Shown piece after piece: positions 1 to 64,000 of a DNA stretch of 64,000 bases (positions are counted from its first letter, which is position 1; each line of letters opens with the position of its first letter). The stretch is taken from NCBI GenBank assembly GCA_946699065.1, contig CAMPDV010000016.1:248001-312000 (forward strand), in the 5' to 3' direction. The stretch is from Loxodes magnus (taxonomy: Eukaryota; Ciliophora; Karyorelictea; Loxodida; Loxodidae). The notes beneath the pieces are model-generated. The model saw nothing but the letters and a program-made list of their open reading frames with translations. It was not told the DNA's origin and ran no database searches. Made by a program: the position numbers and the translations under genes.

Positions 1-660
1 CTTAAACTCTCCAAGACATATAGAGCATTCTTTATTTTCTTCCTAATTTTCTTCTGTTACTACCATAGTAGATATTTCCTTTATTTCAACTGCTAGCATT
101 TTCTAAGTGAATTTTTCATAAAGTTCTCTAGCAATTCCGAAATTTCCTCTTTCAAGATTTGATCTAATCTGAATTATTTGCTAGTAAGTAACTGAGGGAT
201 CTGACTCTAGTTGCTTCTAAATAGAAGGTCAAATTTCTTAATTCTAGAACATTACTTTGATAGAATAGAGACATACAATGATGTATATCTGAATAAGCAA
301 AACCAATACTATTCTTAGGACTATCTTATTAATGATATAACTTATCCCATCATACTCTTGAATAACTAGTACTATTACTACGTATTACGCTGATGCAACT
401 AGCTCTAGGACTATCTTTGAATAGATATATGCTTTTAACCATCTTAATTACCTTTTCTTTAGAGCATTTAGCGCCAATCCAGCCAAAAGGAACAAAACGG
501 CTCTACAAGCTACCATACAGATCTCTTCATAAAGAGGAAAGGTAACAACAAGCAATGTGACGCAGAATGCTAGATATAATAACTCTGAGAACACTATTAT
601 TTTAGCACCAAGCAAGAGGTCGTAAATGAAACAACAGTTCTTGAGTGGAAGGTTTTTCAT
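1..660 (-). CDS. Membrane RING-finger protein, likely E3 ubiquitin ligase (C-terminus beyond window edge)
   Basis: Read with TAA/TAG = Gln and TGA = Trp, the minus strand is open from an ATG at 660 to the window edge (at least 220 residues). It has several hydrophobic segments in the first ~140 residues, consistent with about four membrane spans, then a charged linker, then ECSICLGEF, which is the first Cys pair of a C3HC4/RING-H2 finger; the rest of the ring lies beyond position 1. Membrane-anchored RING proteins of this layout usually act as E3 ligases on endomembranes. There is one in-frame TGA (read as Trp after FQNQEI) and several in-frame TAA/TAG codons. Ring completeness and the stop cannot be judged here. 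The fold of the membrane part is inference. Confidence 0.65.
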
Positions 661-2037
661 ATTTATAATTAGGGGTTCAATTGAGGCCTTATAATGAATT
701 GAATTAAGGATAAAATTAAATAAAAGCCTTAAATAAATTTAATTTAGTCTCTATATTTTAGTTTAAAACTATATAACTACGTGTGCTTAAAAGTGGCTTT
801 TTAAAAAGCATTAAAGTACCTTTAATTACATAACTATAATGAAGACCTGGTTATAACTTTTGACATAGTTAGCTATATTATTAAAGCAGGAAGGCATTAG
901 TACTATCAATCTTTTTAATTATAGAGTTATCTTCCAAAAGCATTGCTTACAGTACTCTGATAATCTTATTAGATCCTTATTTTAAGGTATAACTGTTATT
1001 ATATCTAGTTTGCTATGTTTAGGTATGAGTAAAGGTTTATAAATTTAATAAGGTTCTAGAATAGATAATACTATGCTATATTAAAGGATTTTAGCTTCTA
1101 AACAGATTCTAATTTGATTAATTAAAGAGAAATATTGGAAAACAAGATGAGAACTAAACTATCAAGCTATTTAAAGGTAAGTAGTTATAAAATTGATCAG
1201 TCATACTACTTATTCTATCTGTAGCTTATAAAGTAACTCTATTCTGGAAAATCTGTAAAAAGCCTTAAATCACAAATGTTTATAGCTAATTATAAAGATT
1301 CTTATTTAGTTTAAAGCTTTAAATATTTATGCTTTCTACTTAAAGAAGATAAAATTAGAGGAGGATAAAGAATAAAAATCCTTAATTATGCATAGCTAAA
1401 ATATTATGACACCAGCTAGCACTTAAAGCAATCAATACTATGAAGTAACTATTTTTAATAAGTTGTCTCATAAGAACTATCAATTCTAAAATAGAAGAAC
1501 TACAGTTAAAAACTGTTTTTTGGCAAGTTTTTACGTTTTTATATCTTGCTACTATATAATAAGTACATAATAGAAAATCGATTATTTAGTGTATAGCGAT
1601 AAGTCTTAAAAAATAATTTCTCAAAGTTTTGGCTATAAATAAATATTGCTAGTTAAAGTAGCAATAGATCGTAAATTTCCTTTTACACAATAAAAAAATT
1701 ATAATGCAATAGTAAAATCCACAGTATATTATACAAAAATATCAGATTTAATTAGAATTTCTAAGGTATTGTGATAAATTTAAAACTGCATTAATTTCAA
1801 AGCTATTTTATGATAAAAAAATTGCTATACAAATAAATAATAGTAGAAGGATAATCTTATACCTAAATTATTAATGATTATTTAAGGAGTGAATATATCA
1901 TGCAGTGGATTAATCTAAAAATTATAAAGTTAACAGGATAAAATATTATACTATCACTGAGAAAATGTACTATTTCTATTTTTTTATTAAGTATAGTATC
2001 AGTATTATTTAGCCAATCCTTCAAATTACTTATTTAA
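661..2037. other. AT-rich spacer, no gene seen
   Basis: Low-GC sequence between the RING gene and the truncated VIT-VWA gene. I found no frame with protein-like composition, no tRNA-like fold and no repeats beyond simple AT tracts. Confidence 0.4.
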
Positions 2038-2780
2038 TCAACTACTTATAATTCCTTTCATTGATCCACTTCTATCTAAAACGAAAATGAACTCTCCTGT
2101 TCCTTCTGATTACTAATTGACTTAAGGAATAAAGGAAATCAGTCCAGCTATTTGATTATCTTTATCCTTTTATAGAAAGCATTTGGGAACAAACTAGTCT
2201 TCAGTTTCAAACTTAAGTATGAAATCTTGATCAGGTATATAATCTACAGAAGGATCAAGAGAAATAGTTCAATGGAAAGGAGTTTATTACTACTTCACTA
2301 TTTTATGATGAAGACTTTCAGCTGATAAAATTTACTTATTCTAACACTTTATTTCACAATCTATCTTTATCTTATAGCCAACTTTACTTTACATACTTAC
2401 TTTTGTATGACCTTCTGTTCCACTTATCATATCATACTTAGGAGTCAAAGCACATGGAATCATTACTACTTACTTTTACTACTCTATACCACACACACCA
2501 ATATAACTTATTATCACTGTCATTTATTCATCAGCCTGCATGTTTCCAATATTAAGTACCATTCTATCTTAAGAATCATCTTTATCATACTCAGCTATTA
2601 AACCACTATTTCCTTAACTCATTATATCTTCATATTACTCTTTCGCTTCTTCCTTTTCTTCTATCACTCCTTCTATTATTTCACTACCTCTCTACACTTT
2701 TAAACTACACACTGCACTATTACCATCTACAGGAAACACATATTCTACTTCAGAAGATTAACTAGCAATATAAATAAATC
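2038..2780 (-). pseudogene. VIT domain plus truncated von Willebrand A domain
   Basis: One minus-strand frame is continuous from about 2780 to a TGA at 2038-2040. It starts inside a VIT (vault/inter-alpha-trypsin) domain: SSEVEYVFPVDGNSAV, then EGVIEEKEEAKEQYEDIMSQ and a VGN-like NIGNMQADEQMTV block, all family hallmarks. After a beta-rich stretch comes GEFIFVLDRSGSMKG, the first strand and DxSxS metal site of a VWA domain. The frame then ends at TGA five codons later, so about 150 residues of VWA expected in family members are absent and nothing VWA-like follows in the next kilobase. No in-frame ATG was found before the VIT domain. An unrecognised intron right after SGSMKG is the alternative to a broken gene. 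One Trp is encoded by TGA (FHWTISLDP). Confidence 0.6.
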
Positions 2781-3077
2781 TTATGTTCCTAAATCTAATT
2801 TATTCTACTTTCTCTCTTCATTTACAATTTCCGAAGCTGATAATAGTGAGTAATTAAACTTTAAACAATAGTAGTAATTTAGTGTTATTAGTTTTGTTAT
2901 TAAGCATTATAAATAAGTAGGTTAGATTCTATAAGTTTAATCTATAAAGATAGTATTAAAAAAGCATTGATTTAGTGTATAAAAATGAATATTTATAGAA
3001 TAAAAGTTAAATAATATTTAGTAATTATTTCAAATAGCAGAAGATTAGCTATTTGAATGCTAAAGAATAGAATAACA

Positions 3078-4196
3078 ATGAGCAGATCAAAAGATAATTT
3101 GGTTCCTTAGTTTAATAATACTCTACCTCCCTCTTTGGTTTAAAAATAAAAGCAAGGATTTTTTTCTGAGGTATTACTGTTATATTTTGATAAGAAGATA
3201 AGATATCTAATGAAAGCTACTGAGTATATTCTAAATTGAATCAATGAAATAAAAAGACATTATTTATACAATTCTGATCAAATATTTTTATTATAAAGAT
3301 TATATTTGGAACTAAATAACAAATATCAAATACTTAATCACTTATCTAAATGAAGTACTTTCTAAGGGATTTACAATTTTAACTAGTCATTTTCTTAGAA
3401 GGTGATAATCACAAAGCTTAGTAATTTCCATATTTAGCTTCACAGATGTCTTTCATTATTTCTTCTAATTAAATCCAAGTCTAAAATAAACTGGTAAAGC
3501 TATTTATAATCCTTAACATGTACTAAGTACAAATCTATGTTTTTTTAAGTTAAATCTTTCAGAAAAAAAATTCCAGAGGAGTTCACTTAAGCATTGAGAA
3601 AGAAGTTATATTCATGATAATCTCTGGCATTTAAACAGGATAAATAAACTTGACTATAGTAATTAGATAAGAAATTTGAATTATAAAGAGCAATTTGTTA
3701 TTTATAGCTTTACTGATTTGCTTTTTAGTGTATAGGACATCAATATTGAATTTTAATACTTATTGTTATCTAGTTGGGGATCATAAATAGCAGCACTTCT
3801 TTTTCTTCTTTAAAGGTTATTTATATTAAATTTTTCTTTTTTATTAAGAATACTCTTGGAACTTTTATGAGCAGTAATGAATCTAGCAAAGTTCTTTGAG
3901 AAATATCAAGTGATAAATACATTTCCGATTAGCTTTATCTAAAATGGGGAAATCCTATTATTGGCTATCACTTCAGTTATTATCCATAATAGCATTTTAT
4001 CATTCCATTTTCCCTTATTCTATGCTAGCTTGCACAAACTAAAATAATTATAAATCCTACCTCTATTAAAAACTCAAGTATTGAGCAAAAGAAAATAATA
4101 TTGATAAAAGTAAAAAAGAAAAGCTTCTTTAAATAAGTCCAATTGTACCAGCTAAAATGGCATTCAAATAGAGTATGGCAACATGATAGGTAGTGA
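3078..4196 (+). CDS. Hypothetical protein, 372 residues
   Basis: I do not recognise this protein. From ATG 3078 the frame runs 373 codons to TGA 4194-4196, using about seven TGA codons as Trp. The middle is charged and helical (FRKKIPEEFTQALRKKLYS) and protein-like; the region after codon ~220 is AT-rich and hydrophobic and may be spacer. Because only TGA can end a frame in this code, length alone is weak evidence. It lies 147 bp upstream of the SNARE gene on the same strand. It could be one real exon with wrong ends. Confidence 0.35.
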
Positions 4197-4343
4197 AGTG
4201 AAAGGTGAGATAGTAAAATAAGCTAATAAAGTAATATATACATGGTGATATGAAGGGAATAGGTTTAAAAGTTTATTAAGTATGTTCTAATTATTTAAAC
4301 AAAATATCTTAGAATTTAATTTCAAGAAACTATTTAAATCATT

Positions 4344-5018
4344 ATGGATGTTAGAGTACTATTTTTAGGCATTGGCAGAGTCAATGATTTGACTTAACTT
4401 TCTATTTTAAGCACTATTGGAACTGATGAAAACAAGTATCAATAAATCTTCTAGAACGTTTTGCAGTAGAATGCGAAATTCGCATCTCCGGATGAAAATA
4501 TTGTGAGTAAAGACAGTGAAGGGAATTCTTGGGTATACAAAATTGATAAGGAAAATCTATTGTATGCTACTTATGTAAGAGGAGATTATCCATCGAGAGT
4601 TGCTAACTAAATTATTGATGAAATAAAGGAAAAATTCATGAGCTTTGTGGGAATATAAAGACTTTAGAACGAAAAACAAATTAAGGAAGGGAAAAAATTA
4701 CTCCAGGAAATAAGTGAAAAATATAAAGATCCTTCAAAAGTTGATATGATATCCAAACTTTAAAATCAACTGCAAGAAACATAAAAAGTCGCTCAATAAA
4801 ATATACAAATACTTGTTCAAGGAATGGAAAACGCATAACAATTATAGGAAAAAACCCATGAAATGGCTCAAAGTTCAGCCTCATTTAAGAAATCATCTAC
4901 TACTTTAGCTTCAATCATGCGAAAAAGGAAATGTAAGCTGACATGCATATTAGTGTTAGTTGTTATTGCTGTGTTGCTTTATATAATTATACCTATCATA
5001 ATTAAAGCGGCCAATTGA
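4344..5018 (+). CDS. R-SNARE-type longin/synaptobrevin protein (VAMP-like)
   Basis: 224 residues, intronless, ATG 4344 to TGA 5016-5018. Residues ~1-115 fit a longin-like N-terminal domain (WVYKIDKENLLYATYV, then PSRVANQIIDEIKEKF). Residues ~140-195 form the SNARE coiled coil (VAQQNIQILVQGMENAQQL), followed by a basic patch RKRKCK and a C-terminal anchor of ~19 hydrophobic residues (LVLVVIAVLLYIIIPIII). Such proteins sit on transport vesicles with the tail in the membrane and pair with Q-SNAREs for fusion. Oddity: aligning the heptads places glycine (residue ~160) where the zero-layer arginine of R-SNAREs belongs. Many Gln are TAA/TAG. The SNARE assignment is firm; the subfamily is not resolved. 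Confidence 0.85.
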
Positions 5019-5712
5019 AAAATATTCAACAAACTTTATGATTTAATTTTTTAGCAAACTCATTTCTTTAAGCTAATTTGATAGGCATAATCTTCTCTTC
5101 ATTTGCTAAACTAAACTAATTGAACAAATTTCTAAACTACTGATGTTGACTTCTTTAGATCAATTGCTCAACTTTAGATTTAAAAAACTCTCTATTCTCA
5201 CTAAATATTTTCTTTTAATATTGCTTATTAAATACTACAATTAAAGCGATCTACTACAAAGAGATTCTAGAGTATTAATATAAAAGCATTATAATCTCTT
5301 AAGACATAAAAGGTTAAGTCTAATTTATAAATAATAAGCTTCACTTTAATTAAAAGATTATATTAAATTAGATATTAGGCATTACAGAATGACACCATTC
5401 ATCTATCTCAGTCTTAATACAAAATTTATGACTTAAGCCTAACAAAATATAACTTATTCTATGCCAACTTATCTAATTCACACTAGTAGTTTTGAAATCA
5501 ATCTTTACTTCTTAACTATCAGTGTTAGTATATCAAGCTTTATCTTCAAGCCCATCTGCTCTTAGCACAATCATAAGGATTATAAAAGGATTTCTTGTTT
5601 CCAAGTATTAGGTAATGTTAAGTTAAAAGTAGTATGTATCTTAATTTGAATAAAAGGCTTAAATTAAAGTAGAAATTTGATAGAAACTTAGTATTTTTAT
5701 ATTAAGAACTAT
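5019..5712. other. AT-rich spacer, no gene seen
   Basis: Spacer between two same-strand genes; it should hold the SNARE 3' UTR and the carboxypeptidase promoter, but no motif can be singled out. Confidence 0.4.
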
Positions 5713-7674
5713 ATGAATTTAAAGCAGCTAACTGCAACCAATTAGCAGAACAATGGACATAATGAATTTATTTTTGAAAATGTTGTTATTTCGTCTAATT
5801 TTGATTCTGGAAACTGTGCTTATGCTGAAAAGTGTGAGAGCTTTCATTATAGTATCTGAACTTCTCCTGATTGTGCGAATACAATGGTTGAGACTAATAA
5901 TAGAACATGATTTCATTTTTATGTGGAAGGGTTATAATCCTGCTCTGTTCGCTTTACTGTTAAAAATTTAAACTGCTAAGCAAAACTTTTTAGAGAAGGA
6001 ATGAAGCCTGTATATCAAGAAGATCAACAGCCTTGAAAAAGGATAACACAAAGCGTTGTTTTCCATGTTATTTAAGACTATTCATAATACTAGAACTTTG
6101 AAATATCATTTATCCATTCATTTGGTAAGGTCAAGCGAGTCTATTTTGCTTTTTGCTACCCTTGATCTTACTAAGAAAACTAGTAACTGCTTGGAGAATT
6201 AGAGAGAAAACTTTAGCACCATAATGATATTTACTTTTATAGAGAAAACCTAATTAATTCCTTGGAAGGTAGAAAGATAGATTTGATCACTATTACTCAA
6301 AAGGATCCTTCTTGCATTTTATAAGAAACGGCAATTCCTCATCTTTTCCCTAATTTAAAAAACCAGCCCAGGTGCTTGAAATTCCCTAATAAGAAAATCG
6401 TTTTAATTACTGCAAGAGTTCATCCAGGGGAAACTCCTGGATCTCATATAATGAATGGGATTCTAAATTTCTTATGCAGTTCAGATAGAAGAGCTTTAGC
6501 TCTGCGACAGATCTTTGTATTTAAGTTGATTCCAATAATAAACCCTGATGGAGTTTATAAAGGATATTATAGAGTTGATACGAATGGAAAGAATTTGAAC
6601 AGGTTTTATAATTCAAGTAGCTTAAGTGAGCAGCCTAGTATATATGGCATTGTATCCTATTTAAAAGAAATAGGAGCTAATCTATTCTCTTATTTTGACT
6701 TACATGCTCATGCTGGTCGTAATGGAGTGTTTGTTTATGGAAACTACTTTGATAATTTTATCTATTAGGTACTTTCATGTACTCTACCTAAAGTAATTAC
6801 GATAAACTGTAAGAATTTTGACTTTGAAGGATCAGTTTTTTCAGAGAAATAAATGTATGCAAAGGATAAATCTGATGGTATGTCTAAAGAAGGATGTGGA
6901 AGAGTGAATGCACTTAAAATAACAGGAAGTCCTTTTTGCTATACAGTTGAGGCTAATTATCATTCAGGTAGGGCAGTAAACTTCATACCATAGATTAACT
7001 ATGAGGATAAATTTACGAACAACAAGTCAGAACTATACCTTTTTGGATCTCCGGATTATAATCCTGAAGTTCTAGGCGACTGTGGAAGAGGAATAATAGT
7101 TTCACTTTTAGATATGCTTGACTGCAACCCTATTTCTAGACTTTACCATAGTTAGTATAAAAATCTTCTTAATGTTAAATTAGAAATTGCTGAAAAGTTT
7201 CTTAGCTAAATGCCTTATCGCTTTCAAACCAATTTAAGGAAATTAAGCACAAATAAAGATGCTTTGTCTAAATATCTTTAGACAGGAAAGTGTGAACTAA
7301 ACTTGCCTAATTTAAAAACTCAAAATATAGAGGCTAAACCTAGATAAAACTAAGCAAAAAGAATGGCTTAAAGAACATGCTTGCCAAATCTAGTGAAGAC
7401 CTAGTTATAAATTCCACCACCTTGCTTTTTTTCATACCAGCATTAGACATTAAAAGGAGTGTATTATAACCAATAAGTATGTACACAATTACAGCCACAA
7501 TAAAAAACATTTTCTAAAGAATCAAACAGACAAAAAAAATCAAACGCTGCTTTAATTTATATGATAAAATACAAACCAAAAGAATCAGAAAAGAGGGAAA
7601 AGGCTAGTTTTAAGAACGAAAATCATAAATTCCCCAATAAAAACTCATAAGTTGTAAAAAATTTCTGTAATTGA
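5713..7674 (+). CDS. Cytosolic carboxypeptidase (Nna1/CCP, M14 family)
   Basis: 653 residues, no intron, ATG 5713 to TGA 7672-7674. Residues ~5-150 are the CCP N-terminal beta domain ([41 protein letters not shown]). The zinc peptidase follows: HPGETPGSH supplies the HxxE zinc ligands, [20 protein letters not shown] is the substrate-binding block with the NLNR arginine, [10 protein letters not shown] gives the third zinc His, and TVEAN contains the catalytic Glu. The family removes Glu or Tyr from tubulin tails, mostly in cilia; enzyme type (shortening versus branch-point) cannot be read here. The last ~150 residues are a basic Gln-rich tail. Three Trp are TGA (SIWTSP, RTWFHF, QPWKRI). The start is chosen as the ATG just ahead of the conserved domain. 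Confidence 0.93.
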
Positions 7675-9060
7675 AAGCAAAGAATGCTCTTTCTTAACAC
7701 ACTTATTTATTACTTTTTTATACTTCTTTTTAGCTATTTCACCATATCTATTAAACGCTTTTTTCTTAAAAGATATAACCTTTTATGTCAAACTATATTA
7801 AAAATAGGTTAGTTTTAAAATCTGCTAAACAAACAGTTTGTGGAATATTTTTCTATAAAAAGCTTATATTCCAAATATAGCAAAACTTAAGAGATTTTAT
7901 TGATAGAAACCATCAACGCTATTTTATAAGTTAATATTATTTACTTCCTTCTTCTCCTTTTTACTTGATAATAGTTAAGAAATCAAATTTACTAATTATA
8001 GTTCCAAAGTTTAAGCTATATTTCTTAGTGGTGAGGATATCTAAAAGGCACTAAAACAAATTTATTTAGAGTTATAGTTTATTAGCTTGATATGCTTCTA
8101 GGAGTTGAGATTAATAAAGTTATTAAAGTGAAAATTAATTCTATAAGTGATTAATTTGATATGCAAGGGATACTAAATATCTAATTGCAGATCATATAGC
8201 TATAACATAGGCTAGTATTCGAACTAGAAGTGATTAAGTTAGATTTAACTCAGGATGGTAGGATTTAAATCTTAATCAGAAACTAATTTAATTATAGAAT
8301 CAATTGCTATTTATAGTCTCTATTTTTAAGATAATTCATGCCTAAATTTCAGTCAATCTTAGTAACAACATCCCTATAGTTTTGGAAATATCAAGACTCG
8401 TTTATAATATTTAAAATAACCAATGAAAATAAATTTCAGGTTAGGAATAAGAGATAAAGATAATAAAATACTAGAGATATAATAAGAGTCTAGCATAGAT
8501 AGAAGGTATAAAAGTATATAATATTATAGATCCAAGAAAGAAAAACTTAATTACCTAGCTTTGTTTTTAATATATGAGCAATGTGATAAAGAAATTAATA
8601 TTTATTACTCAAGTCTACAAATCTCTATTCATTGGTATGTTTACTTTAATTATAACTGATAGAAAAAGTAAACAACAGTTACTGAGACTATAAGTTAAAA
8701 TAAAAGATAGTATAAAAGTAACAATAGTTAAATAGGTTCTTTGTTGAATAAGCTATTATTTACAGTCATTTTTTATTTCCTACTTTATATTAGTTCATTT
8801 CATGACTTGTAATCGCTTATAAAATGCTGTTGTCAAGTTTAAAAATAAGTATATGACTTATACATTTAGAATAAGGCTATACTATTCTAAAATAGTCAGT
8901 TTAGTTATTAACAGTAAAAAAAGTAAGGCATTTGATTCCAAATATGATAAGATGAGTCTGGTAGTGAATATGAAAGATAGTATAGGTTTGAGTAAATAAT
9001 TAAAGTACTAATATATAGGATATTTATCATAATATTGGTATTAAAATAATAAGCTAATTT
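7675..9060. other. AT-rich spacer, no gene seen
   Basis: About 1.4 kb of AT-rich DNA. No frame on either strand gave recognisable protein, and no RNA gene was seen. Confidence 0.4.
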
Positions 9061-10632
9061 ATGGAGTTAATTTAAGATTAAATCGCCTAAATTATTATAT
9101 CTAAATTTAATTCCCTACCTAAGAAAGGTAAACCTTAAAATTAAGAATGAACCATATTATCAGGACTTGTTGGATAGGATATTCAGAATAATTTGTAGTT
9201 TTTGTGTCTAGCTACTGGAACTAGATGTATTGGAGTTGATAGATAATGTTTGTATGGAACGGCTGTTAATGACTGTCATGCTGAAATATTAGTGAGAAGA
9301 GCTTTTAATAGACTATTGCTTGAGGATATTGATCAGAGTAAGTATGAACATATAACACCTGAAGGAGTTTTAAAATATCAAAAATTATATCTTTATATAT
9401 CAAGCCCACCATGTGGAGATGCGTGTATTACTTCTTTTTCATCAACCGGAGCTAAGCCACTTCCACATGAACCGCAAGACTTGCATATATAAGAAAATTA
9501 CAAAAACATTGGATCATTAAGATACAAATCATAAAGGAGTGACACTACAGAAAATCGTAAGAGCTACTCAATGTGCTGCAGTGATAAAATCCTTCGTTGA
9601 AGCTATTAAGGTTTATTATCTAACTTAACGCATCAAATTTTACAAAAGCAAATCTATATCGATCATATAATAGTAAGTTGTCCCTTTGAAGAAGTAAATA
9701 AAAGAAAAGAATACCTGAACGCAATCTAAAGAGCTATTAGTATAAAATCTAGAGCTAAAGCGAATATTGAAGGCATAATGAAATGCTAGCAAATAGAAGT
9801 ACTTCTTACAGATATCATTTTCTAGTACAATAAAAGGATTCCATTAGCGGAACCTGGACAATCCTTAACTGAAATTTAAGCTTCTAATGGAACTTCTATT
9901 ATAACGTGAGGTTAGAAGAAAGCTGATTATATTTGTGGAAATATAGGAATCAGATTGGGAGCTAAACCTTAAAAATAAGATAGTAATATAAGAGAAAAAC
10001 TCTAGTCATGAGATAGCTTTTTCGAAAGTGAAAAAAGTCAAGAAAATATTAACTTTTAGAGCTTAAAGAGGAAAAGATCGTTTAATGAAATAGAAGATTA
10101 GAAAGAGACATATAAGGAAGAAAAAAAATTAGAACTAAAACAGTAAAAGAAGAAAAGTGAAAAGTCAATGAATCATGAAGTTTAAAACAAAGTTCTAAAG
10201 AAACTTCAAAAGGACTCTGAGATTTTCCAAATGGCAAACGCTAAGAACAGAAGCTAAATTTGCAAAATAGAATTTTTATCTTTATTCCTACACATACTAA
10301 AAACATAGCATCCAGAAACGTGAAATTAGCTTAAAAATTAAAGCTACTTAGAAATAAAAGAATCCAACCAGATCTTTTTAAAAGCAAGCATGGAGTTTAA
10401 ATAATTAGTAGGTGGATGGAGTATTAAGTTTTCAAAAATGTATGAGAAGTTCACTCTAAAGAATGAGAACAACTTGACTTAACATTTGTCTTATTATTTT
10501 TAATTCTTTATACAGTTATAGTGCTCTAAGGTTAATAGAAAGTCTCTATATATCTTTCAGAAACTTTCTAAAGAAACTGTTAAAAAGCAGAAAAAGGTTT
10601 CTATACTTTTGGTTAAGTATATAGTAATATGA
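9061..10632 (+). CDS. ADAT1: tRNA-specific adenosine deaminase (ADAT1 type)
   Basis: 523 residues from ATG 9061 to TGA 10630-10632. The N-terminus matches ADAT1 closely (LPKKGKPQNQEWTILSGLV), where the W is TGA 9148-9150. The adenosine deaminase (A_deamin) domain has the zinc site NDCHAE (His, catalytic Glu), the first Cys in SSPPCGDACI, the second in SMCCSDKI, and the ATGTRCIG loop. ADAT1 converts A37 next to the anticodon to inosine in tRNA-Ala. Middle insert: Lys/Glu/Gln-rich linker, residues ~325-390; the C-terminal block HPETWNQLKNQSYLEIKES fits the family C-terminus. No intron was needed. Five Trp are TGA. Because TGA has two meanings, the end is uncertain: if 10630 is Trp the frame runs on to TGA 10876. 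Confidence 0.92.
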
Positions 10633-11807
10633 AGGACATAAGAGGCTTTTAAATTAAAAGTAAAAACTAGTATATTAGCAGATAGTAATACAACCAAAAA
10701 TGATAAAAAGGAAAATTCTAATCAATTTATAGATCTATTTACAAACAAAGCTATAAAGGTTAATATATAAGACACTTTATTAGAAAGAACTTAAGTTGTC
10801 TATTATAATGTTAGTTGCAATTACTAGACATAGTAAAACTTTCCATTCTTATATACTAGAATAATTTAAATAGTGTGATAGATAAGATTTTATTTATACT
10901 ATTTTATTACTAACGAGTTGCAAAACCCTTTTTAGAAGGATCTATAATTATTTTTTTATAGTACTATTAAGAATGTGAAGATAGGGTAATTAATTGTCAT
11001 CAATGACATGCTTAAAAGAGTAAATTTAAAGATTAGACTAGCAAGAGGAATAAATAGGTTGATTATAAAAGCAAGTGACTATTAATTTAAAGTATTAACT
11101 TAAAAGCCTAAGACTAAAGATCTCTTCAATATCAGTATTATAATCTAATCTACTAGTTAGATTCTTCAAAGTTGCTAGGATGTTATTATATAATAACTAA
11201 GAGAGGCATATTTAAACTAAATGAGATATTGCTTATAATACTTTATAAACCACTAGCTTTAAACTGGCTAAAATATAAGTCAAATTTGCTTTCATATAAA
11301 ATATCTAAATGCATAGTTAACTAAGTTTTAAATATTAAATAAGCTAGAAATATAGTTAAGGTATCGGAAGTTATAATCTCCACTCTAATATCTTTTATCT
11401 TCAATAGCAAAATGAGACTCTGATTGAAGTTAGTTAAAGGAATGAGGTAGTGAATGATTGGAAAAAAGCATAAAGATATATTTTGAAGATAGAATACTAT
11501 ATGAGAGTTATAGTAGAAATCTTATGAATCTAGTCTTTTGCAATTACATTTTTACTTTAGAAACTCCAATCTATAAATACATAATATACAATTCTATCTA
11601 TTAGGCTAAAGATTATTAGATATAATAATGATATATAAAGAAGATGATGTAAAGTAGTAGCATGCTAGGAATAAGGAAATAATTAAAGAAGGTAGAACTA
11701 AGAAGCAGAGGATGATTAGCACTTTTATAAGATGAAAGGTAAATTAAATTTTAAATAGGGTTTTGAAATAAATAAATAAATCAAAATAAATTTGTTTAGT
11801 TATTAAA
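10633..11807. other. AT-rich spacer, no gene seen
   Basis: The ADAT1 frame stays open to a second TGA at 10876-10878 with weakly protein-like sequence; beyond that I see no gene. Confidence 0.35.
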
Positions 11808-12524
11808 ATGGAAAATAGACAAACAGGGCTGGCTAGTCGGTAAAGAAGTCCATTCATATCTAATGCAAATGAATTCAATTGGATAAAGCCAGAGTCACGG
11901 GAAAAATAAATGAAAATAAATAAGATAAAAATAATTCCTAACCAGCAGGAAATTGAACGCCCACAGACTAGAAAGTAATAGAGATTTTCAAAAGATAGTT
12001 AACTAAATTCATAGAACAGAGAAGCACTATGATCCAGAAATACTTAATCAAGAATGAAGCAAAAGAGCTCGTCGCCTCCATAAGTTTAATCAATATAATA
12101 AAAAAAGAACACAATTTTTAGCAATAACAAAATATCAAAAGATTTTGGATCTGAAGAAATTTCTCGATAAGAAAGCATTAAAATAATAGGTAACTGAGAC
12201 TACCAGCTATTCAATTAGCAGAGCAACATTATTAACAATGTTGTTAATTAATAGAGTGCCAATATAATTTATGAAGAAGATTATGCTATAAAATCATAAT
12301 CCAATATCTAATCAGTTCTGTAAAGAGCTTAACTCGAAAGTAGACAAACTGGTAACAACAAGAGAAAAGGCCATGTTGCAGGAGTAAAGCTGCCTCCCTT
12401 AAAATCTACTTGTATTTCATAAATAATAATTTGCGTAAATAGGAAACTGTCTTTTATCTGTCTCCTCATCTAATTTCTTAGCTTTCTTTTACACTTCAAA
12501 CTTATAAAATACTAAGCTTATTGA
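11808..12524 (+). CDS. Gln-rich basic hypothetical protein, 238 residues
   Basis: Not recognised. ATG 11808 to TGA 12522-12524, with two TGA Trp codons inside (EALWSRN, IGNWDY). Residues 1-130 are polar and probably disordered, rich in Gln, Arg, Ser and Lys (RQTGLASRQRSPFISNANE). Near residues 185-205 there is RKGHVAGVKLPPLKS, higher in GC than the flanks. The last ~40 residues are hydrophobic and AT-rich, so the real gene may end or splice earlier. GC content in the first two thirds is clearly above the spacers. Confidence 0.5.
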
Positions 12525-12936
12525 ATAATAGACTGCTAATAATGATATAATAAAAGCAGTCTGAAACGAGGATTACTAAAACTTAAAGTTACTCCTTAAT
12601 TTGTACCTCAGTTCTGATTATATTTAAACGAAACTAGAGGTTTTATAAAGGTTCTACAGAAATTAAACAGCAAAGGCATTAACTGAAATCTTTCTTTCTA
12701 ACTATGAAATAAATTTTTAATTTTAACTAGCTAAGTTTAATTAAAAATTATTAAGATAAAAGCATCTTAAAGAAGATAAAACAAGCTTAGGTAATCTCTT
12801 TCATAATCACTTGAAACTTTACCTTTTCTACTTCAATATTGAAGTTTCCATTAAATCTTTGATAATATCTAAAAACCTAATTTATTTGCCTTCTTGAATT
12901 AAGAAAATTTTAGACTAATTATCTTATTTTTAACAT

Positions 12937-13803
12937 ATGCTAAATACCTTGGCTTATACAAAGGGAGAGTTTATTTTAAAGGCATTTAAATTAATTAAGT
13001 TGATTAGGAATTATCAAAATAAGAAAGTAATTAAATGTAAAGGTAAGAGAATGTCTTCAACCTTAACTATCAAATCTTTTTTAAGCTAAAAATATAATAA
13101 GAATATTTGTAATTATTTCTGTTCATATTTTCAAACTATCTCAGAAGTTAGGTTATAGTAAGAAATAAAATAAGCTTCGCTATACTCACTAATATATCGG
13201 TTTAATCTACACATAAATATATGGGTTATATTTAGCTACCATATACTGGAAGCAGTTATTATGAATGATAAGGTTGTAAAATCTAAAAATTATTTCTTGG
13301 TTTAAAGTAACTATCATAGCATGTTCTTTCATAACTACATCCAGTCACTTTATTACCTTTCTTATTTTCTACACATTTTTTCATATAATTACTAGAAATA
13401 AGAATTAGCATATAACTCAGAGAACCAAATCTAAATAGCTCTTTTAGTAAAGTTCCTTTGAGAATTTATTTTAGATAAGTATTAAAATTGATACTGCTTG
13501 ATAAAGTTTCTTTATACAGATCTAACTAATAAAGAAAATGTGTATTTTTAGACTTTAGGTATATATATTCTAACTAATATTATTCATTAAAACAGAATAT
13601 TTTATTTAGAAACTAAAAGCTATATCTTAGTAGTACTTGATCTTAATTATATGACTTGTATCACTTTAAATATAAATTAGCTAATTAACTAGAAAGGTAG
13701 TTAATTTTAAATTATAGCTAAGTAGGATATTTTAACTAGCTTTTCTATAGAGGAGAAATTTAGAAATAATAAGAGCAAATTAAAGGAAGAGTATAATATA
13801 TGA
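12937..13803 (+). CDS. Doubtful open frame
   Basis: From ATG 12937 the frame runs 288 codons to TGA 13801-13803 with only two TGA inside, longer than expected by chance in this base composition. Yet the product is dominated by F, Y, I, L, N and K, as any AT-rich spacer would be, and no motif is recognisable. Listed only so that it can be tested with transcripts. Confidence 0.2.
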
Positions 13804-16593
13804 GATACCAGACTTTCATAGATATGACTTACATCTAATTGTTAAAGTAACTTATGAGAATAATCAGAAAATTAGATATTATTGCATATACTTACATAAT
13901 GAAAATGATTGTTCTCTAATTTATATTTCGCTAATGGAATTTAGAATTGAAAACTTTAGTATTTCTAACTTAACTAATAATTCTTCTTTGCAGGTGAATT
14001 GGAATCAATAATAAACTTTCACATAAAATTTACTTTCTTTGAATAGATTGAAAAACTAATTTATTTTGCAGTGATAGATCTTTAAGCAAAGCTAGAAAAA
14101 ATGAAGAAAAATGCTTCTAAATGCAAAAATTTATTTTTCAATTTACTATATTTGTATTGCTAACTTAATTAGAATGGAGATATTTAAAGAAGATTTTACT
14201 GTTTGCTATAGTTCTTAATATTTCTCTTCCTTCTCTTATATTTACTTCAATTCCATCATTATTTGCGTAATTATAATTTCTTTAGCACATTAACTACTTT
14301 ACCTCCTTATTATCTGTATTTTCTACTTAGTTGCCAAAAAAAGTACTCCTCTACTTATTTCTTGAAAATATAATTATAAAACTATTTTATTTTATAATTA
14401 CTTCCTAATTTCAAATATTAATCCTATCCTTATACAAAGTTAAATACAGAATCCTCTTTTTAATCTTTAATGGTCCAATAACATTTTAAATAAAGATTAT
14501 GCAAATTTATTTTATTTAGAATCCCCTTTTTCCAAATCTTATATCCAGAATTACATTACTTCTATCTAGCTAATTTATTACTTTTATCTTTAAATATTTT
14601 TATTCATCCTAATCTCTAAGCACTACCCTACTAAAAATTAAATATACTCTTTTATATTAAAAAGTTTCTTTAAGTTAATTAGTGTATATTTAAACTATTT
14701 TTCGTCTTTAAAAAGTTCCTTTTAATCTTTTGCAAAATACTTGTTCTCCTTTTATACTACTTTAATAACGATTAGATTATTGTGTGCTAATTTTCTTTTA
14801 TAATGATTATAAAATAAGGATAGGTTTTAGTTTAATTTCAAATCTATAACAATTATAATTTTATGGAAAATTAAGCTGCGGCACATACATTTTGGGCGTA
14901 ATTTTATCTTAACTTCTAGTCTTCTTTATTAATAATACTTATTCTGACAGATAGCTGTGTTCTATGACTAATTAACTTATTTCCCTTTTAGTTTTGTAAT
15001 AGTTTTAAAATTAGTTTTGCTAATTGCTTTTAATCTGGGTATATCTCAAGCTATAGATTCTATACTACTTTTTTAAACTGCTCAGACAAAATATCTATTC
15101 AATCTATGTCTATTAATTGTCTTTATTAGCAAATTTTCTTTACTTGCCAAGTCTTTTGCAAGAGATTGGCAATATTTTATATTGAAATAAGTAAAGGAAT
15201 AGTATATAATCTGATGAAACAGCTTAATTTCATTTAAAATACCCTTTATCTATAAAATTATCACTAGTTTATAATGGGATACCCTGATACTAGTATAATC
15301 AAGCTTTAGCTATTTATTTTTAAGCCTTAATGCATAATGGGTTTTAAACTAAATAACATTGCATTGTCTTTTCTGTTTACATAATCTCTTTAATGAGATT
15401 TCTAACTAGGAAGCTTCATTTTACAGAAAAAAGTCTTATCATTTCAAAATTAACTTGAGATAAATTTTAATTGTTTGATAGGCAAAAATGTACAGTCATT
15501 TTATTTTAGCGAAAGCTTTAGAATACCTTTCCATTTTAATACCTAATATTTGACATCCAAAACTTTGAAATGAGTGAATAAAATAAATAATCTAAAAAGA
15601 AATATAAAACTATTAATTGTGCTAACTTGTTTGATTAACCATGATTAAATTAAAGGAAAATATAGTTCTATTCTAACCCTGAATATTCAGTTTTCTTATT
15701 ACATTTTACTATTCTAATTTTCTTCCACTTTATAATTTATCAAAATCATAATTTTGTTTAGATAAACTATAATACAAGCTATTTTTTATAGTTTTTTTAT
15801 TAGCTTCGTCCTTTAAAAAATCCATAAATGAAAAGGTTTATTTTATAGAAGAAAATTGTGTTAAGGAATGTAATTATATGACCATTATGGAAACAAATAG
15901 AATATAAAAGAGTAAAATGATACAATATGCATAATTCTAAAAGAGCAAGAGAAATTTAATAAACAATTAAAACCGTGAGGATCTTATTAAAAGAGAATCA
16001 CGTTAAAACATTATTACTATATCAATTTCCTACATCTATACAATCCTTTTTAGGAAATTTCTCTGATATTATCGATGTGTATTTTATTAATAAGATTATT
16101 TATACTATTGATTTATCTCTTGATAATTTATGCTTAGATATATAAATATTTGTCTCCTACTGTATTCTAAAATTTTATTTATCTCACTCAATAACTAAAA
16201 ATTCATTATATCAAGAACTTTAAATAATAAACCTGCTCTAAATTTAATTTTTACTTTCCTACTATACATAAAATATTTTTTATTTAAAATTATACTAATT
16301 ATCATATACTACTATGAATAAATAACCATTCTTGTTTATAATCCTTTATACTAAGTTTAAAAACTTCAGATTATCCATTTTAACACTTTCTAGTGGATTG
16401 TATAATTTTTTACTTATCTAATTTAATCTATTAAAGGATGATATTAGAGATAGTCATGCCTTAAAAAGTTTATAAGACTCTTTTAAAAGCTGATTATTAG
16501 TAACTAAATTGAAATATTAATATTGAAGAGTTGGTTGATTGTTATACTTAATTAGATATAAAGAGTTCAAATTATATAGTGATAAATCTCTCA
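13804..16593. other. AT-rich spacer, no gene seen
   Basis: About 2.8 kb of AT-rich, locally pyrimidine-rich sequence downstream (in gene sense) of the microexon gene. No protein-like frame or RNA gene seen. Confidence 0.4.
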
Positions 16594-19500
16594 TCAAATT
16601 CGCTACCAATCATTTTATTTTCTTACTTCTAGCCTATAATATTTATCGTCTCACAGTCTAGCATATTCAATTAATACTCTCTAAAGACTATAATCAAATT
16701 ACGTCTATGTTTGTATTATTTAACTTACTTTGATTGACTTATATTACCAGCTGCAAACATAAAGGGCAATTACCTATGATATTAATCAATATTACCTGTT
16801 TAATGTCTTAATGATTTACATACTAAAAGAGATTTAAAATTTACAACCTATAGTTACATTAACTTTACCACCTATTATTAAGACTATTTAGCACCTTTTT
16901 ACTAATTTTCTAACTTACCAACTAATAATAAATTTCTTTACTGGCCTCTAAGTAATATAGTTGTCTTATTACCCACTAAACTTATCAAATACAACCTTCA
17001 AATAAACTGATAATTACCTTAAGCAAATTATTTTATACAATCTAATTGTTTTGATAAATTACCTAAGCTACAATCTAATATAAAAAAGATTTAACCTAGT
17101 ATAATTATAGTTCATAACCAGCTTGATTTTATAGATTATATACTTCCTATAAATAAAAAAAGATACATATTTCATGTTATTACCGATTGCAATCTATAAG
17201 TATTTACTTTATTACCCACTTTAAAATTTATAAATTACAATCTATTATAAATAAGCTATTACGAGCTAAAATTTAAGTTTCCATTACCTATTTAAAAATT
17301 ATTTTTTACTTTCTATGCATATTAAATTGAAGATACCTTTTATTATATCAAATTACTTTCTTCTTATAAAAATTGATACTCTCTTTAGAATTAAAAATGT
17401 ATACCTGATTACTTTAATGACTACAGACTTGAAAACTAAGCTTTCTTACCTTTAGGTATATCAGATTATTACACCCTTTAATATATTATAGTGATTTACA
17501 TACTGTAAATTAGATTATAATCTTACTACCTGTGGTTTTATAAATTTACAACCTTTAGATAGATTAACTTTACAATCTTCATTTTACTTTATTTCTTACT
17601 TTCTATAATAATAAAGTCTCACCTTATATATTTTAACTATTACAACCTATATAGTTGATATCTACCTGCATAACTATTTACATTCTTAAGCATAGCTACT
17701 AGATTACAAACTTTCAATAATTAATAAAATTTACTTTCTATAATCATTAACTAATTTACTTTCTATAATCATTAACTAATTTACTTTCTAATGATAACCC
17801 AGTTTTACCTTCTAGATATATAATCGACTTACTAACTAAAAGTAGAAGCTTATACCTATAAAATATTATGGTATACGGTCTATTTAAATGTGACATTTTA
17901 CATCCTTTAGATTACCAGACTTAGCAACTATAAATAATATCATAGCTTTACCTATATGTAGTTTAGTATACCACCTTTATTTCTTAAATAACTAACATCC
18001 TTTAATTTTAAATCTTTACCAACTATGGATAATGAATTATTACCTGTAATTCTCTAAAACCTTACTAACTTTAATTACTATCTTACCCACTTAAAATAAG
18101 TAAAGCATACAGACTTAAGAAAATAAACTAGACTTACTAGCTAAGGAATTTATTTTTTACAGACTTAGGATTAAAACACTTACTTACTACAATAAAGTTA
18201 CTTACAAACTAGAGTATTTATAATCCTTCTTACCTATTTGGTATATCATATAATACGAACTATACACTTTTATTACTTACACACTTTATATTATTAAATA
18301 TACACACTACATTACTATTTCTTACAATCTAAATATAACTATCTATTTACCTATTGATAAATCATGTTCACAAGCTATATAATAAAGATAGCTACGCCCT
18401 ACATAGTAATTAAAACTTACAAACTTAAAGTAAGACATTTACAATCTAAGGTTTATCTAATTAGATACCTATTCATAAATCATAAGTACATACTATAAAT
18501 ACTTTATTACTTACGCACTAAAAGCATCATTAACTCACCAACTGTATATTAGTTACTTACAAACTAAGAATTGTTATTTGTTTACCTATTTTTATTTCAT
18601 AAAATACCAGCTAAAGATTCTAAGGGATTACATACTAAAAATTAAATTTTACTTGCTATGGTTAATATTTTACCAGCTATGATTAACAGCAAATTACATA
18701 CTATATCATTATCTTACTCCCTTTTATATGACTTCTTACACGCTTTTATCATATAGAAGTATTTACGCACTGAAGGTATTTCTTACTTTCTATGTAATAA
18801 TGATAAATTACAATCTTTTAAACTAGAAAGGCATACACACTTTATAATTTCATAATGTTACTTGCTAATTATATTAAATAACTTACTCACTTTATTAATA
18901 AGCTACTCTATCCTAAAATTTAGTATTTACCAGCTTTTATTTATTTAGTTACCTAATACTATAAAGAATAGCCTATTTTACGAACTATATTCTAAATCTT
19001 AACCTGCAAGATATTTGATTATATACATACTATGATAATTAACTTACTTCCTTAAATATTTTAGTGCTTACCAACTTGAAAGTATTAATATTCTTACATA
19101 CTGTATTATTTATCATACTCACTATAAGCATGTTAATACTTACTAACTAGCATATAGCTTTGCTTACTTACTGGAATAAATTAACTTACTTCATCCTATA
19201 ACATAATTCACTTACCCTCTATAGAATGTTTATTTAATACATCCTAAGAAATTTAATTTTCCATACCAACTATATTTTTACTTTAAGCTTACCTGTTATT
19301 GCTTTAACTTAATTACATCCTGCAAATTTATAAATGATATCTACCCACTACAATTAATCAACTTACTAACTTGTATAAAGTTTATTTACACACTTTAGTT
19401 AGAAGTAGCTTACTTACTAAAACAAATTAACTAATTACTTGTATAGACTTATTTTATGAACTTACAACCTAAAGCATATCAAAATATTACAACCTTTATA

Positions 19501-20654
19501 ACAAGCTAATTACAGACTAGAGATAAACTTTATTACTTTCTAAGGCTTCATGATTATTACCCCTAAATAATAAAATATTTACATTCTATGAAATTAATGC
19601 TATTTACTGCTTTCTTATTAACTTTTCAATTCCCTTTAAAATTAACTTCCTTACTATCTACATTATTTATATTAGTTTACGCTGCTTCTTAATCAAACCG
19701 CTAATTTATAGATTCTCTAAACTCTTCCTTTTATTCTAATTTATTTTTCAAATTCAGGTTTTCTTCCTCGCTAGTAGTAAGCTAATTGTTAGTTTAAATG
19801 TCTATTTATATAAAGTTTTAGATTATAGGGGCTTCTTAAGCTTTATTTTATAGTAGACAATTTTCTAGCATTTATTATATTTAAACTAAAGGAATTCTTT
19901 CATAAGGATTTTGTTTCCAACATTCTTAAATTATCTGAGCATATGATAAAGGACAATCTGGTGGAATTTTTTCTCTTTCTCCTTCAATGATTCTTTATTT
20001 TAAGTTAGCATCTAAAGTATCTTCAAAAGGAGTTTTCCTTGATGCTATTTCTCAAAATGTTATGCCAATCGAGTAAGCATCTGTCTTCTAAGTATAAACT
20101 GGATTTTGCTGCATTGTTTCAGGAGCTTTTCAGCAGATGTTTTAAATTTTTTGTTCTATTTGTGAAGAATTTTTTAGCTCTTTTCCTAACCAAAAGTCAG
20201 TTACTTTAGCTCTATAATTTTAATCTAGCAAAATACTTTTGCTCTTTAGACTTTGATGAATAGTTTAATTTTGATGTAAGCATTAGACTCCTTTCACTAT
20301 ATCTAGACTTATTTAAAAGCGAATATCCCAGGAAATTTATTCTTCAGAATGTAGAAATTAAAACAAAGTTTAGTTTATCGTTTCGGTAACTACATTCAAA
20401 GGAGAAATGCAATAGCCATAAGCTTTGATTACATATGGACTGTTTATCACAAGCATTCTATCTACCTATTAAATGAAATAAGTTTAATCAAAGTCCTTGC
20501 TATTATTAAGATTCAACTCCCATATAGAAACTAATAGATCTCTATTACGTAGTTTTCCTACATAAACTTTCCAAAAATCTTATCTAAAGATTTCAGACTC
20601 TTTAGTTAGCTCATCTAACTAGAAGATAGCCATTTTGTTTTAAGCAGGCTGCAT
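16594..20654 (-). CDS. TKL-like pseudokinase with a C-terminal tail encoded by ~120 microexons
   Basis: Exon 1 (20654 down to 19681) encodes ~324 residues of a kinase fold related to TKL/MAP3K kinases: ITFWEIASRKTPFED and ECWKQNPYERIP are the C-lobe landmarks, with two Trp as TGA. Catalytic residues are missing: VSIWELN replaces the VAIK lysine, IHQSLKSKS replaces HRD, and DFWLGKE replaces DFG, so a scaffold or sensor role is likelier than catalysis. Exon 1 ends inside a Glu/Lys/Gln coiled-coil at GC|GTAAAC. From 19680 the strand is a chain of introns of ~15-25 nt with exons of mostly 3 nt (see the separate entry). Taking exons of 3, 2, 3 and 2 nt first puts the chain into one-codon-per-exon phase; it then spells ~115 residues including QYLFLCYIFGLICCFFQ and ends TELLERI plus TGA 16594-16596. 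Start: ATG 20652-20654, or in-frame ATG 20631-20633. The splicing is inferred, not observed. Confidence 0.7.
16603..19680 (-). other. Microexon array: chain of tiny introns separated by 3-nt exons
   Basis: On the minus strand the motif AG-NNN-GTAA (also GTAT, GTAG, GTGA) recurs about every 24 nt for 3 kb; on the plus strand it appears as TTAC-NNN-CT. I counted about 95 units with exactly 3 nt between acceptor AG and donor GT, a few with 6, 9 or 12, about twenty with 0, and rare 2- or 7-nt cases at the two ends. Segments between them are nearly all 15-25 nt, begin GTAA/GTAT and end TAG, AAG or CAG, exactly like proven introns nearby (19 nt at 27677-27695, 25 nt at 26253-26277, 16 nt at 50049-50064). 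Interiors are unrelated in sequence apart from one local triplication. The triplets are richer in G and C than the introns. A few spots tile poorly: 17110-17200 and 17895-17945, and a 41- or 45-nt gap at 19610-19654. Confidence 0.8.
17731..17790. repeat. 25-bp tandem repeat inside the microexon array
   Basis: The unit starts at 17731, 17756 and 17781 (third copy partial) with no mismatches. In gene sense each unit is one 3-nt exon (AAA) plus one complete 22-nt intron, so the duplication has copied whole exon-intron units. It lengthens a run of Lys codons in the predicted peptide. Confidence 0.9.
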
Positions 20655-21880
20655 TTTATAAATTTAGAGATAAAATGAGAAAATTAAGTACTAAATAACT
20701 TCGTGTTTAATTTATTTTTACTTAGAGTATCAAAGCTAAAACAAATTAGCTTAATTAAAAAATACCCTTAAATATAACTTGCAAGGTTATTTGCCAATGA
20801 TTATTTAATTATGTCTCAAAATTGAAAATACTGAAACTCTTATAGTTTATTATTGATATTATTACTATTATTACTCCTTTTATTATTAACCTTTATATTA
20901 TATAACTATATACTTAGCTTATACTGTTCCTAGAGCTATGATTATAGATAACATGTGTTAATTAGAATTTTGTTTCTTAAAGCAGACATATGATTAAAAT
21001 GATTTAGATGAATAATAAATTAGCCTAAAAGATAATAAAGTAAAGTTGGTAACTAAAGCAGATGCTTATAAATAAAAGAAGTAATTGATGTATAACTCTT
21101 ACTGTTTAAAGAGTAACTTAGAAGAGCTAATTTATTATCTAAGCATTAATAAAATGCTTAACAAATGCTTCTCTATTTAAAATGCATTTGATGTAGAATG
21201 CAAGCTATTTAATTATATGATATAGAAAATGTTCTAATTATTAGTTTCTTGCTAAATGTATAGCAATAGAAAGGAATTAATAGCAGTAGGTATGATAATA
21301 TGTGATTAAAGAAGGAGATAGATAATCTAATAATTAGTATTTTAATTAAACAAACATGCTTCATTTTTTAAATAGCTATATTTTCAATATCTTCTATCAA
21401 CTAAACTAATTTATTAATTTCCCATTAACGCTAATAGCACTTCATTAATAGGGATATGTAAAGAAAAATTAACTATTTAAAAGAAATAAAATTTAGCTTT
21501 ATTGTATAATAGCTATATTCAAATATTTATCTTAAAGCTTATAATAGGAATAAAGATTTGCAGTGGTATATTAGTAGCTTAGATCTTTATAATTAATAAT
21601 CTCGACTGTAAGAACAATAATTTAATTATGTATCATATTATTAAATATAGTAACGAAAAAAGGATAAAGGGAAATAAGAAAACTAGGTATAAAATAATTA
21701 TTAACTTGCTGGAAGAATTTATATTGATCCACTCTTATAATTTAGAACTTCAATAGTTTTAAATAAACTTAAACCAATATTAGTTTATTAATCAACTCTT
21801 ACAGAGGCTTATAGCAGCCTAATCTAAGTTAATTAGTTTAGGTATTATAATATAACAACTTCATTTGTAATGTTTTCATT
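20655..21880. other. AT-rich spacer, no gene seen
   Basis: Between two minus-strand genes; it should contain the promoter of the pseudokinase gene and the 3' UTR of the Rdx-like gene. No motif recognised. Confidence 0.4.
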
Positions 21881-23378
21881 TCATTTATATAATTTTCTCT
21901 AAAAGGAGGTTAAAGAGTTTTCAAGGTATAAAATACTATTAAGAATTTTATATGAAATAGAATGCTTGGTTTTATCTATTTTCCATATATAGAGGAGATC
22001 AAACCAAAATTAATTTATTCTTCTACATTATAATAAACAATTAATATCTTATTGATTGTCTTTTTTATTGCTACATTTTTTTTGCTGAAAATGCGCTGTT
22101 ATTTTAATGCATTCCCAAGGAACTTCATTCTTAGCAACGTATAGAAATAAGCTATATACTGCAGCTGTCATCACAGTTGCAAATTTTAACTGAAATTTTC
22201 CTTTTTCTCCTGATGGAATCAATACTTTCTTCTCTTTAATTGCCATCAGTTTAGAGTTGCTTGATATTAATATAAATTCACAGTCTTCTGGAGTTTTATT
22301 CGTATAACTTATTTTCTATGTATAAAAAAATACCTTATTGCTTGTTTTTCCTAAGGATAAAAATATATCATAGCTTTTAGTTACTTACATTTAAGAAAAT
22401 TATTTGAGCAAATAGTCTTGAACTAATATTTGCTGCTTTTCATTCTCATTAAGCGTTTACATTACCAAAGTAGGCTTGCTATTTTTAGCATTCCATTAAG
22501 TTTGCTAAATTTATTATTGCTACTTCAGTTCAAATAAAGGAGCAGGTGCTTCTTTTTAAATCAGTTCATATTGTGTCTGTTAATTCTTAATGTTAAGTGT
22601 ATTACTCACATTTTTATCTTTCTTAAAATCCTTTTCTTCACTGATTTTTTCAATGCAGTCTTAGATTTTTAACTACTATAGAATCTTTTTTTTTCTCTTT
22701 TACTGAACAGTTTGAGCTCTATTTAGTGTATCAATGTTTCAGTTAATAGCTTTAGCTTCTTCAATATTTGAAGTGATTGGTATTTTGAGCAAGTTATTTT
22801 AGGAGCCATTCTTCTTCAATAAGTCCTCAGGCGATTCCCACTACTTTTTATAGTATTACCTTTCAACATTATCCTTTAACTTGTCACAAAACGAATTATT
22901 AATTTTACCCTTCATATTTATCTTTTTTATTGGTCTTTTGAAGGAAGAATAAGCGTCAAAACTTTAATCTAACTTCTTAGCTTGAATGCTTAAATCTTAA
23001 GGAACGAAAGTTCTCTTGTTATTGTACAAATCATCTATACGTTCTGCTATCTATTGGCAATTAGGCCATAGCCCTGTCTTTAGTTTAGAAAAAACAACTT
23101 TACCTCTAAAATACACTTCAAAGGCACCCATTCTAGGAAACTTAATTTTACCCTCTTGATTTTCAAACTCTTTACTAAAAATATTTTTGAATAAAGGAGG
23201 AACTTCATTTTAAACAACTTGGACTTGGTTCTGAGTATACTGAGAGATAAGTTTGAAGCATTAATTAAAATGATGAAGGTATTTTTGCTCAATATGGTTG
23301 GTACATCATTTATGATAATTGCAATTTTCACTGATTATTATTAAAAAAATACCAGTGCTCTATATAAACGCTTTCCAT
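21881..23378 (-). CDS. Rdx-like (SelW/SelT-fold) protein with Ig-like C-terminal domain
   Basis: ATG 23378, a 22-nt intron (23331-23352, GTAT...CAG), TGA 21881-21883; 491 residues. After splicing, the N-terminus reads EHCENCNYHKWCTNH, giving a CxxC redox-type motif, and residues ~70-110 read PRMGAFEVYFRGKVVFSKL then TGLWPN, the signature of the Rdx/selenoprotein-W-like thioredoxin fold. The middle (~125-330) is Lys/Gln-rich. Residues ~345-430 (ISYTNKTPEDCEFILISSNS, then PSGEKGKFQLKF) resemble the Ig-like repeats of ciliary proteins such as nephrocystin-4; that likeness is from memory and moderate. The last ~55 residues look like spacer, so an unseen intron or an earlier end is possible. The Trp in HKWCT is TGA. 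A ciliary role is inference. Confidence 0.7.
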
Positions 23379-24669
23379 TTTTATCTATACTTTATTTAAT
23401 TCTTCACTCTTTAGTCTTAATTAAAGGACATTTAATAGGCATTTACTATGCTATTTTAGCTTATCATATGTGTTTATTTTATGCTTATGTACTAAGCCTT
23501 TTGTGCTAGAAATGAGTGAGATTAGTTAATCTTAAGGAAATGTTTTTAACTTGGATGAAGCTAATTGATAATCAAACATTTTCTTGAGATGGAATAAGAA
23601 ATAATAGGGATATCAATCTACAAGCATCACTTAGATAATGCCTAGTAGCAATAATAGCAATTAAGTTCATTATATAATAAGGAATTTGAAAATACTAAAT
23701 AATCTAAGGTAAACTATTAACTATTAATATAGTCCTATAATATTTCAAATGTTAGCTTATGTTAAATAGCTACTTTTAATTATAGTCAATAGACTTTTAA
23801 GCTAATTATTACTAGTTAAGAAAGATGGCTTTATAAGCCAGCTGTCAGTTTATAATATAGTAAAACTTAGAAATCCTTTATTTACTATATTACCAGTTAG
23901 TTAGTGCTTTATCTTAGTCTAATAGGTAAATTATAAAGTTGCGGCATCCAGTATTTAAATGGGAATAAATAATATTCATATAAAGTAATGATTTATAACA
24001 TTACATGATTAAGAAACTGGTAGTCTTTATTTTTATTTAAATAAGATAGACTCTTAGGTTAGAAAATTAAAGCCTACTTTCAGTTAATTGATTTACTATT
24101 TATAATGCTTATAAAGATTAATAGAGGAAATACCTTCATATAGACTTTTATTGTTCTTATTTGGATGATTGAATAACTGAGTTGCTTCTGAATTTTTATA
24201 AATCAATACAATTTTTCTTCTTTACTTCTCAGATTTTTGTTGATTGACTTTTTAGCTAAATGATTTATAAAAAGACTGCTTTATCTTGTCTGCCATCAAG
24301 TTTCACAAATCTATATTATAGACACTTTTTGCTCCTAACCAAATAAAAGAATCCATAATTATTACTAGTCCAGCTTCTCAATACATTCTTGATACTTCAG
24401 TACAATACCTCTAAAGCATCTAGCTTAATGATATAAAAGTATTGGCAAAGTGATTAGTAAATCTAACAATTAGCAAGGAAACAATAATTAGCTTTAAGAA
24501 GTCCAATATTAGTAGCAAAAGCAAGTAAGAGAATAAGCTATATAAATGCATAATATTAGTATACTAAAGATAAACTAGATTGAGTAATAAAGCTAATTAA
24601 GCTAAGTATATAAAGTAAAGAATTTAGCTTATCTCTTTTAAATTCAATTCTTAGGATTTTAATTTAGAA
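23379..24669. other. Divergent spacer, no gene seen
   Basis: AT-rich DNA between diverging genes (Rdx-like on minus, LC8-like on plus), so it should contain both promoters; no element can be pointed to. Confidence 0.4.
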
Positions 24670-25512
24670 ATGTCGGAATAAAAAGAGGAGGAATCTTTTG
24701 AGGATTAGGAATTACAGTAACTTCAAAATGTTGTTGATTAGCTGTAAAAGTAGAAAAAGTCTCTTGAAGATAGGCTTTCAAGAGCTATTTAAAACTCTGA
24801 AATTTTTTAAAAGGATAAGAAGGAAATTTAAGTGATTATTTAGTAGTTGATTAAGGAAAATCAAGAGAGCTTAGCAGCATCTAAGTAGAAAAATAAGACA
24901 ATTGATGATTTGAATAACTAGATCTTTAAAATGTAGTATGAGTATAATAGAAATAAAAGGATAGAGGAAGAGTATAAAGAAAGACAGTTAAAGTAAGAAC
25001 TTTAAGGAGAAGGAAATCAAGAAAAAAGAGTGGAGCAAGCTAAGAAAAATGAAGAGTTTAACTAGAAGGAAAGAAAGTATAAACATAACATATAGAAAAT
25101 GAGCGAAATGATTGATGTAGATAAAAAGGAAATAATTGATTTGAGTGAACATGTTCAGACTTTATAAAAAACCATTACTGAGAGAGATCTAAAGTTGAAA
25201 TAGGTAAATAACTTAAACTTAGTACTGACGGAATAATTAAATGAAGAGCCGTAAATATCTGATTGCTAAATTTAAGACGAGCAAAAAAAGAGTAACATAA
25301 TGAGAATTTCTAAAAATGAGCTTTTAAGAAATAAAGACGTTGGTAGAACTGGTACTTCCATACAAGCAAAGCTAAAAGAAGCATATGGTGGGAAATGGAA
25401 TGTTTTGATTTAGCACGAAGGAGTATAAAGTGTTAGCTTTTTTACTTTGCAAAACCAGAATTTCATTAGCTTTACTCTTTCATTTTTAAAGTTTACAATT
25501 TGGGAGGCTTGA
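24670..25512 (+). CDS. Coiled-coil protein with C-terminal dynein light chain (LC8)-like domain
   Basis: 280 residues, intronless, ATG 24670 to TGA 25510-25512. Residues ~5-195 are Glu/Lys/Gln heptads (VVDQLQKQKKSLEDRLSRA), an extended coiled coil. The last ~55 residues (SIQAKLKEAYGGKWNVLIQH, then SVSFFTLQNQNFISFTL) match the second half of the DYNLL/LC8 fold: an amphipathic helix, W-x-V, and the strands ending FISFxxxxLKFTIW. LC8 normally is a stand-alone 90-residue dimer that clamps dynein intermediate chain and other partners; here the helix-strand core is fused to a coiled coil, as in some axonemal proteins. Assignment of the domain is by pattern only. Confidence 0.7.
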
Positions 25513-26690
<1,178 letters not shown>

Positions 26691-27228
26691 CCTGAGTAAA
26701 ACTTTTCAACCAAACATTAATAATCCTATCTTCTTACATTCATTCTCTATAGCGTACCTACAAGCATTAAATATCAAACTATCATAGATATACAAGTATT
26801 TTTTAATTTATCCTCTTCATAAGCTTAATTTCTTTACTACCATTATACCAAAGAATCTACTAAGCTTAAAAAAATCTAGCAAGTGAAAATTGAATAAAGA
26901 GATTTAGATTATTTCATATTTTCTCATCTTCCTAGATATTTCTAAACTTTAACAAGCTTTACCTTTACTAGAGTTCAATAAAGTTTAATAAATCATAAGT
27001 ATTAAATTAAAGTAAATCCAGAACTAATGGAGCAAGACATAGATTTAATAGATAAAATAATAGTCTTAAATAATATAAATGAGGATTAATAAAAAAGGAC
27101 TTTTCAGTTACTTTGTAGTTCAAGTTAAAATAAATGAATATTAGCATATAGAGGACTAAAGGAATAGACTATATTATATTAAAAAAATATAAAAAATAAG
27201 AATTAAAAAATAAATTGAAAAATTCAAT
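26691..27228. other. Convergent spacer
   Basis: AT-rich DNA between converging genes (COQ5 on plus, kinase on minus). No gene seen. Confidence 0.4.
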
Positions 27229-29563
27229 TCAGCACTGCTTGCACCAATTCTTAAGATATTTGCTGTGAAGTAGCTCTTTTGCACTTGGTCTTCTTTTTGC
27301 TTGTTTAACACTAGTTCTTTATATTATTTAGCATTCTTAAGGAAATTAATTCTGAATGAATTAAGGAAGGATCTATTTTTTCTTCATATCTGTGATCAGC
27401 TAAACTTTTTCGTGATAAGTACCAGACTTAGCACACATTTCTAGCAAAATTAAACCTAATGAATAGATATCCACTTTCTCATTATACTTCCCACTGCTAT
27501 TAATTTACTCAGGAGCTGCATATAAAGCTGTTCCTAAGTCAACTGATTTTGTTGATTAGCGTCTTAGTGTGGAGTTGTACACTTCTTACTGGGAATTTTC
27601 CTCTCTTGCTAGTCCAAAATCTCCTATCTTGACCATTAATTTTCCTTTAAATTTAGTAAGGAAAATATTTTCAGGTCTACAAATAAAAAGCTTACTTTAG
27701 ATCTCGATGGATAATTTTATGTGAGTGAATATGCTTAAGGCCCTTAAGAATTTAAATGAATATATTCAAGTTTTCTTTTCTTGAAATTCTCTCTCTTTTT
27801 TCTATAAAAGTCTTTAGAGTGTCTCCTTCACAAAGTTCCATTTAAATGTACAAGAAGATACGTAGAAAGTAGTTATTCTATTTGCAAGCAGGTTCCCTCT
27901 CCTTCTGATCATTACTATCCTTTGCACTTAGTAAATGAAAACCTAAGTTTTCAAAATCGCTTTACTCGCTTTGATCCTGTTAATCAGTAGGTGAAGGAAA
28001 TTCAAGATCAGAATCTTGAACATTTCGTAAAGAATTCAGAGTAAAGTTATCATGATTTTCAATTCAGCAAGTCATGTATCCTACTACGTTCTTACTATTA
28101 AGTTTCATCATTGAATGCATTTCTCTAAAAGTTTTGTGATCTCCTAGATTAACTATTTGTTTTGAGCTCAAATCTATTTACAACTCTTTGATGGCATAAT
28201 ACTTCATATCAAGTAAGTGCTTTGCTTTATAAACTGATCCAAATCCCCCTTTTCCGATGGATTGGTGATTTTCAAAGGAATTTGAAAATCTGTTATTATG
28301 GCAGAGTTTCTTGATTTAGGTGATGTACTCGTTTATTTCTTAGCTGTCTTAAAAAATCTCTTATAAATTATTCATTGAATCACTTTACTCGTTGTTTTTT
28401 AAGATAAAATTCGAGTTATTCATATTTTCCTTTAGCATGCTCCGATCTGTTATCTCATTTTAATCAATTTAATTTGGCCATGTCTCATCAACTGTATTAA
28501 TTCTAATTCTATTTGTTGCTTTAATTTTGCAAAATGCTGTTTAAGTAGATATTTCGTTAAAATTTTTCTAATTTTAGCTTTCGAAGTCCTCAGATTTGTT
28601 TTACTTGCAGCTAAAATTTTTCAAAAGAATAAGACTATCGCCTTGCTAGTCTACTTCACATTTTGATTTGTAGCTGATTGACTTAGCTAATGGTATGATT
28701 TTATATTCTTCACTAAGGTCTTTTTTATTATTTTTATTATTTTTATCGAATACTGAGCAATTTTCATATGCGCGAGATAAGGGATAAATGAAAATTCCCA
28801 ATATAAAACAACTCACTCCAACAAGTACAAAAACCACCAAATTTTCTTGCTCTATAATTTGCTTATGTAAGCATAGCTTAATTTATCCTTTTACAACTTT
28901 AATCATTTAGTCACTTCCAACTTACAAAGCAAAAGGCTTTTAGAAATTTATTTCATGAACTTAAAGCGTTTCCGAATCAATTAGAAAAGCCTAGACTATG
29001 TAGCTTCTCGTTTCGAATTCAAGAATTTGCTCTTTGAACTTTCATTTTATCTTCTTCTATTAGATCTCAATTTGGTCATGAATACCAAATATCATCTAAT
29101 TGCTTTTTAGTTCCTTGAATAGTACTACGTAGTTATCTGTCTATGATTATAGTTAAACTTAATAGTTTTAAGACTCCAAAATAACAGAATTTCTGTCTGT
29201 CTGAGAGCAATTGCTATTGCAATATCTTCAGGTTCCCTTTATCAAATCTATTTAAACATTCTCATTGCTCCTTCCGACATTTATTTAGGTATCTTACAAG
29301 CATTCAGGAAACTTAATATATGTTTCTCTCACGTTTATCTATAGATTTACTAGGCTTTGCTGCTTGAAGTACATATCACCATCTAGAGATAGAAACAAAC
29401 TATTCGATTCGTTTAAAAATTGAGTTATTTAGTAGAATCGGGATGTGACTTTATTCCCTTTGTCATTTAGAAGTAGTAGTTAATTATCTGCAGTTGTTAC
29501 TAGAATATAATCGCAGACGATGTTAACAACCAGCAGGGAAATTAAAAGGAATAAGTACTTCAT
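27229..29563 (-). CDS. Transmembrane eIF2-alpha-kinase-like (PERK-like) protein kinase
   Basis: 771 residues, one 19-nt intron at 27677-27695 inside the HRDLK|P codon. Layout: signal peptide (KYLFLLISLLVVNIV), a ~220-residue beta-rich lumenal part (FLNESNSLFLSLDGDMYF), one membrane span at ~242-264 (VVFVLVGVSCFILGIFIYPL), a polar linker, and a kinase domain at ~425-765. Kinase motifs are intact: GKGGFGSVYKAKH, YYAIKEL, HRDLKPENIFL, KIGDFGLARE, APEQINSSGKYNEKVDIYSL. There is an acidic insert in the N-lobe (around SPTDQQDQSEQSDFE), as in the PEK/GCN2 family, and the ending RRPSAKELL is typical. PERK senses unfolded protein in the ER and phosphorylates eIF2-alpha. Ligand and substrate here are inferred from architecture only. 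Confidence 0.85.
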
Positions 29564-31300
29564 TTTTTATTTATTAGTAATGAAAAAAAAAACCCAGACA
29601 TTTATGCTTCCAGTTTTAGGAAAGAAAAGAGTTAATTTATTTGAATATTTGCAAGTAATTTGAATATGCTTATGATATAATAACTTAGTAACTTATGTAA
29701 GATAAATGTTAGATTTGCTATTTAGGTGTTTAAAGTTAAATGGAAAATAAATATTTAGAGGCTTTTATGTCCTCTTGTTATTAAGGGTTAGAAATTTCTA
29801 AAGGGCTTTGAACTTTTTAGGTAGATTATAGAGAATAATAGACCAAATTCAAAAGAGATGTAATCAGTTTGACTTAAACAAAATAGATATATTTTGTCAG
29901 TCTCTTGCTTATCATTTCTGAAGTTTTAATCTTTGAAAATATTAAAGAAAATAACATTTTGACTGCTTAATAAACCAATATAAAGTACCATTACAAACTA
30001 GCTACAAGTATATTATTTTGTATATAAGCCATTAACAATACACATTCTTCTTTCATTTCTCTATAAAATAAATTTTTATGCATTGGCAAAATCAAATTGC
30101 TACTTTTATAAAAATAGGCTATGTAGTTAATTTCTTATAGACAGCGAACTAAAAACCGATTTTGACAAACCTTGAGTGGATTATATATTCAATTTCACTC
30201 GATTTAGTATAGATAAAGTAAAAACTATAAGAAGAGTTCATGAAAAAACTCGACTTATATTGACTAAATTTAAGTTTATGCTTGAGGTGTTTAAAGTAAA
30301 GTATCTATGTACTTGATTATTGGTAGCTTTCTTTATAAGTTTATAGGTCTAAAAATACATCTATCACATATTTTCTTATTATCTCATAAATTGATTTATC
30401 ATGAATGTATAAATCAGTTACTTTATATAAATACTGAAACCTTTATTCTACAAGTATGTCTCTCAATAAAACATCAAGATAATTATTCAATATGTTTTCT
30501 TATATGACTTAAGGATAGCTAAATCAAATTGCTAAGAGTTGAAACCTTCTATCATGCTCAACTTCTGCTTAGATTATTTAACCAAATCTAGATTAAATAT
30601 TAGTATCTAAAGCGTATGCAAACTTTTTAAAAACTAAAATTAGATAGATTAAAGGAATAAGAGATTAAGATTTAAATAAGCTTCGTACATAAGTATTAGA
30701 ACTAACTAGTACACCACAGTAAAAAGATGCTTTACATCATTTTAAAAAGATCTGACTATTTAATTTAATTTTAATCGTAGATAAAATATCTGAAAGGGAG
30801 GATCATACTAAATACTCTTAACAGAAAGTGTTAAGATTTAACTTTAGTGCTGAAACTTGATTATAGAAGATTTTATGTAAGAGTATGAAAAATCTAAGCA
30901 CTAACAATCTAATTTCTTTTGAAAAATTTAGATTTAAACTCTTTATAAAATTGTTAGTTTGAAAGCGAAAAGATAGTTTTAATAAAAATTATAATAAAGT
31001 TCTTTAAAATCATTCTTGGATAATTTAGTTCAAACATCAATGTCTTTTTATTTATTTTGAAAAATTAAAACCTTTTCGGAATTTTAAAAAATGTAAAAAA
31101 ACTGCTAGCATTACAAAATTTTTCTATTTATTTGTTATCAGCAAATTTGAAAGTATTTAATTATTTTATCCATATATTTATTTAATTTGGTTAAGAGTAA
31201 TTTTATCTTTATTTATTTATAAATTCTAATTTTTGTATTATAGCTTTTTCTTTTTAAGTTTTAAAACATTTTTATAAAAAATATTTACTTCAAATCAAAT
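29564..31300. other. AT-rich spacer, no gene seen
   Basis: About 1.7 kb upstream of the PERK-like gene. A 66-codon ATG frame at 30307 has spacer-like composition and I do not accept it. Nothing else seen. Confidence 0.4.
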
Positions 31301-32958
31301 TCAAATATTTTATAGGAAAAAATGCTTTTTTAAGAAACTCTCTGAGTAGTGATCAGGTCTCCAGATTTACTAGTGTAAAACCAGTTTCAGATCTAGGTTA
31401 ATACGTAATTTATTGATCCAGTTTTTTCTTATATAGTCTTCTATCCTTTGTTGGATAAAAAATAATAAGTTCTTTTCAAATCTTCTCGCGAATCATATTA
31501 TTTTACTTGCAGCCTCTTCAGAGATTCCATGTGTTACAACAGATGTAGCATTTCTCCTTGAAAGTCTTTGCTCTTGTTTAAACTCTTTCTATTTCCCTTG
31601 GGATTGCTTATATAATAATAATAATGTATTAATGCGACATCACCCTTGCTAGGTTTATCACGAGTAAGTTTATAAATTTATTCAAAAATTCATGAATTCT
31701 CCAGAATCTTGCTCTTCTATTACATATCGACTTTCTCAGAATTAGCCCTACTTAATTATTGGTATTTTGCTTCAATCTCAATTATTACCGAAAATTTACC
31801 TCATTCTCCTATTTTAAGCATTTATAACGTCCTGCAATAATTAATCACCGCTACATAATTTTGTTCTTGTAAAATTATCTTTCATGGAAGTAGTATAATT
31901 TATTTAATTTTATCCAAGTGTTTCGGCTTTCTTATTCATGTTTTCTCTTGAAGTAATGACAATGTCTGAAGGTATGTTCAATTTTTAGCAATAAAAGTAT
32001 TTAATTGGACAGTTTCTTGAAATGTGACCTATAATGTAGCAGCTTCAGCAGCGTTAAAATCTTTTATTTTCTTCGCGAGAATCGCCTTAATTTCATTTTC
32101 TACTTCCATATATCATATTGAAGATTCGAAATGAGCTTATTGCTATGACCTAATTTTCAATTTATTTGATTTTATGCTCTATTTTTTCCCATTTTTTGGT
32201 TAAGTTAGAACATTGAAGGTTTGAGAGAGATTTCCGTTTTTAGTAAGTATTTTCTTTTTAAAGATGGGTGATAATACTAGCTATGAACTAATTCTTTAGG
32301 TTAAGTCTTAAACTGAGTCTAAAACTTTTATTATCAGCTATCAAAGAGTAAATTTCAATGAGTTGATCTTATTGTTAATTATTCATTCGATTTTAAGGGT
32401 TTTGCTTCTTTGGAACCATTTTTTTCTATATTCATGTAATATTTTAGGGTTGCTATTATTCAATTTTATTTAAGATTATTTCTATTTTCTTCACTCTTGC
32501 TTCTTAGTCTTGGCTTATCTTTCTTGCTTCATATAGTATTTTTCACTTTGTTGTTTCATTGTTCATAGATCTCAGTCTGACTCTTCCATTTTATCTTCGT
32601 ACTCTCCTTAAAATTAGTATAGGGAATATGTAAATTAAAGTCCGTAGCATGAAGTTCGATTTTATGTTAGATTTATTCTAATTCTTTTTCCAGTACTATG
32701 ACAGTTCTAATAAGTCCAAAGCTCGTTTTCGAAGTTTAGTTCTAAGCCATTCAAAGGACTTATTATTTTGGTTAGGTCACTCAAGTAGTCATTTGTCGTA
32801 AGTTTTGTTACACTAATCTCTTTTTCCTTAATTTTTACTTTTTTGGAGTATTTCTGTTTAGGTAGAAGAAAGATGCAAATGTTCACCTATTTTGGAAAAA
32901 TTCCAAGAAGTGGATTGTTATTATCCTTTCCGGTTTTCTTCTCCTCTTTTGATAGCAT
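31301..32958 (-). CDS. CCHC zinc-knuckle protein, poorly resolved, possibly degenerate
   Basis: Two minus-strand frames both carry protein-like sequence here. One starts ATG 32958 (MLSKEEKKTGKDNNNPLLGI) and again reads well near 31725 (RANSEKVDM). The other contains CWSCYIIGHISRNCP (about 32053-32010), a C-x2-C-x4-H-x4-C knuckle typical of nucleic-acid-binding proteins, and ends at TGA 31301-31303 with NKLRINLDLKLVLHQQ. Linking them needs introns I could not place with confidence, or frameshifts. The segment around KIGEWGKFSVIIEIEAKY and NSEKVDM faintly recalls kinase subdomains VII and IX, so this may be a decayed kinase fused to a knuckle. Sequence continues upstream of 32958 in frame (IIERTEKGF), so it may be one gene with the next entry. 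Confidence 0.4.
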
Positions 32959-32977
32959 AAATCCTTTTTCAGTTCTC

Positions 32978-33634
32978 TCAATTATCTTAGAAGATATTTG
33001 CTTAAAATAAATTTTATTATTAATTTAATTTTAATTCAAGTTAATAATTTAAGCATTGAGAAAAGAGAAAAGGGACTTTTACTATAACCCTCCAAATTAA
33101 TTAAATAGATTTATCTATTAAAATACAAATATTTAAATTTAACTGCTATGAAAAAGCTGTATTTTCATTGCTTAGGTATAAAAATGTGATTCCTTGGCAT
33201 TTCAAAACTTTGTGTAAACTTTTCACTCTCCCAAAAGCTGAAAATGGAGGTGAGCTAGTATCCTGAAGCACATAAAAAGGAGTATTTGCTGTAATGAATA
33301 AAATAGAATCAAGTATACGATTCATCTCAAAGTAAGCATTCTAAGCATCAGGATCCACATTTAACAAATCGTGTTATATTAATCTGAATTGAATGTCCTT
33401 CAAGCACATTATGGCTCTGAGATTCTTTATATTTTTTTACAAAATAAACAGAGAAAGTATTGATAATCCACAATCAACTATAGATACACTCTTCTAAAAC
33501 AATTAGAAAGAATGATATTAGTATTTTGACGACTTAAAAAAGATGGTTGTATATTATAATATTTAATTAAATAACTCAGAACATAATTGCAGTTTTAAAT
33601 CATTTACTAAGCATAAAAAATGTAAATTTAGCAT
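32978..33634 (-). CDS. Hypothetical protein; perhaps 5' part of the CCHC gene
   Basis: I do not recognise it. ATG 33634, first TGA 32978-32980, 218 residues. Residues ~45-155 are clearly protein-like and GC-richer than spacer (KSVSIVDCGLSILSLFILQ, LRAIMCLKDIQFRLIQHDLL, DPDAQNAYFEMNRILDSILF, PPFSAFGRVKSLHKVLKCQ). The last ~55 residues look like spacer, so splicing into the downstream reading frame near 32990 is likely. The gap to the next ATG would be only 19 nt, which also favours a single gene. Confidence 0.5.
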
Positions 33635-33669
33635 AAATTTTATACAGCTGCCCCCTAAAGTTTAATAGC

Positions 33670-34146
33670 ATGCCTACTGCTAAAATATATACTGAATAAT
33701 TTCAAAATCTATATTAATTTCCAGGAATTAACTATACTAAACTGAAAAAATCATATAGAAAAGAAATTATAAGAATAAATAAGCTCATAAACTAATCATT
33801 CAATTTCCGAAAGAATCTTTAAGACCGTCATTACCCTATTGATAGCCCTTACTACATCTGTGGAGATATGACACCTTTGAACATATAATGGAATGTAACT
33901 ACTATTCAGACATAAGGATTTGACTATAGTATAAGATTGTGAATTATGAAATAAAGTGCTTTATTCTCTATTATTAGGTTTATATAAATATGCTTCCTAG
34001 CAATCAAGCAGTAGAGTTAGATTTACAAATCAAAATATTTAACCGATTGCTACTTGATCGAAAGATTGGAGCTATTTAAAATAGAAAAGCAGAAATAATC
34101 AGAAAATGTATATATAAGAAATCCTAATAAAGAGGAAGTGATGTGA
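33670..34146 (+). CDS. Hypothetical protein, 158 residues
   Basis: Not recognised. ATG 33670 to TGA 34144-34146, diverging from the minus-strand gene that starts 36 nt away. Protein-like stretches are YTKLKKSYRKEIIRINKLI, RHYPIDSPYYICGDMTPLNI and NVTTIQTQGFDYSIRL; a TGA codes Trp after this. The C-terminus is Lys/Glu/Gln-rich. Close divergent starts suggest a shared promoter. Confidence 0.5.
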
Positions 34147-36672
34147 TGATACCTTAGATTTAAATTTCTTTAATTTTAAGAAGAAATTCTTACAATTAAA
34201 GATGTCCACAAATCTTTTTAGTTTAAATATTAATACAAATATTTAAGCATATCCCAAAATAAACTGTCTAGTAACTGAATTTCTTCTCTTTCTAATGCTT
34301 TTATTTAACTAATTATTATTTATATATTTTGCTTTTTTTCTTTTAAAACTTACAAAATTAAAAAACGAATTGGATGTAGAAATCAAAGAGAACTAACTAA
34401 TAAGTTTTAGAGTTTTCTAAGTGAATTTAAAAATCTAACCTACAGTAGATTATTAGTCCTAGACATCAATTAAAGAAGTTAAATTTTATTTTTAGTGCTT
34501 TGGTAGAAGAAATTAAGTACATCTTTGTAATACTATATGTCTTATTTGCATTGATCCTTAAAAATAGAAACTGTTTATCTAACTAAATTATTAGAAGGAG
34601 TGTATTTAAATTGAGACAAAGTAAAGTACCCAAATAAGTTATAAATCTTAGTAAACCACTTAGCCTTAAAATAAGAGTTTTAGCTTATTATTTTAACTTT
34701 AAAGTAAATAAAAGCTAAAATATAATCAATATCAAATAACTAAAGGTTTAATACATTCTAACTAAACAACCTTATGATCATTTCTTATCTTTAAATTAAA
34801 TGAGAATTCCTTTTAGCGTAAATTCCAAAATATGTATTTAGTATAATTGAAAAAGTTATTCATTCCTGTTGGTGTAAAGAGGAAGAAAGTTTTGTAAGAT
34901 TTTTTATAAAATTCACTGTTATGTGTAATAATTCGATTTGCCCTGCTCTTTAAATTTTGATTATCTAGCTTCGTAAAAGCTAAAATAGAATAAGTTGAAA
35001 ATTGAAAAATATAGAAGTAAAAAACTGAATCTGATAAATAGGTTGTATTAACCTTTCTAATAAGTTACAAATAAGAAGTGCATATTTCTTTAATAAGCAT
35101 AAATAATCTACATATATCTGTATAGTAATCAAATTAGAGTAACTTAGTCTGTTAATTTATATAATTCAAGCTCAAATGAATTCATACCATCTCCAGAATT
35201 TAACAACTAAATAAATCATTTAATTAGATAAACTACTTTTGATGATTAAAGAGATTTTATGGATTTTACATTAAACTGAAGGTATATTTATACACTAATC
35301 TAATCCTTCTAATAAAATAATTCAAAGAATCAATTTAAAAGATTGTTTTATTCTGTAGTTCTAAGGATCATACTACAAATATTATTTAATTACTTATATC
35401 TCTTCATTTATTATTCCATTCTACTTTCCTTAAAGCTTTAGTAATTGCTTTCATTTTCTTAAAACTATCTAACTATTTTAAAAAGTAAGATGTAACTTTA
35501 TTTTTAAGAGCTTATCTACTTATTCAGCTATTAGTAGATCTTTATTTAATTTAGGTTGTTTAATAATGCTAATTGTAGCAGCTTTTATATTTGATTACTT
35601 GGCTTTAATGTTAAACTAGACTTCCTAAGTTATTATAGTTTATTATACAAGTATAATTGTCTAGAAACATGAGAATTTAATTATAACTAAGTATTTACTA
35701 AAGCAACTACGAGTCTACGTTATCAAATCTATGCTCTGTATTGTAAACTAGTATATTTAGGTATAAATCACTTATACTTAGAATTTAGGAATTATTAATT
35801 AAATCTTTAACTGTATATCATAACTATGACCTACATCGAAACCAATCTAAGAGCTACTTTGAGAATAAAGCAAAGAAAGGTATAAACTTATAAAAGATAT
35901 AATTATAAATAAGCTGAAGTTTAGAAAAAGCTTAATAACAGTATCATTAAATTAAAGTATAAAAACCACATAATAATCAGCTTTACATATAAAGATCTGT
36001 GAGTATAACTTACTAAGTTATTATTAATGAATATAGTAATAAAGGATATAGGCATAAAATATATTGTAATGCTTTTAATTTTAAATTAGTTAAAATATTA
36101 TTAAGAAAAAGTGTAAGAGGAATAAGAATCTTATAAGAATGAAAAGATTAAAAGTTTATATATAGCTAATATTATTATAAATTATACTTAAATAACGTTC
36201 CAAAAGTTTAAGCAAGAAACTAGTTTTCTTTTATTTAAGTCATAGCTTGTAATTTTGAAATTAATTAATTTTAATAACTTTTATAAGTTCCAAGCAACTG
36301 AGGAATTATTATCCTAAATAAAGAATTGAAGGAATTATATGATATCTACGATATATTTAAGATTGAGAATATAGATTAAATCTGGATAATATACCTCTTG
36401 TTAAAATGAATACAGGATTAAGAAGAATGCAGTACAAAATATTTTTATAGATATAAAGGCTATTTAAAAGAGCAAGGTATCAAAGTGCTTTAGTTATTAT
36501 TCTATAAATCTGAACATTTTTTCAATAAAAAGTTTTACTAAAAGCTTCGTTTATTTATGAGAACAGGAGTCAAGATTTTAATCTGCCTTATCTATTAAGA
36601 AAATTAAATATATAACCTTATACTGTAATCTTATTTTATCTAAGTATCCTTAAACTTGAATCATCATTTGAA
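34147..36672. other. AT-rich spacer, no gene seen
   Basis: About 2.5 kb without a supportable gene or RNA on either strand. Confidence 0.4.
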
Positions 36673-37035
36673 TCATATTATTTTGCCTATCTAAATTTAT
36701 TAGCTTTAATCAATTTTCATAGCAATCACTAAAATTTTATGCTTTCGTATTGAAATAAGCAAAAGATATTTAGCCATAATTATATCATTAAGTTCATTTA
36801 ATTGAATCAGAGGAAATGTATAGGCAGAGCTTTGCTTTTGTAAGCTTAAAGAGTAATAAAAAAGAATTACTTAAATAAACTAGAAAGTATCTTAATAAAT
36901 ACTTTTAGATCTCATAATCTTTGAGGATAGTCTCAATCCTACAAAAATCAGAACTGCAACAGCTGCTAATTTTATAAACTTCATCTTCGCTGCCTTGTTT
37001 CTTTCCTTGATTTCTGGCTCTACAATTGCATCCAT
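36673..37035 (-). CDS. Small single-span membrane protein
   Basis: Not recognised. ATG 37035 to TGA 36673-36675, 120 residues. The start is acidic/basic (MDAIVEPEIKERNKAAKM), followed by one hydrophobic segment FIKLAAVAVLIFVGLRL at ~19-35. The first ~45 codons are much richer in GC than the surroundings; the remainder is AT-rich, so the true end may be earlier or spliced. Confidence 0.45.
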
Positions 37036-38629
37036 TTTATATCTTAACTTTTAAATTAACTTTCTCTTAAATATTAACTGCTTGAAAATTTATAGAGTAG
37101 AAGCAATCATTAGAACAACTAATATCAAGAATTAAGTCTAAAGCAAGCAACTTAAAAAAGTAAATTAAGTGTCATTCTTGTAATAGCAGATTAAGAAAGA
37201 TATGGTAAAGAAAGTAAAAAACCTAAAAGTAACTAATTATAATACATTATACCTTCTAAAGCCTTTATAGATTCAAGGCTTAAAGCTATTCATTCCTCAA
37301 TCGTATAAATTATTTAGGTAAGCTAGTTTACTTTTTTAATTACTGTCATAAGTAAGTTGCAAGACATAAGTTTTATATTCCAACTCTTGGTTTCAAATAA
37401 TAATATGCCCTATAATAGCTAATCTTCATGATAGCTATATTACAAAGCTTTATCCTAAGTACTTAACTAAATAAATTTAAAAGTTTCTTATTTTTACATT
37501 TAGTGACTTGTTTAGAATATCTATATTCAAAGCTATGAGTATAATACAACTAAGATAGATACTCTAAAATAATTATTAAGCTTATTTTTATCACTCATAG
37601 TAGACTAATTTACTAAGTAATTTTATGAAAGACTTAACTTATAACTATATACAAGCTTATTCTTTAAGGATTAATTAGCCTAAGCATATCAATCCTTTTC
37701 TTTTTAGAGTTCAGAATAAAAATTTTAAATATCAAACTCTTGAGATTTATAGAAGCTAAGACTCATTTTAAAAGATTAAAGATAAATTCTTTTCATTATC
37801 AATAATTCTTTAATAGTAGTAAGCAAATTTAAATAGTCAACCATTAAGCAAACCTGCTTATAAGCTTACTTTATAGCTTTATGCAAGATATGATATCCTT
37901 TTTATTATTCGATTATTGGAACTCAAATTACCTTAAAAATTTATTATAAACCCTTTTGGTCTTATTAATAGGTATCAACTAAATACATATTAAAATCCAT
38001 ATTACGCTATTAAGCAATCCCTATAGATTGATATAAGAGTTATTTCTTAAAAGTAGTTATTTTGCTAAATATTAACGAATGTACTCCTTAAAGTATTCTT
38101 TCTATATGATTAAATGATAGTTATATAATTAAAACTTAGCATACTGAGGGTTAGTTATTTATAACCATTCCTTTTATATAAAAAACCCTCCTATTCATAT
38201 GAGTTTTTATCACTTGCTTAGCAGTAAGTTTTTAGAGATTATGTAAACTAATTCAATTTTAGGTTTAAAAGTACTAAATTGAACTACTATTAAATAGGAT
38301 GCTATTTGCTAATTAGGCTATCAAAAAGAGTGGTGTAAGTATAGAAGAAAGCTAGGATAAAGCTAAATATAAGCAATAAAAGAGGAAACAAATAAAACTC
38401 TTAAAACTGATAGAAAATTATAAAACTAGCATTCATATTAAGGCCTCAAAAATAAGCATGCATCTTTAATGATTTTCATATATATAAATAGCAGAAACTA
38501 TCACTCAGTAATATAGAAGACTTTTACTGAACTAGAGTTATTTTAGGAAATTAATGTGCTTTATAGTAAGATTTGAAGAGTTATATAGAATAACTGCTTT
38601 TTATTCATTTATATATTATCATTTATAAA
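37036..38629. other. AT-rich spacer, no gene seen
   Basis: Upstream region of the first kinase paralogue; no gene or motif seen. Confidence 0.4.
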
Positions 38630-41600
38630 ATGGGGAATGTTTGTAGCAGGTGCTCTAAGAATCAGGCATAAGAGCCTGAGAGTTCAAGCAAAAAGATGCT
38701 ATATTTGGAGAATTTTGAAATAAAAGATCCTCCTCCTTTTTATGGAAAAGCTCTGCCAAAATTTGAATATACGGAAATTGCAACAAGTGTTTTTGATGAA
38801 GAGATCTAGGAGATTGATCAAAATGCATTATAGGAGGAAGAACAGCATATTTAGAAACTCTAGAACTTTGTTTAGTTGGAGTAGTCAAAACAGTTGTAAT
38901 GTGCTTAGCTATTATAGAATAGTTAGACCTAACAGGCTGAAAATCTCAATTAGAGTATAAAAGAGGTTACTTAAGAGTAAGAGTTAACTCCATCTTAATC
39001 TCTTTCAACTTCTTCTGAACATTTGCAAGTAGAGCCTGTAAAGCAAGACAAGAGAAAGGCTTCAATCTTACTAGTAAGACAAGACTCTTCTCGTCCTAGA
39101 TAACTTTCTCTCTGTTCTTTGTTAAGATCTTCATATTTGGGTATTATAAATACTGAAATATCAAATGCTTAGAGGAAAATAGTTAGGTCCTAGGAAGATA
39201 TTAACTTCATATCCAAAAACGTTAAAAACTTCTTTACTTTCAACAGTTTTGAAGAAAATGAGGCTAACTTGATTAAGTCTTATATTCAAATCTATGAATT
39301 TAAAAGTGGAGAGTATATTTATTAAGAGGGATAATTAGCTTCAAGTGCATTTTTGCTCAAAAAAGGAGAACTTGAAATTATTCAGGATGGAGAATCAAGC
39401 ACTATCACTTAAGGATAATGCTTCGGAGAAATAGCACTTATGCTAGAAACATTTAGAGAATGCAGTGTTAAAGCCATTACGGACTGTGAGTTAATTGCAA
39501 TTGATAGAAAAACTTATAAGTAGGGAATTTAGTGGATCTCTAGGAAAAATTTTAGAGAAAATAGAATTTTTATAGAGAAAATTCCTATACTAGCTAATTT
39601 AACGACTGAGCAAAAAGATAAAATAACAAATTCACTAACTACATAGAACTTTACTAAAGGGGATTATATAATTTCTCAGGGAGAAAGAGGAGATAGGATG
39701 TTTGTCATTAAGCATGGCAAAGTCAGCATTTAAATTAATCAATAGGAGAAATTCCAGCTTTAGAAAGGAAACTATTTTGGAGAGCTGAACTTACTAAATG
39801 ATACACCACGAACTGCTGATGTTATTGCAATTGATAATTAAGTTCAGTGTCTTGTTTTGTTGAGAGAAACTTTGCAACAGGTTTTGGGTGGTAATCTTTA
39901 ATCATCCATTAACAAGAACATCATAAAAATCGCTTTCCAAAGGAACCCTATTCTAAAGGATCTTATGACAGAATAGGTAGATAATATAGCTAAGGTAGTT
40001 GAGATAAAGAAGTATAAAAAGGATGAAAAGATTATCGCAAAAGGAGAAAAATGCTTCTTAAACCTATATATAATGCTCTAAGGTTAGATATGTTTAGAGA
40101 CATCGCAAGAAACTATCTAGCCTTATTTCATTGGTGAGAAGTACATTTACAATTTAGATTAAACAACTAGTTGGAATGATAATTTCATGGCTACTACTGA
40201 AGTAGATCTAGCTTTTATTTCATATCACGATCTGATTAATACCTTAGAAGGATAAAGTCTCAAAGAGACAATTGACTAAAACAAGCTTATTAACACACTT
40301 AAAAATATTCCCATATTAAGAAACTTAACCCTCACCTAATTAAAGCTACTATAACAATCGCTCAAAATAGAGAACTTCATCAACTAGTAGCCAATAGTTC
40401 AATAAGGAACAATAGGAGAAAAAGTATACATTGTAAAGGAAGGGACTGTTTCGGTCTATAAAGAAAACTAGTTTCTTTATGACGTATCTAAGTTGGACTA
40501 TTTTGGAGAAAGAAGCTTATTATTTGAAAAGCCAAGAGCAGCCACTATAAAATCTAAAGGGGAATCTCAATGTTGGGTCATTGAAAAACAAACTTTTAAC
40601 GCCATTCTTGGAGAGAAAATGAAAGAAACCCTTTTAAGAAGAATACAACTTCAAGATGAAAACGTTCAGCCTCAACAATTATAATTCCTATAAGTAATTG
40701 CTTCAGGAATTTTCAGTACAATAGTATTTGCGAAGCATGAAACTTTGAACTTATTTTATATAGTTAAGTGTGTGTCAAGACATAAAATTCAGAAATATGA
40801 TCTATATTAGAGTCTTAAGAACGAAAGGTAGATTTTAATGTCACTTGATCATCCTTTCATTAATAAAATGATAAGAACCTACAAAGATGAAATGAGGATT
40901 ATCTTTCTTATGGAGTTTCTAAAAGGTAATATCTTTTATGACTACATGACGATCTATAATTAGCAGCAAGCTCAATTTTACGCTGCTAATATTTTAGTTA
41001 TTCTAGAATATTTGCATGAACGTAAGATCGCTTACTGCGATTTAAAGCCCAAAAACTTCATTATTGATTATTAAGGATACTTAACGCTAATAGACTTCAG
41101 AACTGCAAAAGTTGTAGAGCAAAGAGCCTATACTTAGATAGGTACTCCACATTATATGGCTCCTGAAGTTATTTAAGGGAAAGGATATAATCAAATGGTA
41201 GATATCTGGTCTTTTGGTGTAATGATTTACGAATTTATCTGTGGAATGATGCCTTTTGGAAATGATGTGGAAGATCCTTATAGCGTTTATGAGGAAATTT
41301 TAAAACATAACTTAACCTTCCCAAGCTTTGTAAGCGAAATGTAAAGTGCTAAATTTTTGATAGAGTAACTGCTATCTATAAATCCCGTCCTCAGAACCAG
41401 AGGAGACACTTCTAGTCTTCGAAATCATGAGTTCTTTTTTGATTTTGACTGGGTAAATTTTTTAACTTCAGGATAAACTTTAAACTAAGCAGATGACTCC
41501 ACCAATTTAGCCATCTCTACAAGATTTCTGGACTTTGGCAGATTTACAAGCAAATAAGAAAAAATCTCTTTAGTAGGTACTAAGTGAACAAGTAAGATCT

Positions 41601-41715
41601 CATTTCTTTACAGGCTTAATTTGATCTATCTGATGAAATTAAAAAGGTAGATCTTTCAGGAGGGAGCAATAATTTAGGTAAAGGCTACGAACCAAACTGG
41701 GACCAAGACTTTTGA
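38630..41715 (+). CDS. cGMP-dependent protein kinase-like, copy 1
   Basis: 1014 residues, two introns near the 3' end (41453-41471, 19 nt; 41592-41613, 22 nt), TGA 41713. N-terminus MGNVCSRC fits myristoylation plus palmitoylation, so membrane association is likely. Four cyclic-nucleotide-binding domains follow: ~200-300 ([18 protein letters not shown]), ~315-425 ([18 protein letters not shown]), ~435-540 (degenerate, no Arg in the cassette) and ~555-670 ([18 protein letters not shown]). The kinase is at ~687-943 with FYIVKCVS (VAIK Lys), YCDLKPKN (HRD Arg replaced by Cys), DFRTAK (DFG Gly replaced by Arg, codon 41099-41101), GTPHYMAPE and DIWSFGV. Domain order matches alveolate PKGs. The C-terminus ends NWDQDF, a tail shared by all three copies. 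Nucleotide specificity is inferred. Confidence 0.9.
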
Positions 41716-43014
41716 GAGATTTCAAAATTTATTTATTCTAAGTACTAAAAGGAAACTTTATAACTCTTTCATTCTACTTCTAACTCTAACTGCTACTATA
41801 TTATTTAAGGCAGCTAAGCAACCATCATATATAGAAAGTAGCAGTGGCATATAGAAATATCTATACATTAGTACTATAATATTTGTAGTAGATGACTATT
41901 GCTTCAACATTTAACCAAAGCTTCTATTTATAAACTTCAATCACTATAAAGCTGAATTAGCTGTTCGTAAACTTAGTATACAAGAAAGGAAAACTAATAG
42001 ACTTAACTAGTGTATTTAATAAGCTGGTAAATATATTATTAGAAGTAATCTCAATATTGATAAGAAGCATCAAATTAAAACAAGAATGGATAACTTAAAA
42101 GAAAGAAGGAGAGTAAGGCAGCTTTTACTAGTAAAATAAGTAGCATAGGGACATAGTTACTATAATAGACAAAATAGGTATAAATTAGCTTATAAATGAT
42201 ATAAACTAATAGTAATATAAATCTATATAAAATTAATTCTTATGAAAAATAAATTTAAAGCAAGTAAATATCTGATTATCTAATCTTGAAAATTAAGAGA
42301 TTTTAGTAAATAAATGGTAGAAGTTAATTCTTTATTAAATAAAAAAGAGAAAGGATTATTAATAGAGAAACAGAAGTATAAATACATAGTATTGAGAATA
42401 ATAAATATTGTTATTATAAGAAAAGCATGATATTCATTGTAAATAAAAGCAATACTAAGATTCATTTCTTTAATAAAAAAGATTGGAATAGGTTGAGATG
42501 TCTGGTATAATATGGTTGAAGATATAAGCAAGAATATTTTAATTAGACATTAGAGATTAAAACATTTTTCAATCTTGCTAACTGAAGATATAATAAAGCA
42601 TCAAAAATAGAGATAGAAAGCGATGACTCGCTTTCTCATTAAACTATAATTAAAAAATATTTAAAATTAACATATTTTCCAGCCAATCCTCGCTAACTTA
42701 ATAAAATAAGTTTAAAGCAAAGGTTAATAATCATAACTTTAAGACTAAAAAGGCTTAAAGTATTATAGAACTAAATAAAGTTTAATTCTAAAATCTAGGA
42801 AATTAGCCAACTAAAGAATAATAAGCTTGCAATTAGTTAAACATCTTGAACATATAATTTATATGCTTATTATGCAAACTTCTTTTGTATAAGCTATTCA
42901 ACCAACTAATTAACTAAATATCAAATAATTAAATTACAATTACATATGATTGAATGCTTTTAGGTTAAAATAAGTTAAATATAATTATACTTGTCTTTAG
43001 CAGTAAGTTTAATT
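41716..43014. other. Spacer between kinase copies 1 and 2
   Basis: AT-rich; a minus-strand ATG frame near 42531 has spacer-like composition and is not accepted. Confidence 0.4.
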
Positions 43015-46530
<3,516 letters not shown>

Positions 46531-46610
46531 TAATAAAATATATTAACTTTTAAAGTATTATTTACTGTTAAGGCTTATTTACTTAAAATTATTTCAGTAT
46601 AATAAATTTA

Positions 46611-49600
46611 ATGGGTTAAGTTTGCTGTCAGAGCGAATTCTAAAAGTTAGATAAGCAGGAAAGACCTGCTAGCTATTCAGGTAGCGTTCATGATATTTTT
46701 AGGCCTAGACCTAAAGAAACTTAATTATTTAATTCGTCTGAAAGTGATCAAAAGCATTATTCCTCTCAATTCTTCTAAACCAATAAAAATAGATTATCTT
46801 TAGACAAGAAATTTGATCTTAGTTCAAACTTTGATAATAAATTCACCTAGTGAAGGAGAAGTACGTAAGTGTTTAGCTAAGCGAATGAATTAACCCCTGG
46901 TATTGAAAGTTAGATTTAGAATGGCAAAGGAAAAAGTAAAGCTAAAAGCACTGAAACTAATGGAAACCTTTTTTAAGAGAATACTGAAGAAGAAATTGAC
47001 ATCCCATCAACACCTCCCCCTGATGAGACTCCTTAAGGACAGTAACATATAGTGCTACCTATAAGAAAGGAAATTCCACTTTATTCTGAGATAGAGTAGA
47101 TAAATATTAATAGAAAAACCCTAGTAATGAAAACAATTAGATCATAAGATATATAACCAGAAGATGGAATGTAGCAATAGTTTAATAAGATACTAGCTAA
47201 TATATGCTTTAACTTTGATTTAGATGATAAGCTTATTTTGTAAAACTCCAAACAGTAAACTATTGAGTTTTATACATAGCCAACTACAACACACGATGTT
47301 AAGCAGATAGGAGAAATAATGAGAAAGGCAACTGTTAATGTTCCTGCTATCAATATAAAAGTGGAATTAACTCCCTTTAACAAGTTAAACTATTCTGGCG
47401 CTTAAATAAACCTGTCTAAATCCCAGAATTTAGTTAACTCGATGAGGAGTGGAACTTAAAGAACAACAGAAAGAAGTTCTAGAAGATTAAAGCCACAGTT
47501 TACCAGGAAGCAGTAAAGCTATTTATTTGAAGAAAGCTATGAGTTTGTAGAAAGTACTCCAGTAATAAATATGAAATAGACATAATAATTCATACTAGAA
47601 AAGGAGAATCAAAGCTTACTAGAATTTTAGGATATAAAATCATACTCTTCAAGATAAATATAGGAATCAAGATAAAGAGTAACTTAGCAATCTGTTGAAA
47701 CTTATTCCTTTTACTAAATAAACTCTTAATTAGGACTAGAAAGAGAACTATTAAATGCTGAAATAATCGATAAACCAAAAACAGAAACGGAAAAGTAATT
47801 TTTACTGAGTTATATAAGAAAGATAAACTAGGATAACTAGCTTAGCGAAGAAGAAGAATTTATCTTTTTAAACAATTTTACACACTTTAAAGTGCTTTAA
47901 GGGGATATCATATATGAAAAAGGACAATAGGCAAATAATGCTTATATTCTAGAATCAGGCAAACTAGAAATTTATGATGGACAAGAAAAAAGTGGAAAAT
48001 ATACTCCTGGACAAATGTTTGGAGAAATAGCTCTTTTACTGGAAGTAGTTAGAGAGGCAACAGTTAAAGCCTCAAAGGCTTCAACATTATGAGCAATAAG
48101 CAGGTATGCGTTTAGATAGTCAATTGAAAGGATACATAGAAATAATAAAGTCGAAAATAGGTAATTCATTGAAAGTTTAACATTACTGGCTAATCTAACT
48201 GATGAGCAAAAAGAAAAAATAACTAATTCTTTAGTTTTGGTTAGATATATCAAAAATGACTTTATAACTTAAGTAGGAGAAAATGCAGACAGAATGTATA
48301 TTATAAAGCAAGGGTTAGTCCATATTTATGAGAATCGCTAACTAAAAAACATATTAAAAAGAGGAGCATTTTTCGGAGAATTGAACTTAGAAAATTAAGT
48401 AACTCGTACTTAAGATTCAGTTGCTCACACAGATGTAGTAAAATGCTTGGTTCTAATAAGAGACATCATTAAAAAGATACTAGGAAATGATTTCTAGGAA
48501 ATACTATACAGAAATATTATCCTAAATGGATTAAAATATAATAATATACTGAAGAACTTAATGCCTGACTAACAGCAGGCAATTTCTAAGAATATAATAA
48601 TTACTCATTATAAGAAAGGAGAAGTTATAATAAAGAAAGAAACGTCGTGTTGTGATACTTTGTATGTAATTATTCAAGGTAATCTTGTTAAATAATTTAC
48701 TTAAGAAGCTATTAAGCCTTATTGCTTAGGAGAGAAGTACCTTTTTTATGACTAAAAAGGCATATTATGAATTGACAATATTATAGCTGAGAACGAAGTT
48801 ATTATAGGTTCAATCAGCTAGGCTAAACTTTAAGAAATACTAGGGGGAATACTTAAAGACGTTATTAGTTAGAATGAATTGCTATCCACAATAAAAAATG
48901 TCTGAATACTAAAATCCCTTAATAACAAGCAGCTAAGAGAACTTTTGAAACTACTATAAACAATAAATTTTAGAAATAATCAAAAAGTAATAAAGGAAAA
49001 TTAAGATGGTGGTGCTTTTTATATGATATAACGAGGGAAAGTAAAAGTTATGAAAGAGGGTCAGCTATAATATTCTTTAGGGAAATATGATTATTTTGGA
49101 GAAAGAGCGTTACTTTTTAACTCACCAAATAATATTACAGTAGTCGCTAATGGATAATTAACTTGCTGGATGGTTAGTAAAGAGAGCTTCAACAAGCTTA
49201 TGGGAGAAAAAGTAAAGTAAATTTTAAAGAAGAGACTAGATATGTAATTCTAGTAAATTGAACTCATGGATATACAATGTCTTAAGGTTTTAGGAAGTGG
49301 AATATTTAGTACTATCGTTCTGTGTAAACATAAAGAGAAAGATGTTTTCTATGCTCTAAAATGCATATCTAGATAAACAGTTGAAGCTCATAAGCTTTAT
49401 GATAAGATTAATAACGAAAGGCAAATTTTATTATCGATTGATCATCCATTTATTATGAGATGTGTTAAGACTTTTAAAGACTCAGAAAGAGTCTATTTTT
49501 TGAACGAATTTGTGCTTGGGGTTAATTTATTATAAGTCCTTTCATAAATAGGAGTCCTAAAGAATAGCTTAGCTTAGTTTTATGCTGCAAATATTTTAAT

Positions 49601-50307
49601 AATTTTGGAGTATCTTCATGATCGAAATATCGCATACAGAGATCTTAAGCCTATTAACTTAATAATGGATAGTTCAGGATATTTGATACTTTTGGATTTT
49701 AGAACTGCCAAGATAGTTGACGAGAGAAGCTATACTTTATTAGGAACCCCTCATTACACATCCCCTGAAGTGATAGTAGGAAAAGGAAGCAACACAGCAG
49801 TAGATATATGAGCTTTTGGAATTATGCTATATGAATTTGTTTGTGCAAAAGTACCTTTTGGAACTGATAAAGAAGATCCTTATGAAGTTTATAGCGACAT
49901 TCTTAAGCATGAACTAAATTTTCCAGGTTTCATTGATAAAAATAATACTGCTAAATCTTTGATAGAACAAGCGTTGGATAAATGTCATTAAACTCGTCCT
50001 TCTGCATAGATCCTTAAAAACCACGAGTTTTTTGAAGGATTTGAATGGGTAAGATTTAATTCAGGAAAAAATAATACAAAAGGAATTAGAAGCTCCATAT
50101 TCTCCCGATCTTCAAAAATAAGAAAAGGATCTTAAAGAATGGTAAAAGCAAACTAAAAACATCAACGAAATTTTGGAAGATTATGTAATTTCCTTTATAC
50201 AGTTGGAATAATAATCAATATCTGATATCGATCTTTCATGTATCTTATCTGTAGAAAGTTACAACAAGAATATAAATGATTCTATATAGTGGGATAGGGA
50301 TTTTTGA
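46611..50307 (+). CDS. cGMP-dependent protein kinase-like, copy 3
   Basis: 1220 residues, introns 50049-50064 (16 nt) and 50185-50202 (18 nt) at the same places as in the other copies, TGA 50305-50307. N-terminus MGQVCCQS; the disordered region before the first cNMP-binding domain is the longest of the three (~390 residues). Binding cassettes: MFGEIALLLEVVREATV, AFFGELNLENQVTRTQD, a degenerate third, and DYFGERALLFNSPNNITV, whose cassette Arg is lost. Kinase: FYALKCIS, YRDLKPIN, DFRTAK (Arg 49701-49703), GTPHYTSPE, and DIWAFGI in which W is TGA 49809-49811 where copies 1 and 2 have TGG. The tail ends WDRDF. Copies 2 and 3 are closer to each other than to copy 1. Confidence 0.9.
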
Positions 50308-51161
50308 TCTGAGTTGATTAATTTACAACTTTTTGCTTAAATTTAATTTATACTTATCATAACTAACATATGTAATGCATGTAATGTAAGTAATACATAT
50401 AATGTATACTACTCTAAGAATAATCTCAATCCTAAATTGTTATGCATGTAATTAGTACTTAAAGAAGTGGTTAATAAAGATTAATCCCTACTTCAAAAAT
50501 TCGATCATAACTTTAAATGTTATGAACTAATCAATAATCAAAAGCAAATTCTGTGTAGCATTTTATTGTCTATGTGTGTTGAATATTCGCTCCGACTATT
50601 GAAAGAAATTAATTTTATAATTTTTATTTTTATTAGCCTAAATTTATTTCAATAAGAATGATATTTCAAGATAAATAAAGTACGAGTGGAAGTTTAAGAT
50701 TTAATATGTTAATATAAATTGTAAGGCTTATTATTTCCTTAAGAAAAGACACTATCTCAATACATATAAAAAGATTTAGCACACCTATAAAATCTTTTAT
50801 TTCTATTGTAGTCTTTGAATTTCATTTTTTATTATTTTTAGATTTCTATTTAAGATTACTGTAGATGTTGGTCAAAAAATTAAATTTACTTTTTCATTCT
50901 TGAAAAATTTCTATATTGTACCTCAAAATTTCACAACTTTCAAATTTAGAATTTTTTTTCTTGAACACTACTTTTGTGACCGATCTTCTTCAGTTTTCAA
51001 AATCACTTCCTTTCTTCCTTTTCTTTGAAAAATTTAAAAGCATTTTTCTTATGAAAGCTTTTTTATTCTTATATTCTTTTGTTTCTTTTTCTCAATATTT
51101 TTATTCTTTAAACCTTTCTATTTATAGATTTATCATATTATGATTTACTAATAATTTTAAT
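50308..51161. other. AT-rich spacer
   Basis: A plus-strand ATG frame at 50916-51143 is Phe/Leu-rich because of pyrimidine tracts and is not accepted as a gene. Confidence 0.4.
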
Positions 51162-51506
51162 TCACTTTTTCTTGATCTTTTTACTTATTTTTTTCTAGCT
51201 TTTACTGCTTTATTTGGATAAAATTTTTTTTAATGTATTTACTTCATCTTCCATCATAACTTTTAATTTTTGCAATTCTTATTTATTGTTTATTTAGATG
51301 TCCTCTATTTATTCTCTAACAATTTTTTGCTCATTTATATCCTTTCTTCTCCCTAATAACTTTGATATCTTCTTTAAATTTATTATCTAAGATTTATAAA
51401 TTTTCTTTTGCTTTTACCTGTTATTATTATGATTTTCAATCTCTAAAGTTTTAAAATTTTAAGGATTTATAGGGTGCTATGAATTTTAAGGTTAATAACT
51501 GTTCTA
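51162..51506 (-). CDS. Possible coiled-coil protein fragment
   Basis: A minus-strand frame between two TGA codons reads as charged coiled coil (INEQKIVREQIEDI, NNKQELQKLKVMMEDEV, TLKKIL) and ends Lys-rich at TGA 51162-51164. There is no good ATG; it may be an internal exon of a larger gene or chance in purine-rich DNA. Confidence 0.25.
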
Positions 51507-54105
51507 TCAAAGTTTCTTTGATGATTTTATTATTACTATACATTTTTTATCTTAGTTAAGAACTTTTCCCCTCTTTATAAAGAACTTAATAGGATCAAAA
51601 TTATAATCTATTAGTCATTCTCAAAGTAATCTAATTATTGCAAAGCCTATGCATTATACATTAATTTACTCTACTATCTCTCTGGGTTTTTGATCAAATT
51701 ACCTTTCTTTTAAATATTTAACTTATTATTTTTATTTTGAAAGGCAGATTATTAAATCTCTCTTATTTAACACTAAAAATTTCTCTTTTTGCTAAAATTC
51801 CTGTTAATTAACTCTTTTCTATTACTTTTACTTTTGTTAATAATACAAGCAAAGTTAAAAATAAGAAGCTTCAATATGTAATGAATGAAAGCAGCATATT
51901 TTATACTTTCTAATGCAGAATAAAGTTTTTCTTTCGTTATCTTTAGATGTAGTTCATATTTATTACCTGCAGATATTCAATATTATCTCTTTTATTTGTC
52001 TTAATACCAATAACTAAAATTCTTCTAATTTATCCTTCAAAATATGCTTATTTCTTTGATTATTTACTACAGATATTTTTACCTCAAGCCTAAATATTCA
52101 AATAAGAGCTAATTCGTTTTTTAAATTTAATATTTTACTATCTTTTTAGATAATTTTTGTATTAGAGTGTTTAACAGAATTGATACTATTTAAGCTAATA
52201 CCTAAAGAATTAGAATTATAATAAGAGCAGCAGAAGTAGATTAGTAAAAAGCTTATGATCCTTCAACCAAAATATATTAAAGCTAAGAAAAAGCAAGATT
52301 TTGCTTATTTATCTCTAAATATGTGAATATCTATTAATGCTTCATTCTTCAATAAGCTTCTTGCTTATAAAAGAAGCAATTTTGAATAGAAGAATTTATG
52401 AATAATTAGCTTAAATATAACCTCTTAGAGGCGAATTAGTTTTACCAGATATTCTCTTACAATAATTTCTCTATCAGTATTGTCATCTTTAAGCTGTCAA
52501 ATATTTTGTTCTATTATTATCACCAAAGTAATAAATCATCACACATTCTTTCATTTACTAGCTATTTTATCTAAGATATCTTTATAAATGCTAGCTGTCC
52601 ATCACATATCAGTATTATTTTAATCTTGCGATTTAAATTAAATAATAAAATATTTTATAAAGCTAAAGAGTTTAAACTAAGATTAGAGTATTAAAGTTAA
52701 TTGTATTTAGCATTCATAAGAAACTATCTTAGATATCCTAGAATTTATATTCCCTTTATTTCCTCTTTAGTTTAAATGCTTAATAATCTCATCTTAAAAG
52801 AAAATTCTCTTGCTTTTACTTTAAAAACCTATTTTTTTGACGCGTAAGTAAAGAAATTTATATCTTGAAAAGCTAACCAATAACTAACTTAAGACTAATC
52901 TGCTTCAACTAGTACTTTTAAGCAAAGGCACTAAATCTAGTTGACTTAAATCTGAAATGTAAATTGCTGAAAAGTCTAGGATCTTTGTATGATTTAAAAA
53001 ATTCTTTCAATAAGTTTGGCTGATCATGCTCTATATGAATATCATGACTCAAGGATTTAGTAAATCTATAGTAGAGGGTAATAAGAGCGAATTAGTATAT
53101 ATAAATGAATCATCATAGAAGTAATTACTAGTATACTTATTAAATTGCTTTTAAATTACAAAATTGACTAAGATAAGTTTAATATCTGCCTTCTTTTCCC
53201 TAATTTACAGTATAAAGAGATTAGATAATTCTTTAAAAATATTATAATTAAGAGAGTGATAAGAGTACTATTAGATATATATTCACTACTATAGTTACTT
53301 TATTTTATCTCACTTTCTTTTTATCCTTCTTCTTACTTCTGTTAGCTATTATAATCCTCTTTTAGCAGTTTATTAATAACTTATAGTTTATATGACTATA
53401 TAAGCTTAAGTTAGGTATCAGAGTATTAATGAGTGATGAAATAACTAGAGCTTCTATAGTCTGTTTTATTAAATTTGGGGTAAGTTTATAATTTTAAATG
53501 GTTAATATTTCATACTAAGTTAGTTATTAAAGCTAACTTATTTATATCTAATTATAGAGAAACTCTATTTAAACTAGTAATCACTCTAATATGATTATAC
53601 TTAGACTTATCTAATATCATCTTAAAAATAGCCTTTGTTATATTTTTTTGAATTTATAAGCATCTAGCTAGACATTGAGAAAAAGAACGTTAGGTTAGCT
53701 ATTATGAAAAGCTGAATTGTTTGAGGACTAAAGATAACTAATAGATTGCAACTTTCTTTTATTATAAAAAGCTTATTTAAACAACTAAGGCATAAGAATT
53801 ATCAGTCTCTTTTAATAAAATAGTCTCTTAAACTTCCTTTTATATAAGTACTTTATCTCATATATTATTGGGATAGAATCCTTTAAAAGTATTTATACTA
53901 GCTTTAATTATATTACATTACAGCTACTAACTCAGCTTCATATCTTAAGAGTTGAATTAGATAAATAGGCATAAATAAAAAGACTATTTGTAGTTATGAT
54001 GTTGTGAGTATAGAAATAGCTTAGTATACTGATTATATCTATTTGCCATTTAGCATTGGAAAAGAAATAGTTTTAAAGGTAATTAAATAAAGTTAAAGCT
54101 TAAAT
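51507..54105. other. AT-rich spacer, no gene seen
   Basis: About 2.6 kb with nothing I can support on either strand. Confidence 0.4.
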
Positions 54106-54677
54106 ATGATCCCTAGAGTTGCTAATTACACTGGATATATTAGTTATGGAAATTCGCACAAGCCAACACTTAAACCTGGCAAAGATGCTGATTATTTTTC
54201 CAATGCTAAAATATATGAAACATACAATGCTCCAAAAATGAAATCATACCTCAGCGAGAATAGTAATTGAAAAACCACTTACTCAGTATAGAATTCAACG
54301 ATAGCCCCAGAAGTTTTAAAGCGTTAAACTTGTTTTAACTGTAAGTTATTTTATAAGAAGAGATTGGAAAATCAAGAATTGACTCAAAACAATAAAATTT
54401 CAATGCTAACCACTGGCAAACAGTATAGAGAGATAGTTATCAATTTATAAGATAGTCGCCTAAGTCATAACCCCCAGTTAATAGGATTAAGTAATAGATT
54501 AAAACAGTTTAGTACCCTATTTAATTAACAGAGTCTTAGGATAAGTTTTCCTTCATAAACTACATACAGAGGCAACCATATTCAGAATCTAGTCAAACAT
54601 ATCTAGATCCATTACCCAATAGAAGTTAAACAATCAGTTCAGCTTATAAAGAGGTAAATCTCTTAGACAATAAATGA
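54106..54677 (+). CDS. Hypothetical protein, 183 residues, one intron
   Basis: Not recognised. ATG 54106; frame 1 reads RVANYTGYISYGNSHKPTL to GKQYREI, frame 2 resumes with SPKSQPPVNRIKQQIKTVQ and ends NLLDNK at TGA 54675. A 20-nt intron at 54436-54455 (GTTATC...GATAG) joins them, though its donor GTTA is weaker than usual. A CFNCKLF pair may bind metal. Short repeated Tyr/Pro/Lys elements in the N-terminal part recall small axonemal proteins, but that is a guess. One Trp is TGA (NSNWKTT). Confidence 0.55.
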
Positions 54678-55286
54678 AAATTTCTTAGTAAAAGGAATAT
54701 TAAATAGCTTAATTATATCTATATCTAATTAATCTTTCTTATTATAATAAGTATGTTCATATCTTCTTTAGCTTTATCCTTTTAATCTTATTTAATACTT
54801 TACCTGCTTTTATAAAAGTAGCCTTCAAGTTATTAATTATGATTATAACAAACTTATTTTTCACTCAGTGGGATTGCTATATTATGAAAATAGGCAATCC
54901 TATAAATTGCTTCTATTAGACTTACCTTATTACCTAAAGTAATCATTTATAGATTTCCAATGTTGGCAAAAAGTGAATAATAGTAGCTTAAGTTAGTAAA
55001 GGTTTTAGGTCTTTAGAATGTAAGCAAATATAAATAGATGTATTAATCTGTATTGGTAATACCTTTCTAATTTAAATTAACCATATTACTGACTTGTATA
55101 AGCTATTGGATTAGATAAAAGGTATGAATAACCTTTGCCTTAAATAGCTTACTAGCTTCTATTTCTAATAGCTCTCTTAGCACAACCACCCACTAACCTA
55201 GTAATTAACATTAGTTATGCTAGAATGTAGAAAGGGTATGAAATATGCTGTTTAGTAGATTAAATAAGTGACTTATTAAATAATAA
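54678..55286. other. Spacer
   Basis: AT-rich DNA between two same-strand genes; no gene seen. Confidence 0.4.
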
Positions 55287-56753
55287 ATGTCTCTAAAGAT
55301 ATTAAATAAGAACTAGAAAACAGGAGATGTTCTAAAAGAAAGGTCATTTTCCTAGCCTGATTACTTCACTATTTAGTAAACTATCAGCATCAGATATTCT
55401 ATTAATTCATAGCATAACAGAAATAGCCTAGTCTTCAGGTAAAAGAATCTAAAGAAATGCCAACCTAAGCTAAATTTATTCTCTGAGCCTAAATCTTCAA
55501 ATTAAGAAATTGAATAGAAGGATAAGCAAAATTTAAAAGCACCTTTAACTTAAAACTCTAGGTAAGCTAATGAACTAATATAATTTGAAAGCTTCAGTTA
55601 ATAAAGAAACTCTAACTACTTTGGTGATTTAAGTGATGAGAAGCTCAGTAACTTGGATAATAAGGAGATCATAATGAAACTGTATAAGAACATTAAAAAA
55701 CTGGAACAGCAAAATGTAAAGAAATAAAGGGAGCTAAATTAGAGAATACTCAACCTTTAAGAAGAAGTCCACTCAAAGGAGGGCATAATAGAGTAATTAG
55801 AATAGAACTTGGAAGAAACTTGGGAAAAAGAAATACTATTATCATAGATTGCTGACTATGAGTACTAGAATAAGCAATTACTCAAATAGAACTTCTTACA
55901 GAATGAACAAATAAACGAATTTTAGAACTAGATACAGTAATTAAGAAATTAACTAGAGGGAAAGAATAAGAAAATAAGTGACTTATAGTAGCAAATCTAA
56001 GGAAATATGGAATAAAATATTCAATGAAAGTCAAAAGAAATGGACGAACTATAAGATGAAATAAGATAGCTAAGATTTAAGTATAAAAAGCTAAAAAAAG
56101 AGAACAACTCTTGGAATTTATAGCTTTAAAACCAGCATAACGAAATGAATGAATAAATAACAAATCTTTAAAAGAAATTGAAGCAGAAGGAGGAAAAACT
56201 GCTGAAGCAGCAAATTGAAGCTGAGGAAAGGATTAATAAAGTTTATATGTAACTGTATTCGAAACATAATGAGCCTTAGTAACAGCTATTATAAGCTTAG
56301 CCTGATTCTAAAGATTAAGTATGTAACGAAATTTTGGATGATCTTGAGTATTTACTCTTTAATCTAAATTTTCACGACTAAGAAGTTAAAAAGATAATGT
56401 CAAACAGAAATAACTAAGAATTGGTGTTTAGGATGAGGATTATTCAATAGATAGTACAGCACATTATTATGAAATCAAATGCAAACTAGTGAACAGAAGG
56501 TTCTATTAAAAGCAAATTAACAAAATAGTCAATTTCTGAATATAAGTCATGCAATGTATCTCCGAGATCGAAAAACTACATTGAACCTAATACTCTAAAT
56601 ACTAACGAAGAACTTGAAGACACCAAAAAAATGAATCCGGTTATGGTCTTAAATCTACAGAACCATGCAAGATTGAGTTAGTACTAAATGGAATACGCTC
56701 CAGAAGAACTTGAATAACAATTTATATTTAACACCTGTGAAAGTGATGTTTGA
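55287..56753 (+). CDS. Long coiled-coil protein, 488 residues
   Basis: ATG 55287 to TGA 56751-56753 without introns. Residues 1-115 are polar and Gln/Ser-rich; ~125-345 are almost continuous heptads (IIMKLYKNIKKLEQQNV, EQLEQNLEETWEKEILL, QQLRNQLEGKNKKISDLQQQ). The C-terminal ~100 residues are non-coiled and end NTCESDV. Very high Gln content comes from TAA/TAG codons. The architecture is that of centrosomal or basal-body scaffold proteins; no specific family was recognised. Confidence 0.7.
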
Positions 56754-57480
56754 TCTAGAAATACAGTATTGTATCTGTTAACTTTAATGTTCAAATATAT
56801 TTATCTCTTTAGTCATAGCTATATTAAACCATTAATGTGATTTATCTTAATAAAGTCCTTTAATATTAAGATTAATGCCAGGAGTATTATAATATAGCAT
56901 AATTATCCAAAAATAACCTTAGATAACAGAAATGTAAATAGTTAATTATTTAGGATATCTTGTATTTTATATTTATAAAGCTTTATTAAATCTAAAGCTT
57001 TACTATATTTAATCTTCTTTTCCACTCATTTATGCATCTCATTGTATACACTACCTTAGTTTAGTTTACTTTAGCTAGCATATTTTTTTATTAATATATA
57101 CAGCTTCCATTTTTATGAGATTTTACGATAAAGCTAGAAGTTTAAAAAGCATAAATATAAATAGTCAAATTGAATATCAGTGCCTTTTATTATTTTTATA
57201 CTTCAATTCCTTCCTTTATTGTACTCCTTCTTATCGCTTAGCCAGTCCCTAAATAATTAAAATGCAAAAGCCTTAATACCTATTTAAGGAGATATTTCAA
57301 AACTATAATAAGATTAAATAAGATAGATGATTGAAGCTTCAAATGGCAGTGTACAAATAAAGTGACGCATATAAAGGGTTTGCATGAAGCTTAGTTATCT
57401 TTTATTACTTGTAAATAGTTAGTTAAGAATTAAATTAAGCATTTTAAGCTTAAGGGTAATTAAAAGAAATCTAATTTAAA
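56754..57480. other. Spacer
   Basis: AT-rich DNA upstream of the PH-domain gene; no gene seen. Confidence 0.4.
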
Positions 57481-58344
57481 ATGGTTGACTCTGGTAATCT
57501 TTATGAAACCATAATAAAGGAAGGATGGATTGAGAAAAGATCTCGCTATTTGAAAGAATGAAGATAAAGATGGTTGGTATTAACTCCTTAATATTTACTA
57601 ACACTTAAAGCTATGAAAGGTTACAGTAATAAGCCAACTGAAAAAATTCTAGTTAAAGAATGTCTAACGGTGAAAGCAGCTGATGAAGAATTTAAGAAAG
57701 AGCTTATATTTGTAGGTTTTAATATTTAGTTAGTTGATACTTAACAGAGAACTTACTATTTTAGAGTAAAAGATTCAAATGAACGAGAGCAGTGGATTGG
57801 CGTTATCGGAAAATCTATGATAAAACCCTCTGGTCAGTTTTTATTTAGTTATGAGAAGCAAAAGCGAAGAAGAAATGCTGGATAACATGAACTGAGCTAT
57901 TTCAATTCAGTTTTCGACATTTTAGTTGATAAAATTTTATTTACATTTTTGCGTTCTAAAATCTAACATTTCTAGCTTCATTAAACATGCTTAGCAAAGT
58001 CTCATCCTCATATCTTAGATACAAGAATAAAATCTACTCCTCATTAGTTTAAAGCTCGCAATAGAACATTATGGTAAGCTTATTCAACTAACTTATATAT
58101 TTAAAAATTCACTAGAAAAAACAGAATTCATTTTATGCCGCTTTTTGTTTAAAATATTCTGTTAAACACATAATAAAATCTACTATTCTACCTATATTTT
58201 TGTAACCATTATCTGCATAAGAATCGTATAAATACCTCGGATAGCAAAGAACAATAAAGTGATGATTAAGTATAGTTAGCTTTATATAATGGTGAATATC
58301 TTCATATTAGATAAAGGAATTTGATATAGCTAATAGAAAGTTGA
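57481..58344 (+). CDS. PH-domain protein
   Basis: ATG 57481 to TGA 58342-58344, 287 residues. Residues ~10-120 form a pleckstrin homology domain: KEGWIEKRSRYLKEWRQRWL with the basic beta1-beta2 loop, VLTPQYLLTLKAMKGYSNKP, and the closing helix NEREQWIGVIGKSM with its invariant Trp. PH domains of this shape bind phosphoinositides and place proteins on membranes. After ~165 the sequence becomes AT-rich, and a GTAAGC after NRTLW (about 58075) could be a donor, so the true C-terminus may differ. Confidence 0.8.
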
Positions 58345-59764
58345 GCGACATTTTTTAATGAGTTTAAGAGAAAATTGAATTAAACAAAATGTAAGTTTAA
58401 AACACTATTTAAGCCAAAATATTTTTGCAGATTATAATTAATTATTAAGCAGTCAAAGATGTTTATGATGATATCTTATCCTTACCTACATTGGATGATC
58501 ATGATTATTTCTCTTACTGATTTATCATCTTTAGAATTCTCTTGACTTGTTTAGAGAATTCTCCCTGCTTTCTTCATTAAACTTATCTAAGCGTTAAATC
58601 ATTGATTTACTTTCAGTTTATTTTTAAACTATACTTATTTTGCTCAATTATAGGTAGCTGTCTCTTATCTGTTTACTAAATTTATTAGATATAAATTATC
58701 ATTCCAAACAGCTAAAACGTATTTATACTAAATCCTCCTTCAATTTTGAATTGAAATGATCTAACCATTATCAAACTCTCATTCAGCAATACCTTATTAA
58801 ATTTGCTAGTCTTAGGTATATCATATCTCTTTTTATATTTCTTAAAGGGAACCATTTAATCTAATTCTAAGTATAAAATCTAACGAAACAACCAAATTAA
58901 TTAAGACTTGGGAATAGAAGTACATAAATATGGAAAAGGAATAAACTAGCATTCTCATACTATATCTAATAATTTTGAGAAAGCTCCTTCAGTTTTTCAT
59001 GAAACAATACTTAAAGAGTGACTAATTAAAGTTTATGAAGTAAAGCAGAGACAAGGGAAAGGTTATTTTTAAAAAAGGATGAGCAAGAATTTGATTGATT
59101 ACATAAGAACTAAAAAGAATTTAGTCTTTACATTGATTATACAGTGTATAAAAAGTCTAGAAGTATCTCTAAGATTACTTAGTAAAATAGCTTCTTATTA
59201 ATAAATGATTACTCCTCTATATCATAATAGCTTAAGTAGATCTTTAATTTTACTAGAAATAAATTATCTCTTGCTATTACTAAATTCTATCTTATGTGCT
59301 ATAGTAAATCTAGGCTCAATTTGCTAAATATATACTATATAAAGAAATTTGAAGTAGTAATAAGAGGCTTAACTTAAAAGTTTTATCTGATTAAAAGATT
59401 CTTAGTGCTTAATAGCTAGAGTGAAATGGTAATCTAAAAGTCATATATTATAGCACTGCAAAATATATGTCTCTGACATTTTTCTTCTTAATCTAAGTAT
59501 CAGAATATTCTAATTTCTTACAGTCTTATGGATTTTATTAGCTAGCTTTATATAATTAAAATGCTACTTTCATAGTTATTGCTTTTTAAGAGGTATCAAT
59601 CTTCTTAGGGAAAGTTAGATTATAGTATATAAAGCTATCTCTAAGTACTGAGTTTCTTTTAATAAAGTAAGTCTCAAAAGAGTAAAGTTAGGAGGTAAGA
59701 TCTAAGGTGTATCATAAGGTATTAATATTTATTAATATTAGTAAATAAAGTTAGACTTGTAATA
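58345..59764. other. AT-rich spacer, no gene seen
   Basis: About 1.4 kb with no supportable gene on either strand. Confidence 0.4.
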
Positions 59765-60322
59765 ATGAAGGGAATAGTAGGATTGTTTAAGTTGCTAGTT
59801 ATAGCTTGTATTTTACAGTTTTCTTACTCTCATAGATTTAAAATTAAAGGCGTTCTACTTCCTAAGGAAATTAATGAAGAAATCTACTGCTATTCTTGCT
59901 TAACTTTAGTGGATTCTCTGACTTCCAAGTTGAAGATTACTTCAGGAGAGGCTGATGTGCTGGAGATTATTAATAAGAAATCCTGTGATAATATTCATCA
60001 TGGAAGGTTCTTTCCCAAGCATGATAGTAATAACTTTTGGAGAGGATGTATGACGTTATTGCAGAACTGGTAAGAATAGCTAGAAAGTAGTTTATATACT
60101 TATGTTAAAAATAAATATCCTTATTGGTGGATAGAATAAGACTTTTGTATTGAAGTCACAGCAGCTTGCAAGGATAGACTAGAACTTATAAAATAGAGCA
60201 GGGAAGATATACACAAAGTTTAGCAAGCTGATGCTCTTCCACCTAAGGGAGATTCCCAATGGGGAAGTGCAACTAACTACAAGATTTAGAAAAAGCATAT
60301 GGGTAAAAAAAAGGAACTTTGA
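59765..60322 (+). CDS. ER-retained saposin/canopy-like protein
   Basis: 185 residues, ATG 59765 to TGA 60320-60322, no intron. A signal peptide (GLFKLLVIACILQFSYS) is followed by a Cys pattern CYSC ... C ... C ... C ... C spaced as in saposin-B/canopy (CNPY) proteins, with VDSLTSKLKI and DFCIEVTAACKDRLEL as the helix edges. It ends KKEL, a variant of the KDEL retrieval signal, so residence in the ER lumen is likely. Canopy proteins help fold receptors; that role is only inferred. Confidence 0.7.
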
Positions 60323-60660
60323 GATTCTTATACTTATAAACCTATTAATTAGAAAGTTAAAAACTCACTTTTTACTTTTTATATATAAAGCCTTAAAAAC
60401 CAATTTGGATGCTTTTAGATTGCTAAATAGTTAAAAAGAACTAAGTTAAGCTAAGATATTTAAGATATAGCATTTAAAAGCACTAGATCTTAACTAAGAG
60501 ATACTTAATTATTATATAAAAGAATAATATCTTTGAATTATATTTATTTTAGTGTCTTTAAGACATATCTATAAGTCTATTTTGCTACTCTAAGTATTAG
60601 CTTAATTTTAAATTTAATATATTATTGAATTTGTATTTCTTATTAAATGTTTGACTGTTC
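60323..60660. other. Convergent spacer
   Basis: AT-rich DNA between converging genes. Confidence 0.4.
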
Positions 60661-61308
60661 TCACTATTGTTCTCTCTAAAAAGTTTCTCTTCCTCTGGGT
60701 AGTTCTCTTGATCTTGATCCTCTTCTTTACCCCCTTCCTTATCCTCTTCCATATCCTCTTCCATATCCTCTTCCTTATCCTCTTCCTCTCGTTCTTCCTC
60801 TAAATCCACCTCTAGACCTTCTATTACCACGGCTTGATCTTCCACGATTACCTCCTTCACCTTAAAAATCTCTTTAAAATTAGGGTCTTCTTAGTTATTC
60901 AAGAGGTAAAACTTTGACTTCACTATCTGGAAGAGGTGGTTAATATCCGACATTTTAAGTATCTAGTTGGTTTCTGCTTAAAGTAATTTCTAAGAAATTC
61001 AATCATCTAGTTTAAATGATAATATCAAGACCTTCTTCCAATGGTTGATAGGTATCAATACTTTCATTTGAAGTGATTTTGCTTAACTAATGAAGACCTT
61101 TAACCCTTCTTCTTATTATTTCAGCAAGTTATATAACTCTAGGAATAGCATTGCCAACTCCTTTAAGAACTACTGTAGATTCATTTTTTTCGAGGAATAA
61201 TGTAGCAGCATAGGCAACGTAATTTCTTATTATTCCCGTTGCTTTTACTCTTATTTCGTTTATTGGCTGAGGGTCCTTTTGCTTAGGTAATAGACGGTAC
61301 TTGTCCAT
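60661..61308 (-). CDS. Alba-family RNA/DNA-binding protein with RGG tail
   Basis: 215 residues, ATG 61308 to TGA 60661-60663, intronless. Residues ~15-105 are an Alba domain: INEIRVKATGIIRNYVAYAA, then VVLKGVGNAIPRVIQLAEII and RRRVKGLHQLSKI. Residues ~150-205 are an RGG/RGY region (repeats of GRG and GRGYGRG). Alba-RGG proteins (Rpp25/Mdp2-like subfamily) bind RNA, and in ciliates members have been linked to nuclear development and mRNA. The opposite reading of this Arg/Gly tail yields a spurious acidic ORF on the same strand in another frame, which should be ignored. Confidence 0.92.
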
Positions 61309-63058
61309 TTTTGCGAGAAACTTTAAAATGTAACTAGTAAGTACTTTATTTAATACTCTTCGTATTAATTTAAATACATACTTCTTAAATTATCACTAGC
61401 ATGCTCATCATCTTATTTCATACGAAAAGAAAGTTCATAGTGTGAGTTTATCATTTAGTCATTCTTGCTAACATTTTAAAGCCAATTTTAAAATATATAG
61501 ATACATATGTTATTCCAATTGCTTGCAGAAACAATGTACATTCCTCAATGATATATTTATTTTTCTTTCGATTTGAATGCCAGTAATAAATATAAAATTA
61601 AACCTCACAATTATTTCTTAAGAATTTAATCTTATAAGAAGTCTGAGGATAATGAACTATAACTTATTATATTTAAGTTGCTTTTAGATTAAATAAATGT
61701 AATTAACTTTCTAGGCCAGTATGTTTAATCCCTTTATAGATTATCTTTGATTTAGGCTCTTTTAAATTTAATTAGCAAATTAAGTTCTTTAGTTTTAAGT
61801 TTTTGCTAATTGTGTAATATAATTGCATATTATCTCTATGCTTAATTATTTTAAACTGTTTATTATTTGTTATATTATTAGGGTTTGAAAGGAAGCGTAT
61901 TTAATGAGCTAACTTATTGAAGTTATATAATGTTCTTGAATGATAACCTCTAAATTAATTTATGAATTGATGTTTAGTAAAAGAATGCTTATTTCTAGTT
62001 CTTTTTAAAACTTAACTTTATGCTTATTTAATATTCCAAAATACAGATCTTAATCAAATTTACAACTTAAATAGCTTAAATTTAAACAATAAAAGGGTTC
62101 TATTACTCATATTTATTAAATCAATTTAGGCTTTTTTGTCTTTCTATTGAATATCCTTTTTCCTTTTATATTGCTACTTTTAACTTTTGATTATTCTTTA
62201 TTTTAGAAATAGAATCTCTTTTTTGAATATACCAATTCCTTTTCATGCAATCCTATACTATTTATATGATATCCTTTTTAACTAATATTATGCACCATTA
62301 TTTACATTCTACTTATCTGTTACTTTATTAGGAAAACTAAAATTTATTAAGCTTGCCATTATATTATATTTGTTTGATTACTTAATTATAATTAAGCATT
62401 CCATTTTCATCCAAAATTATTCAAACTCGATTTAATTTTTAAACTTAAAGCCAAAATTTTCCCATAAACCAATCTTAAATTACAAGTTTACTTATTTCTA
62501 GTTATTAACTCTTAATCCTGATTGTTAGACATTTAGAAGATTCCAAAGATACTTATACTGTTGTATTAGCTTTATTAATTAGATATATACTTCTATTTAA
62601 TAAAATGTATCTTATCAAATTATTATTAAAACTAAATATACTAGCTATATTTATAATATGCTACTTTAATATAGATATATTGGTCATAAGGCTTTAGTTA
62701 TTATGCAAATTTAAAAAACTCTATTTATTATAGATCTATTCTAATCAAAGCTAGTTTAGCCTATTTATTTGCTTTATCTTACTCTTTTTAATAGCCTTTT
62801 TAGCACTGTAATATCAGATGCTTTATAAAAGAGGTAAATTATAAACATCACCACTAAGCTTTAACCTATAAAAGATAAAAGCTCTAAAATTATAATTGAA
62901 ATATGTATATCCTATTCTATCCTTTTATTATTTATCATATGTTTAACTATACTAAAGAGTAAATAGCAAGTTAATTTAAAGGATAAAGAGTTTTTATTTA
63001 AATAGAATAGATACCTTTGAGGTTAGAGTATTAATTACTAAAAAGATGTTTTATCTTG
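61309..63058. other. AT-rich spacer, no gene seen
   Basis: About 1.75 kb with nothing supportable. Confidence 0.4.
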
Positions 63059-63484
63059 TCATATTTCACTGTGTTCTTTTTCTCCACTTTTTTGCTCTAT
63101 TATTTTAAGATCATTTCCATAATTATTTTAATTATCTTTTTACTCTTTTGGCTTCACTTTTCTACCTAGCTGATTCCAAGGTTCTATATTGATTCCTTTT
63201 TCTTTAGCCTCCTTTTTAGTGCAGTCCTTGAAATTGATGACATCTGAAATTCTTGTTTAATCAGGCTTGAGGGGATTAGCACTAAAAACCTGATTATAAC
63301 ACTCTTCACTTAAACAGAAATTCTAGCAATTTTTTTCAAATCCCAGCCAATTAGGATCATATGAATCTTTGTTAGCACATTTCTTCTTACACTCTTCCAG
63401 TTTTCGTCTTAAATAAAATTCAAAATGTTCAGATCTTACTAACTACACATACACCACAATAGCGAATAGCAAGCAATATTTCAT
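63059..63484 (-). CDS. Secreted Cys-rich protein
   Basis: 141 residues, ATG 63484 to TGA 63059-63061. Signal peptide (YCLLFAIVVYVQLVRS), then a Cys framework C-x3-C ... C-x3-C-x4-C (EECKKKCANKDSYDPNWLGF, then NCQNFCLSEECYNQ) and a further Cys near residue 94. The later part is Lys/Asn/Gln-rich and hydrophilic. I do not know the family; the spacing suggests a small disulfide-linked extracellular or ER module. Confidence 0.7.
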
Positions 63485-64000
63485 TAGCTTTTATATTTAT
63501 TAAGAGCCTTTAATTACACTAATATTTGATATTTTAAACTTAAGCTTTAATCAATTCTAAAGATATCATATAGCTCAATACCTTTATTATCTACCCATTT
63601 TCTTACAATTTACTCTAGTGACTTATCATTGAATACCTCTAATACTTATACAGATATTAATTTAAATCAAGAATCTAATGCTTTATTATTAATATTCTGC
63701 TTTAATTTTATAAAATAGTCAATAATATACATTCTTGCTGTTATCTTGACTTATTATTGCTATGATACTATCTTAGTTTCGATATCTGTTCTCTTTATTT
63801 AAGCGATATTTGCTAGTGCTACTATCTAATTACCTAAATTACGATTTCCTGCTTAATTTCTTCTTTTTTGGCTTAAAATATGTTCCTATGCTTCTATATA
63901 GTTACCTAAACACTTTTATCAAAGATTTGCTATTCTAAAGGAGTTGACTAATTTTAAGTATTATACTTTCATATGACTAGTATATTTTAGGGATTTATAT
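63485..64000. other. Spacer to window end
   Basis: AT-rich DNA; nothing supportable. Confidence 0.4.

What the first reader, a model, noticed from the sequence alone, without database searches (positions are those of the whole stretch)
16603..19680. A gene segment apparently encoded one codon per exon: ~120 consecutive tiny introns with 3-nt exons
Seen directly: on the minus strand, acceptor AG and donor GTAA/GTAT are separated by exactly 3 nt about 95 times in 3 kb, with 15-25 nt between units. With the window's base composition, TTAC (plus-strand view) is expected roughly 20 times in 3 kb and a CT exactly 3 nt after it only about once. The intervening segments have the same length and borders as introns proven by protein continuity elsewhere in the window (16-25 nt). 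Interiors are unrelated, so this is not a simple sequence repeat; only the borders and the spacing are kept. The array begins exactly where the upstream pseudokinase exon reaches a GTAAAC, and ends with TGA right after the last acceptor. Read one codon per exon, the triplets are richer in G/C than the introns, have no stop except Trp-TGA, and give a stretch like QYLFLCYIFGLICCFFQ. Inference: exon definition cannot work on 3-nt exons, so intron definition of ~20-nt introns must be extremely precise. I know of no described gene with such a chain.
Basis: partly seen in the sequence, partly recalled or inferred. Interest (0 to 1): 0.97.

Follow-up and report, generated by a model that had tools for sequence, protein, structure and literature searches.

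The report
Genes chopped into one-codon exons
In this ciliate genome, stretches of some genes appear to be written one amino acid at a time, each codon's worth of DNA separated from the next by a tiny intron of about 20 letters, and in many of the copies examined the codons change while the introns stay nearly the same.

Summary
A semi-Markov model with flat length priors finds about 126 intron-like segments of 16-25 nt from 19680 down to about 16634 (minus strand); 121 of 124 short exons have lengths divisible by three (96 of 3 nt, 19 of 0 nt).

The 705.7-Mb assembly matches the published Loxodes magnus macronuclear genome. Chains of three AG-N3-GTAA units with 17-25 nt introns occur 35,652 times in it (reversed pattern 731); the same chain with 4-nt exons occurs 220 times (reversed 196).

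Comparison supports coding. All 11 examined members of a RING/ubiquitin-like family (151 matches) carry such arrays; 14 codons spread over 15 exons give VLKKYWKYFETRDE (ALKKFWRYFEIRDE in a distant member), and one 77-intron array keeps frame throughout. There each codon is split 1+2 nt between exons, so one triplet is probably not one codon.

Between two copies of the window gene triplets differ eight-fold more than introns; in the family, neighbouring units share near-identical introns but not codons.

No RNA was available: splicing is inferred. Whether selection or mutation drives the codon change is unresolved.

The parts
19681..20654 (-). First coding exon: pseudokinase domain plus linker; last codon cut after two bases (GC|GTAAAC)
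   Evidence: Pfam PK_Tyr_Ser-Thr 5.3e-40; TGA read as Trp at two kinase positions
16603..19680 (-). Array of about 127 introns (16-25 nt, mostly GTA...AG) separated mostly by 3-nt exons
   Evidence: parses printed
19658..19680 (-). First intron of the array, GTAAACTAATATAAATAATGTAG
19608..19633 (-). 26-nt exon near the start of the array
19561..19562 (-). 2-nt exon GG; GGG in the duplicate copy; decides whether the triplets are read as whole codons or as split codons
17710..17790 (-). Recent tandem copies of one intron+codon unit (AAA GTAAATTAGTTAATGATTATAG)
17063..17074 (-). 12-nt exon ATTGTAGCTTAG; the copy has 13 more nt here and an ordinary intron, so it looks like an intron shrunk to 9 nt and kept in frame
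16454..16602 (-). Last, ordinary exon in the split-codon frame, ending in TGA (16456-16454)
   Evidence: 2 differences between copies in 149 bases, both in its first four (16602, 16599)

Best explanation
The segment is the 3' half of a protein-coding gene of Loxodes magnus (a karyorelict ciliate with UAA/UAG = Gln and UGA = Trp or stop). It is broken by about 127 spliceosomal introns of 16-25 nt into exons that are almost all 3 nt long. Introns are recognised one by one (intron definition). Exon lengths are almost all multiples of three, so all introns of an array sit in the same codon phase, most likely after codon position 1; each intron+triplet unit adds exactly one amino acid, and units can be gained or lost without a frameshift. 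Shown by sequence: the regular structure; the multiple-of-three rule in the window array; the same architecture in an unrelated, much-copied RING/ubiquitin-like family; conservation of the encoded peptide there. Inferred: that the RNA is spliced at each site; that arrays grow by tandem duplication of intron+codon units; that the encoded part is a fast-diversifying region (hydrophobic in the window gene, acidic/aromatic in the RING family).
For: Flat-prior model of the window array: 121 of 124 short exons divisible by three; of the 28 that are not 3 nt long, 25 still are, 19 of them 0 nt (p 1e-9). Intron lengths lie in the published range for L. magnus (mean 19.3, mode 17, 93% <=25; PMC11441545, section read). 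Genome: three-unit chains with 3-nt exons 35,652 against 731 for the reversed pattern; with 4-nt exons 220 against 196; in the window 24 against 0 for 2-, 4- and 6-nt exons. RING/ubiquitin-like family: with a prior favouring 3-nt exons, 11 of 11 members show the pattern 3 3 3 27 3 3 (3, 5 or 6) 21 then a run of 3s; with a flat prior 302 of 371 internal exons are 3 nt. Fourteen codons over 15 consecutive exons give VLKKYWKYFETRDE, in distant L034 ALKKFWRYFEIRDE; L034 scores 568 in this frame against -108 +/- 89 for permuted triplets, 0 of 2000 as high. L031: 77 introns, every internal exon divisible by three, frame continuous from the ubiquitin-like domain to FDYATFKWEK, also in L032 and as FDYIYFKWEK in L034 (prior favouring 3-nt exons, one AT-AG intron allowed). 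Window gene: in the split-codon frame the reading leads from the kinase through the array to an ordinary exon ending in TGA, with 2 of 149 bases differing between copies; hydrophobic windows cluster in that frame (p 0.004 against shuffled triplet order, uncorrected for three frames).
Against: No RNA or protein data. Under this code only TGA can stop, and the window reading needs two array TGAs read as Trp, so an open frame is weak evidence. Codon usage: the whole-codon frame is no better than letter shuffles (2217 of 5000 as high), the split-codon frame is the best of three (-19.4 against -33.6 and -29.7) but was not shuffled; synonymous choice is flat in all frames. In 3-nt exons of the conserved block pN/pS is only 0.83 among 10 members (0.65 for the whole block; L032 left out); among 10 close members (L034 left out) triplets differ more (9.9%) than intron interiors (6.3%). 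L034 also scores positive in the other two frames (347, 509). In the window gene 18 of 21 changed codons are nonsynonymous. The window letters themselves (GG) give the other frame. In L032 and L034 our parse loses the frame within the array, and with flat priors L031 keeps exons of 14, 22, 23, 26 and 29 nt. The simpler two-intron pattern is no evidence: 95,219 matches with a 3-nt exon (reversed 14,985) but 130,192 with a 4-nt exon (reversed 14,348), many listed ones from satellite repeats. No homologue of the spliced tail was found. Confidence was lowered from 0.87 to 0.85 when these points were set out.
Confidence: 0.85

Rival explanations
1. Same splicing, but each triplet is one whole codon and the protein stops at TGATGA just after the last acceptor.
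For: The window letters as they stand give this frame from the kinase (2+3+26+3+2 = 36) and a tandem TGATGA at 16596-16591.
Against: The duplicate copy has GGG, which gives the split-codon frame; the RING/ubiquitin-like arrays read in the frame of their upstream domain use split codons; hydrophobic clustering is weaker in this frame (p 0.10).
Confidence: 0.12
2. The array is a non-coding chain of introns downstream of the kinase stop (in-frame TGA at 19628-19626 if unspliced), spliced or not; the triplets are mere spacers.
For: Triplet composition is nearly the same at the three positions and does not match local codon usage; triplets diverge faster than introns. The L. magnus paper mentions 'orphan introns' without explaining them in the passages read.
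Against: A spacer needs no multiple-of-three rule; 0-, 6-, 9- and 12-nt exons occur but almost no 1, 2, 4 or 5. The peptide is conserved in the RING family and the frame runs through 77 introns in L031. The last exon shows only 2 differences of 149.
Confidence: 0.08
3. A degenerate satellite or a set of DNA elements cut out at DNA level (internal eliminated sequences).
For: One 25-nt unit is tandemly duplicated; other arrays contain near-identical 24-nt units; the genome is rich in tandem repeats (PMC11441545, passages).
Against: The assembly has the size of the macronuclear one, in which DNA elements would already be gone, and the paper reports no extensive elimination in this species (title and passages). 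Ends are GTA...AG, not inverted repeats, and interiors in the window are unrelated.
Confidence: 0.02
4. For the fast-changing triplets: a mutational process aimed at the exon triplets rather than selection on the protein.
For: Synonymous array sites are also raised (3 of 72 against 13 of 1712 in introns, p 0.02). Triplets of adjacent units differ at 57% of bases while their intron interiors differ at 5%.
Against: In the conserved zone of the same arrays triplets differ only 1.6-fold more than introns, so being a 3-nt exon is not enough. Position 1 of the triplet (codon position 2 in the split frame) is A in 83 of 123 units, as expected from a constraint on residue type.
Confidence: 0.3

Closest known systems
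Micro-exon genes (MEGs) of Schistosoma mansoni
   Same: Chains of very short exons whose lengths are mostly multiples of three; variable products; variants by alternative splicing (passages of PMC4350168, and PMC10526429).
   Different: MEGs have 10-20 exons, mostly 15 bp (3-81 bp by the abstract, 6-81 by the text), between introns of 0.1 to 5 kbp. Here about 70-130 introns of 16-25 nt separate exons of mostly 3 nt, codons are probably split by each intron, and neighbouring introns can be near-identical. No sequence relation was tested.
Tiny introns of heterotrich and karyorelict ciliates (Stentor, Blepharisma, Loxodes)
   Same: Intron length range (PMC11441545, section read).
   Different: No chain of one-codon exons is mentioned in the passages read; the supplement was not read. 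Published depletion of lengths divisible by three is not seen in the array.
Introners / introner-like elements and intron gain by tandem duplication
   Same: Many near-identical introns in one genome; gain of introns through repeated units (search listing only: PMC4457414, PMC4974935, PMC7789003; features partly recalled).
   Different: Here the copies sit in tandem with one codon's worth of exon between them; dispersed insertion or terminal repeats were not searched for.
Single micro-exons of 1-3 nt (Arabidopsis, Drosophila homothorax, Fusarium)
   Same: Exons of 1-3 nt can be spliced (titles and abstract starts in search listings: PMC4674806, PMC7392893, PMC12940212).
   Different: Those listings describe single exons; here they come in chains of tens to over a hundred.

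Membership tests
Spliceosomal introns of Loxodes magnus | Length mostly 16-25 nt | tested here: met
   About 126 introns, 16-25 nt, mode 22; published mode 17, 93% <=25
Spliceosomal introns of Loxodes magnus | GT...AG borders (recalled as the general rule) | tested here: met
   G 98%, T 100% at the donor, AG 100% in the fitted model
Spliceosomal introns of Loxodes magnus | Depletion of lengths divisible by three (published for this species) | tested here: not met
   43, 43, 41 introns of length 0, 1, 2 modulo 3
Spliceosomal introns of Loxodes magnus | Removed from RNA | not testable with these tools
   No RNA data held
Micro-exon genes (Schistosoma) | Chain of short exons, mostly multiples of three | tested here: met
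Micro-exon genes (Schistosoma) | Long introns (0.1-5 kbp) and exons mostly of 15 bp | tested here: not met
   Introns 16-25 nt, exons mostly 3 nt
Micro-exon genes (Schistosoma) | Signal peptide, secreted product | not tested
   The window protein begins with a kinase-like domain; no signal-peptide predictor was run
Micro-exon genes (Schistosoma) | Alternative splicing of the small exons | not testable with these tools
   No RNA data
Introner elements | Many near-identical introns at unrelated sites | tested here: inconclusive
   Near-identical 24-nt introns in tandem in the RING family; not in the window array; other sites not searched
Internal eliminated sequences | Absent from macronuclear DNA | tested here: not met
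   Present in an assembly whose size equals the published macronuclear assembly
Protein kinase-like fold | Kinase domain match above gathering score | tested here: met
   PK_Tyr_Ser-Thr 137.8 bits, cut-off 23.1. Loss of catalytic residues is read from the translation with motifs recalled

The most novel reading that the evidence does not exclude
These arrays are a codon-cassette diversity system: a minisatellite whose unit (27 nt in the RING family) is one intron plus one codon. Because the intron is spliced out, recombination between near-identical introns adds, drops or swaps single amino acids without breaking the frame, and the codons themselves are under diversifying selection or aimed mutation. 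If the 11 members examined are typical, a family with at least 151 genomic matches carries such a hypervariable segment between conserved ones, comparable in logic to a recognition repertoire.
Probability: 0.35. Interest if true: 0.98.

Novelty: new variant of a known kind. Interest (0 to 1): 0.95.

Why it matters
It would set a new lower limit for gene organisation: a conserved 14-residue peptide spread over 15 consecutive exons, and whole arrays of 77 and about 127 introns. Exon definition cannot work on such exons, so the spliceosome of this ciliate must find dozens to over a hundred adjacent 20-nt introns with almost no error in frame, a natural test bed for how introns are recognised. If the codon hypervariability is confirmed it is also a new way to diversify proteins. 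Practically, gene finders and read mappers tuned to ordinary exons are likely to miss these genes; the published pipeline for this genome took its introns from RNA-seq mapping because they were hard to model.

Tried and rejected
Codon usage as a frame test: the whole-codon frame is no better than shuffles, the split-codon frame scores best of three but was not shuffled; synonymous choice is flat in all frames. Similarity of neighbouring introns in the window array as a trace of tandem duplication: only one pair stands out. Homology of the spliced tail: only its own last exon and the copy in the genome, 2 matches. Protein database: 8 of 4,293 candidates, all with kinase domains, covering 20-55% of the query and taken to be the kinase part; 0 of 86 for the RING/ubiquitin-like protein. 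Arrays in other kinase genes: of 30 kinase loci cut out with about 1.5 kb of flank (of 124 matches), only the window gene and its copy have chains of 5 or more. Other arrays in the window: no chain of 3 or more units outside 16.6-19.7 kb. Rfam and tRNA: nothing. A one-base deletion at 18186 in the copy, listed, was an artefact at the end of a piece and is gone. The genome count of two introns around a 3-nt exon is rejected as evidence, since a 4-nt exon gives more; the three-unit chain is specific. Sample of nine fetched stretches (flat prior, runs found in 7 of 9): 293 of 306 exons up to 15 nt divisible by three, but these places were picked by a 3-nt pattern and without the 281 3-nt exons it is only 12 of 25, so this sample does not by itself show the rule. 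2- and 6-nt chains were not counted genome-wide. An ab initio gene model chains the kinase and array as one gene but uses array-trained splice models, so it is not independent.
Full report
Where it is. The window is contig 16, 248001-312000, of an assembly of 705,730,643 bases in 7,843 contigs. The organism is therefore taken to be L. magnus (inference).

The observation. AG-N3-GT[AG] occurs 95 times in 3,161 nt of the minus strand; 2-, 4- and 5-nt spacings occur 4, 5 and 4 times; 0 nt occurs 24 times. Outside the array there are about 1.4 per kb per strand, so chance explains 4-5. To avoid building the answer in, a semi-Markov model was fitted with flat priors on exon and intron length. It settles on about 126 introns of 16-25 nt and on exons of 3 (96), 0 (19), 6 (4), 9, 12 and few others; of the exons up to 14 nt, 121 are divisible by three, 3 are not, one of these being the cut-off end of the kinase exon. 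Of the 28 that are not 3 nt long, 25 are still multiples of three (p 1e-9), 19 of them 0 nt. A shuffled array and another 3-kb stretch show no 3-nt peak. The rule, including 0-nt exons, is what selection on a reading frame would leave.

Not one gene. Chains of three AG-N3-GTAA units with introns of 17-25 nt occur 35,652 times in the assembly, against 731 for the reversed pattern. The same chain with 4-nt exons occurs 220 times, against 196, and the places listed for it are mostly simple repeats. In the window the chain starts 24 times with 3-nt exons and never with 2, 4 or 6. These are overlapping matches and include repeats, so they are not locus counts. A looser pattern, two introns around one exon, does not discriminate: 95,219 for a 3-nt exon (reversed 14,985), 130,192 for a 4-nt exon (reversed 14,348), the latter with many satellite copies in the list. 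Five of the fetched arrays follow a ubiquitin-like domain (L033, L035, L037 above the Pfam cut-off; L031 and L034 below it), in part with a weak or borderline RING match. The RING/ubiquitin-like part of L031 has at least 151 matches in the genome.

Evidence for coding. Eleven members of the RING/ubiquitin-like family were examined (L031, L032, L034, L073-L080). With a prior favouring 3-nt exons, 11 of 11 share the exon pattern 3 3 3 27 3 3 (3, 5 or 6) 21 followed by a run of 3-nt exons; with a flat prior 302 of 371 internal exons are 3 nt, and many of the others are two triplets around an intron the model missed. Read in the frame that continues from the ubiquitin-like domain, 14 codons over 15 consecutive exons give VLKKYWKYFETRDE in three members and variants in the rest; the distant member L034 has ALKKFWRYFEIRDE although its introns are only weakly similar. 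L034 scores 568 in this frame, 347 and 509 in the other two, and -108 +/- 89 for permuted triplets, 0 of 2000 as high. In L031, allowing one AT-AG intron and with the same kind of prior, all internal exons of a 77-intron array are divisible by three and the frame runs from the ubiquitin-like domain through the array to FDYATFKWEKCLNYLYQ; L032 has FDYATFKWEK and L034 FDYIYFKWEK at the corresponding end, though in those two our parse loses the frame on the way. With flat priors the L031 array has 75 introns and some longer exons, several not divisible by three. In the favoured frame the intron falls after codon position 1: each codon is made of the last base of one exon and the first two of the next. 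Limits: pN/pS in the 3-nt exons of the conserved block is 0.83 (10 members, L032 left out), 0.65 for the whole block, and among close members (L034 left out) triplets differ more (9.9%) than intron interiors (6.3%) or borders (2.1%). Constraint is clear only over longer distance.

The window gene. It begins with a kinase-like domain (Pfam 5.3e-40) whose catalytic motifs look lost (VSIWEL, HQSLKSKS, DFWLG; motif meaning recalled), followed by a linker and the array. As the window stands, the triplets are whole codons and the frame ends at TGATGA (16596-16591) behind the last acceptor. A duplicate of the gene, best local alignment 16179-20914, lies inverted on the same contig. It has GGG where the window has GG (19562-19561), which moves the array into the split-codon frame used by the RING family. 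In that frame the reading continues past the array, with two array TGAs read as Trp, into an ordinary exon ending at TGA 16456-16454; 2 of its 149 bases differ between the copies, both among the first four. Hydrophobic windows cluster more than in shuffled triplet order (p 0.004; 0.10 and 0.05 in the other frames). The G difference could be an assembly error in a G run; we favour the split-codon frame but cannot settle it. Codon usage does not decide.

Codons change, introns do not. Between the two copies, 3-nt exons differ at 16 of 273 bases, other array exons (with the joining ends of the flanking exons) at 9 of 162, intron interiors at 13 of 1,712, borders at 3 of 849, the kinase exon at 10 of 964 (7 nonsynonymous, 3 synonymous), the 3' flank at 4 of 251, but the 5' flank at 15 of 260 (135 bases of the array not covered; indels not counted). 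Triplets against introns: p 1.4e-7; against the kinase p 1.3e-5; against the 3' flank p 0.012; against the 5' flank no difference. In the split-codon frame the base changes fall 6, 11 and 7 on codon positions 1, 2 and 3, and 18 of 21 changed codons are nonsynonymous. In the second zone of the RING family arrays the contrast is extreme: adjacent units share a 24-nt intron close to GTAAGATATTTTAAATATTTATAG (interior difference 90 of 1,751) while their triplets differ at 176 of 309 bases. L078 and L080, identical in the 14 units compared of the first zone, have rearranged units in the second. L074 is less diverse, mostly AAT. Position 1 of these triplets (codon position 2) is A in 83 of 123, giving runs of D, E, N, Q, Y, W; so residue type seems kept while residues change. 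Simple tandem duplication followed by equal neutral change cannot give near-identical introns with scrambled codons. Diversifying selection, aimed mutation, or reshuffling of units among many loci under such selection remain possible.

How it most likely works. Transcription of the whole gene; removal of each 16-25-nt intron by intron definition; joining of 3-nt exons into a continuous frame. Published 3' UTRs are short and UGA can code for Trp if far enough from the poly-A tail, which suits an array that shrinks from 3 kb to about 0.4 kb. Arrays grow and shrink by whole intron+codon units, as the tandem unit at 17710-17790 suggests. An intron apparently damaged by a 13-nt deletion in the window copy leaves 9 nt, a multiple of three. 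Splicing itself was not observed here.

What is known. Schistosome micro-exon genes are the nearest in logic: short symmetrical exons, variable products, variants by alternative splicing (PMC4350168, PMC10526429; passages). They differ in exon size, exon number and intron size. Single exons of 1-3 nt are known in plants, flies and fungi (titles and abstract starts in listings). Introner-like elements are known from listings. Searches for ciliate tiny introns and 3-nt exons, and for Loxodes with introns, micro-exons or orphan introns, listed one paper describing the genes of this genome; its main text mentions no such arrays in the passages read. Its supplement was not read; subscription journals and preprints are not held. 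So 'not described' means not found in these searches.

Noticed in passing
window 38531-50307, + strand: Open frames with cyclic-nucleotide-binding domains in tandem, two of three also with a kinase match, in genes predicted to hold many tiny introns.
   Followed up: partly
G000:C16, copy at about 343,370-348,200 (L041, L072, L071): The window gene with its array is duplicated in inverted orientation on the same contig; the best local alignment ends near both gene ends.
   Followed up: yes
L031, L032, L034, L073-L080 and the places: A RING/ubiquitin-like gene family with at least 151 genomic matches, some in identical copies; 11 of 11 members examined have a one-codon-exon array.
   Followed up: partly
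L034, L075, L078, L080, L076, L031 arrays: Some units seem to carry GC-AG introns, rarely AT- or GA-starting ones; a retained 24-nt one keeps the frame and adds a peptide like KIFQIFI.
   Followed up: partly
G000 contigs C2, C55, C165, C1066, C1342, C1355 (lists): Satellite-like repeats that mimic two introns around a 4-nt exon; a trap for pattern counts in this genome.
   Followed up: no
window 6166-7671, + strand: Zinc carboxypeptidase (M14) match in an open frame.
   Followed up: no
window 60717-60787: Tandem 12-nt repeat, 5.9 copies.
   Followed up: no
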